64,000 bases of DNA, from the NCBI RefSeq assembly GCF_002753895.1, contig NZ_NJER01000004.1:62001-126000 (forward strand), read 5' to 3'. Below the pieces are notes generated by a model that did no database searches, was not told the origin of the DNA, and saw only the letters and a program-made list of their open reading frames with translations. Of this stretch, positions 1-64,000 are shown piece by piece. The DNA is from Halobacteriovorax sp. JY17. Its GTDB lineage: Bacteria > Bdellovibrionota > Bacteriovoracia > Bacteriovoracales > Bacteriovoracaceae. The position numbers and the translations under genes are program-made. The number at the start of each line of letters is the position of its first letter. Within the stretch, counting starts at the first letter, position 1.

Positions 1-403
1 CTACAAAGCTTGCTTTTATTCCGAATGATAATATTGAAAAATGAGCACTTGTGGTCTCTTTGGATTTTTTTAGCATAGTTATCGCTACCGCAAGCATAAT
101 TGCTGCAAAAATTAAGAGCTGTATTGTCGAACTTAAGTATTTCGAAAGATATGCACCCAAGAGTGTTCCTGTAAGTGAGAAAGGGATAAAGAATAAAGCA
201 ATTTTAAAATTTATAGTCTTTGATTTTAGATTTGCTAGAACAGCAGTACTACTTGCAAAAAATACTATTGCTAAACTTAAGGCAATTGCTAGCTTTGGTT
301 CTATTTTGGCTAGATAAATAAGAATAGGAACTATTAAAATGGAGCCACCGCCGCCGAGAGTTCCAAGCATTAGTCCAGAAAGTAGTGCTAAGGTATACGT
401 CAT
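1..403 (-). CDS. TauE/SafE-family sulfite/organosulfur exporter (C-terminus beyond window edge)
   Basis: Reading the minus strand from ATG 403-401 gives an open frame of 134 codons that runs off the left edge, so the protein is partial. It starts MTYTLALLSGLMLGTLGGGG and continues with hydrophobic segments separated by short basic loops, including VPILIYL and a second helix around residues 40-55. The early helix followed by a glycine-rich GGGG turn is typical of TauE/SafE (DUF81) permeases, which export sulfite or sulfonates. A good ribosome site (AAGGAG) lies 6 bases before the ATG. It sits downstream of the Crp/Fnr regulator gene on the same strand, with its own FNR-type box between, and near persulfide genes, which supports a sulfur role. 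The substrate cannot be read from the sequence. Confidence 0.8.
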   Translation of the reverse strand, partial: MTYTLALLSGLMLGTLGGGGSILIVPILIYLAKIEPKLAIALSLAIVFFASSTAVLANLKSKTINFKIALFFIPFSLTGTLLGAYLSKYLSSTIQLLIFAAIMLAVAITMLKKSKETTSAHFSILSFGIKASFV

Positions 404-421
404 ATTAACTCCTTATAATTG

Positions 422-463
422 ATTATACGGAGTTAAATAAATACTTACTTTGATTTTAATCAA
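422..463 (-). promoter_or_regulatory. FNR-type box and -10 element for the TauE-like gene
   Basis: On the minus strand a TATAAT hexamer occupies 427-422. A FNR-type dyad TTGAT-N4-ATCAA occupies 463-450. A start point about seven bases below the hexamer would put the centre of the dyad near -41.5, the classic class II activator position. The box overlaps the last codons of the upstream Crp/Fnr-type gene. Seen directly: both motifs and the spacing. Inferred: that the neighbouring Crp/Fnr-type protein binds here. Confidence 0.65.
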
Positions 464-1068
464 GTATTAAAGCTTAATAATTTTTCCACGTCATTAATTA
501 TAAAGTCTCTGCCGTCTTTTATGATGATTCCAGCTTCGGATAGTTGTGTCATTACTCTCGCAACAGACTCAAAGGTTGTTACAGAAAAGTCGGCAATTTC
601 TTTTCTTTTCCACACTTGCTCTGGATACTTCAATTTTAAGAATACAAGCGCCTCACAAACTCTTCTTGCTACGCTCTTGTCTTGAAGCCCTGCTAATCTT
701 AATTCTGCATGTCCTAAGTCACTAGCAAGTCCTTGAACTACTTGCATCAAAAGATCTGGCCTGAGCTCACAGATCCTACTACATTCCTCATGAGGGATAA
801 TCATTACCTCTGAATTACTTAGTGCTATTGTATTTGCATGGTAGGGGGATTTGGCAAAATACGACCGATGTCCAAATAAAGAGCCTTCACTAAAAACTCT
901 TAAGAAGACTTCTTTGCCATTTTCTGAATTATGGAATAGTCCTACAAGACCAGTCTTAATAATATAAATATTTTCAGGAACTTCATCTTGGGAGTAGATT
1001 AAATTGCCTTTTTTGAATGTCTTGATGACTGAGTTCTTTGAAAGTGATTGAATTTCCTTGTAAAGCAT
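460..1068 (-). CDS. Crp/Fnr-family transcriptional regulator
   Basis: A 202-residue regulator with an N-terminal cyclic-nucleotide-binding-like beta barrel (about residues 14-120), a dimerisation helix, and a C-terminal Crp-type winged helix (about 150-195). The recognition helix carries E167-S-V-A-R171, close to the E-x-x-S-R pattern by which FNR proteins read TTGAT half sites, and two such boxes flank the gene. It lacks the N-terminal cysteine cluster of oxygen-sensing FNR; its only cysteines are C96, C100 and C138, so an iron-sulfur oxygen sensor is unlikely. It is divergent from the persulfide operon and upstream of the TauE-like gene, so it probably controls both. The signal it senses is unknown; a reactive sulfur species acting on the cysteines is a guess. 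Confidence 0.88.
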   Translation of the reverse strand: MLYKEIQSLSKNSVIKTFKKGNLIYSQDEVPENIYIIKTGLVGLFHNSENGKEVFLRVFSEGSLFGHRSYFAKSPYHANTIALSNSEVMIIPHEECSRICELRPDLLMQVVQGLASDLGHAELRLAGLQDKSVARRVCEALVFLKLKYPEQVWKRKEIADFSVTTFESVARVMTQLSEAGIIIKDGRDFIINDVEKLLSFNT

Positions 1069-1081
1069 TGGACCTCTTTAT

Positions 1082-1095
1082 TTGATCTAGATCAA
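1082..1095. promoter_or_regulatory. FNR-type operator between regulator and persulfide operon
   Basis: A perfect dyad TTGATCTAGATCAA, symmetric over 16 bases (1081-1096), lies between the divergent Crp/Fnr-type gene and the hydrolase gene starting at 1162. AT-rich -10 candidates (TATTTT or TTTAAT, about 1119-1126) would put the start point near 1131-1133 and the dyad centre (1088.5) near -42 to -45 for the rightward operon. It is also just upstream of the regulator start, so autoregulation is possible. Confidence 0.7.
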
Positions 1096-1161
1096 AGATA
1101 TTGCAACTAAACTTTGTTATTTTAATATTAAGAAGACATCATTATTGGTCAAGGGGAATGT

Positions 1162-2010
1162 ATGACTGTTCAAATTCAAGAGTTTTATGACGAGCTAACA
1201 GCTACTTTCACTTATATAGTATTTAATGAAACTAGCTATAAAGGTGTTGTGATTGATCCTGTTCTAGACTACGAGCAAGATACTGAAAATATTAGTTATG
1301 AATCAATTGAAAAGGTTTTGGATTTTATAAATTCAAAGGGGTTAAAGATTTCTTATATTCTTGATACTCATATACACGCAGATCACATCACTGGTGCAAG
1401 TGTGCTTAAAGAATCCTTGCCTGGAAGTATTACTGCTATAGGTGCTGGAGCTCTTGAAGTAAGAGAGCATTTTTCAAGTAAGTTTCCAACTTATAATGAA
1501 AGTCCATATGATAAATACTTAAATGATGAAGATATTCTAGAACTTGAAGGCTTGAGTATCAAAGTTTTAGCGACACCTGGACATACTCCATCGTGTGTAT
1601 CATATCTGATTGGTGATAGTTTATTTACCGGTGATTTATTGTTTCTTCCTGATTCAGGGACAGGACGTTGCGACTTTCCAAATGGAAGTTCATTAGCAAT
1701 GTACAACTCTATTAAAGATAAAGTTTATAGCCTTCCAAAAGAAATTAAGATTTATGTAGGGCATGATTATGCGGCAGGTGGACGTGAAGTTAAGTTCAAG
1801 AGTAGTGTAGAGGAGCAAATGTTGAATAATATTCAAATAACTCATAGAACTGCGCTTGATGAGTTTGTTACTAAGCGTGATAAGAGAGATAAAGATCTAA
1901 ATGAACCAAAACTTTTAAATCAGAGTTTACAAGTAAATATTAATGGAGGGGATGTGAGTCCTTTATTGAATGGAAATAGAATTAATCTAAAAAAGGAAAA
2001 TACGTTATGA
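1162..2010 (+). CDS. Metallo-beta-lactamase-fold persulfide dioxygenase-like hydrolase
   Basis: A 282-residue member of the ETHE1/Blh branch of the metallo-beta-lactamase fold. Visible metal motifs are THIHADH at residues 69-75, PGHTPSC near 139, GDLLF near 157, the GTGRCDF segment typical of persulfide dioxygenases near 167, and GHDY near 200. These enzymes oxidise glutathione persulfide or a related persulfide to sulfite in the cytoplasm. No rhodanese domain is fused; the C-terminal tail of about 40 residues is polar. It heads an operon with two YeeE/YedE half transporters (4-base overlap with the next gene), resembling the BigR/Blh and Pmp-type sulfide-detoxification loci. Exported sulfite could leave through the TauE-like protein. 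Family assignment is firm; exact substrate is inferred. Confidence 0.87.
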   Translation: MTVQIQEFYDELTATFTYIVFNETSYKGVVIDPVLDYEQDTENISYESIEKVLDFINSKGLKISYILDTHIHADHITGASVLKESLPGSITAIGAGALEVREHFSSKFPTYNESPYDKYLNDEDILELEGLSIKVLATPGHTPSCVSYLIGDSLFTGDLLFLPDSGTGRCDFPNGSSLAMYNSIKDKVYSLPKEIKIYVGHDYAAGGREVKFKSSVEEQMLNNIQITHRTALDEFVTKRDKRDKDLNEPKLLNQSLQVNINGGDVSPLLNGNRINLKKENTL

Positions 2011-2417
2011 ATAATATCTTTGCCCCACTTTTAGGAGGTATCATAATTGGAACAGCGAGCTCTTTATTGCTAATAGGAGTTGGTAGAATATCAGGAATCA
2101 GCTCGATTTTAGCTCAAACAATTTCTAGGCCTGTAAAAGAAGATTTTTGGAAGTACTTCTTTCTTCTAGGACTCGTTGTAGGTAGCATTCTATTTTTAAT
2201 AATATCTCCTAAAGATTACGAAGTAGCCCTCGATCTTTCTAAGACTGAAATTATTCTTGGTGGATTCCTTGTAGGGCTTGGAACTAGGCTTGGAAGTGGT
2301 TGTACTTCTGGGCATGGAGTCTGTGGTATTTCCAGGCTTTCCAGACGAAGTATACTTGCAACACTAATATTTATTTCAACAGGAGTCTTAACGGTTGCTT
2401 TAAAAGGAGTACTCTAA
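2007..2417 (+). CDS. YeeE/YedE-family half transporter (PmpA-like)
   Basis: A 136-residue membrane protein with about four hydrophobic helices. The start overlaps the upstream stop by four bases (ATGA), implying translational coupling. It carries the family hallmark GSGCTSGHGVCG near residues 97-108, whose cysteine is thought to relay sulfur in thiosulfate or persulfide uptake by YeeE proteins. Full-length YeeE has two such halves in one chain; here the second half is the next gene. Expected to form a two-subunit inner-membrane channel for thiosulfate or related sulfur compounds. Transport direction is not known from sequence. Confidence 0.83.
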   Translation: MNNIFAPLLGGIIIGTASSLLLIGVGRISGISSILAQTISRPVKEDFWKYFFLLGLVVGSILFLIISPKDYEVALDLSKTEIILGGFLVGLGTRLGSGCTSGHGVCGISRLSRRSILATLIFISTGVLTVALKGVL

Positions 2418-2836
2418 TGGTCGTTTATTTCATTTCACTTCTTTCAGGGGTATTGTTTTCAGTAGGACTCATTATTTCAGAAATGGTGAATCCTGCCAAA
2501 GTTATTGGTTTTCTAGATATTTTTGGAGAATGGGATTACTCGCTTGTTTTTGTAATGCTAGGAGCAATTAGTGTTAACTTGGTAGTATTCAAATTTGTAA
2601 AAAAAGAGAAGCCAATATTTAATGGAGTTTTTCACCTACCAACTCGCAACGATATTGATTGGAGATTACTTACTGGTTCTGTGTTATTTGGTGTTGGCTG
2701 GGGAATGGCAGGTATTTGTCCAGGACCAGCGATAGTTAATTTGGCCTCAATGAACTCTGATATGTTATTATTCTTTGTAAGTATGATTAGTGGAATGATC
2801 ATTTATAAATACTTAAATAGGTTCATTAAGGAATAG
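2417..2836 (+). CDS. YeeE/YedE-family half transporter (DUF6691, PmpB-like)
   Basis: A 139-residue membrane protein. I chose the ATG at 2417, which overlaps the previous stop by one base (TAATG) and follows AAAAGGAG by eight bases; the frame is open further upstream but that part lies inside the previous gene. Four or five hydrophobic helices are visible and the motif GWGMAGICPGPA (about residues 92-103) mirrors the cysteine motif of the partner half. It is expected to pair with the product of the preceding gene in the inner membrane to move reduced sulfur compounds. The pair next to a persulfide dioxygenase is a widely seen arrangement. Confidence 0.82.
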   Translation: MVVYFISLLSGVLFSVGLIISEMVNPAKVIGFLDIFGEWDYSLVFVMLGAISVNLVVFKFVKKEKPIFNGVFHLPTRNDIDWRLLTGSVLFGVGWGMAGICPGPAIVNLASMNSDMLLFFVSMISGMIIYKYLNRFIKE

Positions 2837-2838
2837 GT

Positions 2839-3894
2839 ATGAAGTCAGTCTTTATTTTATCATTTATTTTTATGTTTAGTATTCAAGCAAAAGTCACTAC
2901 TAAAGAAATTTTGAAAGTTAAAGACATAATCTGGGGATTTGATTTTACTGACTCAAAGACAATTGTTGCGAATTTAAAAGATGGTGCAATCATTAAATAT
3001 GACTTGGAGACAAAGAAAGTTGTAACGTTAAATTCTCCCAAAGTTACCGTTACTGGTCAAGGTGGCCTACTCGATATTAAGTACCAAGTAGTTAATAAAG
3101 TCCCTTATGTCTATTATACCTTTGCAAAGAAAGTTAAGGGAACTGTCGTTACTGCTCTTGGGCGTGCGAAGTATGCAAGTGGTAAGCTCTCTCAACATGA
3201 GACTCTCTTTGAATCTAAAATACATAGTAGTACAGGAAGACACTTTGGTTCTAGGTTGGCCTTTGTTGGAGAGACTCTCTTTATGACAATTGGAGATAGA
3301 GGAGAGAGGGATTATGCTCAGAAGTTAGACTATCACAATGGCAAAATACTGAGGCTCACACTAGAGGGAAAACCTCTTGCAGATAATCCATTTGTTAATA
3401 CGAAGAATGCTCTGCCTGAGATCTGGAGTTTTGGCCATAGAAACCCTCAAGGAATTTTCTATGATGAGGAGACTAAGACTTTATATAGTTGCGAATTTGG
3501 TCCCCGAGGAGGAGATGAATTAAACCTCATTAAGAAAGGACTTAATTACGGTTGGCCAGTTATCACCTACGGCAAAGAATATTGGGGGCCAGGTATTGGA
3601 GAAGAGAAGAAAAAAGGAATGGAGCAGCCAATAATCTATTGGACTCCTAGCATTTCGCCGTCAGGTATGACGAGATACACTGGCAATAAAAATCCGAAAT
3701 GGAAAGGGGACTTCTTCTTAGCAAGTCTAGGCTCCACTCATTTACACCGAGTAAGATTAAAGAATGGTAAGGTAATAGAAGAAGAGAAACTACTTACTAA
3801 TTTAAATGAAAGGATTCGTCAGGTAAGAACGGGAATTGATGGAGAGCTTTATATTTCTACAGATAGTGGAAAAATACTTACTGTCCATCAGTGA
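2839..3894 (+). CDS. PQQ-dependent sugar dehydrogenase family protein (soluble aldose dehydrogenase type)
   Basis: A 351-residue protein with a signal peptide (about residues 1-17, ending SIQA) followed by a six-bladed propeller of the glucose/sorbosone dehydrogenase family. Family motifs are GQGGLLDI near 74, TIGDRGERDYAQ near 153, IWSFGHRNPQG near 195, CEFGPRGGDELN near 217 and SISPSGM near 271; the last part lines up with PQQ and calcium sites of YliI-type enzymes. It should oxidise aldoses in the periplasm, if PQQ is supplied. It starts two bases after the DUF6691 gene and so appears part of the sulfur operon, an unexpected companion. No PQQ biosynthesis genes are in the window. The 3' end overlaps the converging lipoprotein gene by 17 bases. 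Confidence 0.82.
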   Translation: MKSVFILSFIFMFSIQAKVTTKEILKVKDIIWGFDFTDSKTIVANLKDGAIIKYDLETKKVVTLNSPKVTVTGQGGLLDIKYQVVNKVPYVYYTFAKKVKGTVVTALGRAKYASGKLSQHETLFESKIHSSTGRHFGSRLAFVGETLFMTIGDRGERDYAQKLDYHNGKILRLTLEGKPLADNPFVNTKNALPEIWSFGHRNPQGIFYDEETKTLYSCEFGPRGGDELNLIKKGLNYGWPVITYGKEYWGPGIGEEKKKGMEQPIIYWTPSISPSGMTRYTGNKNPKWKGDFFLASLGSTHLHRVRLKNGKVIEEEKLLTNLNERIRQVRTGIDGELYISTDSGKILTVHQ

Positions 3895-4609
3895 TTGATT
3901 TATCTTGAAATCCAAGTCTTCCTACAAAAGGGAGTTTCAGAGCAGGGGTCCAAAGGTCGAGTCCAAAACTTAGGCCTAGGATATTCATTTCAAGGCCTTC
4001 CTCTACTCCCATAGTTATTCCAAATAGGCCATAAAGTGAAAATTGAAATCCTTTATTACTTGGACTTTCGGAAAGTATGTCGCTTCCTTCTAAGTAGTCT
4101 TTTCCTACGGCATTGGCCGGTAGCTCTAGTGGGAGTTCATCAATACTTCTTATAATATGTGAGACAAATGTATTAGAATTTGGACCAGGCCATAAACGAT
4201 AAACTTTCTTATGTGGGTAATCTTTAATAATCTTCTTTGTCTGAGCAATAATTTTTCTCGCTCTCTCTCCTTTTACTTCATAGAGAATTGTCGGCTCGTT
4301 ATCAAACCACTTTCTGTCTGGAAGATCATTTTCAACTGAGATTGCTGATCCCGATCTTCTAATATTCCAGGAAGTAACCTGAGCTACAGAGTACTTCTTT
4401 TCATGAGAGAGCTTCCAAGCAACCCAAGGGTGAACACCAAGATATCCCCTCCATGAGAAGGCGCGAGCATAGTAGACTTGAAAAATATCTTCTTTCTGGT
4501 CTTCGGCCTTGACGGCAATACCTGCACTCTCTCTGGAAGCTGATCTCCAGTCTTTAGAAGAGCAAGAGGATAGAAGAGTGAAGAATGTCAGGACGTAAAT
4601 TAATTTCAT
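3878..4609 (-). CDS. Predicted lipoprotein, DUF3750-like
   Basis: A 243-residue protein with a lipoprotein signal: hydrophobic stretch followed by the lipobox LSSC, cysteine at residue 16. The body shows patterns such as YARAFSWRGYLGVHPWVAWK and a later WPGPNSNTF motif with HIIR, which I associate with the DUF3750 family, a group without established biochemistry. The shared W/H/N/S residues could be an active site, but I do not assign one. It ends tail to tail with the sugar dehydrogenase gene (17-base overlap) and lies nine bases beyond the LysR gene's stop on the same strand. Confidence 0.6.
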   Translation of the reverse strand: MKLIYVLTFFTLLSSCSSKDWRSASRESAGIAVKAEDQKEDIFQVYYARAFSWRGYLGVHPWVAWKLSHEKKYSVAQVTSWNIRRSGSAISVENDLPDRKWFDNEPTILYEVKGERARKIIAQTKKIIKDYPHKKVYRLWPGPNSNTFVSHIIRSIDELPLELPANAVGKDYLEGSDILSESPSNKGFQFSLYGLFGITMGVEEGLEMNILGLSFGLDLWTPALKLPFVGRLGFQDKSITDGQ

Positions 4610-4618
4610 AATATGACT

Positions 4619-5482
4619 CTATTGAAAATCGTTCACTAAGTCTAGGAACGCCCTTGTTCTCTTAGACAAATTACTTGTTGCTGTATAAAGAATTCTAATT
4701 GTGTGCTGAGGACCCTTCCATTTCGGGAAAATATGAATAAGCCTACCGGTTCTAACATACTCTTCACAGTAGAAGCTTGGAACAATTGTAATTCCACTAC
4801 CATTGAGGGCCATGCTTAGTAGCATAGGAATACTACTAGTGTTAATTCTATATTTAAAATCAATATCTTCATCTGCTTTATCTTCGATTGTATTAAAATC
4901 AAAATTTCTAAAAGTTAATAATTTATGATTCTTTAAATCTTTTAAGCATTTAGGAATACCAAATCTTTGAACGTACTCTCTTGAGGCAATAGCAATAAAA
5001 TGAACATCTTTAAACGATCTTTGAATTAAGTTTGAATCCTCAAGTTTTCCAACTCGAAAAGCTAAATCAATATTATCTTTGGTTAAGTCTAGAAAGTCCC
5101 CAGTGAGAATTGTCTGCACTTCAACATTGGGATAGAGGTCATTGTATTTTGCAATAATATCTAGAAGAATTGATTGCCCTAAATCCTCAGGGGCAGTGAT
5201 TCGTAAAACTCCGCTGATCTCTTTCTTTGTATCGTTAATGAGCTCTACTTCTTGTTCTAACTTTAATATTTGCTCTCTAATACTTAGATAGAACTCTCGA
5301 CCCTCTGTGGTGAGAGCAATTTGACGTGTTGTTCTTCTAATAAGTTGAACACCAATCTCTTCTTCAAGCCTTGAGATCGCTCGACTAACTCTAGATTTTG
5401 GTTGTTTTAGCGATTCGGCAGCCTTAGTGAAACTTCCTAATTCCGATACCTTAGAGAATGTTTTTAAGAGATTTAAGTCCAT
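4619..5482 (-). CDS. LysR-family transcriptional regulator
   Basis: A 287-residue LysR regulator. I start it at ATG 5482-5480, giving MDLNLLKTFSKV, because AAGGA lies five bases upstream and this is the usual LysR N-terminus; 29 further in-frame upstream codons lie in the promoter region and look non-coding. Residues 1-60 form the winged helix (FTKAAESLKQPKSRVSRAISRLE), and about 90-287 the periplasmic-binding-like effector domain with VLRITAPEDLG at its beginning. The protein resembles the CrgA/AaeR-type branch. It is divergent from a YceI and a pirin gene, so it most likely controls that pair. Effector unknown. Confidence 0.88.
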   Translation of the reverse strand: MDLNLLKTFSKVSELGSFTKAAESLKQPKSRVSRAISRLEEEIGVQLIRRTTRQIALTTEGREFYLSIREQILKLEQEVELINDTKKEISGVLRITAPEDLGQSILLDIIAKYNDLYPNVEVQTILTGDFLDLTKDNIDLAFRVGKLEDSNLIQRSFKDVHFIAIASREYVQRFGIPKCLKDLKNHKLLTFRNFDFNTIEDKADEDIDFKYRINTSSIPMLLSMALNGSGITIVPSFYCEEYVRTGRLIHIFPKWKGPQHTIRILYTATSNLSKRTRAFLDLVNDFQ

Positions 5483-5583
5483 ATTGTTCCTTTTATGGAA
5501 CAGTATATCTCGATTGTGTCTCCTTTTGCAACTTTGTTTCTTGGTCGATAATAGGAAAAACATAATCAAAAAGGAGATTATTT

Positions 5584-6123
5584 ATGAAGAAATTACTAAT
5601 AAGTGCAGTTGCAATTCTATCTCTAACTTCATTCGCAGCAGATGTAGATTTGTCTAAAAGTGAATTTACTTGGAAGGGAACAAAGGTGACTGGTGAGCAT
5701 ACAGGAAAATTAAAGCTTAAGAAAGGAACGATTGAATTAAGTGAGAAGGGAGTGATTACATCAGGAAAACTTACTATAGATTTAAATACACTAACTGTAA
5801 CTGATCTTTCTGGAGAGTGGGCGACAAAGTTTCTAACTCATATTAAGAGTGGAGACTTCTTTGATGTTGAAAAATATCCAGAGGCAGTACTTGTTGTAAA
5901 TAAAGATACAGGTTCAAAAATTCTAGGAACTTTAAAAATTAAAAGTAAATCTAATCCTGTTGAGTTTAATTACAAGAAAAAGGATGGAGCCTATGTTGGA
6001 ACTCTAACTTTTGATAGAACAAAGTTTGATATGATTTATGGTTCAGGAAACTTCTTTAAGAACCTAGGGGATAAGGCCATTCATAATGACGTAAATCTTG
6101 ATTTTAAATTAGTTGTAAAATAA
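5584..6123 (+). CDS. YceI-family secreted lipid-binding protein
   Basis: A 179-residue protein with a signal peptide (residues 1-19, ending SFAA) and a lipocalin-like YceI domain: SEFTWKGTKVTGEHTG near the start, a central GDFFDVEKYPEA motif typical of the family, and a C-terminal strand set ending LDFKLVVK. YceI proteins bind polyisoprenoids or other amphiphiles in the periplasm. A strong ribosome site (AAGGAG) precedes the ATG. It is followed after 20 bases by a pirin gene and is divergent from a LysR gene; YceI-pirin-LysR clusters are common in proteobacteria. Confidence 0.9.
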   Translation: MKKLLISAVAILSLTSFAADVDLSKSEFTWKGTKVTGEHTGKLKLKKGTIELSEKGVITSGKLTIDLNTLTVTDLSGEWATKFLTHIKSGDFFDVEKYPEAVLVVNKDTGSKILGTLKIKSKSNPVEFNYKKKDGAYVGTLTFDRTKFDMIYGSGNFFKNLGDKAIHNDVNLDFKLVVK

Positions 6124-6143
6124 TTGCGTAGAAAGAGGTAAGT

Positions 6144-7004
6144 ATGGAAAACACACGAGTGACTAAAGTTTTAAAAAATAGCAGAAAACATTGGGTTGGA
6201 AATGGGTTCTATGTAAGTTCGCTGTGGAGTCCGGGATCTTCCCTCTATAAATATACAAATCCTTTTCTTATGCTGGATTACGCCTCTCCTATGATGTTTG
6301 AACCATCTGAGGAGAGAAGAGGAGTAGGAGTACATCCGCATAGAGGATTTGAGACAGTTACCTTTGCCATTGAGGGAGAGGTTGAACACAGAGACTCTAG
6401 TGGAGGTGGAGGAGTTATTTTTCCTGGAGACGTTCAATGGATGACCGCTGCATCTGGAGTTGTTCATGACGAATTTCATTCGGATAAGTTTACTAGAGAA
6501 GGTGGTGTCTTTTCAATGGTTCAACTCTGGGTGAATTTGGCTTCTGAGTTTAAGATGAGTGAACCAAAGTATCAAAGTATAAAGAGTGAAGAATTTGATA
6601 GAGTCAGTGAAGACGGACATGAAGTAAAAGTTATTGCAGGTTTATATAAAGACCATGAGGGAGCTTGCTCAACCTATTCTCCAATCAATGTTTTTGAAGT
6701 GAACTTTTCTAAAAATAGTGAATTTGAATACTTTTGTTTAGAAAAGATGACAACACTTGTTCTTATTCTTGACGGAGAAGTTGAAATTTCAAATGAGAAT
6801 TACGTTAAAGAGCAAGCACTAGCAATAGAGAAAGATGGGGATAAGTATTCTTTAAGGGCGAAGAAAGGTTCTAAGCTCTTAATATTCAGTGGGGTCCCTA
6901 TTGAAGAGCCAGTCGCTTCCTATGGCCCATTTGTTATGAATACAAAAGAAGAGCTAGTGCAAGCCGTCGAAGACTTTAATGCTAATCGAATGGGGAATTT
7001 ATAA
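6144..7004 (+). CDS. Pirin-family bicupin protein
   Basis: A 286-residue pirin. The N-terminal cupin contains HPHRGFETVT and VVHDEFH, which supply the three histidines and one glutamate that bind iron in pirins (equivalent to H56, H58, H101 and E103 of human pirin). Length is typical. Bacterial pirins act as quercetin dioxygenases or redox-responsive partners of metabolic enzymes; which applies here is not visible. It follows the YceI gene by 20 bases with AAAGAGG as ribosome site, so the two are probably one transcript. Confidence 0.92.
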   Translation: MENTRVTKVLKNSRKHWVGNGFYVSSLWSPGSSLYKYTNPFLMLDYASPMMFEPSEERRGVGVHPHRGFETVTFAIEGEVEHRDSSGGGGVIFPGDVQWMTAASGVVHDEFHSDKFTREGGVFSMVQLWVNLASEFKMSEPKYQSIKSEEFDRVSEDGHEVKVIAGLYKDHEGACSTYSPINVFEVNFSKNSEFEYFCLEKMTTLVLILDGEVEISNENYVKEQALAIEKDGDKYSLRAKKGSKLLIFSGVPIEEPVASYGPFVMNTKEELVQAVEDFNANRMGNL

Positions 7005-7039
7005 TAGTCGGTAGTTTAATTTTTTGATACGCTCATGAA

Positions 7040-8845
7040 ATGAGAAATGAGAAATTACATTCTATTTTAAAAGACACTTTTGGTCATCAAGCTTTCCGTT
7101 TGGAGCAATTAAATATTATCAACTCTATCCTTGATGGAGTTGATACCTTGGCCATAATGCCTACTGGTGGCGGAAAGTCTATGTGCTTTCAAGTTCCTGC
7201 TCTATTCTTAGAGGGAATTACTATCGTGATTTCTCCTTTAATTTCTCTGATGACTGATCAGGTCGCAAACCTTTCTAATAACGGAGTCGCTGCTTGTTTT
7301 TTAAACTCTAATCAAAGTAATGAAGAGAGAAGTGAAGCTAGAGAGAAAATATCAAAGGGAGATATAAAGCTAGTTTATGTTTCTCCCGAAGGAATTCTTT
7401 CTGGAGGAATAGCGACTTTTTTACAGAGTCTAGATATTAGCTTAATTGCAATTGATGAAGCTCACTGTGTTTCGCAGTGGGGGCATGAGTTTAGAAGAGA
7501 TTACACTCGTCTTGGTGAATTAAAAGACCTCTTTCCTGAGACTCCAGTCCTCGCACTTACAGCAACGGCTGATGAGAAAACAAGAGTGGATATCTCTCAT
7601 CAACTTAGAATGAATGCTCCAAAGACTTTTATTTCTTCTTTTGATCGAGCTAATATTAAGTACGCAATTCTGGAGCGTGAGGATGAGCTTAAGCAATTAG
7701 ATGAATTTATTAACAAGAATCATAAAGGTGATACTGGGATTGTTTACTGCCTTTCGAGAAAGAAAGTTGAATCAGTGGCAAAGAAACTCAGAGAGAGAGG
7801 ACACCAATCTTTTGCTTATCATGCAGGACTTACTAGAGAGCAGAGAGATCATGCTCAGAAAGTTTTTAGTAATGAAGAAAATATTGTCATAGTCGCAACC
7901 ATTGCTTTTGGAATGGGGATTGATCGACCTGATGTTCGCTTTGTTGCTCACTTGGATCTTCCTAAAAGTGTTGAGAGCTATTACCAAGAGACGGGACGTG
8001 CTGGCCGAGATGGGCTTCCTGCAAATGCATGGATGGTTTACGGCCTTCAAGATGTTATAAAGCTTTCGCAGATGCTTGAGACAACAGAGGCCCATGAAAA
8101 CTATAAGAAAGTTGCTAGAGGAAAGCTGGACTCTATGCTTTCAATTTGTGAAACGACTAAGTGTCGTCGACATTTCTTACTTCAATACTTTGAAGAAGAT
8201 AGCTCTCTTAAGTGTGATAATTGTGACACTTGTTTGCACCCTGGAGAAACATGGGATGGACGAGTCGATGCTCAAAAAGTTCTTTCGACTATTTATAGAA
8301 CAGGACAGAAGTTTGGAGCAGGTTATATTGTAGATGTTCTTAGAGGAAGCAAGAATGCCAAAGTCGAAGAGAGGGGGCATCAAGAGCTAAGTGTTTATGG
8401 AATTGGAAAAAGTGAAACGAAGTCTCACTGGAACCTAATTATAAGACAACTACTGAATATGAAATATATTACTATAAAGAGTTGGGAATATCGTACCTTA
8501 GCTCTTATGAAAAAGAGTGAAGAGCTTTTAAAGGGAAATGAAGAATTTCTTTTGAAAAAGAGAAAGATTACTCTTAGGGCTTCTCCTGAAGTGGTTCAAA
8601 CTAGTCATGAGAGAAATGATCTCTTTGAAACTCTTAGAAAAATAAGAAAGGAAATTGCAACAGAGAATGGTTTGGCCCCTTATATGGTATTTGGAGATAA
8701 GTCTCTCCATGATATGTGCCAAATACTACCAAGATCAAAAGATGAATTCTTGATGGTTAATGGGGTCGGAAATAGTAAGTGTGAAAAGTATGGCGATTCA
8801 TTCTTAAAAGAAATAAGGCAATACTTAGAGAGTTCTAATCTTTAA
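7040..8845 (+). CDS. recQ: ATP-dependent DNA helicase RecQ
   Basis: A 601-residue 3'-5' superfamily 2 helicase. Walker A TGGGKS is at residues 42-47, the DEAH box begins at residue 139, the ALTATAD motif III follows, and QETGRAGRDG is motif VI. The RecQ-C zinc knuckle (C-x3-C-RRHFLLQYF ... CDNCDTC) is complete and a C-terminal HRDC domain covers about residues 520-595. It should unwind recombination and replication intermediates. No clear ribosome site precedes the ATG at 7040; an ATG five bases earlier meets a stop at once. Its last 11 bases overlap the converging hybrid kinase gene. Confidence 0.96.
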   Translation: MRNEKLHSILKDTFGHQAFRLEQLNIINSILDGVDTLAIMPTGGGKSMCFQVPALFLEGITIVISPLISLMTDQVANLSNNGVAACFLNSNQSNEERSEAREKISKGDIKLVYVSPEGILSGGIATFLQSLDISLIAIDEAHCVSQWGHEFRRDYTRLGELKDLFPETPVLALTATADEKTRVDISHQLRMNAPKTFISSFDRANIKYAILEREDELKQLDEFINKNHKGDTGIVYCLSRKKVESVAKKLRERGHQSFAYHAGLTREQRDHAQKVFSNEENIVIVATIAFGMGIDRPDVRFVAHLDLPKSVESYYQETGRAGRDGLPANAWMVYGLQDVIKLSQMLETTEAHENYKKVARGKLDSMLSICETTKCRRHFLLQYFEEDSSLKCDNCDTCLHPGETWDGRVDAQKVLSTIYRTGQKFGAGYIVDVLRGSKNAKVEERGHQELSVYGIGKSETKSHWNLIIRQLLNMKYITIKSWEYRTLALMKKSEELLKGNEEFLLKKRKITLRASPEVVQTSHERNDLFETLRKIRKEIATENGLAPYMVFGDKSLHDMCQILPRSKDEFLMVNGVGNSKCEKYGDSFLKEIRQYLESSNL

Positions 8846-11642
8846 AGTACTTATTAATTACTCTGACAAAATCATCAACCTTGACTGGTTTACTGATGAA
8901 ATCACTCATTCCTGAATCATAGCTTGCTTGAATTTCTTCCTTCATCGCTGATGCACTTACTGCCACAATAATAGGCGCATCTTCACGATACGTTTCCAAA
9001 ACTCTTCTAGTGGCCTCAAGACCATCGAGTTCAGGCATATGGCAATCCATTAAGATTAAGTCATACTTCTTAGTCTTGAGCATTTCTAGGACTTCTAGTC
9101 CATTTTCAGCTAGATCGACAGTAAATCCAATTGTAGACAACATTTTAGTGATAACGATTTGGTTTATTTTATTATCTTCAGCAACTAGTATATTTATACC
9201 TTGAGCACTTTTATTTAAAGAGATTGTGTTAGGGGTTCGTTTTTCTAGAATGTCCAATTCTTCTTTAGACGACTTCGCCATAGGAATATTAAAGATAAAG
9301 GAAGTTCCTTTTCCTTCCTCGCTTATAAAATCAATAGTACCATTTAAAATTTCTGCGAGTGCCTTACTAATAGAAAGTCCTAAACCTGTTCCTCCAAAGC
9401 GCCTTGTTGTAGATATATCTGCTTGGGTGAATGATTTGAAAATTTTACTTTGTGAGCTTATCGGGATACCTATCCCGTCGTCTTTAATTGTAATTTGAAT
9501 ATTTGAAATATATTCAGTGCTAGAAGTTTCTTTTACAATGATTTCAACTTTTCCCTTTGTTGTAAATTTATTTGCATTCCCTATGAGGTTTAAAAGTATT
9601 TGTCTAATTCGAATCCGATCTGAAGAATAAACTCTTGCTAATTTATTTTGCCAAAAGAGTTCTATCTTATTTTGAGCAACACTTGAATTGAACATTAGTT
9701 TTTTTACTTCTTCAATTTCTTCATAAAGATCAAATGGGAGTGATTCGACTTCAATACCGCCAGATTCTATTTTGGAAAAGTCTAGGATATCATTAATGAT
9801 TTTTAATAGGTCTTCACTACTTTTCTTAATTATATTTAAATACTCAATATTTTCTTTCTTCTCTACTTTTTGAAAGAGTAATGCAGATATTCCAAGAATT
9901 CCATTCAAAGGTGTTCGGATTTCGTGACTCATATTTGCTAAGAAGTTAGATTTAACTTCGTTTGCTTGAACTAGTTTTCTTGTTCTCTCTTCGACTTTTA
10001 TCTCTAGTTCTTCATTAGATCTTTCTAATTCTATCTGTGACGTTTCAAGTTTTTTCTTGGTTTCTTCAAGAGTACTTTCTCGTCCAGTTATGATTAGGAG
10101 AAAACAACCAATAATACTTAAAACAAATAATCCACCGGCAAGAACGTACCACGCATACCATGTCTGGTGTTCAATATTGTATGCATTTGTCTGATTCACG
10201 ACTAGCTCCCAAGTTCTATTTTCAAACTTAGTACTATAGTTTTTTGAAAAGAAGCCTTTTTCTAATTTTAAATCTTTAATATCTTCTGATGTGATTTTCT
10301 TCTTTAAAGAGTTTATATCATTTGTGTAAATGACATCGTTATTTTCATTTACAAGATAAATTTCAAGACCTTCTAAATCAATATTGTTAAGAATTTCATT
10401 GAGCATTTTGTCGTAGTTAAAAACTCCAACAATAAATCCATCTGAATCAGAAGACTTTGGGCGCGAAACTGGAGATAGGGTTAGAAAGCCAAAAGGTTTT
10501 TTACTGGAGCGATCTTGGACAAGTACTAGGTCATCAGTGATATGGGTTTTCATCGAACTATATGCTTTATCTAGTGAATCTTTTCTACTTTTTGAGAATG
10601 ATATGTCTAGGCCGTGAGCGAGCTCATTGCCTTCAAATGGATAAATATAAGTGACTACAACATGACTAGGTCTTTTCTTTGCCGTGATAAGCTGGTTATT
10701 CTCACCTTTTTCATTAATTGAAAAATTCTTGTAACCAGACTTTTTTATTCTAGAAATATACTTTGCTCTGTCCTTATTTTTAACAACCTTATTCCAAGAA
10801 ATTGCTCTTATTCCAGAATCTTTTCTTATTATATTTGATACAAATTTATTAAAGTCTTTCTCGCTAATATCATCAGAGCTATTAAAGAAGCTGACTACGG
10901 AATTTAATGTATCTTTGTAATAAAGGGTATGATTATTAAATGTTGAGACTATTACGTTAAACTTACTTTCAAGTCTATTTTCCAGTCTTTGAGACTCCCA
11001 CTTTCTAGCGTTTAAGAAGAAAATGACAATAAGAGAGAAGAGAATGAGAATTGGAACAGTGAAGCTAAGGCGTCTTCTTTTCCATAGAGTATCTTTAGAT
11101 TCAAAGACTGTAAGAATAAGAGGAGTAAAGACAACTGTTCCAATTGCATCGCCTATCCACCAAGTAAACCATGAGAAAGAAAAAGTCTCTAAGGAAATAA
11201 CTCCAGAGAAGAAGAGTGTGGAGACTCCTATCGTTGAATTAATCATACAACCTAGAGGGCCAGCAATGAATAGAAATTTAGCAACTTCTCTCCAGTTATC
11301 AAATCGTAGTTTACTATTATCGAAATGAGTAACTGCTTTGTAGGTGATATAGGTCTGTAGAGCTGCTCCTAGTCCTATTATGAATGCTATTACAATTGGA
11401 CGCTGAACACTCTCTCCTGAGACTAAAGATAAATGAGGCCATAGATTTGCGAAGAAGGAGCCAATGAGTACTCCAATAACTGCGGAGCCTCTGAAGTAGA
11501 GCATGCACGCAAGAGCAATTCCGGCCGGGGGCCAAGCAGCACTTGCAAATCCAGGAGGAATCGCAAGCTGTAGAGAGAGTCTCGCAGATACAAAGTAAGC
11601 GACACTACTCAGGAGAATGATTAATAAATATTTAATTTTCAT
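8835..11642 (-). CDS. MASE1-CHASE hybrid sensor histidine kinase with receiver domain
   Basis: A 935-residue membrane kinase. Residues 1-210 form a multi-helix MASE1-type sensor (SLQLAIPPGFASAAWPPAG near the start), about 220-460 an extracytoplasmic CHASE-like ligand domain, then a membrane helix near 490 and a coiled coil (about 515-560). The HisKA domain has the phospho-acceptor H573 in SHEIRTPLNG; the ATPase domain shows LLNLIGNANKF, DDGIGIP and GGTGLGLSIS. The C-terminal receiver has acceptor D866 in LMDCHMPELDG and the lysine of ISKPVK. No partner regulator or Hpt protein is adjacent, so the phosphorelay target is elsewhere. Overlaps recQ tail to tail. Ligand unknown; MASE1 and CHASE often serve as small-molecule sensors. 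Confidence 0.93.
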   Translation of the reverse strand: MKIKYLLIILLSSVAYFVSARLSLQLAIPPGFASAAWPPAGIALACMLYFRGSAVIGVLIGSFFANLWPHLSLVSGESVQRPIVIAFIIGLGAALQTYITYKAVTHFDNSKLRFDNWREVAKFLFIAGPLGCMINSTIGVSTLFFSGVISLETFSFSWFTWWIGDAIGTVVFTPLILTVFESKDTLWKRRRLSFTVPILILFSLIVIFFLNARKWESQRLENRLESKFNVIVSTFNNHTLYYKDTLNSVVSFFNSSDDISEKDFNKFVSNIIRKDSGIRAISWNKVVKNKDRAKYISRIKKSGYKNFSINEKGENNQLITAKKRPSHVVVTYIYPFEGNELAHGLDISFSKSRKDSLDKAYSSMKTHITDDLVLVQDRSSKKPFGFLTLSPVSRPKSSDSDGFIVGVFNYDKMLNEILNNIDLEGLEIYLVNENNDVIYTNDINSLKKKITSEDIKDLKLEKGFFSKNYSTKFENRTWELVVNQTNAYNIEHQTWYAWYVLAGGLFVLSIIGCFLLIITGRESTLEETKKKLETSQIELERSNEELEIKVEERTRKLVQANEVKSNFLANMSHEIRTPLNGILGISALLFQKVEKKENIEYLNIIKKSSEDLLKIINDILDFSKIESGGIEVESLPFDLYEEIEEVKKLMFNSSVAQNKIELFWQNKLARVYSSDRIRIRQILLNLIGNANKFTTKGKVEIIVKETSSTEYISNIQITIKDDGIGIPISSQSKIFKSFTQADISTTRRFGGTGLGLSISKALAEILNGTIDFISEEGKGTSFIFNIPMAKSSKEELDILEKRTPNTISLNKSAQGINILVAEDNKINQIVITKMLSTIGFTVDLAENGLEVLEMLKTKKYDLILMDCHMPELDGLEATRRVLETYREDAPIIVAVSASAMKEEIQASYDSGMSDFISKPVKVDDFVRVINKYFKD

Positions 11643-11775
11643 AGCTTATCTATCTTTTCGGCTTTGATATGTGAATATTAAGAGATTTCTAGCCATCTAT
11701 CGTTTTTACTAATTTCCATGATTTACATTGCTTCTTCTAAAAAAACAACATAGGTTGAGGAAAATGGAGTGAAAA

Positions 11776-12612
11776 GTGGTTGAAATTGGTCAAATAAATA
11801 AGTTGGTTGTGTGTAGAGAGTCTAGCTCGGGATATTATCTCAAGGAGTTGGATTCTATTGATGAAGTCTTCATGCCTCCAAACCTTGGTCCTGTTAATAT
11901 TTCAATGAATCAAGAATTAGACGTATTCGTTTACCTGGATACATCTGGAAGCTTGATTGCTACAGATCAAATTCCTCATGCTGTCGTTGGTGAGTATGCA
12001 ATTATGCGAGTAGTAGAAGTTCAAGAATTTGGGGCCTTCTTTGATTGGGGAATTGATAAAGACCTACTTGTTCCTGGAAATGAACAAAAAGTTAAAGTGA
12101 GAAAGTTTGAAGATCATATTGTTCGTGTATGTCTTGAGGAAGAAACGGATAGAGTTTTTGGAACAACTAAGCTTGGTAAATATATTCTTGAATCTGAGTT
12201 TAACTTTGAAAGAGGAGATGAGGCCGTCATTGTTCCTGCTAATAAAACAGACTTAGGTTATAGAGTTATAATAAATAAGAGATTTATTGGAATGATTTAT
12301 GACTCTGAAATTTTTCAGCCTATTCAAATAGGTAAAGAATATTCAGCTGTAGTCAAAAAAATTAGAGATGATGGATTAGTTGACATGTCTCTTCAAGTTC
12401 TTGGCATTAAAAATATGATTGGTTCAAAGGACGTTATTTTAAACTTCTTAGAGCAAGAAGGTGGATCAAGTCATTTGAATGATAAGAGCTCTCCAGAAGA
12501 AATTAAGCGATACCTGAATATGAGTAAGAAGACATTCAAGGGATCTATTGGAATGCTTTATAAAGAAAAGAAGATTGATATCTCTAAAGAGGGTATCAAG
12601 TTGATAAAATAA
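11776..12612 (+). CDS. CvfB/YitL-like S1-domain RNA-binding protein
   Basis: A 278-residue protein starting at GTG 11776; the choice is set by GGAG seven bases upstream, while the nearby ATG at 11764 stops after two codons. It has the CvfB layout: tandem S1-like OB folds (a clear one around residues 70-135 with EYAIMRVVEVQEFGAFFDWG), and a C-terminal winged helix (about 215-278, YLNMSKKTFKGSIGMLYKEKKI). CvfB proteins bind RNA and affect expression post-transcriptionally in Firmicutes; the role in this bacterium is unknown. Stands alone between the divergent kinase and a peroxiredoxin-like gene. Confidence 0.85.
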   Translation: MVEIGQINKLVVCRESSSGYYLKELDSIDEVFMPPNLGPVNISMNQELDVFVYLDTSGSLIATDQIPHAVVGEYAIMRVVEVQEFGAFFDWGIDKDLLVPGNEQKVKVRKFEDHIVRVCLEEETDRVFGTTKLGKYILESEFNFERGDEAVIVPANKTDLGYRVIINKRFIGMIYDSEIFQPIQIGKEYSAVVKKIRDDGLVDMSLQVLGIKNMIGSKDVILNFLEQEGGSSHLNDKSSPEEIKRYLNMSKKTFKGSIGMLYKEKKIDISKEGIKLIK

Positions 12613-12693
12613 CTAGAGTTTGTCTAACGTTTCTTATTTATTCAAATTAGATAATTGGGGTATAATTTTCCAAACTATCTTTATGGAGTAAGT

Positions 12694-13281
12694 ATGAAGA
12701 AGATCCTGATCTCATTTCTCATTTGTGTAAATTCATTTGCAATTTCTCCCGGAGATATTGCCATCAACTTTAAATTACAAGGACAAGATGGAAAAATGGT
12801 AGAGCTATACAAGCTTCCAAAGCCTGTAATTTTAGAGTGGTATAACGAAGGGTGCCCATTTGTTAGGAAGCACTACGATTCAAATAATATGCAAGAAACA
12901 CAAAAGTTTTTTAAAGAACAAACAGGTGGAACTTGGGTTTCAATTGCATCTTCTAATAAAGGAAAGCAGGGGTATATTGAATCAAGCTCTGTAGCTAAGA
13001 GTAAATTAAGAGAAGAAAACTCTAAAGCTGATTACCTTCTTTTAGATACGGATGGGAAAGTGGGACAACTCTTTGAAGCTAAGACTACTCCGCAGATTGT
13101 TTATGTCGGTAAGGATAATGTCATTAAGTATTATGGAGCAATTGATAGCATTCCTAGTTCGTCGACGAGTGATATAAAGTCGGCAACTAATTATGTTAAA
13201 GAGACTGTGAAGTCTATAAAGGCCAATGAGAAGGTTAAAGTATCGAAGACTAAGCCGTATGGTTGTGGTGTAAAGTACTAA
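12694..13281 (+). CDS. Secreted peroxiredoxin-like thioredoxin-fold protein (PRX_like1 type)
   Basis: A 195-residue protein. I start at ATG 12694 because GGAG lies six bases upstream and the result is a proper signal peptide (MKKILISFLICVNSFA); a TTG 39 bases earlier is also in frame. The redoxin domain has a single-cysteine site in GCPFVRKHYDS (near residue 50) and the chain ends in YGCGVKY, a C-terminal cysteine motif seen in PRX_like1 proteins. It is likely a periplasmic thiol-dependent peroxidase or reductase; the second cysteine may be the resolving one. A hairpin follows the stop. Confidence 0.83.
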   Translation: MKKILISFLICVNSFAISPGDIAINFKLQGQDGKMVELYKLPKPVILEWYNEGCPFVRKHYDSNNMQETQKFFKEQTGGTWVSIASSNKGKQGYIESSSVAKSKLREENSKADYLLLDTDGKVGQLFEAKTTPQIVYVGKDNVIKYYGAIDSIPSSSTSDIKSATNYVKETVKSIKANEKVKVSKTKPYGCGVKY

Positions 13282-13290
13282 GGGAAATTG

Positions 13291-13313
13291 CTAGGGTCAC
13301 TAGATGACCCTAG
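13291..13313. terminator. Hairpin between convergent genes, probable two-way terminator
   Basis: A perfect nine-base stem CTAGGGTCA / TGACCCTAG with a five-base loop, placed 9 bases after the peroxiredoxin-like stop and overlapping the stop of the converging SH3 gene. It is followed rightward by TTTATAATT rather than a long T tract, so termination strength is uncertain. Confidence 0.6.
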
Positions 13314-13759
13314 TTTATAATTATTCTCATAGACTCTGACTCTGGCCAAATATTTGTATTACTAAGCCACATCCTCTTTCCATATTTATCGATCACTAGA
13401 TTACATCCGATTTCTTTTTTTAAAACTTTAAATCCTTCAGTATAGACTATTGGTCTATTGGTTTGATTCTTTTTGAAGGCACAATAAGGGTCTCTTGTTT
13501 CCTTTAAAGTCATACAGTTGAGATTTTGATCAATAAGGCTATGAAAAATCCATCCCTCAAATTTAAAACCTCTTACTTTAAACCACTGGTCACGAGACTC
13601 AACTATTTGAAGCGGAGAGAACTTTGGAAGAGAATAAACTATTGATGAACTTGTTGAGGGTCCTCCACGTAAGTGACTCTTATACTTTATGGTACAGGTC
13701 GCAAGAGTTAGCCCACTTCTAAATAGTAATAGAAAAAGGAGAAGTAGCTTTAGTTTCAT
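13310..13759 (-). CDS. Secreted bacterial SH3-domain protein
   Basis: A 149-residue protein with a strong signal peptide (about residues 1-21) and one bacterial SH3 (SH3b) domain over about residues 22-80: TCTIKYKSHLRGGPSTSSSI and QWFKVRGFKFEGWIF are the typical GPS and GW-type segments that bind peptides in cell walls. The remaining C-terminal half (C-x-L and WLSNTNIWP) could be a second degenerate SH3 repeat. The start codon overlaps the stop of the upstream PqqD-like gene by one base (TAATG), so translation is coupled. Binding of peptidoglycan is inferred. Confidence 0.8.
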   Translation of the reverse strand: MKLKLLLLFLLLFRSGLTLATCTIKYKSHLRGGPSTSSSIVYSLPKFSPLQIVESRDQWFKVRGFKFEGWIFHSLIDQNLNCMTLKETRDPYCAFKKNQTNRPIVYTEGFKVLKKEIGCNLVIDKYGKRMWLSNTNIWPESESMRIIIN

Positions 13760-14022
13760 TAGTTGATCTGGCTCACAAGTCCAACATCTCTAAGTTGTAG
13801 AATTATACTTTCTACAATATTGGATAATTCTGGTTTGTTGATCTTACTTGTATTTTCTATTTTCTTAGAAACATCAGAAATAGATGTCTTACCATCTAGC
13901 TCTTCCCAAATAAAGGCCGACATATAAGTTACCTGAAAAGATTTTCCTTCGGGCGTCATTAGAATTGGCTTTGATTTATTAACGGTTTGCTCTTTATTAA
14001 ATCTTCCTCTTTTTAAAAACAT
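13759..14022 (-). CDS. PqqD-like peptide-recognition (RRE) protein, orphan copy 1
   Basis: An 87-residue protein built like PqqD: N-terminal strands (ILMTPEGKSFQVTYMSAFIWEEL) followed by three helices with the DGKTSISDVSKKI turn. PqqD-type RiPP recognition elements grip leader peptides for a radical SAM or other maturase. None of those partners is present nearby, and the only coupled gene is a secreted SH3 protein. A strong ribosome site GGGAGG lies five bases before the ATG. A copy of the TTCG-N7 dyad motif lies 67-81 bases upstream. The second PqqD-like gene at 18919-19206 shares length and layout but only modest sequence identity. Confidence 0.75.
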   Translation of the reverse strand: MFLKRGRFNKEQTVNKSKPILMTPEGKSFQVTYMSAFIWEELDGKTSISDVSKKIENTSKINKPELSNIVESIILQLRDVGLVSQIN

Positions 14023-14088
14023 TGAAACCTCCCTGTTCTCTTTATAGTAGTGGATTATGGAAGTAGATCAAAGATAGATATTGTTCTC

Positions 14089-14103
14089 TTCGACTTAACC
14101 TAA
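14089..14103. promoter_or_regulatory. Degenerate copy of the TTCG-N7-CGAA dyad motif (site 1)
   Basis: TTCGACTTAACCTAA matches the motif in the left arm and in spacing, with CTAA in place of CGAA on the right. It lies between the divergent PqqD-like gene (start 14022) and the small ORF starting at 14177, 67-88 bases from each start. It resembles site 4 closely (TTCGATTTAGCCGAA). Confidence 0.45.
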
Positions 14104-14176
14104 TTGATAACTTCTCGTATTGAAGTGTCTGAGGTCATGAGAGATAGTTTTAGAAGAGATAAAAAAAGGAGTTCTA

Positions 14177-14374
14177 ATGAATATGATGGTTAATGAAGGT
14201 AGCGAACAATATATTGAATATGGAAATGAGAAACTCACTCAAGTATTTTTAAAAGAAAGAATTATTGAACTGGGTGATTCTTTAAGAAGTGATGAGTCCT
14301 GTGATTTATTATTAACTAAGAAGAACCTAGAATTAAATAATAGAATTTATGAAAGCTGTTTTGGTGTCCAGTAA
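14177..14374 (+). CDS. Small protein of unknown function (65 aa)
   Basis: A 65-codon frame with a convincing ribosome site (AAAAGGAG, six bases before ATG). The product is acidic and probably helical, with two cysteines (C43 and C60) and no membrane helix or signal peptide. I recognise no family. It lies between the divergent PqqD-like gene and the ablB group and has the dyad motif upstream at 74-88 bases. A role as a substrate or partner of the PqqD-like proteins is possible but unsupported beyond position. Confidence 0.55.
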   Translation: MNMMVNEGSEQYIEYGNEKLTQVFLKERIIELGDSLRSDESCDLLLTKKNLELNNRIYESCFGVQ

Positions 14375-14395
14375 GTTACCGTTATAAGGTGTGTG

Positions 14396-14410
14396 TTCGG
14401 TAAAAGCGAA
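14396..14410. promoter_or_regulatory. TTCG-N7-CGAA dyad motif (site 2)
   Basis: TTCGGTAAAAGCGAA, followed by TAGG, in the 87-base gap between two small genes and 52-66 bases upstream of the ATG at 14462. The dyad contains the T-N11-A core of LysR operators. Matches site 3 (TTCGTAAAAACCGAA) in ten of fifteen or more positions. Confidence 0.5.
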
Positions 14411-14414
14411 TAGG

Positions 14415-14449
14415 GCGGATGAAAGCTTCGGAAAAGGCCAACTATCCGC
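14415..14449 (+). other. Possible structured RNA leader (inverted repeat)
   Basis: GCGGAT (14415-14420) can pair with ATCCGC (14444-14449), extended by a G-T pair, enclosing a possible small hairpin (GCTT...AAGGC). It ends 12 bases before the ATG at 14462, which lacks an obvious ribosome site. I match it to no known riboswitch class. It could be a leader hairpin or a protein site adjoining site 2. Confidence 0.35.
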
Positions 14450-14461
14450 TAGTATGGTTAT

Positions 14462-14644
14462 ATGGAAAATTTTAAAGAAAACAAAGACATTCATTTACCT
14501 GAGAAGGAAATTTTAACAGAAGAGGAAAAGACTCTTCGTGAAAAGGATCTTGAAAATGAAATTCAATTAATGAATTTTAAAAGATCTCTTGGATCAATGC
14601 GCGCAAGTCTTAAAGTAAAGAAAGACTGCTTGTCCCGTTTGTAA
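14462..14644 (+). CDS. Small charged protein of unknown function (60 aa)
   Basis: A 60-codon frame, very rich in glutamate and lysine, predicted to be one long helix (residues 13-50), with a lone cysteine near the C-terminus (DCLSRL). No ribosome site is visible, which lowers confidence; the codon use resembles its neighbours. It ends 31 bases before ablB and is likely cotranscribed with it. In most genomes ablB follows ablA (lysine 2,3-aminomutase); this little gene occupies that place but shows no radical SAM motif and is far too short. Confidence 0.5.
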   Translation: MENFKENKDIHLPEKEILTEEEKTLREKDLENEIQLMNFKRSLGSMRASLKVKKDCLSRL

Positions 14645-14675
14645 AAAAAAATCAAATTAACCAAAGAGTGAAATC

Positions 14676-15512
14676 ATGAACTATGACCAGCTTGAGAAAG
14701 TTAGTGGAACTCTCTCCCAGCATGGAAAGTATAATGATCGGCTTTACATAATGAAGTTTCAAGGTCCTTGCGATGTTAGAGAAGCTTTGAGTGATGTAGA
14801 GCGAATTGCTAAGACAAATAAATACGGAAAAATTTTTGCGAAGGTTTCAACTCCATTTGCCAAGTTCTTTGGTGGAGAAGATTACGAGCTCGAAGCAAAA
14901 GTTCCAAATTTATTTAACGGCAAGAGCGATGGTTACTTCTTTTCAAAATATTTAAATAAAAAAAGAAAGATAGTTGATAGAGAATCGATTGATTCTGTTG
15001 TTGAGATCGCGACACAGAAGAAGAGTGAATCTTCAATTGAAACTCAAGACTATAAGGTCGAAGAGCTTTCTAAGAGTGATGTAAAAGGCATTATTAATGT
15101 TTATAAATCAGTTTTTACTACTTACCCCTTTCCAATTTTCGATCAAACTTACGTAGAAGAGTCGATGGATAATAATGTGAGAATCTTTGGGATAAAAGTT
15201 GATAGTAAAGTTGTTGCCGTTTCTTCATGTGAAATTGATTTTGATGCTCAGAATGTAGAGATGACGGACTTCGCAACACTTCCTGAGTTTAGAGGGAAGG
15301 GACTTGCTAGTAAGCTCTTGTCTATAATGGATTTAAAAATGCGCGTTGAGGGTATTAAAACTGCCTACACAATTGCTAGGTCAAAGTCATTTGGAATGAA
15401 TATCACATTTTCTAGAAGTGATTACTCTTATGCCGGAACATTAAAAAATAATACAAATATCTCCGGAAGTATTGAGAGTATGAACGTTTGGTATAAAAGA
15501 CTAAGTTTCTAA
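14676..15512 (+). CDS. ablB: Putative beta-lysine N-acetyltransferase
   Basis: A 278-residue GNAT enzyme matching AblB throughout: the N-terminal half carries YNDRLYIMKF and the C-terminal GNAT domain shows VYKSVFTTYPFPIFD, EMTDFATLPEFRGKGLAS (acetyl-CoA loop), KTAYTIARSKSFGMNITF and NNTNISGSIESMNVWYK. AblB acetylates beta-lysine to N-epsilon-acetyl-beta-lysine, a compatible solute used against salt stress. The usual partner, lysine 2,3-aminomutase, is not adjacent or elsewhere in the window. It is followed by a sodium:solute symporter and an MscS channel, consistent with an osmotic-stress operon. Confidence 0.87.
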   Translation: MNYDQLEKVSGTLSQHGKYNDRLYIMKFQGPCDVREALSDVERIAKTNKYGKIFAKVSTPFAKFFGGEDYELEAKVPNLFNGKSDGYFFSKYLNKKRKIVDRESIDSVVEIATQKKSESSIETQDYKVEELSKSDVKGIINVYKSVFTTYPFPIFDQTYVEESMDNNVRIFGIKVDSKVVAVSSCEIDFDAQNVEMTDFATLPEFRGKGLASKLLSIMDLKMRVEGIKTAYTIARSKSFGMNITFSRSDYSYAGTLKNNTNISGSIESMNVWYKRLSF

Positions 15513-15552
15513 TTAAATAAATATATATTAACTTAAAAAAAGGAATCAGCTA

Positions 15553-16968
15553 ATGGTGGTCTATAGTTTTCTATTCTTCTTACTTCTCTTTGTATTAATT
15601 GGAGTTTCTTCAACCTTTAAAAGTAAAAAGAATAGTTCAGACTATCTAATGGCAGGACAAGATATTAAACCATGGCTAGCAGCTCTTTCGGCCGTCGCAA
15701 CTAATAATAGTGGTTACATGTTTATTGGGATGATTGGTTATACCTATACCAGTGGCTTGCAATCTATTTGGTTGATGGTCGGCTGGATTTTTGGCGACTA
15801 TATTATTAGTAATTTTGTTCATAAGAAATTAAGAGTGCAATCTGAGAAGAAGGAAATGTTAAGTTTTGGTGGAGTTCTTTCTCGTTGGCAAGGTGGAGAG
15901 TTTAAAAAACTTAGAGTTGTTGTTGGTTTAATCACTGTTATTTTTCTTGGAGTTTATGCCGCTGCTCAATTTAAGGCCGGAAGTAAGGCCCTTCATGTAC
16001 TCTTTGGATGGGAGTATAGTACTGGCGCGATCATTGGAAGTTTTATCGTCTTTGCATACTGTTTATCAGGAGGGCTTAGGGCATCTATTTGGACAGATGC
16101 TGCTCAGTCAATTGTGATGATTTTTGCTATGGCACTACTTTTCTTTGTAGGAGTAAGTGACTCTGGCGGTTTTTCAACATATTTCTCAAGTTTAGATGCT
16201 GTTGGACCTGGATACCTAAGTGTTATACCAACAGGACTTGCTATTGATAACTCCTTTGGTGTTTTCCTCTTTATTATTGGCTGGATTTTTGGTGGTTTTG
16301 GTATCATTGGACAGCCACACATTATGATTAGATTTATGACAATTAATAATGCTGAAAGTATGAATAAAACTAGAGCTTATTACTATGCTTGGTATATTGC
16401 ATTCTATGCTCTTACAATCGGTGTAGGTCTAACAGCGAGATTAATTCTTCCTGAAGCTTCAAATTTCGATGCTGAGCTTGCTCTTCCTTTAATGAGTCAA
16501 GCACTTCTTCCACAAGTTCTTATTGGTGTTGTTCTCGCAGGAATCTTCTCTGCAACAATGTCTACTGCAGACTCTCAGATTCTAAGTTGTTCGGCAGCTT
16601 TTACAATGGACATTTTTCCAAAAGGAAAAGGAAACCTTTGGTTAACAAAGTTAACAACAGCATTTGTTACAATTATGGCACTGCTGATAGCACTTTATGG
16701 AAGTAAGAATGTCTTTGAATTAGTTCTTATTTCTTGGTCAGTACTTTCTGCTGCATTTGGACCACTGCTCTTCTTATATGCGATTGGAAAAAAAGTTTCA
16801 GAATTTACAGGAATTTCAATGATTGTTATTGGTGTTGCAGTAACTTTAATTTGGAGACAACTAGGTCTTGCTGGTACAATGTTTGAAGTTGCTCCAGGAA
16901 TGGTGGCAGGGATTGTAACTTACTTTGTTTTATTTAGAACAAAACTGAACCTTATTAAGGAAAGCTAA
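15553..16968 (+). CDS. Sodium:solute symporter (SSS family)
   Basis: A 471-residue inner-membrane protein with about 12-13 hydrophobic helices. The N-terminal SSDYLMAGQDIKPWLAALSAVATN segment and the GGFGIIGQPHIMIRFM block are typical of PutP/OpuE-type symporters that import proline or related solutes with Na+; the region GIFSATMSTADSQILSCS contains the conserved serine/threonine sodium site. Given ablB upstream and MscS directly after (one-base overlap), uptake of an osmoprotectant is the likely role. A clear AAAGGA ribosome site precedes the ATG. Confidence 0.9.
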   Translation: MVVYSFLFFLLLFVLIGVSSTFKSKKNSSDYLMAGQDIKPWLAALSAVATNNSGYMFIGMIGYTYTSGLQSIWLMVGWIFGDYIISNFVHKKLRVQSEKKEMLSFGGVLSRWQGGEFKKLRVVVGLITVIFLGVYAAAQFKAGSKALHVLFGWEYSTGAIIGSFIVFAYCLSGGLRASIWTDAAQSIVMIFAMALLFFVGVSDSGGFSTYFSSLDAVGPGYLSVIPTGLAIDNSFGVFLFIIGWIFGGFGIIGQPHIMIRFMTINNAESMNKTRAYYYAWYIAFYALTIGVGLTARLILPEASNFDAELALPLMSQALLPQVLIGVVLAGIFSATMSTADSQILSCSAAFTMDIFPKGKGNLWLTKLTTAFVTIMALLIALYGSKNVFELVLISWSVLSAAFGPLLFLYAIGKKVSEFTGISMIVIGVAVTLIWRQLGLAGTMFEVAPGMVAGIVTYFVLFRTKLNLIKES

Positions 16969-17840
16969 TGTTTCCAGCTCTCACGACATACTCATACCCA
17001 ATTGGTGTGAGTATTGCTTTTATTCTTATTTATTTTTACTTTCGTCTTATTATTAAAAAAGCAGAGAAAGTTAAATTAAAGAATATAAAAAAGAGAGAAA
17101 TCCATGGCGCCGTTGAAACTGATTCTCCAGTAGAGAACGATGAAAAAGATATAAAGGAAAAAGGTATTCATGCAATTGAAGACCGCTTTTCTTTCATCAG
17201 TAAGGCATTGCCATTGGCTCTATTTGGAATTTGGTCTCTGGTTGTCTTTATTCCATATCTTGGAAGTATTCCTTCTGTATATATTTCTATCATCGCTGCA
17301 GTTCTCTCTGTTATTGCAGGTGTTTCACTTAGGCCATTTTTAGAAAACCTATTTTCAGGGGTAGTAATATCTTTTTTTAAGTTTATTAAGATTGGAGATA
17401 CTGTCATCATTGATGGACACTACGGTTTAATCGAGGAGATAGGTTTAACTTATTCAATCGTTAAGAAGTGGGACTGGAATAGAGTCGTAATTCCAAATGC
17501 GAAATTAATTCAAAAAGAAATTCAAAATCTTACTATTAATGATCAATATATCTGGGCCTATATCGAGTTCTTTGTATCTCCTGAAACAGACTTAGAAAAA
17601 TTAGAAGCTTGGGCCAAAGAATGCCCTCTTAAGTCTAAGTACTTTGCCAACACTGAAGAACCAACATTTTGGGTGATGGAGCTAGAGAAGGATTCTATTA
17701 AGTGTTGGGTTGCTGCCTGGGCAGATAATCCAAGCGATGCTTGGGAACTTCGAAATGATATGAGAACAAATTTACTGAAGAAGCTTCAGCAGGAAAGGGT
17801 GAGTTTCCATTTGAACCATTGGAAAACTAACCTAGTTTAA
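16968..17840 (+). CDS. MscS-family mechanosensitive channel
   Basis: A 290-residue protein. One N-terminal helix, a charged linker, two further helices, then the pore helix (VSLRPFLENLFSGVVISF) and the MscS beta domain with IGDTVIIDGHYGLIEEIGLTYSIV and RVVIPNAKL. It should release solutes on hypo-osmotic shock. Its ATG overlaps the stop of the symporter gene by one base (TAATG), so uptake and release systems are coupled in one transcript. Confidence 0.9.
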   Translation: MFPALTTYSYPIGVSIAFILIYFYFRLIIKKAEKVKLKNIKKREIHGAVETDSPVENDEKDIKEKGIHAIEDRFSFISKALPLALFGIWSLVVFIPYLGSIPSVYISIIAAVLSVIAGVSLRPFLENLFSGVVISFFKFIKIGDTVIIDGHYGLIEEIGLTYSIVKKWDWNRVVIPNAKLIQKEIQNLTINDQYIWAYIEFFVSPETDLEKLEAWAKECPLKSKYFANTEEPTFWVMELEKDSIKCWVAAWADNPSDAWELRNDMRTNLLKKLQQERVSFHLNHWKTNLV

Positions 17841-17860
17841 GTAATTTAGCTAGATTTTGA

Positions 17861-17875
17861 TTCGTAAAAACCGAA
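17861..17875. promoter_or_regulatory. TTCG-N7-CGAA dyad motif (site 3)
   Basis: TTCGTAAAAACCGAA, followed by TACG, 81-95 bases upstream of the LysR ATG at 17956. A second partial copy on the opposite strand (AAAAAGCGAATAG, 17907-17895) shares AAAAGCGAATAG with site 2 and has a CGAA arm but no TTCG arm. Tandem sites before a LysR gene suit autoregulation. Confidence 0.55.
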
Positions 17876-17955
17876 TACGTCGTTCAGGGTATTTCTATTC
17901 GCTTTTTCCTTAGTTATAATTAGGTATATTCTTTTTTGAACTAACTGAGGGTCTT

Positions 17956-18915
17956 ATGCATAAATTAAAAGATATTAACTGGAATCACTTATATTGCTTT
18001 TATGAAGTTGCTAAGGCCCAGTCTCTAAAGAAAGGGGCCAAGACTATTGGTACGGCTTCCTCAACTTTGAGTGAGCAGTTAAAGAAGTTAGAAGAGAAAT
18101 TTAATAAGAAGTTATTCGTTAGAAGTCCTAAGGGTTTGTCTCTTACAACAGATGGCGCTCAATTATTTGATAAGACGAGAGTGATCTTTGAAGAAGGAAG
18201 TAAAATTCTTGAACACTTTTCAGATGATGTAGTTGGTGGATATCCAGTGAATGTTGGTATCGAAGAGACAATTACTTACGACTTAGCTTGTGAATTCTCC
18301 TCTCAGTATTGGGATTTATACACTCCTTATGGAACTGTTAATACGATCAGACAGTCTGAGCAAGATGTTCTGATTGAAAATTTAATCCAAGGAAATATTG
18401 ATTGGGGAATTTCTCTAAGGAAGCCTAAAAGAAAGAGTTTGGACTACCAAGAGATAGGATCTTTTGAGGTTGTTTTTTGTTGTTCTTTAGATCTCTATAA
18501 TAAGTTTAAGAGTGAAAAAGATATTCTTGTAAATATTCCTTTTGCTGAAAATAGCTGGGATAAGAGCTTGAACCAGACGATTTATCAGTACCTAAGAAAG
18601 AAGGGGATTATACCAAAGGAGAAAATCCTAAGTGATCACTCTGACTTTGTTAAGAAACTCTGTGACCGTGGTCGATGTGTGATGTTTATTCCAAAAAACC
18701 CTCTTGAAGAGTATCCAGGATTAAAGACCTTTCAATTAGATGAACCTATAAAAGTTTCTCTCTATGCTATTTGGAAGAAGAGTGATGAGGGATTAATTTC
18801 GATTAGAAAGTTGAAAGATTTAATTCAGACAAAACTCTCTTATGTTCCAGAGAGATATGAAGATGTTGATTTACAGATTGAAGTTTCTGAAGTTTCTGAT
18901 GACTTGTTAAAGTAG
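17956..18915 (+). CDS. LysR-family regulator, NhaR-like
   Basis: A 319-residue LysR protein starting MHKLKDINWNHLYCFYEVAK, the N-terminal pattern of NhaR (which activates the Na+/H+ antiporter gene nhaA in response to sodium). The winged helix covers residues 8-66 with GTASSTLSEQLKKLEEKF, and the effector domain about 95-300. Three genes around it are a sodium symporter, a mechanosensitive channel and a cation:proton antiporter, which supports a sodium or osmotic signal. Dyad motifs with a LysR T-N11-A core occur before this gene and before neighbouring genes. NhaR-like is a family resemblance, not proven orthology. Confidence 0.85.
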   Translation: MHKLKDINWNHLYCFYEVAKAQSLKKGAKTIGTASSTLSEQLKKLEEKFNKKLFVRSPKGLSLTTDGAQLFDKTRVIFEEGSKILEHFSDDVVGGYPVNVGIEETITYDLACEFSSQYWDLYTPYGTVNTIRQSEQDVLIENLIQGNIDWGISLRKPKRKSLDYQEIGSFEVVFCCSLDLYNKFKSEKDILVNIPFAENSWDKSLNQTIYQYLRKKGIIPKEKILSDHSDFVKKLCDRGRCVMFIPKNPLEEYPGLKTFQLDEPIKVSLYAIWKKSDEGLISIRKLKDLIQTKLSYVPERYEDVDLQIEVSEVSDDLLK

Positions 18916-18918
18916 TGC

Positions 18919-19206
18919 TTAGTGCTCCATTTCCTTTAGTTCAACAAGCTTTGCTTTAGATAATTTTTCAATAATTTGGGAGACTTTTTCTGTAAGGTCT
19001 CCTGAGCTACTTTTTGAATTTGCTTTTATTTCTTTACATAAGTCTTTTATAGAAGAATTTCCCGAGCATAGTTCCCAAATTAAAAGTATCGCCGCATTAG
19101 TTGAAAAGGCTTTGCCTTCAGCATTTAAGAGCATAAAGTTCTCATTTTTGTCTTTGGCAATTCTTCCTTGTTTAACTGGGTAGATTTTTTCTATTTGAGA
19201 TATCAC
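18919..19206 (-). CDS. PqqD-like peptide-recognition (RRE) protein, orphan copy 2
   Basis: A 95-residue PqqD-type protein, GTG start at 19206 chosen because of the very strong ribosome site GGAGGGAGGAG just upstream. The N-terminal strands (NENFMLLNAEGKAFSTNAAILLIWEL) and the helical part (GNSSIKDLCKEIK ... IIEKLSKAKLVEL) follow the RRE fold. No maturase, peptidase or exporter for a modified peptide is in the window. It converges on the NhaR-like gene with only a three-base gap and has a full dyad motif 76-90 bases upstream of its start. Confidence 0.75.
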   Translation of the reverse strand: MISQIEKIYPVKQGRIAKDKNENFMLLNAEGKAFSTNAAILLIWELCSGNSSIKDLCKEIKANSKSSSGDLTEKVSQIIEKLSKAKLVELKEMEH

Positions 19207-19281
19207 AATTCTCCTCCCTCCTATCTGGTATATCTAATCCTAACATTTCGGGAAAGTAGTCTCACTAAGTATATGTTTCGT

Positions 19282-19296
19282 TTCGATTTAGCCGAA
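19282..19296. promoter_or_regulatory. TTCG-N7-CGAA dyad motif (site 4)
   Basis: TTCGATTTAGCCGAA, followed by TAGG, in the 214-base gap between the divergent PqqD-like gene (start 19206) and the antiporter gene (start 19421). Located 76-90 bases before the former and about 125 before the latter. The rest of this gap holds no gene that I can support. Confidence 0.55.
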
Positions 19297-19420
19297 TAGG
19301 TTCTTCACATGGTTCATGTTGCGACGCGCACTTATCAACTACTTAGCAAATGAACAGAAGTGTACTTAATCTCGTATTTTTAGGATAAAATTTTTAAGTA
19401 AAAATAATAATGGAAGGACA

Positions 19421-20566
19421 ATGAATATTTCAATATCTAATGATTTAGAGTACCTAGCGATTTTTTCGCTGGTACTAATTTTACCAAAGTTACTTTTAAG
19501 ATTTCGTCTTCCTTCGGGAATAACTGCCCTTATAATCGGGATTATATATTCAACGATTGATCCAACAATCCAAGATGATAGACTGTTTCGATTTCTATCA
19601 CAAATAGGGATTACCTCTCTCTTTCTCTTTGCAGGATTAGAAGTGGACTTTGCTGAGCTCAAAAGTGATGGAAAATATCTATCAAAGTATATTGCTAAGT
19701 CTTTATTTATAATTTTAATTATGATTCTAAGTTTAAGCTATTACTTCGAATTGTCTTACCCAAGTGCGACTATTTTAGCTCTTGGGATCTTTACTCCATC
19801 TGCTGGATTTATAATGAACTCGATGCATTCATTCAATATGGGAGAGGATCAGGAGTATTGGGTAAAATCTAAGGCCATAAGTAAAGAGCTTATGTCTGTG
19901 GTTCTTCTATTTATTGCGCTTCAGGGAGATGATATAAAATCTATGCTTGTATCCCTCGCTTTCTTTGCCGGACTCTTTGCTTTCTTACCTTTAATATTTA
20001 AGTTGTACTTTAAGTTTATTTCTCCTTATGCACCAAATTCTGAAATACCATTTCTTGTTGTTCTCTCTCTTACGGCGGGGGTCGTTTCAAAAGAGCTTGG
20101 AACTTATTACTTAGTGGGGGCTTTTATAGTAGGACTTATTGGTTCAAGATTTAAACATAAAATTTTTAAAGATGATGAGAAAATGCTCTTTAGTGCACTT
20201 GCTGGCTTCTTTAATGTCTTCTTGCCGTTCTATTTCTTTCAAGCTGGATTAAAGATTTCAGTAGGGGAAGTGACGCTAGACTCATTTACACTCGGATTAA
20301 TTTTCATCGTGATTTTTGTTCCTCTTAGACTTATTCTAACGAGCTCAAGTCTTAAATATGTTTTAAAAGAGTTTATTAAGAAGCCTTATCAAATCTCTCT
20401 CTCGCTGATGCCAACTTTGATCTTTGGGCTCGTTGCCGCAGGAGCTTTAAGGGCCAAGGGAGAGGTTGATAATAAGCTTATTTATGCTCTAATTTTCTAT
20501 ACATTGATATCAAGTTTACTTCCTTCGATCTTCTTTTCTCTTACTCGAAAAGGAGAAAAAGCATAG
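19421..20566 (+). CDS. Cation:proton antiporter (CPA2 family)
   Basis: A 381-residue membrane protein with about 11-12 helices and the Na_H_exchanger fold: LPSGITALIIGIIY, the discontinuous helix segment FLFAGLEVDFAELK, a later GTYYLVGAFIVGLIGSRF and the FQAGLKISVGEV motif. No C-terminal RCK/TrkA domain, so it is a short CPA2 protein. Expected to exchange Na+ or K+ for protons. AAGGA precedes the ATG. Position beside an NhaR-like regulator and a shared dyad motif points to sodium homeostasis. Confidence 0.86.
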   Translation: MNISISNDLEYLAIFSLVLILPKLLLRFRLPSGITALIIGIIYSTIDPTIQDDRLFRFLSQIGITSLFLFAGLEVDFAELKSDGKYLSKYIAKSLFIILIMILSLSYYFELSYPSATILALGIFTPSAGFIMNSMHSFNMGEDQEYWVKSKAISKELMSVVLLFIALQGDDIKSMLVSLAFFAGLFAFLPLIFKLYFKFISPYAPNSEIPFLVVLSLTAGVVSKELGTYYLVGAFIVGLIGSRFKHKIFKDDEKMLFSALAGFFNVFLPFYFFQAGLKISVGEVTLDSFTLGLIFIVIFVPLRLILTSSSLKYVLKEFIKKPYQISLSLMPTLIFGLVAAGALRAKGEVDNKLIYALIFYTLISSLLPSIFFSLTRKGEKA

Positions 20567-20623
20567 CGCTTAGCAATAATAGCCACTTAAGTAGAGATTA
20601 ATCTTTTCAAATACTTAAATGAT

Positions 20624-20676
20624 TGTTGCTTTGGGTTAGGGGCTGTGCTAATTAAGTCTTATTATTTAAAGCAACA
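20624..20676. repeat. Long-loop inverted repeat before the RRM gene
   Basis: TGTTGCTTT (20624-20632) and AAAGCAACA (20668-20676) form a perfect nine-base inverted repeat with a 35-base loop in the 188-base gap between the antiporter and the RRM gene. It may be a leader structure of the RRM mRNA or the antiporter's terminator; there is no T tract. Confidence 0.4.
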
Positions 20677-20754
20677 GCTAAGAGATTTATCCAGGTTTTC
20701 TGTCTAACTTCTTCATAGCATGTGGCAAAGACCATTTCAGATCGGAGAATTATA

Positions 20755-21039
20755 ATGGGTAGAAAATTGTATGTAGGAAACCTTCCTTTTTCAGCAACAG
20801 AAGACACACTTCTAGAAACTTTTTCAGCGTGTGGAACAGTTGATTCAGCAAAGCTAATCACTGACAGAGACACTGGAAGAAGTAAAGGTTTTGCATTTGT
20901 TGAGATGTCTTCAGATGAAGAAGCTCAAGAAGCTATTTCAAAATTTGATGGAAATGACTTAGACGGTCGTCCATTAAGAGTTAATGAAGCGAAGCCAAAA
21001 GAGCCAAGAAGTGGTGGTTTTGGTGGTGGACGTTACTAG
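20755..21039 (+). CDS. RRM-domain RNA-binding protein
   Basis: A 94-residue protein made of a single RNA recognition motif plus a short glycine-rich tail (SGGFGGGRY). RNP2 is LYVGNLPF (residues 4-11) and RNP1 is KGFAFVEM (about 44-51). I start at ATG 20755, preceded by GGAG; 11 codons upstream in frame lack a ribosome site. Small bacterial RRM proteins of this type, like the cyanobacterial Rbp proteins, bind single-stranded RNA and are often cold-induced. A strong terminator follows, so it is a single-gene transcript with an unusually long leader. Confidence 0.94.
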   Translation: MGRKLYVGNLPFSATEDTLLETFSACGTVDSAKLITDRDTGRSKGFAFVEMSSDEEAQEAISKFDGNDLDGRPLRVNEAKPKEPRSGGFGGGRY

Positions 21040-21056
21040 TCCCCAACCGCTAAGTG

Positions 21057-21086
21057 AGCAGTACATTCTTGTACTGCTTTTTTTTT
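21057..21086 (+). terminator. Rho-independent terminator after the RRM gene
   Basis: Perfect nine-base stem AGCAGTACA / TGTACTGCT with a TTCT loop, followed by a run of nine T (21078-21086). It starts 18 bases after the RRM stop. Confidence 0.9.
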
Positions 21087-21127
21087 CTAAATTTGCAGAT
21101 CTAAAATAATTCAATTACATTTATTAT

Positions 21128-21628
21128 ATGACAAAAGATTTTTTCAAAACTGAAATTAAGCAAGTTGGTGGTTATTTAAAAGAAGTCGTTACTTTCTTTG
21201 ACTCTTCTGGAAAGCCTATAAGTCATGTGATTAATCCTTTGATGGTTGAACTTAGGCCAAGAGATATCACTCAAATATTTGTAGGTGCACTTCTTGTCTC
21301 TTCTCCTCTTTGCTTTACAGAAGAAGTCTGGACTTTAAGTATTAACCTTAAGAATGAAAATGTTATGTACCTTGCCATCTCATCGATCGTAACGGTACTT
21401 CTCTTTGTTTACTATAACTTCTATAGGGATAAGCTTAGAGGTAATGTCATTGAATTTATCAAGCGTATTGTCGCGATTTATACCATCTCTATATTGAGTG
21501 TTATTTTAGTCCTCTTCTTAATTGATAAATTTCCTATAATGACGACACCATATATTGCTATTAAGCGAGTCATTATAATAGGGTTTCCATCTATTTTCGG
21601 TGCGGTGATCACAGACTCTTTAAAGTAG
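21128..21628 (+). CDS. Integral membrane protein, DUF2391-like
   Basis: A 166-residue protein with a polar N-terminal 50 residues and four hydrophobic helices (about 48-63, 77-95, 110-130, 143-162). The segment PLMVELRPRDITQIFVGALLVSSPLCFTEEVW resembles the DUF2391 family of membrane proteins, which has no known function. No ribosome site is obvious before the ATG. Its end overlaps the converging zinc permease gene by nine bases. Confidence 0.6.
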   Translation: MTKDFFKTEIKQVGGYLKEVVTFFDSSGKPISHVINPLMVELRPRDITQIFVGALLVSSPLCFTEEVWTLSINLKNENVMYLAISSIVTVLLFVYYNFYRDKLRGNVIEFIKRIVAIYTISILSVILVLFLIDKFPIMTTPYIAIKRVIIIGFPSIFGAVITDSLK

Positions 21629-22417
21629 TTTCTTATTAATCAACTTCACACTCAAGCAAGCGACTCCTAGGAGTAGTACTTGAGTCGGTGTGGTACTGAG
21701 CTTTTCAAAGAATAAAGAGAGGAGTAGTCCTCCTGTTGACGCCAAGATATTAATTATAATCAGAATGATATTATTAACTCTCTGACTCTTAAATGATGAC
21801 CCTAGGATTACGGCCCCAAGGGATAGAAAACTAAGAGTATGAATGAGACCTAGTCCAAAGACACCAATAATAACGGGAAGAAGAAGGAAGTATTCATCCT
21901 TTGTATTCTTTTTTAGTTTTTGAAATAAACTAATTTCCAGTGAATTCTTCGTTATAACCTTATTTAAAAAAAACAGAGAAATAGAAATTCCAGTATAGAG
22001 AATAATCATTGAAATATTCTCTACTCTTGTTGCTGTGACCATACTCCCAAAGAGACCACTACTTAAGTGAGTATCTAGATTTGGGAAGAAGGAAATCGTG
22101 AGATATTGAATAGAGGTAAGAGCAAGATAGATACAAATCATTCTTGTAGATCTTTCTCTACTGTTAATTTTAAAAATATCAAAGATGGACTTTCCTAATA
22201 TGAAGAAAAGTATACTTAGGAAAAGTGGGAGGAGACTGATTGATATAGTAGGAAGAAGTAAGTGACCTATTAGGTTTCCAATTATAGCAAATTGGCATAG
22301 AGCGAAGAGCTCAATGAATTTATTTCTCCAAATAAAGTGCTTTCCGATAATTGAGAATGTCGCACTTGAGAATATAGATGTTATAAAACTTAATTTATAA
22401 AAAAGAATCATTTCCAT
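21620..22417 (-). CDS. Zinc/manganese ABC transporter permease (ZnuB-like)
   Basis: A 265-residue polytopic protein of the ABC-3 permease family with about seven to eight helices; HTLSFLSLGAVILGSSF near residues 188-204 corresponds to the conserved coupling segment of these permeases. Its start overlaps the ATPase stop by one base (TAATG), the last gene of a four-gene operon (outer-membrane protein, binding protein, ATPase, permease). Zinc is the best guess for the substrate from the binding protein and the upstream Zur-like site. Confidence 0.83.
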   Translation of the reverse strand: MEMILFYKLSFITSIFSSATFSIIGKHFIWRNKFIELFALCQFAIIGNLIGHLLLPTISISLLPLFLSILFFILGKSIFDIFKINSRERSTRMICIYLALTSIQYLTISFFPNLDTHLSSGLFGSMVTATRVENISMIILYTGISISLFFLNKVITKNSLEISLFQKLKKNTKDEYFLLLPVIIGVFGLGLIHTLSFLSLGAVILGSSFKSQRVNNIILIIINILASTGGLLLSLFFEKLSTTPTQVLLLGVACLSVKLINKKLL

Positions 22418-22974
22418 TATAATTCCAATTCTTTTTTAGGAAGATTAATTTCTAAGTGAGAGACAATAATAATTGAAAGATTACTTCTTTTTTTCATCAA
22501 CTCACTAATTAGGTCTTCAATTAATTTTCTAGATTTTATATCTAAGTGATTGAGAGGTTCATCAAGTATAAGTACTTTAGTCCTCTTTGAAATACGAGTC
22601 AGTATAAGGGCCAATTGCCTCTCTCCACCACTTGAATTAACCCAGAGTCTATTGGCAAGCTCTGGATTTAAATACTGCTTAATTTCTTGTTCAACATCAT
22701 AGGTCTCCAGAAATTCTTTGAGAGTGAAATTGAAATTATGAGAATTCATACCAGCTTGAGGGAGGTAGGAGATTTCTTTATTTGAAATTAGCCAGTTAAT
22801 TTCCCCCCCAAGAGAAGGAATCTCTCCTAGAAGGGTTTTTAGGAGAGTACTTTTTCCTGAACCATTGGCTCCTTTTACTTGGATAATTTCCCCCACAGGT
22901 AGTTTAAAATTAATTGGAGAACTAAGAGAATTCTCGTATCCAATTTTTAAATTTACTGTGGAGAGGTAAGTCAT
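22417..22974 (-). CDS. Metal ABC transporter ATP-binding protein (ZnuC-like), short
   Basis: A 185-residue ATPase with all ABC motifs: Walker A GANGSGKST (about 34-42), Q-loop LPQAG, signature SSGGERQ, Walker B VLILDEP and the switch histidine in IIVSHLE. It is some 60 residues shorter than typical ZnuC and stops soon after the switch region, so C-terminal accessory parts are absent. Starts inside the stop of the binding-protein gene (ATGA overlap). Confidence 0.85.
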   Translation of the reverse strand: MTYLSTVNLKIGYENSLSSPINFKLPVGEIIQVKGANGSGKSTLLKTLLGEIPSLGGEINWLISNKEISYLPQAGMNSHNFNFTLKEFLETYDVEQEIKQYLNPELANRLWVNSSGGERQLALILTRISKRTKVLILDEPLNHLDIKSRKLIEDLISELMKKRSNLSIIIVSHLEINLPKKELEL

Positions 22975-23867
22975 TTAACTTCCAGTATTTGGTCAATGAG
23001 ACCATCTTGCATCTTCTTGTAGGCATCTTTACTTAGATAATCAATTAGACTTAGAGGAGATTTTATAATCTTAACCCCTGTTGTTTCGACTAATTTCTTT
23101 AATACTTTCTCCGGAGCACTATCTGTTGCCAGGATAATATTAACTTTCTCTTTTTTAATTATATTAATTACTTTTAAAATTCTTGCAGCAGAAGGAGGAA
23201 CTCCTGAAATCTCTTCAATACTACCTGCATTACTTAATTGATAATCTTTTAAGAAATAAGTGAATTCTTTATGGTATTCCATAAATTTTAAATTGCTTCT
23301 AAGGCTTAATTTCTTAATTTCACTTTCTTTTAAGCTTGAGAGTTCAAGAGCTAGCTTTGAAAAATTTTCTTTATAAACACTCTTATTATTTGGATCATTC
23401 TCTATAAGAGAGTTGAGGATAGACTTTCCTGCCATGATTAAGTAGCTTGGAGCTAAGTGATAATGAGGATTGCCTGCTGAGTGGACATCTCCCATAGATC
23501 TATCAACTGCAACTTCAAGTTTATCTAGGACTTCAACTTCTTTACTTGCATCACAGTAACCCTTGCCTCCAACTTGAATACGACTATTCCCGGAACGTTT
23601 TTGAACTTTAGAGGCCCAAGCACTTTCTAATTCAAGTCCGACAACGCAGAAGATATCAGCTGAGGCAACCTTGTGGATAAAGCTTGGAAGAGCTTCAACA
23701 AAGTGAGGGTTTTCCGGTCCAGAGAGAAGGGAATTTACTTGAACATTCTCTTTTCCAATTCTTGCCGCTAGCCAAGCAATATCTGTCGTTGTCGTGACGA
23801 TATTGAGCTTGGCTAGTGAAGTTCCCATTATAAGAAATGCGAGTAAAACTTTTAGATTAGAATACAT
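22971..23867 (-). CDS. Zinc ABC transporter substrate-binding protein (ZnuA-like)
   Basis: A 298-residue periplasmic protein of the cluster A-I metal-binding family. I start at ATG 23867, which gives a good signal peptide (MYSNLKVLLAFLIMGTSLA); a TTG 18 bases upstream is an alternative. The likely ligands are the histidine in ENPHFVEALPS, the GNPHYHLAPS segment, the histidine in MEYHKEF and the aspartate in ATDSAPEKV. Unlike many ZnuA proteins it lacks a long His-rich loop; that feature sits instead in the outer-membrane protein encoded just upstream, whose end this gene overlaps by 11 bases. Confidence 0.86.
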   Translation of the reverse strand: MYSNLKVLLAFLIMGTSLAKLNIVTTTTDIAWLAARIGKENVQVNSLLSGPENPHFVEALPSFIHKVASADIFCVVGLELESAWASKVQKRSGNSRIQVGGKGYCDASKEVEVLDKLEVAVDRSMGDVHSAGNPHYHLAPSYLIMAGKSILNSLIENDPNNKSVYKENFSKLALELSSLKESEIKKLSLRSNLKFMEYHKEFTYFLKDYQLSNAGSIEEISGVPPSAARILKVINIIKKEKVNIILATDSAPEKVLKKLVETTGVKIIKSPLSLIDYLSKDAYKKMQDGLIDQILEVK

Positions 23868-24918
23868 GTGCTGGATGGCTCCCAAGGATGAACACTACTT
23901 GTAGCATTGCCTTTGTGTCTTTATTAAGAGTCGATCCATCATGTCTTGAGAATGTATGAGAAAGACTTGCTCTAATTTTAGAGAATTCACTTGAGTTAAA
24001 TGTATATTGTCCAGTTGTACCGTAGTCTAGCTGATCTGTAGTACTTGTAAGGTTCTTAAGAACGTCAACTCTAAATCCAATTGAAGAGGACTCAAGAATA
24101 GAGTAATCGTTGAAGATGTATCCTCCAAGCTCTTCTGTTTTTACTCCCTCTTCTTCTGATTCTCTAAACCAAACTTCAGACTGAAGAACAAATGTATTAA
24201 CTTTTCCAACTCTATTTTTTAAGATGTAATCAAGGCCTAGGAGAGTTTGTTCTTCTCCATGAGCATTCTTTTTTCTAAGAAGGTTTAATCCTGTCTCCAT
24301 TCCTTTAGTCGTACTAAATTCTTTGAAGTGAGAAAATCTTAAGTAGTGAGTAGGGTACTTAGCCTTTTCAGACTCTTCGTCATGTCCAGCATCGTCTTCA
24401 TGATGATCGTGCTCATGATTAAAGTCATCACCGATAGTTACTCCAAGAGTTAAATTGAAAATAGCTTCTGTAGGAAGAAGGTAGTTGTATTCAATTCCTG
24501 AATCAAAAGCGGCTTCTTCTCCAAAGAATTCTTCATTTACTTTTGGGGCACTCGTGAAGAGCCAATCGTGTCTGTGGAATCTATTAAGTCTCCCAATCCC
24601 TAGAAAGAATTTACCAACCTTTAAAGTAGATCTTGGAATAAAACTTGTATTCTCTACATAGAGTTCGTGTAACTCAAATTGATTCTTACCTTCATGATTG
24701 TGAGCAGCGATACTAATCACGCCGTTGAAGTTATGATCAATAGGAGAGTATAGAGTGATCTCTGCCGAGCGCATTTCTAATTTTTCTTTAGCGGAACTAG
24801 ATTTATTAATGCCTTGCTCATAGAGCATATCAGCAGCCGCAGATATTTTTAATCCGCCATTGTCGGCCGAAAAAGCGTTACTTGATAGTAGAAGTAGGAC
24901 TGAAATGAATTTAAACAT
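23857..24918 (-). CDS. Predicted zinc-linked outer-membrane beta-barrel protein with His-rich loop
   Basis: A 353-residue protein with signal peptide (MFKFISVLLLLSSNAFSA) and an alternating beta-strand pattern ending in a hydrophobic strand, typical of a porin-like barrel. I start at ATG 24918 because GGAG lies seven bases upstream; an in-frame ATG at 24942 has no ribosome site. A loop near residue 165-180 is very rich in histidine and acidic residues (FNHEHDHHEDDAGHDEE), suited to catching zinc at the surface. It heads the zinc importer operon and follows a Zur-like site. No TonB box or plug domain is evident, so it is not a TonB-dependent receptor. Confidence 0.75.
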   Translation of the reverse strand: MFKFISVLLLLSSNAFSADNGGLKISAAADMLYEQGINKSSSAKEKLEMRSAEITLYSPIDHNFNGVISIAAHNHEGKNQFELHELYVENTSFIPRSTLKVGKFFLGIGRLNRFHRHDWLFTSAPKVNEEFFGEEAAFDSGIEYNYLLPTEAIFNLTLGVTIGDDFNHEHDHHEDDAGHDEESEKAKYPTHYLRFSHFKEFSTTKGMETGLNLLRKKNAHGEEQTLLGLDYILKNRVGKVNTFVLQSEVWFRESEEEGVKTEELGGYIFNDYSILESSSIGFRVDVLKNLTSTTDQLDYGTTGQYTFNSSEFSKIRASLSHTFSRHDGSTLNKDTKAMLQVVFILGSHPAHVF

Positions 24919-24950
24919 ATTATCTCCAAAATGATGATTCATAATAGAGA

Positions 24951-24998
24951 TATGTTATTTGCAACTTAATTGCAATAATAAATGCGTCTAAGTTGCAA
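24951..24998 (-). promoter_or_regulatory. Zur-like operator region of the zinc operon
   Basis: TTGCAA-CTTAA-TTGCAA (24959-24975), flanked by TATT/AATA extensions, forms an AT-rich dyad of the Fur/Zur kind; a third TTGCAA lies at 24993-24998. It is 33 bases or more upstream of the outer-membrane gene start. A -10-like TATTAT lies between the dyad and the gene. Assignment to Zur rests on gene context and the general form of the site. Confidence 0.5.
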
Positions 24999-25033
24999 AA
25001 AGTTGTGTCTGAGTAAGTAAAGTTAATCCCTTA

Positions 25034-25660
25034 CTAATCCAAATGGTAAATTTCCATTATGCCTTTTAGGATTTCTTCAAAGTTAATCTCTAAGTCCACA
25101 AGCTTTCCTGTTTTCATATCAAAGACCCATCCGTGCACTTTTATGTCACGAGAATTGGATGCTTGTTGAACACAAGCTGTTTTGATTAGGTTAATACATT
25201 GTTCTTGCACGTTGAGTTCTACTAACTTCTTATAGCGCTCAGGTTCACTTTCAATTGCATTGAGAGTTGTTTTGTGGAGACGGTAGACATCTCGAATATT
25301 TCTAAGCCATGGATTTAGAATTCCAAGGTCCTTACTTTCCATAGCCGCTTTGATTCCACCACATCCGTAGTGACCACAGACAACTATATGCTGAACCTCA
25401 AGTTGGTTAACGGCGTAGTTTAGAACTGTTTGAACATTTAGATCAATATTGCTGACCATATTGGCAATATTTCTGTGAACAAAAGCCTCTCCAGGCTGAA
25501 TTCCCATAAGTTCTTCAGCAGTAACTCTACTATCTGAACATCCAATGTAGAGAATCTCTGGTCTTTGATCTTTACTAAGATTTTTAAAGAAATCTTTATC
25601 AATTGCCAGTTTATCTTTTATCCAAGATTCATTATTTTTAAATATTTGTTTTATATCCAT
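25034..25660 (-). CDS. Beta-class carbonic anhydrase
   Basis: A 208-residue cytoplasmic zinc enzyme that hydrates CO2 to bicarbonate. Zinc ligands are C41 (in CSDSR), H97 and C100 (in CGHYGCGG), with the catalytic D43-R45 dyad and the HRNIAN motif at 62-67. Length fits the Can/CynT group. It lies directly downstream of the dienelactone hydrolase gene (12-base gap) and probably shares its transcript. Confidence 0.95.
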   Translation of the reverse strand: MDIKQIFKNNESWIKDKLAIDKDFFKNLSKDQRPEILYIGCSDSRVTAEELMGIQPGEAFVHRNIANMVSNIDLNVQTVLNYAVNQLEVQHIVVCGHYGCGGIKAAMESKDLGILNPWLRNIRDVYRLHKTTLNAIESEPERYKKLVELNVQEQCINLIKTACVQQASNSRDIKVHGWVFDMKTGKLVDLEINFEEILKGIMEIYHLD

Positions 25661-25672
25661 TTTCTACCTATC

Positions 25673-26452
25673 TTATTTTTTAAAAACTTCATCTAATAAA
25701 TTATTCATCATCTTGAACGATCTCTTGGCCACGAGAGGGTGATATTCAGATCTCCCTTTTCTATTGGCCGTAGGATTTGTAAAAGAGTGAACAGCACCAC
25801 TGAAGCTTACAAATTGCCAATCGACATTCGCTTCATTCATTTCTTTTTCAAATTTTTCAATATCTGCTTTAGGGACGGAGGGGTCGATGGCCCCATGTAG
25901 AACAAGAACTTTTGACTTAATATTTTTAGCGTCTTTAATATCTGGAGTATTTAAATTTCCATGAAAAGAGATGACGGCCTTTAAGTCTTTTCCTGATCTT
26001 GCTGACTCAAGAACGGCTCCTCCTCCAAAGCAGAAACCGATTGCTGCTACTCTTGAAGAATCTCCTCCTAATTTCTTTCCCTCTACCTTTAAAACATCAA
26101 CAGCTTTATTGGTCATTGTTCTAAGAAGTGGAATATCACTTCTCATTCTTGTTGCTGCAACTTTTGCTTCATCATTATTTTTAGGACGAATATTCTCTCC
26201 ATAAACATCTGCCATCATGACAATATACTTATCTCCGGCGACCAATTTGGCCTTCTTTAGAGACTCATCAGTCATCCCTTTCCAATTCGGAATCATAACG
26301 ATTAGTGGAGCACCTTTTTTCAGCTTGTCAGAGTAGACAATGGCGCTCTTGTAGGACGTTTCTCCAACCTTATAGCTAACTTCTTTCGTTAGTATTTTAG
26401 CATTTGTATTTACTGCAAATAGAAGTGCAGAAAGAGTGATGAATTTGAACAC
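25673..26452 (-). CDS. Secreted dienelactone hydrolase family protein
   Basis: A 259-residue alpha/beta hydrolase with signal peptide (MFKFITLSALLFAVNTNA). The catalytic triad is visible: nucleophile C141 in GFCFGGG, aspartate in LHGAIDPSVP and histidine in GAVHSFTNP, as in DLH-family enzymes. Periplasmic homologues hydrolyse various esters; the substrate is not known. Upstream of the carbonic anhydrase on the same strand, 12 bases apart. Confidence 0.9.
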   Translation of the reverse strand: MFKFITLSALLFAVNTNAKILTKEVSYKVGETSYKSAIVYSDKLKKGAPLIVMIPNWKGMTDESLKKAKLVAGDKYIVMMADVYGENIRPKNNDEAKVAATRMRSDIPLLRTMTNKAVDVLKVEGKKLGGDSSRVAAIGFCFGGGAVLESARSGKDLKAVISFHGNLNTPDIKDAKNIKSKVLVLHGAIDPSVPKADIEKFEKEMNEANVDWQFVSFSGAVHSFTNPTANRKGRSEYHPLVAKRSFKMMNNLLDEVFKK

Positions 26453-26469
26453 ATTAACCTCTAAGTTTA

Positions 26470-27003
26470 TTAAGCAATTTGTAAGAACTTTCTTCTTAAA
26501 AAGTCACTAAATGCTAGCACTAGAGATCCGGCAAGAGAAGCACCGATTACCCAAATTAATGTTAAATCTAAATATAGCTTCGCACCAAAAAGTAAGAATA
26601 TCCCTAGAGATAGCCCTGAAATCGCTAAGTAATAGAGTCCTCTTGTATTTCTAATTACTCGAACTTCTTCAATATCTAAGAGATAAGCGGCCACGATAGC
26701 GCCTGTTCCTAGAAAAATAGAGCCGCAAATCATCATGCAAATATGTTCTCCAAAAGTGTGGTGGAAGTAGTGAAAGAGTTTGTGATTATTGGTTAGGCTC
26801 AATGTAAATTGAGGACAAAATAGCATTGTAAGAAGGCCAACAAAGAGTTGAAGTGAGAGCAGCTTTAAAAAGACAATTTGCTTATTTGGATTTAAGTCTC
26901 TTTCGACTCTATTTAATATTGAATGACTAATTTGCCTTGGTGTGGATTCCGAAGAGTGAGCAAAGTCTAAGTAGTCATCTTTGAATTTGTCTTTCTTACT
27001 CAT
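26470..27003 (-). CDS. Four-helix membrane protein, probable anti-sigma partner
   Basis: A 177-residue protein with a polar N-terminal 40 residues and four hydrophobic helices (about 42-63, 85-110, 120-142, 146-166). It is encoded directly downstream of an ECF sigma gene with an 8-base overlap, the typical position and layout of a membrane anti-sigma factor such as those of the NrsF type. The segment HHTFGEHICMMICG carries histidines and cysteines that could bind metal. The family is not recognised from sequence alone; function is inferred from context. Confidence 0.65.
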   Translation of the reverse strand: MSKKDKFKDDYLDFAHSSESTPRQISHSILNRVERDLNPNKQIVFLKLLSLQLFVGLLTMLFCPQFTLSLTNNHKLFHYFHHTFGEHICMMICGSIFLGTGAIVAAYLLDIEEVRVIRNTRGLYYLAISGLSLGIFLLFGAKLYLDLTLIWVIGASLAGSLVLAFSDFLRRKFLQIA

Positions 27004-27529
27004 GGTGATCTCCAGTGAGAGTCATTTTTATTTTCTTTATGGCCCGTGAGAATATTTTTCGTGCATTGCTCTGACTTATATTTAATGCACTTGAAATTTC
27101 CTCATAATCTTGGTCTGAAATAAATTTTAAGTTTAATACTTTTCTCTCTTTGTCTGAGAGGGATTCGTACTCATCTAAGTTTAAGTTGTCCTCAATGTTA
27201 AGAGGTTCAACAGCTTGTTCTATATATTCAATATGAATGACTTTCTTTTTCTTGCAGAAGTCTAGTAGTTCAGACCGTGCAATTGTGTAGAGCCATTGCA
27301 TGAAGAGAAATTTCGGATTGAAGTGATGTCTCGACTTATGAACCTTTAAGAAAGTATTTTGGAAGACTTCTTCTACGTTATCTTGATTTGGAAGTCTCTT
27401 TCTCAAATAGCTATAAACCTTCGCTTCATGTTTTCGATACAAGGTTTCAAAGGCCTTGTGGTCTCCATTTTGGTATTTCACCATTAATTGCTCGTCTTTA
27501 ATCACTTGAGCCTTTGACTGTGGGACCAT
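26996..27529 (-). CDS. ECF sigma-70 family RNA polymerase sigma factor
   Basis: A 177-residue extracytoplasmic-function sigma factor. Region 2 (about residues 15-85) contains the core DAF-type start HKAFETLYRKHEAKVYSYLRKR and VEEVFQNTFLKVHK, followed by FLFMQWLYTIARSELLDF; region 4 (about 112-170) contains LSDKERKVLNLKFISDQDYEEIS and the helix-turn-helix SQSNARKIFSRAIKK. The start at 27529 has AAGAGA upstream; M16 is an alternative. The operon appears to be autoregulated: its promoter region and that of the divergent secreted protein share the same -35/-10 pair. Confidence 0.9.
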   Translation of the reverse strand: MVPQSKAQVIKDEQLMVKYQNGDHKAFETLYRKHEAKVYSYLRKRLPNQDNVEEVFQNTFLKVHKSRHHFNPKFLFMQWLYTIARSELLDFCKKKKVIHIEYIEQAVEPLNIEDNLNLDEYESLSDKERKVLNLKFISDQDYEEISSALNISQSNARKIFSRAIKKIKMTLTGDHHE

Positions 27530-27543
27530 TTCTCTTATACCTT

Positions 27544-27572
27544 ATTACGATGAGTGTTTATTCTTTGTGACA
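27544..27572 (-). promoter_or_regulatory. ECF-type promoter of the sigma factor operon
   Basis: On the minus strand: -35 element TGTCACAAA at 27572-27564, spacer of exactly 14, -10 element CGTAAT at 27549-27544. Identical -35 nonamer and spacing occur in the divergent promoter, so both are likely read by the neighbouring ECF sigma factor. The start point would leave only a short leader before the ATG at 27529. Confidence 0.65.
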
Positions 27573-27625
27573 TAATCTTTTAAGTAACTGAAAATTAGAG
27601 ATATTTTTCAAAAAATAAAAGTCTC

Positions 27626-27654
27626 TGTCACAAATTTTAAGACATAATCGTAAA
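27626..27654 (+). promoter_or_regulatory. ECF-type promoter of the DUF3347-like gene
   Basis: TGTCACAAA at 27626-27634, spacer of 14, CGTAAA at 27649-27654, about 40 bases before the ATG at 27694. Mirrors the promoter of the sigma operon in sequence and spacing. Confidence 0.65.
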
Positions 27655-27693
27655 TATACAAGTAAATTAGATTAGTTCTTATAAGGAGTTTAT

Positions 27694-28167
27694 ATGCGTA
27701 AATTAATTCTACTTTTTTCCCTGCTATTTTTAAATAATATAGCGTTTTCAAAAGATTCTCTGGATGAAAAATCAAAAGAGGAAGTTTTAAATGTTTTAGA
27801 AGTTAATGAAGCTCTTCATGCATCGTTCTTTAAATATAATGCAAAAGATGTTCAGGCCAATGCTGAGAAGACTGCCGCGGCGATAGCTAAAGTCTCTAAT
27901 AAAGAAGTAAAGAAACTCTTAGAAAACGCGTCGAAAAAACTTAGTGAAATAAAAGAGGGAGCAGACAGAGAATCTAATAATAAGAATTATCACCAAGCAT
28001 CTATGGCGATGATTTATGTGATTAATAAGTACGACCTAGGGGACAAGTATAGTGGTTATAGATGTCCGATGGTTAAGAAGAAATGGGTTCAAAATAGCCA
28101 GAAGATGGGACGAGTTCACAATCCTTACGCTCCTGAGATGCCTCATTGCGGCGGGAGAATGAAGTAA
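27694..28167 (+). CDS. Secreted DUF3347-like protein, likely ECF regulon member
   Basis: A 157-residue protein with signal peptide (MRKLILLFSLLFLNNIAFS) and a mostly helical body. The C-terminal part YRCPMVKKKWVQ ... NPYAPEMPHCGGRM matches the CPM...W...NPY...M..CG signature of DUF3347 domains, which often accompany copper efflux proteins; the cysteines, methionines and histidine could bind copper or another soft metal. It is divergent from the ECF sigma operon and has a matching ECF promoter, so it is probably the main target. AAGGAG is the ribosome site. Confidence 0.8.
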   Translation: MRKLILLFSLLFLNNIAFSKDSLDEKSKEEVLNVLEVNEALHASFFKYNAKDVQANAEKTAAAIAKVSNKEVKKLLENASKKLSEIKEGADRESNNKNYHQASMAMIYVINKYDLGDKYSGYRCPMVKKKWVQNSQKMGRVHNPYAPEMPHCGGRMK

Positions 28168-28186
28168 TTTACTTATCTAAAATTTG

Positions 28187-28201
28187 CTTTGTGTCACAAA
28201 G
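28187..28201. repeat. Palindrome containing a third copy of the ECF -35 nonamer
   Basis: CTTTGTG-T-CACAAAG, a near-perfect palindrome with a one-base centre, too tight to be a hairpin loop. It contains TGTCACAAA (28192-28200), the same nonamer as the two ECF promoters, but no CGTAA follows at spacing 14. Confidence 0.4.
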
Positions 28202-28214
28202 TGAATACTAATTG

Positions 28215-28272
28215 GCCGCCGCTTTGTGTTGTTCTCCTCTTTTAGAGGTGTTCATCTTTACCAAAAGGCGGC
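28215..28272 (+). repeat. GC-rich inverted repeat before isocitrate dehydrogenase gene
   Basis: GCCGCC (28215-28220) pairs with GGCGGC (28267-28272) around an inner hairpin CCTC-TTTT-AGAGG. In such AT-rich DNA this stem stands out. It may end the secreted-protein transcript (TTTGATAT follows) or belong to the leader of the next gene. Confidence 0.45.
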
Positions 28273-28277
28273 TTTGA

Positions 28278-30551
<2,274 letters not shown>

Positions 30552-30568
30552 TTTAAGAAAATAATCGC

Positions 30569-30608
30569 AAAGGCCTTTTACTAGAGAGACTAGTAGAAGG
30601 CCTTTTTT
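30569..30608 (+). terminator. Rho-independent terminator after isocitrate dehydrogenase
   Basis: Sixteen-pair stem: AAAGGCCTT (30569-30577) with AAGGCCTTT (30597-30605), extended inside by TACTAG / CTAGTA around an AGAGA loop, ending in six T (30603-30608). It ends 13 bases before the next ATG. Confidence 0.9.
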
Positions 30609-30621
30609 CGTAGAGGTACTT

Positions 30622-31746
30622 ATGATTAAAATTTCTGATAACTTTGACAGTGGAAACATTAGAGTCATAGACTCTTCGAACGCTTCTGATATTAAGCTTG
30701 AAATTAAGCATGACAATGAGTCTGAATTCTTTCAGTGGTTTCATTTCCGTGTTCAAGCTCCAAAAGATACTCGTCTTAAACTTCAAATTACGAATGCTGG
30801 AAAGAGTGCTTACACTCCTGGTTGGGAAAATTATAAGGCCTGTGCGAGTTATGATAGAGAAGAGTGGTTTAGAGTTGAAGAAACTAGCTTTGACGGGGAA
30901 ACCTTAACAATTGATTTTGAAAATGACTTTAACACTGTCTACTTCTCATACTTTGCTCCTTACTCTCACGAAAGACATCTAGATCTTCTCTCTCTGGCAC
31001 AGCTAGATTCAAGATGTGAGCTAGAGTCTCTTGGGGAAACTTTAGATGGAAGAGATATGAGTCTTCTAAAAATAGGGCATGGTCCTAAGAAAGTATGGAT
31101 GACTGCAAGGCAACATCCTGGAGAGTCTATGGCCGAGTGGTTTGTTGAAGGTTTTCTTCAAAGACTTCTTGATACGAATGAAAGTCTTTCTATAAAGGCC
31201 CTTGAGATGGCGACTTTCTACGTAGTTCCAAATATGAACCCTGACGGATCAGTGAGAGGCCATCTTCGTACTAATGCTGCTGGAGTAAACCTAAATAGAG
31301 AGTGGCAAGACCCGAGTGTGGAGAAGTCTCCAGAAGTTTTCTTTGTAAGAGGTAAAATGGATGAGGTTGGAGTGGATATATTCTTAGATATTCACGGAGA
31401 TGAGAATCTTCCTTATAACTTTGTTGCCGGAAGTGAAGGAAATCTCTCTTATACGAATGAAATCGCAGAACTTGAAAGTACCTTTAAAGAAGCTTTTTTA
31501 AATGCTTCACCAGATTTTCAAACAAATGTTGGCTACCCAATAGATGCTAGAGGTGAGAGCAATATGACTGTGGCCACAAATGCTATAGGGGACAGGTTTA
31601 ATTGTATGGCCTATACACTTGAGATGCCGTTTAAGGATAATATAGAAATGCCTTGTCCAATTTACGGTTGGTCTCCAAAAAGATCAGAGGCTCTAGGAAG
31701 AGATATTCTTCTTCCAATCCATGCAGTACTAAAGAAAATACTTTAA
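30622..31746 (+). CDS. M14 carboxypeptidase, cytosolic carboxypeptidase (CCP/AGBL) type
   Basis: A 374-residue zinc carboxypeptidase. The N-terminal 120 residues form the beta domain characteristic of cytosolic carboxypeptidases (FFQWFHFRVQAPKDT, FSYFAPYSHERH), followed by the M14 domain with zinc motif QHPGESMAEW (H and E ligands), the substrate-binding NMNPDG ... NLNREW, the third ligand in DIHGDE and the catalytic glutamate in YTLEMPF. No signal peptide. Eukaryotic CCPs trim glutamates from proteins; bacterial forms have unknown substrates. Flanked by terminators on both sides, so it is a single transcription unit. Confidence 0.88.
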   Translation: MIKISDNFDSGNIRVIDSSNASDIKLEIKHDNESEFFQWFHFRVQAPKDTRLKLQITNAGKSAYTPGWENYKACASYDREEWFRVEETSFDGETLTIDFENDFNTVYFSYFAPYSHERHLDLLSLAQLDSRCELESLGETLDGRDMSLLKIGHGPKKVWMTARQHPGESMAEWFVEGFLQRLLDTNESLSIKALEMATFYVVPNMNPDGSVRGHLRTNAAGVNLNREWQDPSVEKSPEVFFVRGKMDEVGVDIFLDIHGDENLPYNFVAGSEGNLSYTNEIAELESTFKEAFLNASPDFQTNVGYPIDARGESNMTVATNAIGDRFNCMAYTLEMPFKDNIEMPCPIYGWSPKRSEALGRDILLPIHAVLKKIL

Positions 31747-31758
31747 TTTCAGCTAGAT

Positions 31759-31785
31759 AAGGGTGTATTCTTCTTGTACACCCTT
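31759..31785 (+). terminator. Hairpin terminator after the M14 gene
   Basis: Nine-base stem AAGGGTGTA (31759-31767) / TACACCCTT (31777-31785) with a nine-base loop, then TTTGAAAATTC. It lies 12 bases after the stop. Confidence 0.65.
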
Positions 31786-31861
31786 TGAAAATTCTTCAAA
31801 AGACACCTCTTAAATCCACAAATTTACTATTATAGAGCGATATGAATTTGGAGATTTAACC

Positions 31862-32818
31862 ATGGTTACAAGAGATCTAATCTATTGCTTGATGGCACTA
31901 CCTAATTGGCTCGGGCACAATTTGCATAATAGTTATGGAATTTTAAAAGTATTTTATATCATGTGGCTAAGACCTTTGAGGGGTGGACTTATTTCAAATG
32001 AGCACCCATTTGTGACTGGAAGAAGTTTAGAGGACGGAGAACTTATCTGGGAAAAGAATGTTGTCTATGCTTCTAAGAGAAAGAGGGAATTTAATGATAG
32101 TGACTCAGTAATTGTTAAGAGAATAATGAAGTATCTTTCAAGAATGGTTGAGAACTCAAGTGCAACGACGAATCATCCTTATGGAAAGAAGAATAGAATG
32201 CCTCCTGCTGTTAATTATATTCATGGAACAGTTCACTTTAATGGAGCCTCGTTAATATTTGATGATTTCAAAGATGCTTTAGAGCACTTTACTGATAGAA
32301 GATTCTATAGAGATTTCTTAAAAATGGTGATGCTTGAAAAGAGAGAGCCGACAATTATCTTTAGAGATAGAGACTATGACCCTGATGAATTTGCAGTGTT
32401 TTCTTGTTTTATGAAAACAAGGTTTCCATTCTTTGGAAATCCTAATGGAAATAAGAAGCGTCTCCATTGGGGAACTCCTTCGCCACAACCTGCCTTTAAT
32501 TTAATTGTCGGATGGTGGATTGCTCCAACTCTGAAATTAAGAAATGAGAAGAATCATACTTCGATTCTCAGACCGGCCATTGTAAAGAATAAATACCTTC
32601 TAAGAGATGATTACGGAGTTCTTGGACGAAGAGAATATTTATTTCCTGAGCTCATTTGGTCTAAATTTACTAATTATAGAATTCAGCTTCGCGGAGAGCG
32701 TGGCGGAATGTACTTCACTGATAAGAGAAAAGTTGATAACGGCTTTCTCTATGATCCTTCAAGTCTTATTACTCTTAGAGAGAGAATGATGGAGAAGATA
32801 TTTGGGATAAGCCAGTGA
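31862..32818 (+). CDS. Protein of unknown function, first gene of RND/flippase operon
   Basis: A 318-residue protein with an N-terminal hydrophobic stretch (about 2-35, LIYCLMALPNWLGHNLHN) that may peripherally anchor it. The rest is soluble, basic and rich in aromatic residues (FTDRRFYRDFLKMVML; DRDYDPDEFAVFSC; GTPSPQPAFNLIVGWWI). I recognise no family and no catalytic motif. A ribosome site GGAG lies eight bases before the ATG. The next gene starts inside its stop codon (GTGA overlap), the first of a chain of such couplings that tie five genes together. Confidence 0.75.
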   Translation: MVTRDLIYCLMALPNWLGHNLHNSYGILKVFYIMWLRPLRGGLISNEHPFVTGRSLEDGELIWEKNVVYASKRKREFNDSDSVIVKRIMKYLSRMVENSSATTNHPYGKKNRMPPAVNYIHGTVHFNGASLIFDDFKDALEHFTDRRFYRDFLKMVMLEKREPTIIFRDRDYDPDEFAVFSCFMKTRFPFFGNPNGNKKRLHWGTPSPQPAFNLIVGWWIAPTLKLRNEKNHTSILRPAIVKNKYLLRDDYGVLGRREYLFPELIWSKFTNYRIQLRGERGGMYFTDKRKVDNGFLYDPSSLITLRERMMEKIFGISQ

Positions 32819-33453
32819 AAGAGAGAATTCAACTAGCTACGAATTCATACGGAAAGTGGAAAGTCCCAAAGGACTTCACTCCTGGTCGCGAAGTCTTGAT
32901 TGGATTCTCTAGAAAGAATGGTCACGCTTATCTCATTGCTGGAAAGTATGAGATTCATGGGCACTTTATATTTAAGAAAACTTTCTTTAGAGAATTCTGT
33001 GAAAAATCCTGTGAACCACTTATCTTTATAAGATTTAAAGACATATCCCCATCAGATCTTTTAGAAATAGAATCCCTCATTAAAAGAAGTGAAGGAATTA
33101 GAGAATCTAGTTGCATAAATTATTGTTTAATTACTATTTTCACAGCTCTTGGAATTCGCATAGAGTCTGAAGGGAGAAATATAGTAAACCTTGAAGATTG
33201 TCTACTCAGTATTCTAGAGTTTGGGGCGAGTAGAAATGGAAAGAGGCAAGTTGTAGAAATTTACAAAGCTGTCGACTGGGACCTTCGTCAAATTTTAAAT
33301 CACTTTAATCTCTTAGAGAAGAGATTTGAAGGGACGCACTTAATAAGTCGATTCTTAGGAAGAGTATTCTTCTTTCATAGAAAATCTCATCGTCTCTTTT
33401 ATCAAAGAATAAAAAATCACTACTCACTTCCTCTTCTTCGGATTGATCAGTGA
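32815..33453 (+). CDS. Protein of unknown function with Cys/His-containing segments
   Basis: A 212-residue protein read from GTG 32815, which overlaps the preceding stop (GTGA). Conserved-looking parts are EIHGHFIFKKTFFREF (about 43-58) and SSCINYCLITIFTALGI (about 98-114); a histidine early and a cysteine before a helix recall permuted papain-like peptidases or transferases, but this is only a resemblance and I make no call. No signal peptide or membrane helix. Followed by another GTGA junction to the flavin oxidoreductase. Confidence 0.7.
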   Translation: MKERIQLATNSYGKWKVPKDFTPGREVLIGFSRKNGHAYLIAGKYEIHGHFIFKKTFFREFCEKSCEPLIFIRFKDISPSDLLEIESLIKRSEGIRESSCINYCLITIFTALGIRIESEGRNIVNLEDCLLSILEFGASRNGKRQVVEIYKAVDWDLRQILNHFNLLEKRFEGTHLISRFLGRVFFFHRKSHRLFYQRIKNHYSLPLLRIDQ

Positions 33454-34457
33454 GTAACGATATCATTTTTGATATTCTAATCATTGGTGCAGGACCTGCT
33501 GGTCTTGCTCTAGGCAATATTCTCTCAAAGAAATCTTCGAAATATCTGATCCTAGAGAAGGGAAGTGTTGGAAATAGTTTTTCTAATATGCCAGATAATC
33601 TCTCGCTTATTACTTATTGGAGATCAAATTACTTAAGAGGAGAAGATAAAAACCTCTATGAGTTAGACTCCGTGATATCAGCAAAGAGTTATGCAGAATA
33701 TTTAAGAAAAATAGGTCAAGGTTTAAATATAAGAGAGAATACAGTTGTTAAGAGCGTCGAAAAAATAGATCGAATCTTTCATATAACGACTGAGGAAGGA
33801 GTCTTCTTAGCAAAGAAGGTTGTAGATGCAAGTGGTTATTTCTCGAAACCTTTCACTCCTTCCTTTTCTAAAGTAAACCCAACTTGTGAGATGATTCACT
33901 TTAGTCAATATAAGAATAATTCCATTATAGGAAGTGATGACAGAGTCTTAATCGTTGGTGCTAGACTTTCTGCAGGCCAGGTCCTCGAGGAAGTTGCCCA
34001 AAGAACAAAGAATCTCTTTCTTTGTACGAGAGGGGAAGTAAAGTTCTCTTCTAAAGAATCAATTCGTAAATGGTGTCTTCGTAATATAAAATTCATAGAT
34101 TTTCTGATCTCTCTTTTTTCACTACGAAAGAAGTTAGAAGTATATATGGACCTCGAAAGAAGGCCTTTAATCGAAAATATTAGAAAGTATCCAGAAATTT
34201 TCAGTGTTGAAGGAAGAGTCGTCACATTTAAAAATGGTCAGTCTCTTGAAGTTGATAAGATCATCTTTGCAACAGGTTTCTGTGAGACTACTCCTCATAT
34301 CACTGGCGATTATCAGAGAGGACATATTCAAAGCTTTACAACTCCAGGTCTTTACTTCTTAGGTCGTGAGTGTCTATTTAACTTTAAGAGTCGCTTCTTA
34401 AGAGGAATACGTGAAGATGCTTTTAGGCTCGCTAAGAAAATAGAGGAGACCCTATGA
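33450..34457 (+). CDS. FAD/NAD(P)-binding oxidoreductase (flavin monooxygenase-like)
   Basis: A 335-residue flavoprotein. The FAD Rossmann motif IIGAGPAGLA begins at residue 11; a second dinucleotide motif VGARLSAGQVLEE near 169 fits NAD(P)H binding in FMO/CzcO-type enzymes; IIFATGFCETTP near 271 is the C-terminal ATG motif. GTG start at 33450 overlaps the preceding stop by four bases. The likely reaction is hydroxylation or reduction of a small or lipid substrate made by the operon. Next gene overlaps by four bases (ATGA). Confidence 0.83.
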   Translation: MSNDIIFDILIIGAGPAGLALGNILSKKSSKYLILEKGSVGNSFSNMPDNLSLITYWRSNYLRGEDKNLYELDSVISAKSYAEYLRKIGQGLNIRENTVVKSVEKIDRIFHITTEEGVFLAKKVVDASGYFSKPFTPSFSKVNPTCEMIHFSQYKNNSIIGSDDRVLIVGARLSAGQVLEEVAQRTKNLFLCTRGEVKFSSKESIRKWCLRNIKFIDFLISLFSLRKKLEVYMDLERRPLIENIRKYPEIFSVEGRVVTFKNGQSLEVDKIIFATGFCETTPHITGDYQRGHIQSFTTPGLYFLGRECLFNFKSRFLRGIREDAFRLAKKIEETL

Positions 34458-37400
34458 GAAAAGTTCTTAGATATCTTCTTGATAATCCTTTAATTACAAA
34501 GTTCACTTTTATCTTAATTCTTCTCGGGGCAATGCTTGGGGCTAGAAACCTTCAAAGAACGAGCTACCCTCAAGTCGATCTTCAAAAATTAGTGATAACA
34601 ACTTTCTATCCTGAAGCTTCTCCTCGTGATGTTGAAGTTAATGTGACAAATAACCTAGAGTATGAATTAAAGAAAGTTGAAGGAATTAAGTACTTCTCTT
34701 CTAGATCAATGGAGGGACAATCAACTATTACTGTCGTCTTAGACCAAGACTTTGGAGACTTTCAAGGTGTTAAAGATAATATTCAAAGAGCACTAGATAA
34801 AGTGAATAATCTACCAGCGAGAGTGATTCAAAGACCTAATGTGTTGGAGATGAAAGTAGATAGTTTTCCTATTTATGATGTTGCTCTAATTTCTGACTCT
34901 TTATCAGAAGAAGAGATTCTCTCACTTACAAAGAAGCTTAGAAGAAGAATACTACAGATTCCTGAAATATATAAAGCAGATATTAGTGGAAAAAGAGAGA
35001 GAGAGTTTCAAGTTATTGTAGACCCTATAAAGCTCTCAAAATTTGATCTTTCATTCGATGACGTGATGATATCAATAAAGAGTAACCAAATTAGCGCATC
35101 AGGTGGAACAATTGAATCCTATGTAAATGAGCGCAAGATAATTACTCTTTCAGAATTGGACACTCCTAAGAAATTAGAAAGCATTATCATTAGATCCAAC
35201 TACTCTGGAAAAAGTGTTCTGGTTCGTGACGTTGCAAAAGTTGTCTATGGCTTTAGTAAGAAGAATATTATTACTTCCTATAACGGAGAGGAAGGGTTAG
35301 GGCTTTGGCTTTATAAGGTTCCAAGGGCCGATATTATTAGAACGATTGATGAAGTTAAGCGTGTTGTTGAAGATTTTAAAAGAACTCATGGGTTAAAGAA
35401 TATTAAATTTGTAAATACTCATGATCTCTCTAGTGAAACAAGAAATAGATTAAGCATGGTCTACTCTAATATTATACTAGGGCTTGCGCTTATTCTTCTA
35501 ATTCTACTTTTCTTCTTCAATATAAAAGTGGCCCTATGGGTATCATTTGGAATCCCATTTAGCTTGGCCTTCTTGATGATTATGATGCCAATACTTGGTC
35601 TCACTCTTAATTCGATTAGCCTTTGCGGTGTTATCGTTGTTCTAGGAATGATTGTTGACGACGCTATCATCGTTTCTCAGAGTATCTACTCTAGGAAAAA
35701 TAATACAGACGATTCACTTGTTGACTCTGTTCTACAAGTGGTTAGACCAATAAGTATTACTATCCTCACTTCAATTATTTCATTCATTCCAATTTTCTTT
35801 ATTCCAGGACTTCTGGGACAATTTACTGCTGAGATTCCTGCCGTTGTTATAATTGTTCTTATTGGAAGCTTTATTGAGTCTATTATCTTTCTTCCTATTC
35901 ATTTAAGAGGGACTAATCTCTCTGCAGAGAGTAGTTCTATTGGAAAAAAGACAATGCGCCTATTAGAAAATAATTATGGCCTTTTTTTAAATTTCTTAAT
36001 TAGAAATAAGTTTAAGTCCTTAGTGGCCATTGTTTTATTACTTATAAGTTTTCTAGGGATTGGTTTGCATGGTTTTAAATTTCAAATGTTCCCTGAGTTT
36101 CAGGCGCAAAGGATTTATCTCTTTGGTGAAGTAAATAGAGGGAAGACCATTGCTCATACGGCTTCAGTTGCTAAGTCTGTTGATAAATTGGTAAAGACAA
36201 TCGGTGGAAATGATGTCGTTTCATATAGAACACGAGTCGGAAGAAATTATGAAGGACAGTATCACTGCGAACAGTGCTTCTATATAAAAGTAGAATTAAC
36301 TGGCTTTAATGAAAGAGAAAGATCTGCTGTTGATATTGAAGGTGAGTTATTGAGTAAAATACAGGGAATGAAAGGGCTTAAGAGTTTTGGAAGTAAAATT
36401 GACTCTGGTGCGCCTCCATCAGGAAATGATTTAGAAGTCATTCTTCTCGCACAAGATCTAAAGACAAGACAAATGGCCGTGGAGAATTTATCAAATGAAT
36501 TAGAGGCAATCTCTAAGGGAAGTCTCTCCAATGATATTCTCTTTGGAGCTCCTAGTTTTGTTCTAAGACCAATTTATGAAAAGCTGTCTAGACTTGGTAC
36601 AGATGTTTCTCAGGTTGCAAAGAGCTTGAGAGTCGCTTTTAGTGGGGAGATTATTGGCTTTCTAAATAAGGGTGATGAGAGAAGTTATATTAAAGTAATT
36701 TCTAAGCATAGAGAAGATGGATTCATTGGGCCAATAGATGGAATTAGTGTTCTAAATAATAAAGGACGTAAACTTCCACTTAAGAAATTAGTAAAACTTA
36801 GTGAAGAGAAACTTCCTATTGTAGTAACACACTACAATGGTGAAGAATCTAATTCGATACTCATTAATAAGGTAAGAGAGGGGGTCTCAGCTTCTCAAAT
36901 CAATTCAATTATTAACAGGTTTTCAAGTGAGAATAAGAATGTTGATCTAATTGTAAAGGGGAAGATGTTTAAGTCAAAAGAGAGATTGTTTAACCTCTTC
37001 TTAGGAATTGGCATTACTTGTCTTCTTATTTACTTTGCTCTGGTTATTCTTTATAAGTCTTATTTCTTACCACTTCTTATATGTTCTTCGGTTCCTATTG
37101 GTCTTATTGGAATTCTCTTCTTTTTTAAGATTCACGGAGCACCGCTATCAGCTCTAGGTCTTGTTGGTATTATTGGTTTTATTGGAGTGGTTATTAATGA
37201 TGCTCTATTGATGATTGAAGTTATGAAGGAAGTTAAAATTAATGAAGGGGCAAGCTCAATTATTCAAGGTGCCCAGAAGAGATTTGCTCCCATTTTTTTA
37301 ACGACAATTACCACTCTTTTTGGAGTTATACCGAGCATCTATGGCCTTCTAGGTGGAACCGATGCCTTTATTTCACCAATGGTTCTCGCTATGGGGAGTG

Positions 37401-37480
37401 GACTTCTCTTTGGGACGATTTCTGACTTAGTGATTATTCCTCTTGTCTTTAGTTTTATTTATAAGGTTAGAGATGTTTAG
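34454..37480 (+). CDS. RND-superfamily transporter permease
   Basis: A 1008-residue protein with the RND layout: one helix near residues 15-33, a large periplasmic loop (about 35-330), a block of helices (330-470), a second helix at about 515-535, a second periplasmic loop (540-850) and final helices (855-1000). Helix 4 has GMIVDDAIIV with paired aspartates; the later GFIGVVINDALLMIE replaces the lysine-containing motif of AcrB by an N-D pair, as in some metal- and lipid-type RND families. No membrane-fusion protein or outer-membrane channel is encoded alongside, unusual for HAE1 pumps. Its neighbours (flavin enzyme, flippase-like protein) suggest a lipid or lipid-like cargo, which is inference. 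Confidence 0.9.
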   Translation: MRKVLRYLLDNPLITKFTFILILLGAMLGARNLQRTSYPQVDLQKLVITTFYPEASPRDVEVNVTNNLEYELKKVEGIKYFSSRSMEGQSTITVVLDQDFGDFQGVKDNIQRALDKVNNLPARVIQRPNVLEMKVDSFPIYDVALISDSLSEEEILSLTKKLRRRILQIPEIYKADISGKREREFQVIVDPIKLSKFDLSFDDVMISIKSNQISASGGTIESYVNERKIITLSELDTPKKLESIIIRSNYSGKSVLVRDVAKVVYGFSKKNIITSYNGEEGLGLWLYKVPRADIIRTIDEVKRVVEDFKRTHGLKNIKFVNTHDLSSETRNRLSMVYSNIILGLALILLILLFFFNIKVALWVSFGIPFSLAFLMIMMPILGLTLNSISLCGVIVVLGMIVDDAIIVSQSIYSRKNNTDDSLVDSVLQVVRPISITILTSIISFIPIFFIPGLLGQFTAEIPAVVIIVLIGSFIESIIFLPIHLRGTNLSAESSSIGKKTMRLLENNYGLFLNFLIRNKFKSLVAIVLLLISFLGIGLHGFKFQMFPEFQAQRIYLFGEVNRGKTIAHTASVAKSVDKLVKTIGGNDVVSYRTRVGRNYEGQYHCEQCFYIKVELTGFNERERSAVDIEGELLSKIQGMKGLKSFGSKIDSGAPPSGNDLEVILLAQDLKTRQMAVENLSNELEAISKGSLSNDILFGAPSFVLRPIYEKLSRLGTDVSQVAKSLRVAFSGEIIGFLNKGDERSYIKVISKHREDGFIGPIDGISVLNNKGRKLPLKKLVKLSEEKLPIVVTHYNGEESNSILINKVREGVSASQINSIINRFSSENKNVDLIVKGKMFKSKERLFNLFLGIGITCLLIYFALVILYKSYFLPLLICSSVPIGLIGILFFFKIHGAPLSALGLVGIIGFIGVVINDALLMIEVMKEVKINEGASSIIQGAQKRFAPIFLTTITTLFGVIPSIYGLLGGTDAFISPMVLAMGSGLLFGTISDLVIIPLVFSFIYKVRDV

Positions 37481-38372
37481 AAAGAGCTTAGATTATTTTA
37501 AAGTACTTATTAGCTCTTCAATTCTTATTTTTCTCGTCTATTATATGTCGATCAATATTGAAATGCTTTCAAAATTAAGCTTCTTTGATATTACTCTATT
37601 TATTATCATCTTTTTAAGTTTCTACCTATCTTTGAGCTTACCATTTAGATATATTTTAAAAAGAGCAGTGTCGTTAAAAAGCTTATTTGGCTTAAGTCTC
37701 GTAAGTAACTTCTTAAATCTCTTTCTTCCAATGAAAGGGGGGACTCTTGTTAGAGCGAGTATTCTTAAAAAGAAGTATAAAGTTTCAATTAAAAAGTACA
37801 CAGGTATAAGTATTTTATTAAGTGTCTGTAGTATTTTTATTCTAGGTTCTTTCTCACTTATTATTTTAATGGATGAAAGATTGAGTGAGTCAATATACTT
37901 TCATTCATTAAGTTTTGCTGCTTATTTTCTGTCTATTTCCTCGTTGGGAGTTCTTGTATTTTCTAAATGGATAAGTGCGCAGATAGAAAGAGACTACCTT
38001 AGTGATGTCTTTAAGATGAGAAATATATTCATCACAATACTCTCTTATCTTATGGCCACGAGTATTTATATTCTTAGATATATACTTATTTTTAAGATCT
38101 TTAATATCGAATTAGATTATTTCAGTATAAGTTCAATTACTATCCTTCATTTGTCTGTAGGGCTTTTCTCTATCCTTCCTGGCAATCTAGGTTTAAAAGA
38201 GTTAAGTTTTGTTGGAATAACATCTCTCTATGGAGTACCCGCGGGAATTAGTCTCGTAATGATTAGTTTTGATCGAATTCTTCAAATACTTCTACTTTCA
38301 ATTGGAAGTTCTTTATATATGAGCCATCTTGGCTTAAAATTTTCTAAAATACTTAATTATCAAAAAGGCTAA
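37473..38372 (+). CDS. Flippase-like membrane protein (LPG synthase TM region family)
   Basis: A 299-residue integral membrane protein with eight or so helices. I start at ATG 37473, inside the end of the RND gene (8-base overlap) with AAGG upstream; ten further in-frame codons lie within the RND gene. The motif SNFLNLFLPMKGGTLVRA and the C-terminal SILPGNLGLKELSF are hallmarks of the lysylphosphatidylglycerol synthase transmembrane family (UPF0104), which flip or bind lipids. No aminoacyl-transferase domain is attached. Last gene of the five-gene operon or followed closely by the SDR gene. Confidence 0.82.
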   Translation: MFRKSLDYFKVLISSSILIFLVYYMSINIEMLSKLSFFDITLFIIIFLSFYLSLSLPFRYILKRAVSLKSLFGLSLVSNFLNLFLPMKGGTLVRASILKKKYKVSIKKYTGISILLSVCSIFILGSFSLIILMDERLSESIYFHSLSFAAYFLSISSLGVLVFSKWISAQIERDYLSDVFKMRNIFITILSYLMATSIYILRYILIFKIFNIELDYFSISSITILHLSVGLFSILPGNLGLKELSFVGITSLYGVPAGISLVMISFDRILQILLLSIGSSLYMSHLGLKFSKILNYQKG

Positions 38373-38378
38373 TTCAAT

Positions 38379-39236
38379 ATGAAGAACGCAATTGTTACAG
38401 GGGCCAATATTGGTCTTGGCTTAGAAACTGTTAAGGGATTACTTCAAGAAGGTTTCCATGTTACTATGGCCTGTCGAAATGAAGAGAAGACTTCCTCTGC
38501 TATTACTAAGTTAAAGAAAGAATATCCAAGTTCTAAAATTGATTTCATGAAACTAGATTTAAATGATCTCTCTAGTGTTAAATCTTTTGCCGAAAACTTT
38601 GCAAAGAGTAGCTCTAAGTTAGACTTACTTGTAAACAATGCAGGAATTATGATGCCTCCGTTTTCTCTAACAGCAAATGGATTTGAGAGTCAACTTGGGG
38701 TGAATTATCTTTCTCACTTTGCTCTCACTGGCCTGCTCTTTGATCTTCTAAAGAAGTCAGAGGACGCTCGAGTGATCTCTCTTGCAAGTCTCGCCCATAA
38801 GTGGGGAGATATTTATTTTCAGGATTTAAATTTTAAAGGTAAATACAATAAGAAGAAGGCCTACGGTCAAAGTAAGCTGGCGTGCTTAATGTTTGCTTAC
38901 GAATTTGATCGAAGATTAAAGGAAAAGAATATTAAAATTCTCTCTGTCGCCGCTCACCCAGGTGTTTCAAGTACTAATCTTGGACAGTTTATGCCAAAGT
39001 TTATGTCTTTTGGAATGGGACTTATTTCACAGTCTGCTACTGATGGGGCGAGGCCAACTCTTTACGCGGCATTAAATACTGAGCTTGTAGGTGGTGAGTA
39101 CATTGGACCTAATGGACTCGGCGAAATGAAGGGAGAGCCAACAAAAGTTGATTCAAATAAAGCGTCTAAAAATTTAGTTGTTGCTAAGAAATTATGGGAA
39201 GTATCAGAAGAGCTAACAGGAGTTAGTTTCTTATAA
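38379..39236 (+). CDS. Short-chain dehydrogenase/reductase, retinol-dehydrogenase-like
   Basis: A 285-residue SDR oxidoreductase. NAD(P) motif TGANIGLG is at residues 7-14, NNAGIM near 87, and the catalytic pair is Y162 and K166 in YGQSK. The AHPGVSSTNLG segment and length point to the retinol-dehydrogenase/WWOX-like branch active on long-chain or isoprenoid alcohols. It starts seven bases after the flippase-like gene and could be a sixth operon member, adding a lipid-modifying reductase to the set. Confidence 0.9.
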   Translation: MKNAIVTGANIGLGLETVKGLLQEGFHVTMACRNEEKTSSAITKLKKEYPSSKIDFMKLDLNDLSSVKSFAENFAKSSSKLDLLVNNAGIMMPPFSLTANGFESQLGVNYLSHFALTGLLFDLLKKSEDARVISLASLAHKWGDIYFQDLNFKGKYNKKKAYGQSKLACLMFAYEFDRRLKEKNIKILSVAAHPGVSSTNLGQFMPKFMSFGMGLISQSATDGARPTLYAALNTELVGGEYIGPNGLGEMKGEPTKVDSNKASKNLVVAKKLWEVSEELTGVSFL

Positions 39237-39245
39237 GGAAGAATT

Positions 39246-39668
39246 ATGAGTGAAAGTTTAAAAGATAATGTAAGTAAGCAAATTATTGCAGCAATGAAGG
39301 CCAAAGATAAAATTAGGCTTCAAGCTCTTAGATATTTAAAGAAGCTCTTTATTGAGAATGAAACTGCTAAGAAGAAAGTTGATGAAATGGAAATTGTGAT
39401 CTCTTACGCGAAGAAAATGAAAGACTCAATGGAGATGTATCCTGAAGGAAGTGAGCAAAGAGCTGACCTTGAAGCAGAGGTTAAAGTTCTTAGTGAATTT
39501 CTCCCTCAGCAATTAACAAAAGAAGAAGTGCAATCTCTAATCGATGAGGCTAAAGCAGCTCAAGACAATCCAAATATGGGAAGTCTCATGGGAGCTCTTT
39601 CTGCAAAAACTAAGGGAAAGTTTGACGGAAAAGAGCTGTCTCAAATGGTTCAAGCAGCTCTTAAGTAA
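39246..39668 (+). CDS. GatB/YqeY domain protein
   Basis: A 140-residue YqeY-like protein (MSESLKDNVSKQIIAAMKAKD; LSEFLPQQLTKEEVQSLI; NMGSLMGALSAKTKGKFDGKELSQMV). It is the stand-alone version of the tRNA-binding tail of GatB; function in bacteria is uncertain, possibly tRNA-related. AAGGA precedes the ATG, nine bases after the SDR stop. Its stop abuts the stop of the converging peptidase gene. Confidence 0.93.
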   Translation: MSESLKDNVSKQIIAAMKAKDKIRLQALRYLKKLFIENETAKKKVDEMEIVISYAKKMKDSMEMYPEGSEQRADLEAEVKVLSEFLPQQLTKEEVQSLIDEAKAAQDNPNMGSLMGALSAKTKGKFDGKELSQMVQAALK

Positions 39669-40247
39669 TTACTTAACGGAATCGAAAATGACTTTAAAAT
39701 CTGTAGATCTATAGAAGTCGTTTGGTGCTATGCCCTCTATATCTTGTGGAGGGCCATTTCTAAAATGATGTGACCAGTAATCCCAGTTCAAAGTAAAGTC
39801 CATTGGCGCTGAAGTTAAGTGCTTAAAGTTCATAAATCTATTCATAAATTTATATAAGAACTCTGAGCAGTAAAGAGTTTGATCGTCCCATCTATAATCA
39901 TCGTCAAATGGTGTCTTATAATATTCTCTCTTATAAATTTCCCAGTGGTACTTCTTAAATGAAGAGGTATTTATTGTTGGCCTAAGAACCACATACTTCT
40001 TTGTGTAAGTTAGAAACTTCTTAATAGGTATGTGATGAACGTATCCAAGTGACTGGGCCGCAAAGAGCTCTCTTCCATCAGAGATGACAACTCCTGAGTG
40101 AGAAAATCTTCCACCGCTTTCCGATTCAATAACCTGACAACTTCTACAATCTAAGTCTAGTAGAATGACATCTCCTACTTGGAAATCATTGAATGCAAAA
40201 ATTTGTATTGAAGATAGTAGAGTCAAAATTGTGAGCATCGTTTTCAT
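39669..40247 (-). CDS. Secreted YiiX-like permuted NlpC/P60 peptidase
   Basis: A 192-residue protein starting at ATG 40247 (GGAG upstream), with signal peptide MKTMLTILTLLSSIQIFA. An FQVGDVILLDLDCRSCQVIE opening, a histidine in RFSHSGVVI and a later cysteine in QTLYCSEFLYKF reproduce the circularly permuted papain-like pattern of YiiX/YebB proteins, where the catalytic Cys comes after the His. These act on peptidoglycan peptides or lipids in the periplasm. Start overlaps the stop of the methyltransferase gene by one base (TAATG). Confidence 0.83.
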   Translation of the reverse strand: MKTMLTILTLLSSIQIFAFNDFQVGDVILLDLDCRSCQVIESESGGRFSHSGVVISDGRELFAAQSLGYVHHIPIKKFLTYTKKYVVLRPTINTSSFKKYHWEIYKREYYKTPFDDDYRWDDQTLYCSEFLYKFMNRFMNFKHLTSAPMDFTLNWDYWSHHFRNGPPQDIEGIAPNDFYRSTDFKVIFDSVK

Positions 40248-41050
40248 TATTTCTCCGAAGTCGCTTCTGCTAGGTGGTACATGGCAATCGCCCCACAAGT
40301 CCCAACATTTAAAGAGTTTTTCTTTCCGCCGAGATCTATTTTTAAAATTCGATCTGCTCTCTTTAAAATACTTTGATTAAGGCCATATCTCTCATTTCCA
40401 AGGACTATGGCACACTCTCTTATTTCACTTATTCTTGAAAGTGAGTCTGCATTTTTTTCAGTCTCAAAAGCTAGGATTTCAACACCTTGCTCTCTAAGAT
40501 TGTCGACACAATCTAGAGATGATTCCCAGTACTTCCACTTTATCCACTTATCTGTTCCAAGGGCCGACTTCGCGGTCTTGGAGTTTTCTGGAGTCGGGGT
40601 ATAGCCACAGAGATGAATCTCTTTAATTCCAATGGCCTCTGCTGTTCTAAAGAGACTTCCCACATTGAAAGAGCTTCTAAGATTATCTAGAACTAAGTGA
40701 ATAGGGCTAGGACTTTCATTTACTTTGGCAAAATCATCAATAGTTGAAATGAGAAAGTCGCTATCTTTTAGGTCTTTTTGTTCAAGACGTTCTAGCTTCA
40801 TCAATAAAGTTTGAAGAGACTGTTGGTCTTTTGGATAAATCTCTAAGAGCTCTTTTGCGAGAGTAGATTGAACCTCATCTTCGTGTTCGACTAAGGTTTG
40901 TAAATTCTCTTCTAGAATCTTAAGCGCATCAACACGAATACCCTCTCTTTCCCAGTGGTCTTCAACTTGCTTGAAGGCGCGGTAGAGAGTGTTTACGCAC
41001 TGCTTGTATGTGAATGATAGAAATGCCTTATTAGGTATTTTTACTGCCAT
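40247..41050 (-). CDS. TrmH/SpoU-family RNA 2'-O-methyltransferase
   Basis: A 267-residue SPOUT enzyme. Motif 1 is LRSSFNVGSLFRTAEAIG, motif 2 IVLGNERYGLN, motif 3 SLNVGTCGAIAMYHL, forming the knotted SAM site in the C-terminal 150 residues. The N-terminal 110 residues are helical and without known motif. The target is a ribose in tRNA or rRNA; which one cannot be told. Upstream of and coupled to the YiiX-like gene. Confidence 0.9.
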   Translation of the reverse strand: MAVKIPNKAFLSFTYKQCVNTLYRAFKQVEDHWEREGIRVDALKILEENLQTLVEHEDEVQSTLAKELLEIYPKDQQSLQTLLMKLERLEQKDLKDSDFLISTIDDFAKVNESPSPIHLVLDNLRSSFNVGSLFRTAEAIGIKEIHLCGYTPTPENSKTAKSALGTDKWIKWKYWESSLDCVDNLREQGVEILAFETEKNADSLSRISEIRECAIVLGNERYGLNQSILKRADRILKIDLGGKKNSLNVGTCGAIAMYHLAEATSEK

Positions 41051-41142
41051 TAATTTCTCACTGTGTTAATGCCAGAAGTTATAGCAATATTCACTCAATT
41101 TTGCTAAATTTTCTTCTGATTATTTATATTTGGAGCTACTTA

Positions 41143-42852
41143 ATGCAAAAGAAGAAATTTCTTATAACTGCGGCACTTCCATATGCCAATGGACCTATAC
41201 ATTTCGGACATATGGCCGGAGCTTACCTCGCGTCTGATGTCTATAATAGACACAGAAAATTACAGGGACATAAGACACTATTTATAAGTGGGTCTGATGA
41301 GCACGGTGTGGCGATCATGCTCAATGCTAAGAAAGTAGGTGAAGACTATCAAGAATATGTAAATAAGTGGCACAAAGAACATGGAGAGCTTTTCAAAGAC
41401 TTCGGCGTAGACTTTGACTTCTTTGGACAAACTTCTGCTGAGTATCACAAAGAAGAAGTTATTAAATGGTTTAAGAATCTTCATGAAAAAGGTTATATCG
41501 AACCGAAAGATTCTCAACAGCTCTACTGTAACGATTGTAATAACCATCTTCCTGATAGATTTGTTGAGGGTACTTGTTATAAGTGCGGCTACGAAAATGC
41601 GAGAGGGGACGAGTGCCCTAATTGCGGTGAGTTCATTGATCCAGTAAAGCTTACTAAAACTGTGTGTAAGATTTGTTCAAGTAATAATATTTCTGAAGTG
41701 ACAGTCACTCAATATTATATCTGTTTATCAAAGTACCATACTGAATATAGAAAGTGGCTTGAGACCAAGAGTGAGTCTTGGAGAAAAACAGTTTATCCTT
41801 ATGTCGATAGTCTTACAAAAGAAAGCCTTCACGATAGAGCAATCACTCGTGATATTGATTGGGGAATCGATGTACCTCTCCCTAATACAGAAGGGAAGAA
41901 GCTCTATGTTTGGTTTGATGCTCCAATTGGATATGTATCAAATACCAAGAAGTTCCTAGAGGATTCGGGATCAAAAGAGGATTACTTAAAAGATTGGTGG
42001 AATAACGACGAAGTTGAACTCACTCACTTCATAGGTAAAGATAATATCATTTTTCATACAGTGATTTTTCCAACGATGAGTTTAGCCTCTGGGATTTGTC
42101 ATGCAGCAGATCAAGTTCCAGCTAATCAATTTTTAAACCTAGAAGGAAAGCAATTTTCTAAATCAACAGGGCACTATGTAGACGCAGCGAAGGCCGTTGC
42201 TAAGTTTGGACAAAATGCTCTTAGATATTACTTAATCTCTATTCTTCCTGAACAAACGGATTCAAGTTTTAGTTGGGAACAACTACAGGCAAAAGTAAAT
42301 AACGAGCTTGCAAATAATATTGGAAATTTCTTAAACCGTTGTCTGAAGTTTACTCAGAAAAACTGGGAAGAGGGAATGCCTGCTAATTACTACCAAGGCT
42401 TTACTGGATCAGAAGCTGCCAATAAGCTCTCTGCTGATATTAAGGAACTCAATGAATTAGTTGATGGGTATTCTGTAAAAAAAGGAATAGAGAAAGTTAT
42501 GTTCATTGGTCAAAGTGCTAATAACTTCTTCTCTGATAATGCTCCTTGGGCACAGATTAAAGTGGACAAAGATCTTGCGGGACAAACTCTTGCTTATTCT
42601 TCAATCTACGCTCTATGCCTAGGTGTGATAATGAAACCATTTCTTCCTGAGCTATCAGCAAGTATCTTAAGTCACTACAAGAATGTTGTCAGTTACGAGC
42701 AGCAAATGAGTATCTATAGTGGTGATCTCTCTGTGATTGATGAGATTTTCAAAAATGGGCATCACTTAACTGAAGAAGTTGTGGCCCTCGTTCCAAAAAT
42801 TGAAAAAGAGTTAATTGAAGAAGAACTGGCTGAACTTGAGGCGAAGAAGTAA
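41143..42852 (+). CDS. metG: Methionine--tRNA ligase
   Basis: A 569-residue class I synthetase. The HIGH motif reads HFGH (in NGPIHFGHMAGAYLASD), and the KMSKS motif reads QFSKS. The inserted zinc domain (about 130-185) has four CxxC-type knuckles (CNDC, CYKC, CPNC, CKIC). I start at ATG 41143, where GGAG lies seven bases upstream; 14 further in-frame upstream codons are non-coding in appearance. The C-terminal EMAP-type tRNA-binding domain of some MetRS is absent. Two bases separate it from the next gene. Confidence 0.95.
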   Translation: MQKKKFLITAALPYANGPIHFGHMAGAYLASDVYNRHRKLQGHKTLFISGSDEHGVAIMLNAKKVGEDYQEYVNKWHKEHGELFKDFGVDFDFFGQTSAEYHKEEVIKWFKNLHEKGYIEPKDSQQLYCNDCNNHLPDRFVEGTCYKCGYENARGDECPNCGEFIDPVKLTKTVCKICSSNNISEVTVTQYYICLSKYHTEYRKWLETKSESWRKTVYPYVDSLTKESLHDRAITRDIDWGIDVPLPNTEGKKLYVWFDAPIGYVSNTKKFLEDSGSKEDYLKDWWNNDEVELTHFIGKDNIIFHTVIFPTMSLASGICHAADQVPANQFLNLEGKQFSKSTGHYVDAAKAVAKFGQNALRYYLISILPEQTDSSFSWEQLQAKVNNELANNIGNFLNRCLKFTQKNWEEGMPANYYQGFTGSEAANKLSADIKELNELVDGYSVKKGIEKVMFIGQSANNFFSDNAPWAQIKVDKDLAGQTLAYSSIYALCLGVIMKPFLPELSASILSHYKNVVSYEQQMSIYSGDLSVIDEIFKNGHHLTEEVVALVPKIEKELIEEELAELEAKK

Positions 42853-42854
42853 GT

Positions 42855-43376
42855 ATGGCAGGGTCACCAAAATTTCCTAGTACTGATTGGGCATGGCAAA
42901 TTTCCTCTAAGCCAGAAGAAACGGCAAAGATTATTCACCCAAGTGGATTTGTCTTCGTTTCTCCTGTTAAGCTCAACCGTGTTGACAGGCTTGAAGGGCA
43001 TGAAGACTATCTCTATAAATTAACAGAGAAAGATAGCTTTCTTTTAAGCTACACTATTGATTACTTCAGAAGTAAGTCTAGAGTGAAGGGTCTCTCTGAA
43101 CATGAAGCGATGATTCTATCGGCAAACCTTGTTTGTTCATATCGCTTTAGAACTCCTCTTGGAGTTGATCTCTTCACTGATCAAAATGCTAGCGAAGATG
43201 AGTGGAGAAAATTTGGAGAACACCTTATTGTTGTTGATGAGAAAGAATATGAAGTTTTCGTAATAGGGCATAATAAGGGAACACTGATTGGAGTTACCCT
43301 AGATAAAATTGGAGAGAAAATTTCCAATTTAGAATTAATTGAATTACCTAGAAGTTACTTTAAGAGAAACTTCTAG
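42855..43376 (+). CDS. Protein of unknown function downstream of metG
   Basis: A 173-residue soluble protein, no signal peptide or membrane helix. Features such as STDWAWQISSKPEETAKIIHPSG at the start and EMSKL-free mixed alpha/beta pattern give no family match that I recognise. Starts two bases after the metG stop, so probably translated in the same mRNA, with AAGAAGTAAGT serving as a weak ribosome site. Confidence 0.7.
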   Translation: MAGSPKFPSTDWAWQISSKPEETAKIIHPSGFVFVSPVKLNRVDRLEGHEDYLYKLTEKDSFLLSYTIDYFRSKSRVKGLSEHEAMILSANLVCSYRFRTPLGVDLFTDQNASEDEWRKFGEHLIVVDEKEYEVFVIGHNKGTLIGVTLDKIGEKISNLELIELPRSYFKRNF

Positions 43377-43397
43377 GCGTTCTTTAATGAAATAAGG

Positions 43398-44843
43398 TTA
43401 AGAGAAATAACCAACGAGAGTTTCAACTCCTTGACCACTTCCTCCTTGTTGAACAAGGCTTGGTCTTGAGCCATTAGTCCAAGAGAAAATATCTAAGTGG
43501 GCCCACTTGGTCTTTCCAACAAATTTTTCAAGAAAGAGAGCTGCTGTTATAGCTCCTCCGTGCCCTGATGCTGAATTTACCATGTCTGCAAAGTCAGACT
43601 TTAGTCCGGAAAAGTATGGATTATAAAGAGGCATTCTCCAAACGAGGTCTCCCATTCTTGAAGAAGACTCTTGTAAAGAGTTTGCTAGCTCATCATGATT
43701 AGAAAAGAGACTTGCAATATCTTGCCCTAGAGCAACTTTTCCAGCCCCTGTAAGTGTCGCAACGTCGATAATAACTTCTGGTTTTAGATCTAGCGCCAAA
43801 TCAATTGCATCAGCAAGAGCGAGTCTTCCTTCCGCATCGGTGTTGTGAATTTCTACACTCATTCCATTTCTGGCAATAATGATATCACTTGGCCTTGTGG
43901 CATTTTCACTCACGGCATTTTCAGCAAGAGAGAGGTAGATGTCGACGTTCTTTTTCACGTCTGAACTCTCTAGCCATCTAGAGAAGCCGACTAGGCATGC
44001 AGAGCCACCCATATCTTTTTTCATATATCTCATTCCCTCTGCGGACTTCATGTCGAGTCCACCAGAGTCAAATGTAATACCTTTTCCAACTAGAGCTATC
44101 GACTTTCCTTCTGCATTCTTTGGACGATAAGCAAGATGAACAATGCGTGGCTTATTATTTGAAGAAACTCCAACAGATAGAAGGAGATTGCAATTTTCTT
44201 TGGCCAATTTCTTTTCATCTAAGACTGTAACTTTAATTGTCTTACTTGTTTTGAAAAGCTCCTTCATATTGTCCGCGTAAGTGACAGGGTTTAAATCATT
44301 CGGTGGAAGATTAACTAAGTGTCTTGCTTGATTTACTCCAAGAGCAATAGACTTTGCCTTTTGTATTAGTGATGTTGCTAGTTTCTTTCCATCTCTATTA
44401 AATTTAAATGCTCCAACTAATTCTTTCTTTGCAAAACGATAGAGCGCTAGTTCGACTCCAACGATTGAGCCAATCACTTCGTCGTCACTAATACCTTCAA
44501 AATGAAATGTAATCTCTTTGGATTTATCAGAAAGCACAGTGCTGATGAGTTGTCCTATTTCTTCTCTAGCATGAGCATATGGACTTCTAACGAGCTGTCC
44601 ACCGTGAGAAGAAGATTTCTCAGGATTTAAATTTTCTAAGTAAATAGGTCCCATATTTCCACTTAGAGATTTTCTATTTGAATTCTTAAGCGCTGATCTT
44701 TGCCAAGTTGGTAACTTTGAGGAAATTACTTTATGTATAGATTTTTCTCTTTCATTATTAAAGACATAAATAGTTGTCTTTGAAGTATTTAATCCTTTAG
44801 CAGTACCTTTTTCACTTAGGTTTGAATTAACTTTAAATTGCAT
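43398..44843 (-). CDS. Leucyl aminopeptidase (M17)
   Basis: A 481-residue cytosol-type aminopeptidase. The M17 signature NTDAEGRLALADAI is intact, as are VGKGITFDSGGLDMKS, the lysine in KKDMGGSA and GKTKWAHLDIFSW. Two manganese or zinc ions should bind there. I start at ATG 44843 because GGGAG lies six bases upstream; the ATG 12 bases earlier has none. The first 160 residues form the usual regulatory N-terminal domain. Confidence 0.94.
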   Translation of the reverse strand: MQFKVNSNLSEKGTAKGLNTSKTTIYVFNNEREKSIHKVISSKLPTWQRSALKNSNRKSLSGNMGPIYLENLNPEKSSSHGGQLVRSPYAHAREEIGQLISTVLSDKSKEITFHFEGISDDEVIGSIVGVELALYRFAKKELVGAFKFNRDGKKLATSLIQKAKSIALGVNQARHLVNLPPNDLNPVTYADNMKELFKTSKTIKVTVLDEKKLAKENCNLLLSVGVSSNNKPRIVHLAYRPKNAEGKSIALVGKGITFDSGGLDMKSAEGMRYMKKDMGGSACLVGFSRWLESSDVKKNVDIYLSLAENAVSENATRPSDIIIARNGMSVEIHNTDAEGRLALADAIDLALDLKPEVIIDVATLTGAGKVALGQDIASLFSNHDELANSLQESSSRMGDLVWRMPLYNPYFSGLKSDFADMVNSASGHGGAITAALFLEKFVGKTKWAHLDIFSWTNGSRPSLVQQGGSGQGVETLVGYFS

Positions 44844-44913
44844 AGAATCTCCCATTAAGTATTTAATAACTACTTATACTAAAGATTTAGGGACGTGTTA
44901 AGGAGAGTTCGTA

Positions 44914-45273
44914 TTAAATTGATTCGGGATAAATAATATTTCTACAATTATGGAGTGGGATATTGCTATGCTCTCTAAAGAGTGCTCCTTCAGAAACGAT
45001 TCCTCCGATAGTGAGGTGAAAATCTATCGTAATATTTGTATGCTCATCAGAGAAGGTAAAAGAATCTTCATTCAAATGATAATTAGAGTCCGGAATTATA
45101 TAATACTTTTCAAGTTCTGTTTCACCAAGAAAGAGAAGGTATGAAATATTCGAAGCAGGGCTCTTCTTAAAGACGACTAAAATATCCTGCCAAGGAGAGT
45201 CACATTGTACTTCTAGAGCTGAAGCACTAGAAATCGAAAGTAGTAATATTAAAGCAGCAATGATATTTTTCAT
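44914..45273 (-). CDS. Small secreted protein of unknown function
   Basis: A 119-residue protein from ATG 45273, with signal peptide MKNIIAALILLLSISSASA. Mature part has two cysteines (C near 24 and one near the C-terminus in LHNCRNII) and looks beta-rich. No family recognised. No good ribosome site is seen; the frame is open further upstream but that part overlaps the divergent SelO promoter. Confidence 0.65.
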   Translation of the reverse strand: MKNIIAALILLLSISSASALEVQCDSPWQDILVVFKKSPASNISYLLFLGETELEKYYIIPDSNYHLNEDSFTFSDEHTNITIDFHLTIGGIVSEGALFREHSNIPLHNCRNIIYPESI

Positions 45274-45342
45274 GTAATATTTGTAAACCAATAAATATTT
45301 AAGAGCAATAAAAGTATACAATTTACATAAATAAAAGGCCTT

Positions 45343-46911
45343 ATGAGTAAACAACTTCACGACGTTCAATTTAGTAATAACTTCGTTGATTCGTTTTCAG
45401 GAATCGATGAAGTCACTAGAACCCCTAGCATGACAGAGGGGGCACTCTACTCTAGGGCGATGCCGACACCGGTTTCGGCCCCTCATCTGGTCGCTTATTC
45501 ATTCGGGCTAGGAAGAGTTATAGGATTGAGTGAAACTCTAGATAAGGCAAGTATTGAAATGCTTTCGGGAAATAGAGTTACGGAAACGATGATTCCTTAC
45601 GCCGCTTGCTACGGGGGATATCAATTTGGTCATTGGGCAAATCAGCTTGGAGATGGAAGGGCGATAACTCTTGGAGAGATTATTAAAGACGATGGAGTCT
45701 ATGAACTTCAATTAAAAGGTGCCGGAACAACTGCCTATTCTAGAAGGGGAGATGGGAGAGCGGTACTCAGATCATCGGTGAGAGAGTTCTTAATGAGTGA
45801 AGCGATGTTTCACTTAGGAGTTCCAACAACGAGGGCCTTAAGTCTAGTAGATACAGGGGATAAAGTCCTGCGCGATATGTTCTATGATGGAAATGCAGAT
45901 TATGAAAATGGCGCTATTGTGGCGAGAGTTGCTCCGAGTTTTCTTCGTTTTGGAAATTTTCAAATACTTTTTGCAAGAGGAGAGAGTGAAAATTTACAAG
46001 GATTACTGGATTGGACTGTAGAAAGATTCTATCCTGAAATTAAAAGTACGGGAGATGATCGTGTTGTAGAGTTCTTTAGAGAAGTCTCAAAGAGAACATC
46101 GTTTATGATATCTGAATGGATGAGAGTAGGTTTCGTTCATGGAGTAATGAATACTGATAATATGTCAGTACTAGGCCTTACTATTGATTATGGACCCTTT
46201 TCATTTTTAGATAATTTTGATCCAAGCTTTACTCCCAATACAACGGATCTTCCTGGTCGTAGATACGCCTTTGCTAATCAACCATCTATTGCTGTTTGGA
46301 ATTTACAGCGCTTTAGTGAGAGTTTAATGCCACTAATGAATGAGCAGGCTCTACTAGAAAATGAAGTCGAGAACTTCAAAGAGTACTACACAAGAGACTA
46401 CTATCAAATGATGGCAAAGAAGTATGGTCTCTCATCTTTTGAAAGTGAGACTGCAAAAGATTTCTTAGAAAGTATGAGAGAATCTCTTTATGAACTAAAG
46501 GTCGATTTTACACTCTTCTTTCAATATTTAATTGAATTAAAAAGGGAAGAGCAGTCAAAAAGAGATGTCTTAGAATACTTTAGCGATTGCTTCTATCAAA
46601 AATTAGATGAGTCCAAGGAGAGAGATTTCTATAATTTGATAAAAGTCTATAAGAGTTTGTTATTGGTCGATTCGCTCTCTGCTGAAGACTCCAAAAGGGT
46701 AATGAATGAAGTAAACCCTCGAATTATTCTAAGAAATTATCTACTTCACGAAGCGAGCGAAAAGCTAGAGGCGGGAGATTCATCTTTATTTGAAGAATTA
46801 TTCTCCGCTCTTAAGGAACCCTATTCAAAGAAATGGGACAAGTTCTTCTGTAAGAGACCTGAATGGGCAGAGCAAAAAGCAGGTTGCTCTATGCTAAGTT
46901 GCAGCTCATAA
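45343..46911 (+). CDS. selO: SelO-family protein adenylyltransferase
   Basis: A 522-residue pseudokinase-fold enzyme that AMPylates proteins. Hallmarks: PHLVAYSFGLGRVIGL, CYGGYQFGHWANQLGDGRAI, LKGAGTTAYSRRGDGRAVLRSS, VHGVMNTDNMSVLG, TIDYGPFSFLD and PGRRYAFANQPSIAVWNL. The C-terminus ends in SMLSCSS, with a cysteine where eukaryotic SelO has selenocysteine, probably allowing disulfide regulation. AAAAGG precedes the ATG. Confidence 0.95.
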   Translation: MSKQLHDVQFSNNFVDSFSGIDEVTRTPSMTEGALYSRAMPTPVSAPHLVAYSFGLGRVIGLSETLDKASIEMLSGNRVTETMIPYAACYGGYQFGHWANQLGDGRAITLGEIIKDDGVYELQLKGAGTTAYSRRGDGRAVLRSSVREFLMSEAMFHLGVPTTRALSLVDTGDKVLRDMFYDGNADYENGAIVARVAPSFLRFGNFQILFARGESENLQGLLDWTVERFYPEIKSTGDDRVVEFFREVSKRTSFMISEWMRVGFVHGVMNTDNMSVLGLTIDYGPFSFLDNFDPSFTPNTTDLPGRRYAFANQPSIAVWNLQRFSESLMPLMNEQALLENEVENFKEYYTRDYYQMMAKKYGLSSFESETAKDFLESMRESLYELKVDFTLFFQYLIELKREEQSKRDVLEYFSDCFYQKLDESKERDFYNLIKVYKSLLLVDSLSAEDSKRVMNEVNPRIILRNYLLHEASEKLEAGDSSLFEELFSALKEPYSKKWDKFFCKRPEWAEQKAGCSMLSCSS

Positions 46912-46965
46912 CGTAAAAAGTTCACTCCGAATACTTACTCTTCTTACTATGCTAAGTACTATTCT

Positions 46966-47418
46966 ATGGTTAAATGGATTCTCACTATCTTTCTTCTTAT
47001 GATCTCTATGAGTTCTCTTCACGCAAGCTGTGAAGAACTTAAGAGTGATTGCGAATACTACTCTTGTGTTGAGGAGCAGAGGCACTGTGGGGATAAAGGC
47101 TACTTAATTGGCTTTGGTAAGAAGTATTGTATGAAGTTTTCTTCTGATGAGGATTATTTCTCAGATGAAGGTAAGGAATGGATTCAAAAAGTTAGGGAAT
47201 GTCTGATTAAGAACTTAGACCTTCCAAGTATAGATATGAGCTGCAAGAAGTTTAAAAGAGCGCAAATTAAATCTCATGTTCCTTGCTATATGGAGTCTGG
47301 TTATTGTGAGCTAAGTCGAAGTGATCGATATGCAGTAAAAAAAGTTATCTTTAAATCAATGTGGAGACCTTCTCTCGTCTGGGCCGGAATAAAGGTTATT
47401 GCTAGCTGTCGCTTTTAA
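46966..47418 (+). CDS. Secreted cysteine-rich protein of unknown function
   Basis: A 150-residue protein with signal peptide (about residues 1-20, ending LHA) and about eleven cysteines in the mature chain (C22, C28, C33, C41, C55, C78 and more), implying disulfides. I see no known fold. No obvious ribosome site precedes the ATG at 46966, so the start is less sure. It ends one base before the converging DCC-family gene. Confidence 0.7.
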   Translation: MVKWILTIFLLMISMSSLHASCEELKSDCEYYSCVEEQRHCGDKGYLIGFGKKYCMKFSSDEDYFSDEGKEWIQKVRECLIKNLDLPSIDMSCKKFKRAQIKSHVPCYMESGYCELSRSDRYAVKKVIFKSMWRPSLVWAGIKVIASCRF

Positions 47419-47419
47419 A

Positions 47420-47815
47420 TCAAATAAATCTACTTCTTTGATCTATTGTTGGAAGGAGGCATTGTTTGTCTCCTTGAAGGAAGTGGCTTCTATTTCTTGC
47501 TATCACTTTGTAAACACTATCTCGAAGAAACCTTGGGATCAGCCTTAATAAATAGCAACAAGATATTGGAAACTTCATCTCTTTTAAAATTAAAAGAGCT
47601 GCATCTGATCGATGAAACTCGTCTCCATTTTTCAAAAGAACGACGGTGTCTAAGTTTTGTTCATTAAGCGTGGATAGTGCTAACTTGGAATTGAGGGGAG
47701 AGAAGTAGAAGAGGTTCTCTTTTTCAAATCTTAGAACGAATTTCACAAAATGGTTACAAAGCCCACAGTCTCCATCATAGAAAATAATATTCATTTTTTG
47801 GATGTCGTAACTCAT
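47420..47815 (-). CDS. DCC-family thiol-disulfide oxidoreductase (DUF393)
   Basis: A 131-residue thioredoxin-like protein named for the DxxCxxC motif, here YDGDCGLCN (about residues 13-21). LLRLIPRFLRDSVYKVIARNR near the C-terminus is typical of the family. No ribosome site is clear; M8 is an alternative start. Ends one base before the converging gene. Confidence 0.9.
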   Translation of the reverse strand: MSYDIQKMNIIFYDGDCGLCNHFVKFVLRFEKENLFYFSPLNSKLALSTLNEQNLDTVVLLKNGDEFHRSDAALLILKEMKFPISCCYLLRLIPRFLRDSVYKVIARNRSHFLQGDKQCLLPTIDQRSRFI

Positions 47816-47902
47816 AGTAATTCTATTGGCTCCAAATATAATCTTAACAATTAGATACTAGTTAAAATTTTAAGACTCCTTTATAATAACATAGGAGCAC
47901 TT

Positions 47903-48436
47903 ATGAAAATAGAAACAAAGAGACTAAATATTAGACTTGCTAAGAAGGAAGATATTGGCGAGATTATCAACTTCTTCAAGAGAAATGATGACCATCTCTC
48001 CCCATGGTCTCCTGAACAGCCAAAGAATTTCTATGACCGCGAATTCTGGTTCGACTGTATTCAACAATATCAAAAAGAATTTGAAAAAGATCTTTCATTA
48101 AGGATGTGTCTTTTTAATAAAACAGGACAACTTATTGGACGCTGTAATTTTACTAATTTTGAGAGAGGACCCTTTCAAAATTGTAGACTTGGTTACATGA
48201 TCGACCAAGAATACGAGGGACAAGGAATAATGACAGAGGCCCTTAGAGCATTGATTCCTTATGTTTTTAATGAATTAAAACTTCATCGTATTGAAGCAAA
48301 TGCTATCGTTGGAAATACTAGAAGTAGAAAACTTCTAGAAAAGCTTGGATTTACTGAGCACGGCGTTTCTAAGAAGTACTTAAAAATTGACGGTAAATGG
48401 CAAGATCATGTTCTTACCAGTTTGATTGCCGAATAG
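47903..48436 (+). CDS. RimJ/RimL-like GNAT acetyltransferase
   Basis: A 177-residue GNAT of the ribosomal-protein-alanine acetyltransferase group: ETKRLNIRLAKKEDI, QNCRLGYMIDQEYEGQGIMTEALRAL (acetyl-CoA loop), and LHRIEANAIVGNTRSRKLLEKLGFTEHG. The likely target is an N-terminal amino group of a ribosomal protein or a small molecule. GGAG lies six bases before the ATG. Overlaps the converging methyltransferase gene by 23 bases. Confidence 0.88.
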   Translation: MKIETKRLNIRLAKKEDIGEIINFFKRNDDHLSPWSPEQPKNFYDREFWFDCIQQYQKEFEKDLSLRMCLFNKTGQLIGRCNFTNFERGPFQNCRLGYMIDQEYEGQGIMTEALRALIPYVFNELKLHRIEANAIVGNTRSRKLLEKLGFTEHGVSKKYLKIDGKWQDHVLTSLIAE

Positions 48437-49508
48437 ACTCTAGGACAACAAATTTCTTATTTTGATTAATCACTTTGCAATTGCCGAAGATCTTAGTTAG
48501 CTTTTGGTCGTATCTAAGATGACCATTGCCGATGACAATGATTTTTCCGCCACTAAGAAGCTTCTTTTTAGAATCATTAAACATCTGCCAAGCTATAAAA
48601 TCTCCAATAGTCGTTCCTTGATGAAAGGGAGGATTACAGAGGACAAGATCAACCTCTGGAAGATCTTTGTCTTCGTAGCAATTTGTCCAAAAGTACTGAG
48701 CACTATCTTCAAACGAGTTCTTGTAATTACTCTTTGCACTCTTGATGGCCATGTAGGACTCATCAGCAAAGTAAATGGTGGAACTAGGATTCTTCTTCTT
48801 TGCCACTAAGCCAACTAGGCCATTGGCACATCCAAGATCGAGAATTTTTTTAAAGTCACCACTTGGTATATTTTCTAAGAAAAATCTTGTACCTATATCT
48901 AATTTCTCTCTTGAAAAGAGATTACTTTCATTTTGAAGAGGCTTCTCCCATTGGGGAATTTCAAGTGAGATCGGATATGGATTCTCAGTAGGTTCTTTTG
49001 AAAAACTGGCAAAAATTAAACGTGCTTTCTTCTTGGCGAGAGACGTTGTTGTTTCTCCAATATACTTTTCAATCATATCGAAGTGTCCAGGGGACATATG
49101 CTTTATCATTCCTGAGAAAATAAAAGGAGTGCCGGTCTTAATTGAGTTTGAAAGTTCAATTAAAATATCTTCTAAGAAAGAGAGACTCTTTGGAAGTTTA
49201 ATTATAATAAGGTCATAATCACCGCCAACCCTCTTTAAATCTGAGATTAGCCTTCCAGGATTTTCTGTATTTAAATTAATGGCCTTAGTTGAAACATAGG
49301 AGTCTGAATAGCTGGTTATTTCCCGGTCGCTTAATCCAAAAGTAAGAGCACCAAAACTGTCGTTAACGATCAGAACTTTTACTGGATCTCTGGTTTCTAT
49401 TTCACTTAGAACTAATTCATCTGAAGCGTCCCAAGCTTGTAGTTGGTCATTCTTTAGAATTGGATATCTTTTTAACTTCTCTAACTTGCTCATAGTGATT
49501 TCTAGCAT
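48414..49508 (-). CDS. rlmG: 23S rRNA G1835-type methyltransferase (RlmG-like)
   Basis: A 364-residue protein with two methyltransferase-like halves, as in RlmG/RsmC: the N-terminal half is non-catalytic (LQAWDASDELVLSEI; VNDSFGALTFGL), the C-terminal half carries the SAM site KILDLGCANGLVGLVA and catalytic NPPFHQ. The pairing of LQAWDASDE with NDSFGALT is specific for RlmG, which methylates N2 of G1835 in 23S rRNA. Start is uncertain between 49508 and the ATG at 49493, which fits homologues better. Confidence 0.85.
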   Translation of the reverse strand: MLEITMSKLEKLKRYPILKNDQLQAWDASDELVLSEIETRDPVKVLIVNDSFGALTFGLSDREITSYSDSYVSTKAINLNTENPGRLISDLKRVGGDYDLIIIKLPKSLSFLEDILIELSNSIKTGTPFIFSGMIKHMSPGHFDMIEKYIGETTTSLAKKKARLIFASFSKEPTENPYPISLEIPQWEKPLQNESNLFSREKLDIGTRFFLENIPSGDFKKILDLGCANGLVGLVAKKKNPSSTIYFADESYMAIKSAKSNYKNSFEDSAQYFWTNCYEDKDLPEVDLVLCNPPFHQGTTIGDFIAWQMFNDSKKKLLSGGKIIVIGNGHLRYDQKLTKIFGNCKVINQNKKFVVLESIRQSNW

Positions 49509-49630
49509 AGCTCCGTAATTTAAGCTATTTAGTCTATTTGAAGTTGTATTTATTTCAACATTTAGTAGGGATTAGTTGATAAAGGAAGCTTGGGCCGTTA
49601 ACTAGTTGAAAGTAAATATTTGAGGACATA

Positions 49631-50548
49631 ATGGCAAAGAAAGTTAAGAGAAGTTATAGTGAAGATGTCACGCTAACTGAATATCGTGATCACACAAAAG
49701 CATTTAATTGGTTCCCTGGGCATATGGCGAAGGCCATGAAGCAAGTAGGGGATAAATTAAAAATGGTTGATATCATTCTTGAGCTTCGTGATGCAAGAAT
49801 TCCTCTTCTTTCTGGTAATGAAGATTTAAAGAAGCTTGTTGGTAATAAGTGTCGCCTGGTTGTTTTAAATAAGGTGAATCTCTCCGATCCTGAAAAGCTT
49901 GCGGGCTGGAAGAAGTGGTTTGAAGAAAATGAAAAGAATCACATCTTTGTTAATGCCCTTGATCGCAACGCTGTAAAACTCATCACTGATAAGGCCCGAG
50001 AAATTGTCATTGCAAATAGAATAGCTTCAGGTGGTTCAGGAGATAAGGTTCGAAAGTTTAGAATGATGATGGTTGGACTTCCTAACACAGGAAAGTCTAC
50101 TCTTATAAATTCTCTTCGTGGACGCAAGTCTGCAAAGTGTGGGGATAAGCCAGGACTTACTCAACAACAACAGTGGATAAAAGTCGATAGTGATATGGAA
50201 CTCTTGGATACTCCGGGAATCATGCCAAGAAGAATTGATACGAGACAAGAGGGGATGTGGCTCTGTGCAACCCACGCAATTAGAGATTCAATTCTTGGGC
50301 AGGAAGAAGTGGCATGCTTTGTTATTGAATATCTCCTAAAATACTTTCCTGAAAAAATATCTGAGCGCTATTCTTTAGAAGATATGGCGAGTACGGTAGG
50401 GGAAGTTCTTGAGCAAATTTCTTTTAGCCGAGGCTATATTAAGAAGAAAGGTGTCGCCGACTTCGATAGAACATTTGCAACAGTACTGTCAGACTTTAGG
50501 AAGGGTGAATTAGGTTTAGTTACCTTTGAAAATAGTCCTATGATATAA
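49631..50548 (+). CDS. rbgA: Ribosome biogenesis GTPase YlqF/RbgA
   Basis: A 305-residue circularly permuted GTPase: the G4 motif NKVNL comes first, then G1 GLPNTGKST near residue 147, then G3 DTPGIM, with the N-terminal NWFPGHMAKAMKQV signature of YlqF. The C-terminal helical domain contacts the ribosome. It helps late assembly of the 50S subunit in Bacillus. Confidence 0.93.
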   Translation: MAKKVKRSYSEDVTLTEYRDHTKAFNWFPGHMAKAMKQVGDKLKMVDIILELRDARIPLLSGNEDLKKLVGNKCRLVVLNKVNLSDPEKLAGWKKWFEENEKNHIFVNALDRNAVKLITDKAREIVIANRIASGGSGDKVRKFRMMMVGLPNTGKSTLINSLRGRKSAKCGDKPGLTQQQQWIKVDSDMELLDTPGIMPRRIDTRQEGMWLCATHAIRDSILGQEEVACFVIEYLLKYFPEKISERYSLEDMASTVGEVLEQISFSRGYIKKKGVADFDRTFATVLSDFRKGELGLVTFENSPMI

Positions 50549-50571
50549 TTTTTCCATTAAACGGAGAAATT

Positions 50572-51036
50572 ATGGATCAAAATTATTGGCGAAAATGTAT
50601 CGTTTGCAAGAAAGAAATCAATTTTTCAACTAAGTATTATAAGTGCTCTGTCACATCTTGTGACAAGAAGAGAGCTCCAGCTCAATTTTGCTCAGTCGAC
50701 TGTTGGGGAGTACATAGCTCAACTCTAAATCATAAGAGCGCATGGGCGGAAGAGTTTCATTCTCCTTCTAAATCAGAGTGGCAGAGCGCACCGAAGGTTC
50801 GAATTGTTACTGGAAAGAGTAGCTCTTCTGATTCAAACTCATCAAATGAGAATTTACCAAATGATATTCTTGTCGTTGTCTCTAAGATGAAGGCCTACGT
50901 TAAAGCTAAAGGTGATTTAAATACATCTGCAGACGTAAGTGATGCTCTTTCAGATATAATTAGACATGAATGCGATAAGGCCATTGAAAGGGCTAGAGCA
51001 GATGGAAGAAAAACTCTCATGGGTAAAGACTTTTAA
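50572..51036 (+). CDS. Zinc-finger protein with C-terminal histone fold
   Basis: A 154-residue two-domain protein. Residues 9-54 hold a treble-clef-like zinc finger: C9-x2-C12, C25-x4-C30, C40-x3-C44, then H48 and H54, reminiscent of HIT/MYND fingers. After a serine-rich linker (83-92) residues 98-154 fit a histone fold: helix 1 ILVVVSKMKAYVKAKG, loop LNTSADV, long helix 2 SDALSDIIRHECDKAIERARADG and the RKTLMGKDF motif that matches the histone L2 strand and start of helix 3; the chain ends there, so helix 3 is nearly absent. Such fusions would bind DNA. ACGGAG precedes the ATG; it follows rbgA by 23 bases. Confidence 0.8.
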   Translation: MDQNYWRKCIVCKKEINFSTKYYKCSVTSCDKKRAPAQFCSVDCWGVHSSTLNHKSAWAEEFHSPSKSEWQSAPKVRIVTGKSSSSDSNSSNENLPNDILVVVSKMKAYVKAKGDLNTSADVSDALSDIIRHECDKAIERARADGRKTLMGKDF

Positions 51037-51614
51037 GAGTTTACACTCTTCATCTGCTTATAGATTTGTAAACCAACCCAGGCGTCACAAGCTGCATATT
51101 GAACTTGAGCATCTGTGAGAGTTGGTTGTTCCCAATTTGTGATTTTTGCTCTTTTAGAGAGGCGATAATTAATGAAAATGGCGCAAAGAGCTCTTAAGCT
51201 AAAATTCTTAACACCTAATTCTTTCGCAAAGTCCTGTAATTCGCAGAAATTTTCGTCTTTAAAAGGTGAAAGCTTTTGTAGCGACTTTATATCGTCCCTA
51301 ACTGCAACTCCTGCTTTTACAATTTTAGGATCAGCAAGTAGTTGGGCCAATTCTTTTGGAAAAGTCATTTTATTTAAACGAAAGAGATAGGCATCACTCT
51401 CTGTAGATAGCTGTAAGAGAGAAACGTCGTATGTTTCACCTTTTTTAAAGCTTGGCCTAGTCTCAGTATCAAAGCCTAAAATTTCTTCATTAGAAAGCTT
51501 TTTAGCGATCTTAATTGCTTCATCGGCATTGGTTACTAAGTGAATCTTTCCTTGAAACTTAAGCATTTCAAGTGCGTTGATTTCGTCTTTCTCTATACTA
51601 GTTTTAAATTTCAT
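51033..51614 (-). CDS. 3'-5' exonuclease (RNase D-like DEDDy fold)
   Basis: A 193-residue nuclease domain without HRDC extension. Catalytic motifs: DTETRP (exo I), KAGVAVRDDIKSLQ (exo II), and YAACDAWVGLQIYK (exo III, tyrosine type). It resembles WRN-exonuclease-like stand-alone proteins. Its end overlaps the zinc-finger histone gene by four bases. Confidence 0.9.
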   Translation of the reverse strand: MKFKTSIEKDEINALEMLKFQGKIHLVTNADEAIKIAKKLSNEEILGFDTETRPSFKKGETYDVSLLQLSTESDAYLFRLNKMTFPKELAQLLADPKIVKAGVAVRDDIKSLQKLSPFKDENFCELQDFAKELGVKNFSLRALCAIFINYRLSKRAKITNWEQPTLTDAQVQYAACDAWVGLQIYKQMKSVNS

Positions 51615-51670
51615 TGGAATAATTTAGCACGTATGAGAGCATAGTTCTATTTATAAGATGAGGGGAATGT

Positions 51671-52255
51671 ATGAAAGTTCTTGTGACTGCCTTTGAGCCA
51701 TTTGGTGATATCAACACTAATTGTACACAAATGGTTTTAAATGAAATTAAGAATATTCCCTCCGTTTCAACTCTCTTACTCCCTGTTGAGAATGAGAATG
51801 CCTTTAATCTATTAAAAACTAAGTTAGAAGAAAATTCTTACGACTACGTTATTCTCTTAGGACAAGCGGCGAATAGGGATTGTATTTCTCTGGAGAGAGT
51901 CGCTTTAAATATTTACGACTTTCCAATTGCAGATAATAAGGGAGTGGTTCTTTGTGATCAGAAAATTATTTCTGATGAAGAAAATGCACTCTTTTCAACT
52001 CTTCCTATCCGTAATATTTTTAACGAACTTAGTGGTAGTAATTTTAAATGTGAGGTTTCGAACTCAGCGGGAACTTATATTTGCAACGAGCTATTCTTTA
52101 AGGGCCTGAGTTTCACGAAGAAGACAAAAACGAAGCTTGGGTTTATTCATTTTCCTCTTGTTAAAGAGCAAAATTGTATAAAATTCACTACAAATTGGAC
52201 TTTGTCCGATCTTTGTCTAGTCACAATCAAAATTATGGACACGCTGGTTAAGTAG
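51671..52255 (+). CDS. pcp: Pyroglutamyl-peptidase I
   Basis: A 194-residue C15 cysteine peptidase that removes N-terminal pyroglutamate. VTAFEPFGD at the N-terminus, glutamate in ISLERVALN, cysteine nucleophile in SAGTYICNELFF and histidine in GFIHFP make up the active site. GAGG lies seven bases before the ATG. Slightly shorter than typical (about 210). Confidence 0.88.
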   Translation: MKVLVTAFEPFGDINTNCTQMVLNEIKNIPSVSTLLLPVENENAFNLLKTKLEENSYDYVILLGQAANRDCISLERVALNIYDFPIADNKGVVLCDQKIISDEENALFSTLPIRNIFNELSGSNFKCEVSNSAGTYICNELFFKGLSFTKKTKTKLGFIHFPLVKEQNCIKFTTNWTLSDLCLVTIKIMDTLVK

Positions 52256-52373
52256 TTTAAATTTAAAGGATTTTTTGCGGTGAATTGTCGCTATTATTTA
52301 TTGTTTTTTGGATTTTGCGTCGCATTTCTTTTTTAAGATAAATATTGTTTTTTTATCGTTGCTTTATATCTCG

Positions 52374-52379
52374 TATAAT
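52374..52379 (+). promoter_or_regulatory. -10 element of the cold-shock protein gene
   Basis: TATAAT at 52374-52379, preceded by TCG, in the 191-base gap before the cold-shock gene; this predicts a leader of about 60 bases. The -35 is weak (TTTTAT at suitable spacing). The remaining upstream part of the gap is T-rich and holds no gene I can support. Confidence 0.6.
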
Positions 52380-52446
52380 ACTATAAATATGATTATTGAA
52401 AAGTTGCTATATTTCATAGTAACGCGAATACGTTTAAGGATTTTTT

Positions 52447-52641
52447 ATGGAAACAGGTAAAGTTAAGTTTTTTGATCAAGAAAAAGGTTTTGGATTCATC
52501 ACTCCAGACAACGGTGGAAAGGACATTTTCGTTCATATCACTGGTATTCAAAGTGGTCCTCTTAATGAGGGTGACTCAGTTGAATTTGAAGTAGGTGAAG
52601 GCCTTAAAGGACCTTGTGCAGTAAACGTATCTCGCAAGTAA
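52447..52641 (+). CDS. Cold-shock protein (CspA family)
   Basis: A 64-residue single-domain CSD protein with RNP1 KGFGFITP (about 14-21) and RNP2 DIFVHI (about 26-31). It binds single-stranded RNA or DNA and melts structure. AAGGA is the ribosome site and a strong terminator follows. A DEAD-box helicase follows 78 bases downstream, the two forming a familiar cold-adaptation pair though on separate transcripts. Confidence 0.96.
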
Positions 52642-52666
52642 TACTTTATTTTTAATGATTAAATGG

Positions 52667-52696
52667 AAAGGAGATCTTATGATCTCCTTTTTTTTT
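52667..52696 (+). terminator. Rho-independent terminator after cold-shock gene
   Basis: Ten-base stem AAAGGAGATC / GATCTCCTTT with a TTAT loop and a T run to 52696. Confidence 0.92.
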
Positions 52697-52719
52697 GTAT
52701 ACACTTTCACTGGTAAATA

Positions 52720-54039
52720 ATGACTCAATTCAAAGATTTAAACTTAAGTAAGTTCCTTTTAGAAACATTAAAAGATAAAGGCTATGTAACACCAACAGAT
52801 ATTCAAAGAGAGGCCATTCCTTCTATTTTAGATAAGAGAGACCTTCTAGGAATTGCTCAAACAGGAACGGGAAAGACTGCGGCCTTTAGTATTCCAATAA
52901 TTGAAAATCTAGTTGAGAGCAATGTTCAATTGATGAGCAAGAGAGTTCGTGCATTAATATTGACGCCGACTAGAGAGCTTGCAAATCAAATCAATGAAAA
53001 CGTTGAGATCTACTCTAAGAAGACTAAGCTTAAATCAACTGTTGTTTTTGGTGGAGTAGGTCCACTGAGTCAGGTTAGAAGACTTTCTACTGGAGTAGAT
53101 ATTTTAATCGCAACACCTGGAAGACTTCTAGATCTTATGACTAAAGGACATGTTAAGCTCGATCAACTTGAGATTTTTGTTTTAGATGAAGCTGATAGAA
53201 TGCTTGATATGGGTTTTATCAGAGATGTTGAAAGAGTCATTGCAAAACTACCAAAGAAGAGACAATCATTATTTTTCTCAGCAACAATGCCAAAAGATAT
53301 TTCAAATCTAGCGGGAACTATTCTTAAGAATCCTGTAACGGTTGAAGTTACACCGGCATCAACACCAGTAGAAGTGATAGAGCAAAGAGCTTATCATCTA
53401 GATAGATCTAATAAACCTCTTCTTCTAATTGATATTTTAAAGAGTCATGAATCAGAAAGTGTCCTTGTTTTTACGAAGACAAAATATGGCGCAGATAGAG
53501 TGGCGAAGCACCTAGATCGCGCAGGATTTGCGTGTGCTTCAATTCATAGTAATAGATCTCAAGGTGCTAGAGAGAAAGCACTTAAAGCATTCAGAGAACG
53601 AGAGATCAAAGTTCTCGTAGCCACAGATATTGCGGCGAGAGGAATTGATGTTGATAGTGTTAGTCATGTCATCAACTATGATGTTCCCCTTGATGCTGAA
53701 AGCTACGTTCACCGTATTGGAAGAACTGCTAGGGCCGGTCGAGAGGGAAGTGCTATGCTCTTTTGTGATCCTAGTGAATCAAAGTACCTTAAGGCCGTTG
53801 AAAAGCTTGTGGGTTACAAAATACAAGAAGTGAAAGATCATCCTTATTTTGGAGCACCTCCAAGAGTAGCTCCAGTTAATAATCCTGCGGCAAAGCTTCA
53901 AAACCCAAATTTAAAAAAGAAGTCTAAGGGGAAGCCTAATCATAATTCAGCTAAAACTGGATCTAAGAAGAAGGTTATAAAGCCAGGGACTCCGAGTAAG
54001 AAGAGGTTTTCAGGAAAGAAGAAAGCTCCTGCGAAGTAG
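52720..54039 (+). CDS. DEAD-box RNA helicase (RhlE-type)
   Basis: A 439-residue helicase. Q motif near residue 3-25, Walker A AQTGTGKTAAF, PTRELA, LDEADRMLDMGF, SAT, and HRIGRTARAGREG are present. The C-terminal 65 residues are basic and lysine-rich (KKKSKGKPNHNSAKTG, KKRFSGKKKAPAK), an RNA-binding tail like that of RhlE. Likely unwinds RNA in ribosome assembly or the cold. No ribosome site of note; ATG 24 bases after the terminator T run. Confidence 0.93.
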   Translation: MTQFKDLNLSKFLLETLKDKGYVTPTDIQREAIPSILDKRDLLGIAQTGTGKTAAFSIPIIENLVESNVQLMSKRVRALILTPTRELANQINENVEIYSKKTKLKSTVVFGGVGPLSQVRRLSTGVDILIATPGRLLDLMTKGHVKLDQLEIFVLDEADRMLDMGFIRDVERVIAKLPKKRQSLFFSATMPKDISNLAGTILKNPVTVEVTPASTPVEVIEQRAYHLDRSNKPLLLIDILKSHESESVLVFTKTKYGADRVAKHLDRAGFACASIHSNRSQGAREKALKAFREREIKVLVATDIAARGIDVDSVSHVINYDVPLDAESYVHRIGRTARAGREGSAMLFCDPSESKYLKAVEKLVGYKIQEVKDHPYFGAPPRVAPVNNPAAKLQNPNLKKKSKGKPNHNSAKTGSKKKVIKPGTPSKKRFSGKKKAPAK

Positions 54040-54077
54040 TTTATTGAATAAAGTACTGCTCGTGATATAATTTCCTC

Positions 54078-54587
54078 ATGAAAAAGAAATTATATCTCAT
54101 TCCTCGCTTCTCTAGAATTATACCTACGAAAGAGACTAGGGAATTAGCCAATAAAGCAACTCTTGGTCGTGGCGTTGAGAGTTTTGAAAATTATGCAGAC
54201 TGGTTCTTCTACGGTCACCTTGATCCTATTCAACGTTATATTCATCTCTTTGGAATGCTATCGGGAACGATTCTCTATCTCTATTCAATTACGACTTTAA
54301 TGAATCAAGATTGGATATTGCTCATTACACAAATAGTGATCGCAACATTTCTATTCTATGGAACGGGAGTTCTCTCTCACTTCATCTATGATAAAGGTGC
54401 CTCAAAATCAGATCCAAATTATTGGAACGTAACATTTAAAGCTGTTATCTATATAAATCTCTTAACTCTCGTTGGAAAGTACGATGAGGTCTTGAGAGGA
54501 TATGTAGAAAAGTATCCTTTTACGAAAATCGATTATGATCTTATAGAAGTTGATAAGAAGGGAATTTGGAAAACGATACTTAAGTAA
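54078..54587 (+). CDS. Membrane protein of unknown function, possibly Mpo1-like
   Basis: A 169-residue protein with two clear helices (about 57-76 and 80-105) and perhaps a third at 120-135. The pattern WFFYGHLDPIQRYIHLFGMLSGT and LSHFIYDKGASKSDPNYW, with histidines spaced around the helices, recalls the Mpo1/YGL010w (DUF962) family of fatty-acid alpha-oxidation dioxygenases, but similarity is slight. The converging HD-GYP gene ends next to its stop. Confidence 0.6.
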   Translation: MKKKLYLIPRFSRIIPTKETRELANKATLGRGVESFENYADWFFYGHLDPIQRYIHLFGMLSGTILYLYSITTLMNQDWILLITQIVIATFLFYGTGVLSHFIYDKGASKSDPNYWNVTFKAVIYINLLTLVGKYDEVLRGYVEKYPFTKIDYDLIEVDKKGIWKTILK

Positions 54588-55577
54588 TTATCTTTTATAG
54601 TTTCCATAAGCAAGTTTTAGAGCATCGACGGCCCTCTCTAGCATTTCAGGATTAAATAATTTTCCGCGATCATATTCAATTTTCTTAATTGCAGTTTTTA
54701 CTTTTTGTTCCTGCGCCATATTTGCATTCTCATCACAAAGATTATCGTAGTGATTTGCAAGAGCTACAATTTGAGAGAGTTCATAGATATCTTTTCCTGC
54801 AATTGCCTTTGGAAAACCTTTACCGTTAAATTGTTCGTGGTGTTGCTCTACAATGAGGGCAACAGGATCTTTTACTGAGCTTAGGGATCTTGCAGCTTTA
54901 GCACCTTTTATAGGATGAAATTCAATTGCTTGTTGATAGAGGTTGCTCTCTGGATTTTCTAGAATATTGGCAGGAATCTTTGCTTTACCATAATCATGGA
55001 GAAGGGCGCCTAGATAAATATTCTCTAGAATCATTTGATGATTGTGTCCAAGGGCCATTGCTAAATAGATTGAGATATTGGCAACATTTACACTGTGATC
55101 AGCAAGGGAGCGATTGTGCTTAACAAGTTTTGCTAGAACATGAGTGCTTTCTTTTGTTTGCTTTGCCTTATTGATAAAGTTCTGTGAAATATGCTGTAGA
55201 TGTTCAACAACAGCAGAATTAATCTCTCGGTCAGAGAAGACTTCATAGATTGTCTCTGTTATCTCTTCTCTTGCTTCAACTAATTCACGGTGCTCTTCAC
55301 CAACACTTTCAACGAGGCTATTGATTGAATCTTCTTTTGAACTCTTCATCCATTGAATAAACTTTGGAATATCACTTATTTGAATGAAGACTTCTTTTAC
55401 ATCTTTACTTAAGAATTCATCGTACTTCTTAGCACCAATGATCTCTCCTAAATTTTTATACTTAAGGTACTTACTATTTATATAAAGATAAATATCGGCA
55501 CATAGCTCTTGGTCTGGAACTATTTTTGCTAGGGGGACAGGGGCGTGAGTAGGTTCTTTTTCTGTGGTCAATTTCAA
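54588..55577 (-). CDS. HD-GYP domain phosphodiesterase
   Basis: A 329-residue protein. N-terminal 100 residues are an alpha/beta domain without assignment; the C-terminal HD-GYP domain shows HDYGKAKIP (HD motif), HPIKGAKAARSL, and QHHEQFNGKGFP where the canonical GYP reads GFP, then a terminal ANHYDNL metal ligand motif. These enzymes degrade cyclic di-GMP. All metal-ligand histidines and aspartates appear present. Predatory bacteria use c-di-GMP strongly; context here is not informative. Confidence 0.9.
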   Translation of the reverse strand: MKLTTEKEPTHAPVPLAKIVPDQELCADIYLYINSKYLKYKNLGEIIGAKKYDEFLSKDVKEVFIQISDIPKFIQWMKSSKEDSINSLVESVGEEHRELVEAREEITETIYEVFSDREINSAVVEHLQHISQNFINKAKQTKESTHVLAKLVKHNRSLADHSVNVANISIYLAMALGHNHQMILENIYLGALLHDYGKAKIPANILENPESNLYQQAIEFHPIKGAKAARSLSSVKDPVALIVEQHHEQFNGKGFPKAIAGKDIYELSQIVALANHYDNLCDENANMAQEQKVKTAIKKIEYDRGKLFNPEMLERAVDALKLAYGNYKR

Positions 55578-55667
55578 TACTCTTATTTTAAGATTTCTTA
55601 AATATTAATTCTAATTAAGAGAAAACTCAAAAAAAATATTTGCCCTTATCTGATTGGTCTCGTCAAC

Positions 55668-56633
55668 TTATTCGATTGCTGATTTTGGGTGGCGATCAGG
55701 ATGAATAATTCTCTTATAGGAAGTCATTTCAGGGTTGAAGATAAAATTCAAAAGAACCTTTGTCCAAGACTTATAGTATTTTAGAGAATCATAGTATTCG
55801 GGAGCAGTTCTTTTTAACTCAGGTAATCGACTCCAGGGAATATGCATGAAATCATGATGCTCATTATGAAATCCCATATTGAAAGTGAGCTTGTTTAAAA
55901 TACCGTAGTAAGAGTAAGTCTCTTGCCCTTCTTTCGTAATATAGTGCTCTTGAATCCATCTTCCCCCAAGTGGGTGAAGTCCAAGAGCAAAGAGTGTCGA
56001 GAGAGCTAGATAGGTAAGGGCCCCGCTTCCCATAAACTTGTAAATGAGAATATTAACAATAACTATTACAACCGTATTAATGACTGACCAGCGATCAAGA
56101 GGTTTATAGTATTTAACTTTTAATGGACGTAGGGCCTGAGACAGAGAGAAGAGAGCAAGCCAAAGGGCCTTGGTCACAGGATTATTCTTAATTAGATTTG
56201 CCTCAGTTCTACTTGTTATATCTGGGTCATATGAATATTCACCGAGATGTTTATGGTGAATCATATGATACTTTCTAAAGCCCATGGCCGAAGGTAAGAA
56301 GAGTGGAAGATCGCAAATGATTCCCATGATTTTATTATAAAATGCTTTCTTAAAAACAGTATTATGGCAACACTCGTGAATCATCACGTAGAGAGAATGA
56401 TTGGCAATGGCCCCGACGGTATAACTCAAGAGAAGAATTGCCCACCAAGCTTGAGTACTAATAATAGTTGCGAGAGAGAATTGTAGAGAAACAATTAAGA
56501 GAATATAGAGAGCTGAGTACGGATTTGTGCCGTAGAGCTTTCTGACCTGCGGATACTTTTCTAAAATTTCAGCTCTTCGCTTTACGTGAGCATTCACATC
56601 ATTAACGAGGATATAATCATTCTTCTTTGCCAT
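55668..56633 (-). CDS. Fatty acid desaturase, sphingolipid Delta4-desaturase-like
   Basis: A 321-residue membrane di-iron enzyme with four helices. Histidine boxes are HECCH (86-90), HMIHH (123-127) and HNEHH (256-260). The sequence outside the boxes follows the eukaryotic dihydroceramide Delta4-desaturase DEGS1: ADxRR-like HVKRRAEILEKYPQV, KYHMIHHKHLG, GLHPLGGRWIQEHY and ETYSYYGILNKLTFN-like segments are all in place. Reaction would introduce a Delta4 double bond into a sphingoid base or acyl chain. No sphingolipid synthesis genes are nearby. Confidence 0.85.
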   Translation of the reverse strand: MAKKNDYILVNDVNAHVKRRAEILEKYPQVRKLYGTNPYSALYILLIVSLQFSLATIISTQAWWAILLLSYTVGAIANHSLYVMIHECCHNTVFKKAFYNKIMGIICDLPLFLPSAMGFRKYHMIHHKHLGEYSYDPDITSRTEANLIKNNPVTKALWLALFSLSQALRPLKVKYYKPLDRWSVINTVVIVIVNILIYKFMGSGALTYLALSTLFALGLHPLGGRWIQEHYITKEGQETYSYYGILNKLTFNMGFHNEHHDFMHIPWSRLPELKRTAPEYYDSLKYYKSWTKVLLNFIFNPEMTSYKRIIHPDRHPKSAIE

Positions 56634-56740
56634 ATAGCCTAAACTTAATGTTTTTAGATGTTTGAGTCAATGAGAGGCGAAGCTTAGTGTAAGAATTAGT
56701 CGCTTTTCTTAAAAAAGCTGGACAAGAATTTAGTCTTGAT

Positions 56741-56757
56741 ATACCCTGTGGGGGTAT
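56741..56757. promoter_or_regulatory. CsoR operator of the copper operon
   Basis: ATACCCTGTGGGGGTAT, 17 bases, closely matches the established CsoR box of Bacillus subtilis copZA (ATACCC-N4-GGGTAT type). It is nine bases before the copZ start, overlapping the expected -10 region, so CsoR would block RNA polymerase until copper binds. Confidence 0.88.
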
Positions 56758-56766
56758 GGAGGAGTT

Positions 56767-56985
56767 ATGAAGAAAATTGGATTTATAGTAGAAGGAATGA
56801 AGTGTGGTGGCTGTAAAGGAAAAATTGAAAAGGCCTTTGCTGCTAACTCTCAAGTTTTGAATATAGAGATAAACCTTGAAGAGAAGTCTGTGATTTTTAA
56901 TTGTGAAGATGAAGCTTCAACTATTGAGCTTAAAGGATTAATTGAAGAACAAGGATTTTCTGTACCAAAGTCACTAAGAGTTTAA
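56767..56985 (+). CDS. copZ: Copper chaperone CopZ-like
   Basis: A 72-residue heavy-metal-associated domain with metal-binding GMKCGGC (C13, C16). It would hand Cu(I) to the ATPase encoded next. GGAGG gives a strong ribosome site. Its stop overlaps the copA start by one base (TAATG). Confidence 0.9.
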   Translation: MKKIGFIVEGMKCGGCKGKIEKAFAANSQVLNIEINLEEKSVIFNCEDEASTIELKGLIEEQGFSVPKSLRV

Positions 56986-59150
56986 TGATGTTATTTAATG
57001 TGAAAATAAGTGGTATGAGTTGTGCGAGTTGTGCTTCGTCAATTGAAAGTGAAACTCAAAAAATCTTAGGAGTGAGTAGTGCTTCTGTAAATTTTGCAAC
57101 TGAAAGTGCTAAGTTTGAAATTTCTTCTAATGAAGTTCAAACACTCATTGAAAATAAAGTAAAAGAGCTAGGTTATAGTTTCACATTAGAAATGGAAACT
57201 GAGAAAAAAGAACGTGATGGAATAACGCTATTTTGGATTTCTTTTACTCTTTCAATATTATTATTCATGTTAGAAATGGGACCTTTAAAGAAAGTCGTTT
57301 CATTAAAGACTAATTATTATCTACAATTTCTCTTTGCACTACCAATATGGCTTTGGATTGGAGCTAAGTTTCAGATTTCCTTTCTAAACTTTTTAAGAAG
57401 TGGAAGATCGAATATGAATACACTTATTGGTCTTGGAACAAGTGCGGCCTTCTTATACTCGACTCTAATTACATTCTTAACGGAGCAAACAATTTCTTGG
57501 GGCCTTACTCAGAAAGTGTACTTTGAAGCTGTAGGTTTTATTATTTCCTTTGTTCTACTTGGAAATTACTTTGAAGAAAAGGCCAAGAGAAAATCTAAAG
57601 ATGCTTTAAACTCTCTTCTTAAATTAAGCTCTAAGAGTGCCCTTGTCCTAAGAGATGGAGATTTTAGAGATATTGATATTAATGAAGTCGTGGTTGGGGA
57701 CACAGTCAGAGTCCTACCTGGAGGAAAGTTTCCTGTTGATGGAGAAGTCCTAAAGGGAAGCAGTGCTGTTGATGAGTCAATGCTTTCAGGGGAATCTCTT
57801 CCCGTTGTTAAGAAAGCGGGAGAAAAAGTATTTGGTGGAACGATTAATGGGGATAGTGCCATTGAGTTTATCGCTAAGAAAATTGGAAGCGACACTTTTC
57901 TTTCTCACATTGTTGAATTTGTAGAGAATGCTCAAAATAACAAACCTGAGATTCAGAGGTATGCTGATAGAATAAGCTCAATTTTCACTCCAATTGTTCT
58001 TGTCTTTTCAATCTTAACTCTAGTTCTGTGGTTATTTTTTGGAGTTAGTAATATCTGGGGGAATGCAATTTCAAATTTTATTGCAGTTTTAGTGATTGCC
58101 TGTCCTTGTGCTCTAGGACTTGCTACACCAACTGCGGTTGTTGTAGCAACGGGAAGAGCTTCACTTAAGGGGCAATTGATTGGTGGTGGAGAAGTTTTAG
58201 AGAAAGCATGTAATATAAATGCCATTGTCTTTGATAAGACAGGAACACTTACTGAAGGTCGACCACAAATTTTAGATTATTCTCTAGTTACGACTGATGA
58301 CAATCTAGAGATTCTTAGAGACGTTGCTTCTATTGAAAAACTGTCAGAACATCCACTTGCAAAAGCCGTAATTAACTTTGCACTAGATAAAGGTCTAAAA
58401 CTTATTGAGCCTGATTTCTTTGAAATTCATAAGGGAATGGGAATTGAAGCAGATATATCCAGTTCTACTTATGTAATTGGTAATAAGAAATTATTAGAAA
58501 AGTTTGAAATTAATGTAGTTGAAGAAGAGAATACTATTATTGGAAGCTATATCTATATTGCTAAGAATAAAGAATATGTAGGAAAAATTATTGTTGGTGA
58601 TAAAATTAAATCAAGTGCTAAAGAGATGATTCGAAATCTAAGAGATCGAGGAATAGAGACTTGGTTAATTACAGGTGATAATGAAGTGGTTGGAAATGCT
58701 GTAAGAGATGAGCTTGGAATTGATCACATTATCGCCAATGCTCTACCGCTTGAGAAAGCGGGGATGATTGAGAAAATTCAAGAAAAGAAATTCAAAGTTG
58801 CAATGGTAGGTGATGGTATTAATGATGCTCCGGCGTTGGCAAAGGCCGATCTTTCGATTGCTATGGGAACAGGGACTGATATTGCAATTTCAACTTCTGA
58901 TGTAACGATCGTTAAAGGTGATATTGAGAAAGTGATTTCTTTTCTAGATCTCTCTGAAGGAACAATGAAGATTATAAAGCAGAATTTATTCTTATCACTC
59001 ATTTATAATACTTTATTAATTCCAATTGCAGCAGGAGTTCTTGTCATCTTTGATGGACCTATGATGCCTCCTATTTTGGCAAGTGTCGCGATGGGACTGA
59101 GTTCGATCTCTGTTGTAAGCAATAGTCTTAGAATAAGAAATCTAATATGA
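56985..59150 (+). CDS. copA: Copper-exporting P1B-type ATPase
   Basis: A 721-residue P-type ATPase with one N-terminal metal domain (GMSCASC), eight helices, CPC motif (C373-P-C375), phosphorylation site D417 in DKTGTLTEG, the SEHPLAKAV HP motif, and GDGINDAPAL. It exports Cu(I) from the cytoplasm. Downstream csoR overlaps it by four bases (ATGA), so the trio copZ-copA-csoR is one operon under the CsoR box at 56741. Confidence 0.95.
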   Translation: MMLFNVKISGMSCASCASSIESETQKILGVSSASVNFATESAKFEISSNEVQTLIENKVKELGYSFTLEMETEKKERDGITLFWISFTLSILLFMLEMGPLKKVVSLKTNYYLQFLFALPIWLWIGAKFQISFLNFLRSGRSNMNTLIGLGTSAAFLYSTLITFLTEQTISWGLTQKVYFEAVGFIISFVLLGNYFEEKAKRKSKDALNSLLKLSSKSALVLRDGDFRDIDINEVVVGDTVRVLPGGKFPVDGEVLKGSSAVDESMLSGESLPVVKKAGEKVFGGTINGDSAIEFIAKKIGSDTFLSHIVEFVENAQNNKPEIQRYADRISSIFTPIVLVFSILTLVLWLFFGVSNIWGNAISNFIAVLVIACPCALGLATPTAVVVATGRASLKGQLIGGGEVLEKACNINAIVFDKTGTLTEGRPQILDYSLVTTDDNLEILRDVASIEKLSEHPLAKAVINFALDKGLKLIEPDFFEIHKGMGIEADISSSTYVIGNKKLLEKFEINVVEEENTIIGSYIYIAKNKEYVGKIIVGDKIKSSAKEMIRNLRDRGIETWLITGDNEVVGNAVRDELGIDHIIANALPLEKAGMIEKIQEKKFKVAMVGDGINDAPALAKADLSIAMGTGTDIAISTSDVTIVKGDIEKVISFLDLSEGTMKIIKQNLFLSLIYNTLLIPIAAGVLVIFDGPMMPPILASVAMGLSSISVVSNSLRIRNLI

Positions 59151-59431
59151 ATATAACTGATGAGTCTCATAAGAAATTAAAAAATAGAATTAATAGAGTT
59201 GAAGGACAAGTGAAAGGGATCTCTTCAATGATTGATTCCAATAAGTATTGCATTGATATTCTCACTCAAACTAAGGCAATCAGAAGTGCAATTAAAGCAC
59301 TAGAGTTAGAGATCTTGGAAAATCATCTTAATACTTGTGTGAAAGAGGCCATTCTCTCTGGAAATGAATCAAAGAGTGATGAGAAAATTGAAGAAATAAT
59401 GCTACTATTAAAGAAAACTTCAAAACTATAA
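59147..59431 (+). CDS. csoR: CsoR-family copper-sensing repressor
   Basis: A 94-residue helical DUF156 protein. Cu(I) ligands C35, H60 and C64 form the X-H-C triad of true CsoR (C-x-H-x-C spacing), distinguishing it from RcnR and FrmR. It binds the operator upstream of copZ in the apo form. Encoded at the end of its own operon, giving negative feedback. Confidence 0.92.
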   Translation: MNITDESHKKLKNRINRVEGQVKGISSMIDSNKYCIDILTQTKAIRSAIKALELEILENHLNTCVKEAILSGNESKSDEKIEEIMLLLKKTSKL

Positions 59432-59440
59432 GAGATATAT

Positions 59441-60265
59441 ATGAACTTTAAAGACTTTTTAGGATTTGGTGTGGCAGGAAACTTTGCTGGACATTTAGAA
59501 CAAGCTAATGAAGCGAGTGATTTTAAAAATATAGAAGTTTCGGAGGCCCTTCAACCAAAGGCCATTTTTCCATTCTATCTTCCTAAGAAAGAAGAATCAT
59601 TTCTTTCTACTTTTCCAATTTCTTCAGACACTATTCAAATGCCTGACACTGATTATGATGTGCAAATAGAGCCAGAAGTAGCACTTATTTGTGAAGTTAA
59701 ATATATTGAGAATAAGATCGTCTCTCTCTCTCCAAAGAAATTTACAGCATATAATGATTGCTCCATAAGAAGGCCTGGGGCAAAGAAAATAAGTGAGAAG
59801 AAGAATTGGGGAGAATGTTCTAAAGGATTATCTTCTACTCTTCTTGATATTGATAAATTTAGTGCAGGAGGAATTCTTGATCATTATAAAATTGCAAGTT
59901 TTCATATTAGAGAGAACGAGATTCATGTATATGGTGAAGATAGCGATGTTCTAAGTTACTCTTACTTTCATGAAAAACTACTAGATTGGTGTATTGAAAA
60001 ATTCAATAATCAAGTTGATATTGGCCCGGCTGAAAATATTGGAGAGTATATTGCTGAATGCGATTACCCTGAACACTTTATTCTAGGAATAGGGGCGACT
60101 AGATATACAGAGTACGGGGAAAATAATTTCTTAGCAAAGGGAGATACTAGCGTGGTCGTTCTCTATGATAAAAGAAAGTATACATTCTCAGAGATTCTAA
60201 AAAGAGTTGAAACGAGAGAGTTCTCTGGTGAATCTCTCTCATTTCTCGTTCAGAATGTTATATAA
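59441..60265 (+). CDS. DUF5718-like protein
   Basis: A 274-residue soluble protein. The opening FKDFLGFGVAGNFAGHLEQAN and the middle TDYDVQIEPEVALICEV are what I associate with DUF5718, a family possibly related to fumarylacetoacetate-hydrolase folds; no catalytic role is established. Starts 10 bases after csoR and may be read through from the copper operon. Overlaps the converging MAPEG gene by eight bases. Confidence 0.6.
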   Translation: MNFKDFLGFGVAGNFAGHLEQANEASDFKNIEVSEALQPKAIFPFYLPKKEESFLSTFPISSDTIQMPDTDYDVQIEPEVALICEVKYIENKIVSLSPKKFTAYNDCSIRRPGAKKISEKKNWGECSKGLSSTLLDIDKFSAGGILDHYKIASFHIRENEIHVYGEDSDVLSYSYFHEKLLDWCIEKFNNQVDIGPAENIGEYIAECDYPEHFILGIGATRYTEYGENNFLAKGDTSVVVLYDKRKYTFSEILKRVETREFSGESLSFLVQNVI

Positions 60266-60680
60266 TTCTTATCATAAGTATTAAACTCATTGCGATGATA
60301 ACTAGCCAACTACATGCAAAAGAGAGCATTCTTGGTTTTAGTTTATTTGTTGTTACATGAACTAGAGTATGAAGTACTCTAAAAAATAAGAATGTCCATG
60401 AAAGCCCAATCATAAGAGGACTAGCATTCCCTGTAACATAAGCTACTAAGCAGAGAATATAGAAAATTGGTGGAGCTTCATGAAGGTTTGCGAAGTTTCT
60501 CTGCGCTTGAAGGCACTTTATTGATTCAGTTTGTCCGGTAGAATAAGTTTTAAAGTAAGAAGGGGAAACGTCACCTTTTTTTATTCCTTTAACTCGTCTA
60601 TTAAACATGATGATAAGAACGAAAAAAGTAAGTAGAATGAGAATAAGACATGGCAGAAAAATTAATTGTTGATTAAGCAT
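60258..60680 (-). CDS. MAPEG-family membrane protein
   Basis: A 140-residue four-helix protein of the MAPEG family (membrane-associated proteins in eicosanoid and glutathione metabolism): RNFANLHEAPPIFYILCLVAY carries the conserved E-xP, and FFRVLHTLVHVTTN the conserved R..H. Bacterial members may conjugate glutathione; substrate unknown. AAGGAT precedes the ATG. Confidence 0.86.
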   Translation of the reverse strand: MLNQQLIFLPCLILILLTFFVLIIMFNRRVKGIKKGDVSPSYFKTYSTGQTESIKCLQAQRNFANLHEAPPIFYILCLVAYVTGNASPLMIGLSWTFLFFRVLHTLVHVTTNKLKPRMLSFACSWLVIIAMSLILMIRII

Positions 60681-60756
60681 ATAGATCCTTATGTTTGTGT
60701 ATAATTAATTATCTATTGTTTATAAGATGAAGGCAAATTTTAAGAGATGAGGATAT

Positions 60757-61149
60757 ATGAAGATAAATGAGAGAATTGAAAAAGACTCAGAGTTTTTGAA
60801 GACTTTGAACCTCAGCGAGCTTCGACTTTTAAAAGATGGAGAACTCGACTGGTTTGTTCTAATACCACTTAGAGAGAATATGATTGAGTGGTGTGACCTG
60901 CCAATGGAAGATCAAGTAGAATTGACTAGAGAAATAGATTTTCTTTCAAAGTCTTTAAAAGAGTTGGGTTATGACAAAGTAAATATTGGAAGCTTAGGAA
61001 ATATTGTTTCGCAATTACATATTCACGTTATAGGACGTAGAAAAAGTGATAGGGCATGGCCAGCTCCAATTTGGGGAACGCAGTCCTTAGAAGAATTCAG
61101 TCAAGCGAGAGTTGAATTTTGGAAAGAGAAGTTTAGTAAAGCTCAATAA
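60757..61149 (+). CDS. HIT-family hydrolase
   Basis: A 130-residue histidine-triad protein with the signature QLHIHVIGR (about 87-95) and FVLIPLREN early. It belongs to the HIT nucleotide hydrolase/transferase group; the C-terminal WPAPIWG is typical of a proteobacterial subgroup of nucleotide hydrolases. Stop overlaps the converging M14 gene by 17 bases. Confidence 0.92.
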   Translation: MKINERIEKDSEFLKTLNLSELRLLKDGELDWFVLIPLRENMIEWCDLPMEDQVELTREIDFLSKSLKELGYDKVNIGSLGNIVSQLHIHVIGRRKSDRAWPAPIWGTQSLEEFSQARVEFWKEKFSKAQ

Positions 61150-62137
61150 GTGTATCAACAATAAATCTTCCTTGGTCTTTAAGGTCATCTAGTGATCTTG
61201 AAGATGAGAGAGGTATATCTCGAATTGATTCATGTGTGAGAGCATTAATTCTATAGTCTCTAACTAAAAGTATTCGAGACATTTTCTTATCGCCATTAGA
61301 GTTATAAAATTGTCCACCCTGCCAAGAATCTCTTTTACCTAGGCTCGCTATAAATTCTTGCTGTAAATTATAGAAATCAACTCCTGAAAAATTCTTTGAG
61401 ACTCTATAGATAAAGTCTTCTGTAAATGATCCATGCATATCAAGAGCGATAATAGGCTTTCTCTTGCTAAGAAGTACTTTATTTAAATGTGCCTGAATAA
61501 TACTAATTTCATCATTAGATCTTGAAGGTTCAGTTCCCCAGCTTCTATTTAAATCTCTTCCATTCTTATTATATCTTCTCTTTGCTTCAGCACCATCTGG
61601 ATTAACCATAGGATAGAGTACTAATTGGAATTTTTGATTAAACTCTTTACTCTTAAGAGCTTTATTTACAAAACCTTCGACAATCCAATTCGCCGTTCCT
61701 TCGTCTCCGTGGTGGCGGGCAAACATGAGGATAACCTCTCTATTAGGATCTAACTCTTTTGGATAAATAGAGTAGAGGTTTCTTCCTTCTATACTCTTTC
61801 CTATAATTTCAGTTCGATAGTTAAGGTTTGTAAGTACTGGCCTCAATTCACTTATGAATTCATTCACTCTCTGGTACTGGTAGTATTTAATATATCTATC
61901 GTTATAATCTTTTTTGATATGAGATTGATTCTCTTGAATAATATAGTCACTTGTCGGATTTATTTCCTGCAGATTTCTTATCAATTCAAAGCTTCCATTC
62001 TGCTTTTGATAATAAGAAGTGTCCTCGTTAAGAGTGTGAATAGAGCTCAATAGGTTATAACCTTTGATTTCATATTCATGAACACAGACGGCGTTAATAT
62101 TCGTACAAATTAGTAATAATAGGATTAGTTTTTTCAT
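61133..62137 (-). CDS. Secreted M14 zinc carboxypeptidase
   Basis: A 334-residue protein with signal peptide MKKLILLLLICTNINA. Zinc motif RHHGDEGTANW (H and E), MVNPDGA and NGRDLNRSWG (substrate pocket), third ligand in LDMHGSF and catalytic glutamate in THESIRD form a complete active site. It resembles the murein-peptide amidase MpaA and other M14 peptidases acting in the periplasm or outside. Differs from the CCP-like enzyme at 30.6 kb in having a signal peptide and no N-terminal beta domain. Confidence 0.87.
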   Translation of the reverse strand: MKKLILLLLICTNINAVCVHEYEIKGYNLLSSIHTLNEDTSYYQKQNGSFELIRNLQEINPTSDYIIQENQSHIKKDYNDRYIKYYQYQRVNEFISELRPVLTNLNYRTEIIGKSIEGRNLYSIYPKELDPNREVILMFARHHGDEGTANWIVEGFVNKALKSKEFNQKFQLVLYPMVNPDGAEAKRRYNKNGRDLNRSWGTEPSRSNDEISIIQAHLNKVLLSKRKPIIALDMHGSFTEDFIYRVSKNFSGVDFYNLQQEFIASLGKRDSWQGGQFYNSNGDKKMSRILLVRDYRINALTHESIRDIPLSSSRSLDDLKDQGRFIVDTLIELY

Positions 62138-62197
62138 AACCTAATTATGATGAAGAAAGTGAAATTGTACAAAGGATGTAAGAGGATATGAGAATAT

Positions 62198-62221
62198 AGA
62201 AGCTCCCTGAAAGGAGCTTCT
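62198..62221. terminator. Hairpin downstream of ABC-F gene
   Basis: Perfect nine-base stem AGAAGCTCC / GGAGCTTCT with a six-base loop, ten bases after the ABC-F stop (minus strand). Follow-on sequence on the minus strand is ATATTC rather than a T run. Confidence 0.55.
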
Positions 62222-62230
62222 TGTATGATA

Positions 62231-63814
62231 TTAGTTTAAGTTAAGGTACTCGTCGTACTTAATATATTTATCTTCAACAATCTTCCCATCAATATCAATA
62301 ATTCTATCAGCTACAGTCTGAATGAATTCATGGTCATGAGAAGTAAAGAGTGTCGTTCCTTGGAATTTAATAAGTCCTTCGTTAACCGCTGTGATGCTTT
62401 CTAGATCAAGGTGATTTGTAGGGCCATCAAGAATTAGAACATTTGCTCCTGAGAGCATCATTTTAGATAGCATACATCTAACTTTCTCTCCCCCTGATAG
62501 AACATTTGTTTTCTTAAGGGCCTCTTCTCCTGAAAAGAGCATCTTTCCAAGAAAACCTCTAATAAAAGATTCATCTTTTTCTTCGGAGTATTGTCTTAGC
62601 CAATCTGTAATGGAGTACTTTCCATCCATAAAGTAGCTAGAGTTATCATTTGGAAAATAAGCACGAGATGTTGTTACGCCCCATTCAAATGATCCAGAGT
62701 CAGGTTCAACTTCTCCCATGAGAATTTGAAAGAGAGTTGTTTTAGCGACGTCATTTTCTCCAAGGAAAACAATTTTATCGCCTTTGTTAATTGTGAAAGA
62801 AATATTATCAAGAAGTTTTACACCCTCGACAGTTTTACTAATTCCATCAACTCTTAGAAGCTCCTTACCCGCTTCTCTCTTTGCTTGAAAGTGCACGTAC
62901 GGATACTTTCTTGTAGAGATTGGAAGATCTTCAATCTTTAGTTTTTCAAGTTGCTTTTGTCTTGAAGTTGCTTGCTTAGACTTTGAGGCGTTAGCGGAGA
63001 ATCTTTGAATAAAGTTCTTTAACTCTGAAGCCTTGTCTTCTGATTTTCTTCTTTGGTCACTTCTAAGTTGAAGAGCTAACTCAGATGCTTTTCTCCAAAA
63101 TTCGTAGTTACCTGTGTAAACTGTAATTTTTCCAAAATCGATATCAGCGATATGAGTACAGACTTTATTTAGAAAGTATCTATCGTGGGAAACGACGATT
63201 ACAGTATTATTAAAATCCATTAGGAAGTTTTCAAGCCACTGAATTGCTTTAATATCAAGGTGGTTGGTAGGCTCATCTAGTAGGAGAATATCTGGATCAC
63301 CAATAAGTGCTTGAGCTAAGAGAATCTTAACTTTTTCAGAACCAGTAAGGTCCTTCATTAATTTATCGTGATATTCAGTTCCAATTCCTAGTCCTGAAAG
63401 AAGAGTTGCAGCTTCTGATTCTGCTTCCCATCCATTCATTTCAGCAAATTCGGACTCAAGTTCCGCTGCCTTGATACCATCTGCATCAGAGAAATCTTCT
63501 TTCATATAAATGGCGTCTTTTTCTTCCATTATGGCATAGAGCTTTTGGTTACCCATGAGAACAGTTTTTAAAACAGGGTGCTCATCGTAGGCGAAGTGAT
63601 CCTGCTTTAAAACAGAGAGTCTATCACCTGGTTTCATATCAATGGTTCCTGTTTGGGCCTCGATATCACCTGATAGAATCTTTATAAAAGTTGATTTTCC
63701 TGCCCCATTGGCCCCGATTAATCCGTAGCAATTTCCAGGAATAAATTTAATATTTACTTCATCAAATAACTTTCTACCACCAAAGGCCAAACTAATATTA
63801 TTAGCACTAATCAT
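62231..63814 (-). CDS. ABC-F family ATPase (YkpA/YbiT type), second Walker B glutamate replaced
   Basis: A 527-residue protein with two ABC domains and no membrane segment. Domain 1: Walker A GANGAGKST (34-42), signature LTGSEKV, LLLDEPTNHLD. The linker (about 240-300) holds RFSANASKSKQATS. Domain 2: Walker A degenerate (GENDVAKTT), signature LSGGEKV, and Walker B VLILDGP with G464 where ABC proteins have the catalytic glutamate. Sequence follows Bacillus YkpA closely, whose Walker A in domain 2 is also odd but whose Walker B is DEP. These proteins act on the ribosome as translation factors. Confidence 0.93.
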   Translation of the reverse strand: MISANNISLAFGGRKLFDEVNIKFIPGNCYGLIGANGAGKSTFIKILSGDIEAQTGTIDMKPGDRLSVLKQDHFAYDEHPVLKTVLMGNQKLYAIMEEKDAIYMKEDFSDADGIKAAELESEFAEMNGWEAESEAATLLSGLGIGTEYHDKLMKDLTGSEKVKILLAQALIGDPDILLLDEPTNHLDIKAIQWLENFLMDFNNTVIVVSHDRYFLNKVCTHIADIDFGKITVYTGNYEFWRKASELALQLRSDQRRKSEDKASELKNFIQRFSANASKSKQATSRQKQLEKLKIEDLPISTRKYPYVHFQAKREAGKELLRVDGISKTVEGVKLLDNISFTINKGDKIVFLGENDVAKTTLFQILMGEVEPDSGSFEWGVTTSRAYFPNDNSSYFMDGKYSITDWLRQYSEEKDESFIRGFLGKMLFSGEEALKKTNVLSGGEKVRCMLSKMMLSGANVLILDGPTNHLDLESITAVNEGLIKFQGTTLFTSHDHEFIQTVADRIIDIDGKIVEDKYIKYDEYLNLN

Positions 63815-63965
63815 CTCTACGTATCCTATTTTAATTTTTACTATTACTTAACATATTGCTTTGCAGTAGTCACATATTATTGTTAATTGGCCTTGGTGCT
63901 ACGCGTGTAACAGTCTAATTCTATTGTTTAATTGTTATCTTCTTTGGAAATAGCTACAATAAATT

Positions 63966-64000
63966 ATGTGTAAAATAAGAACCTTACTTTTGCTTTTATC
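63966..64000 (+). CDS. Start of a gene cut by the right edge
   Basis: ATG 63966 opens a frame MCKIRTLLLLLL that runs off the window and looks like the beginning of a signal peptide. Only 11 codons are visible; the cysteine at residue 2 and lack of a clear ribosome site leave it doubtful. The 150 bases before it hold no other gene that I can support. Confidence 0.35.
   Translation, partial: MCKIRTLLLLL

Follow-up and report, generated by a model that had tools for sequence, protein, structure and literature searches.

What might a bacterium do with a protein that joins a zinc finger to a histone fold? The question is raised by a small gene in a stretch of 64,000 nucleotides (hereafter the window, meaning the whole of the DNA analysed), which belongs to a genome of 3.47 Mb in five contigs. 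The gene (50572..51036, forward strand) is an intact open reading frame encoding 154 amino acids between an ATG start and a TAA stop; a GGAG read in the sequence 5 nt before the ATG (50563..50566, forward strand) is its likely ribosome-binding site. An earlier note, made from the sequence letters, had described the product as a Cys/His zinc finger fused to a C-terminal histone fold with a long helix 2, a GRKT loop and a trailing aspartate, and this description is borne out by sequence comparison, structure prediction and conservation alike. The closest named relatives are proteins of the Bacteriovoracaceae, including Halobacteriovorax marinus. A viral, phage or plasmid origin was considered and rejected, no relative being found among the viral contigs, phages and plasmids searched. 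Since whole-gene dN among four members of the genus is 0.13–0.17 with dS above 1, the gene is under purifying selection.

The histone fold spans residues 98–154 (50863..51033, forward strand) and was recognized by phmmer, AlphaFold2 and Foldseek. Its best match among solved structures is the Bdellovibrio bacteriovorus histone HBb/Bd0055 (8cmp, 8fvx), with a phmmer E value of 1.5e-12 over residues 98–153 and 52% identity in the fold; Leptospira HLp and the archaeal histone HTkC follow. HBb structures also took the top rank in Foldseek (E 6.5e-4, TM on target 0.71–0.76), while Pfam and NCBIfam yielded sub-threshold matches only (CBFD_NFYB_HMF and archaeal histone). In the AlphaFold2 model, built from a 33-row alignment and showing an ordered finger followed by a disordered linker, helix 1 covers residues 103–114, helix 2 residues 123–143 and helix 3 residues 151–153. 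The near absence of helix 3, pointed out in the earlier note, thus stands at about three residues but is no peculiarity, because a helix 3 truncated to 3–4 residues is what defines the α3 class. The histone fold foreseen for the predicted structure was likewise found, although the pattern to be expected is helix–loop–helix–loop–helix and not the helix–strand–helix–strand order that had been named. The GRKT loop is G145 R146 K147 T148 and the trailing D153 is invariant; together with the helix-1 lysines K105, K107 and K111, the domain carries the RKTxxxD signature (R146 K147 T148, D153) of a ZZ histone.

Hu et al. (PMC11317129) name the ten residues of HBb that contact DNA most. With a numbering offset of 95 from HBb to the present protein, eight of them are identical (S104, K105, K107, K111, N117, S119, K147 and T148). 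HBb R57 corresponds to K152, an Arg in most relatives, and HBb T8 to V103, a position where each of the 33 aligned relatives has Val, Ala or Ser. The RD clamp between R146 and D153 is retained, as is D144. Because the contact residues are conserved, HBb-like non-specific DNA binding is a well supported prediction from homology. Of the DNA- or RNA-binding chromatin-like factor suggested earlier, the DNA-binding form is the most likely functional class.

The protein is almost certainly a ZZ histone of the α3 family. ZZ histones are already a described class (Schwab et al. 2024, PMC11390915), of which the protein studied here is one further member. They form one of five categories of α3 histones in that paper, and the ZZ histone of B. 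bacteriovorus is reported to be expressed at a low level. Probably the latter is Bd3044, a longer second histone of that species, found in 37% of Bdellovibrionota genomes (Hocher et al., PMC10627809). Deletion of Bd3044 is lethal according to a review (PMC11318664), whereas the accessible text of Hocher et al. reports failed deletions for bd0055 only (PMC10627809), and no weight is therefore placed on the lethality. The literature on the class, so far as its text was available, contains no demonstrated function for ZZ histones. They matter as bacterial histones equipped with a finger that resembles the chromatin-reader modules of eukaryotes.

The finger covers residues 6–65 (50587..50766, forward strand). 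Its eight ligands, C9, C12, C25, C30, C40, C44, H48 and H54, all present where they had first been read, do not vary among 33 full-length homologues, nor among 25 finger sequences, 8 of which come from proteins without a histone fold. Following the pairing given in PMC11390915, they divide into a C4 set (C9 C12 C40 C44) and a C2H2 set (C25 C30 H48 H54). Modelled in isolation, the finger reached an AlphaFold2 pLDDT of 88. Within the genus its dN is the lowest of the three parts of the protein (0.03–0.07, against 0.11–0.21 for the histone fold and 0.34–0.58 for the linker), which points to a separate, constrained role for the finger. The solved folds ranking highest against it are ZZ domains (p62, BIG, Ada2 in SAGA, HERC2 and p300), with weak scores: the best Foldseek E value is 0.43 and the best VIA Z is 4.7 at 4.0 Å over 64 residues, and the Bcd1 finger, LIM domains and other treble clefs lie within about one Z unit. 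None of the 25 finger sequences matched the Pfam ZZ profile at E values up to 1; scattered weak matches to C1_2, FLZ, MYND and FCS fingers pointed to no consistent family, and a PDB sequence search with a finger profile returned nothing useful. The missing profile match makes membership in the Pfam ZZ family less likely but does not speak against a ZZ-like fold. 'ZZ-like' is used here as the published label for a finger whose modelled fold scores weakly against ZZ domains.

Finger and histone fold prove to be separable. The finger is present in 138 of 291 Bdellovibrionota genomes, nearly always once, and in 27 of these 138, judged from the loci read, it belongs to a protein without a histone fold (loci L046–L053, L070–L072, L074, L081–L091, L123–L125, L127 and L130). 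Such proteins take two forms. Those of family f3 are mostly 73–83 residues long, hardly more than the finger itself, and four genomes of this family (G061, G069, G076 and G095, 91–98% complete) gave no histone match at E 1e-5. Those of f8, with single members of f15, f17 and f25, continue after the finger into a tail of about 40–60 residues, and all 13 f8 genomes with a tailed finger-only protein have exactly one histone match, encoded by another gene. The converse arrangement, a linker with an RRILV-type motif and a histone fold but no finger, occurs in the window's own family (L063, 3818–4072; L064, 3656–4105; L065, 3907–4230). We considered whether finger-only and histone-only genes might be the two halves of a split fusion and dropped the idea, as several f8 genomes hold a fused protein plus a separate histone. 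Since the separate histone is kept beside the fusion, it is the histone fold of the finger protein that looks gained or lost, the standalone histone staying in place. On the finger tree the histone/no-histone label changes at least 7 times, against 23 in shuffles, in a tree with few firm branches that would also accommodate a single change and in which gain is indistinguishable from loss. One further architecture, a finger and linker running in frame into an RsmC-like methyltransferase (L044, 2274–3380), was set aside, since it probably results from a frame or assembly error in a metagenome-assembled genome. Tandem double histone folds, in chains of 137–140 amino acids, were also seen in the window's bacterial family (L056, 3086–3496, reverse strand; L057, 2467–2886, forward strand; L058, 3816–4226, reverse strand).

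Between finger and histone fold lies a flexible linker (residues 66–95; 50767..50856, forward strand), with pLDDT under 50 at residues 77–79 and 81–92. It contains a short basic-hydrophobic motif, KVRIV here and typically PRRIIV in relatives, and of 57 distinct linkers from fused proteins, 31 hold a motif of this type (shuffle mean 0.44, maximum 4). The tails of finger-only proteins end in a comparable way: every one of the 16 long tails from genuine members carries a C-terminal hydrophobic-Arg-Arg/Lys motif (typically PKVILRR; PxVILRR), or 16 of 17 if the doubtful L044 is counted, whereas 2,000 shuffles averaged 0.74 and never exceeded 4. Both counts overstate the significance, because the patterns were written after the sequences had been viewed and related sequences are not independent; the conservation of the motifs is itself plain to see. 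As far as the literature on ZZ histones was covered, neither these motifs nor the finger-only proteins are mentioned, and they may be taken as additional observations on the class.

The identity of the domains, the conservation of zinc ligands and DNA contacts, the purifying selection and the separability of finger and histone are established at the level of sequence or prediction. Beyond them, the explanation we consider best overall, and somewhat better than even, is that the ZZ histone forms a DNA-bending dimer with tethered, partner-docking fingers. The C-terminal folds would pair into a homodimer as in HBb, binding the DNA backbone irrespective of sequence and presumably bending it; the two N-terminal fingers, each expected to hold two zinc ions, would hang on their disordered linkers and dock a protein or peptide partner. 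The protein would in this way be a low-abundance adaptor bringing a partner to DNA rather than the main packer of chromatin. Because the genome also encodes three HU/IHF-family proteins and an FtF-like histone, packing need not fall chiefly to the ZZ histone. ZZ domains such as those of p62, Ada2/SAGA, HERC2 and p300 are peptide-docking modules. Docking is proposed because the finger is constrained, exists without histones and resembles these peptide-binding folds, and because the linker is flexible and carries a short motif. The weak ZZ similarity (E 0.43, Z 4.7), the replaced Thr8 contact and the net charge of the finger, about +4, count against this explanation; to the adaptor mechanism as such we give an even chance. 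More tentatively, and with odds somewhat against it, the finger may represent an independent Bdellovibrionota adaptor family with a conserved partner and a docking motif, PxVILRR in tails and PRRIIV in linkers. ZZ histones would then be the variant that a histone fold anchors to DNA, with repeated gain or loss of that fold.

The positive charge of the finger is one argument for the main rival, in which it, like the histone fold, would bind nucleic acid. With the finger as a second DNA or RNA module, the protein would be bivalent and would bridge or lock DNA in the nucleoid. A basic loop is present in the finger of many members (KKRAPAQ here, NRxR in most other families), the linker motif is basic, and ribosomal-protein and LIM/HIT-type treble clefs reach Z scores similar to those of ZZ domains. 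However, the four-residue basic insert in the finger of genus members is missing from most of their own family while the ligands are invariant throughout, and ZZ domains still rank best among folds. We regard a nucleic-acid-binding finger as unlikely.

Less probable again is a modulator of other histones, acting through mixed dimers with an FtF or HBb-type histone or through a finger that reads histone tails. The genome does encode a second histone, an FtF-like protein in an 80-residue open reading frame (L059, 3496–3735, G000:C1:27555) with a Lys/Ala-rich N-terminal tail, and in eukaryotes the tails of H3 are ligands of ZZ domains (PMC11390915). Against such a role, finger-only proteins occur in genomes without a detectable histone, and Schwab et al. 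deem tail binding unlikely and report a second histone in only half of the ZZ-histone proteomes (PMC11390915).

A ribosome- or RNA-related factor acting with the two neighbouring gene products is very improbable: a same-strand ylqF at 23 nt and a convergent exonuclease, in an arrangement shared by the sampled genus members with the gene, would suit it, but the neighbours are different at every sampled locus beyond the genus. The neighbours themselves had been correctly named in the earlier note, as the ribosome biogenesis GTPase YlqF (49631..50548, forward strand; TIGR03596, E 4.1e-90) and an RNase D-like 3′–5′ exonuclease (51033..51614, reverse strand; PF01612, E 1.8e-24) whose 3′ end overlaps that of the ZZ-histone gene by 4 nt; a functional hint from them is unsupported. 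The genus order is an RsmC-like methyltransferase, YlqF, the ZZ histone, the RNase D-like exonuclease and a pyroglutamyl-peptidase-like gene, the last so called from the look of its sequence, with no search behind the name; a genome search of one genus member, G003, found no ZZ-histone match. The short gap after the ylqF stop makes co-transcription of the two genes plausible in the genus. Because the order is confined to the genus, gene neighbourhood was rejected as a clue to function and no functional tie to YlqF or the exonuclease is claimed. A nucleotidyltransferase-like gene recurs downstream at 8 loci, a weak pattern only. Two small open reading frames were noticed nearby in the window, one Cys-rich with a signal-peptide-like start (46966–47418) and another at 54078–54587.

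The preferred reading remains a DNA-bending ZZ-histone dimer with tethered, partner-docking fingers. As the finger is better conserved than the histone fold and persists histone-free in many genomes, the question shifts from how DNA is packaged to what the finger binds.

Among known systems, the eukaryotic ZZ domains (p62, HERC2, p300, Ada2) rank first, with weak scores, in fold comparison with the finger. Like them it has eight Cys/His ligands, predicted to hold two zinc ions, but it lacks a Pfam ZZ match; the residues of the ZZ peptide pocket are reported not to be conserved in the bacterial domain (PMC11390915). The histone part resembles the HBb/Bd0055 dimer (8cmp, 8fvx, 9ezz, 9f0e) in sequence, in eight of ten DNA contacts, in the RD clamp and in a one-turn helix 3. 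HBb, in contrast, has neither finger nor linker and contacts DNA through Thr8, a Val here; HBb-class histones consist of a single fold with no extra domain, and in the present protein finger and linker precede the fold. No feature sets the protein apart from ZZ histones. Its genus carries a basic insert in the finger that most of the family lacks, and the second Cys pair is C-x3-C (C40, C44), where PMC11390915 prints profile positions 41 and 43. The taxon range given there for ZZ histones fits the protein, and so does their architecture, as in Haliangium D0LYE7 and probably Bd3044: a finger with one site of four Cys and one of C2H2 type, a linker and a C-terminal α3 fold with RKTxxxD (Schwab et al. 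2024, PMC11390915).
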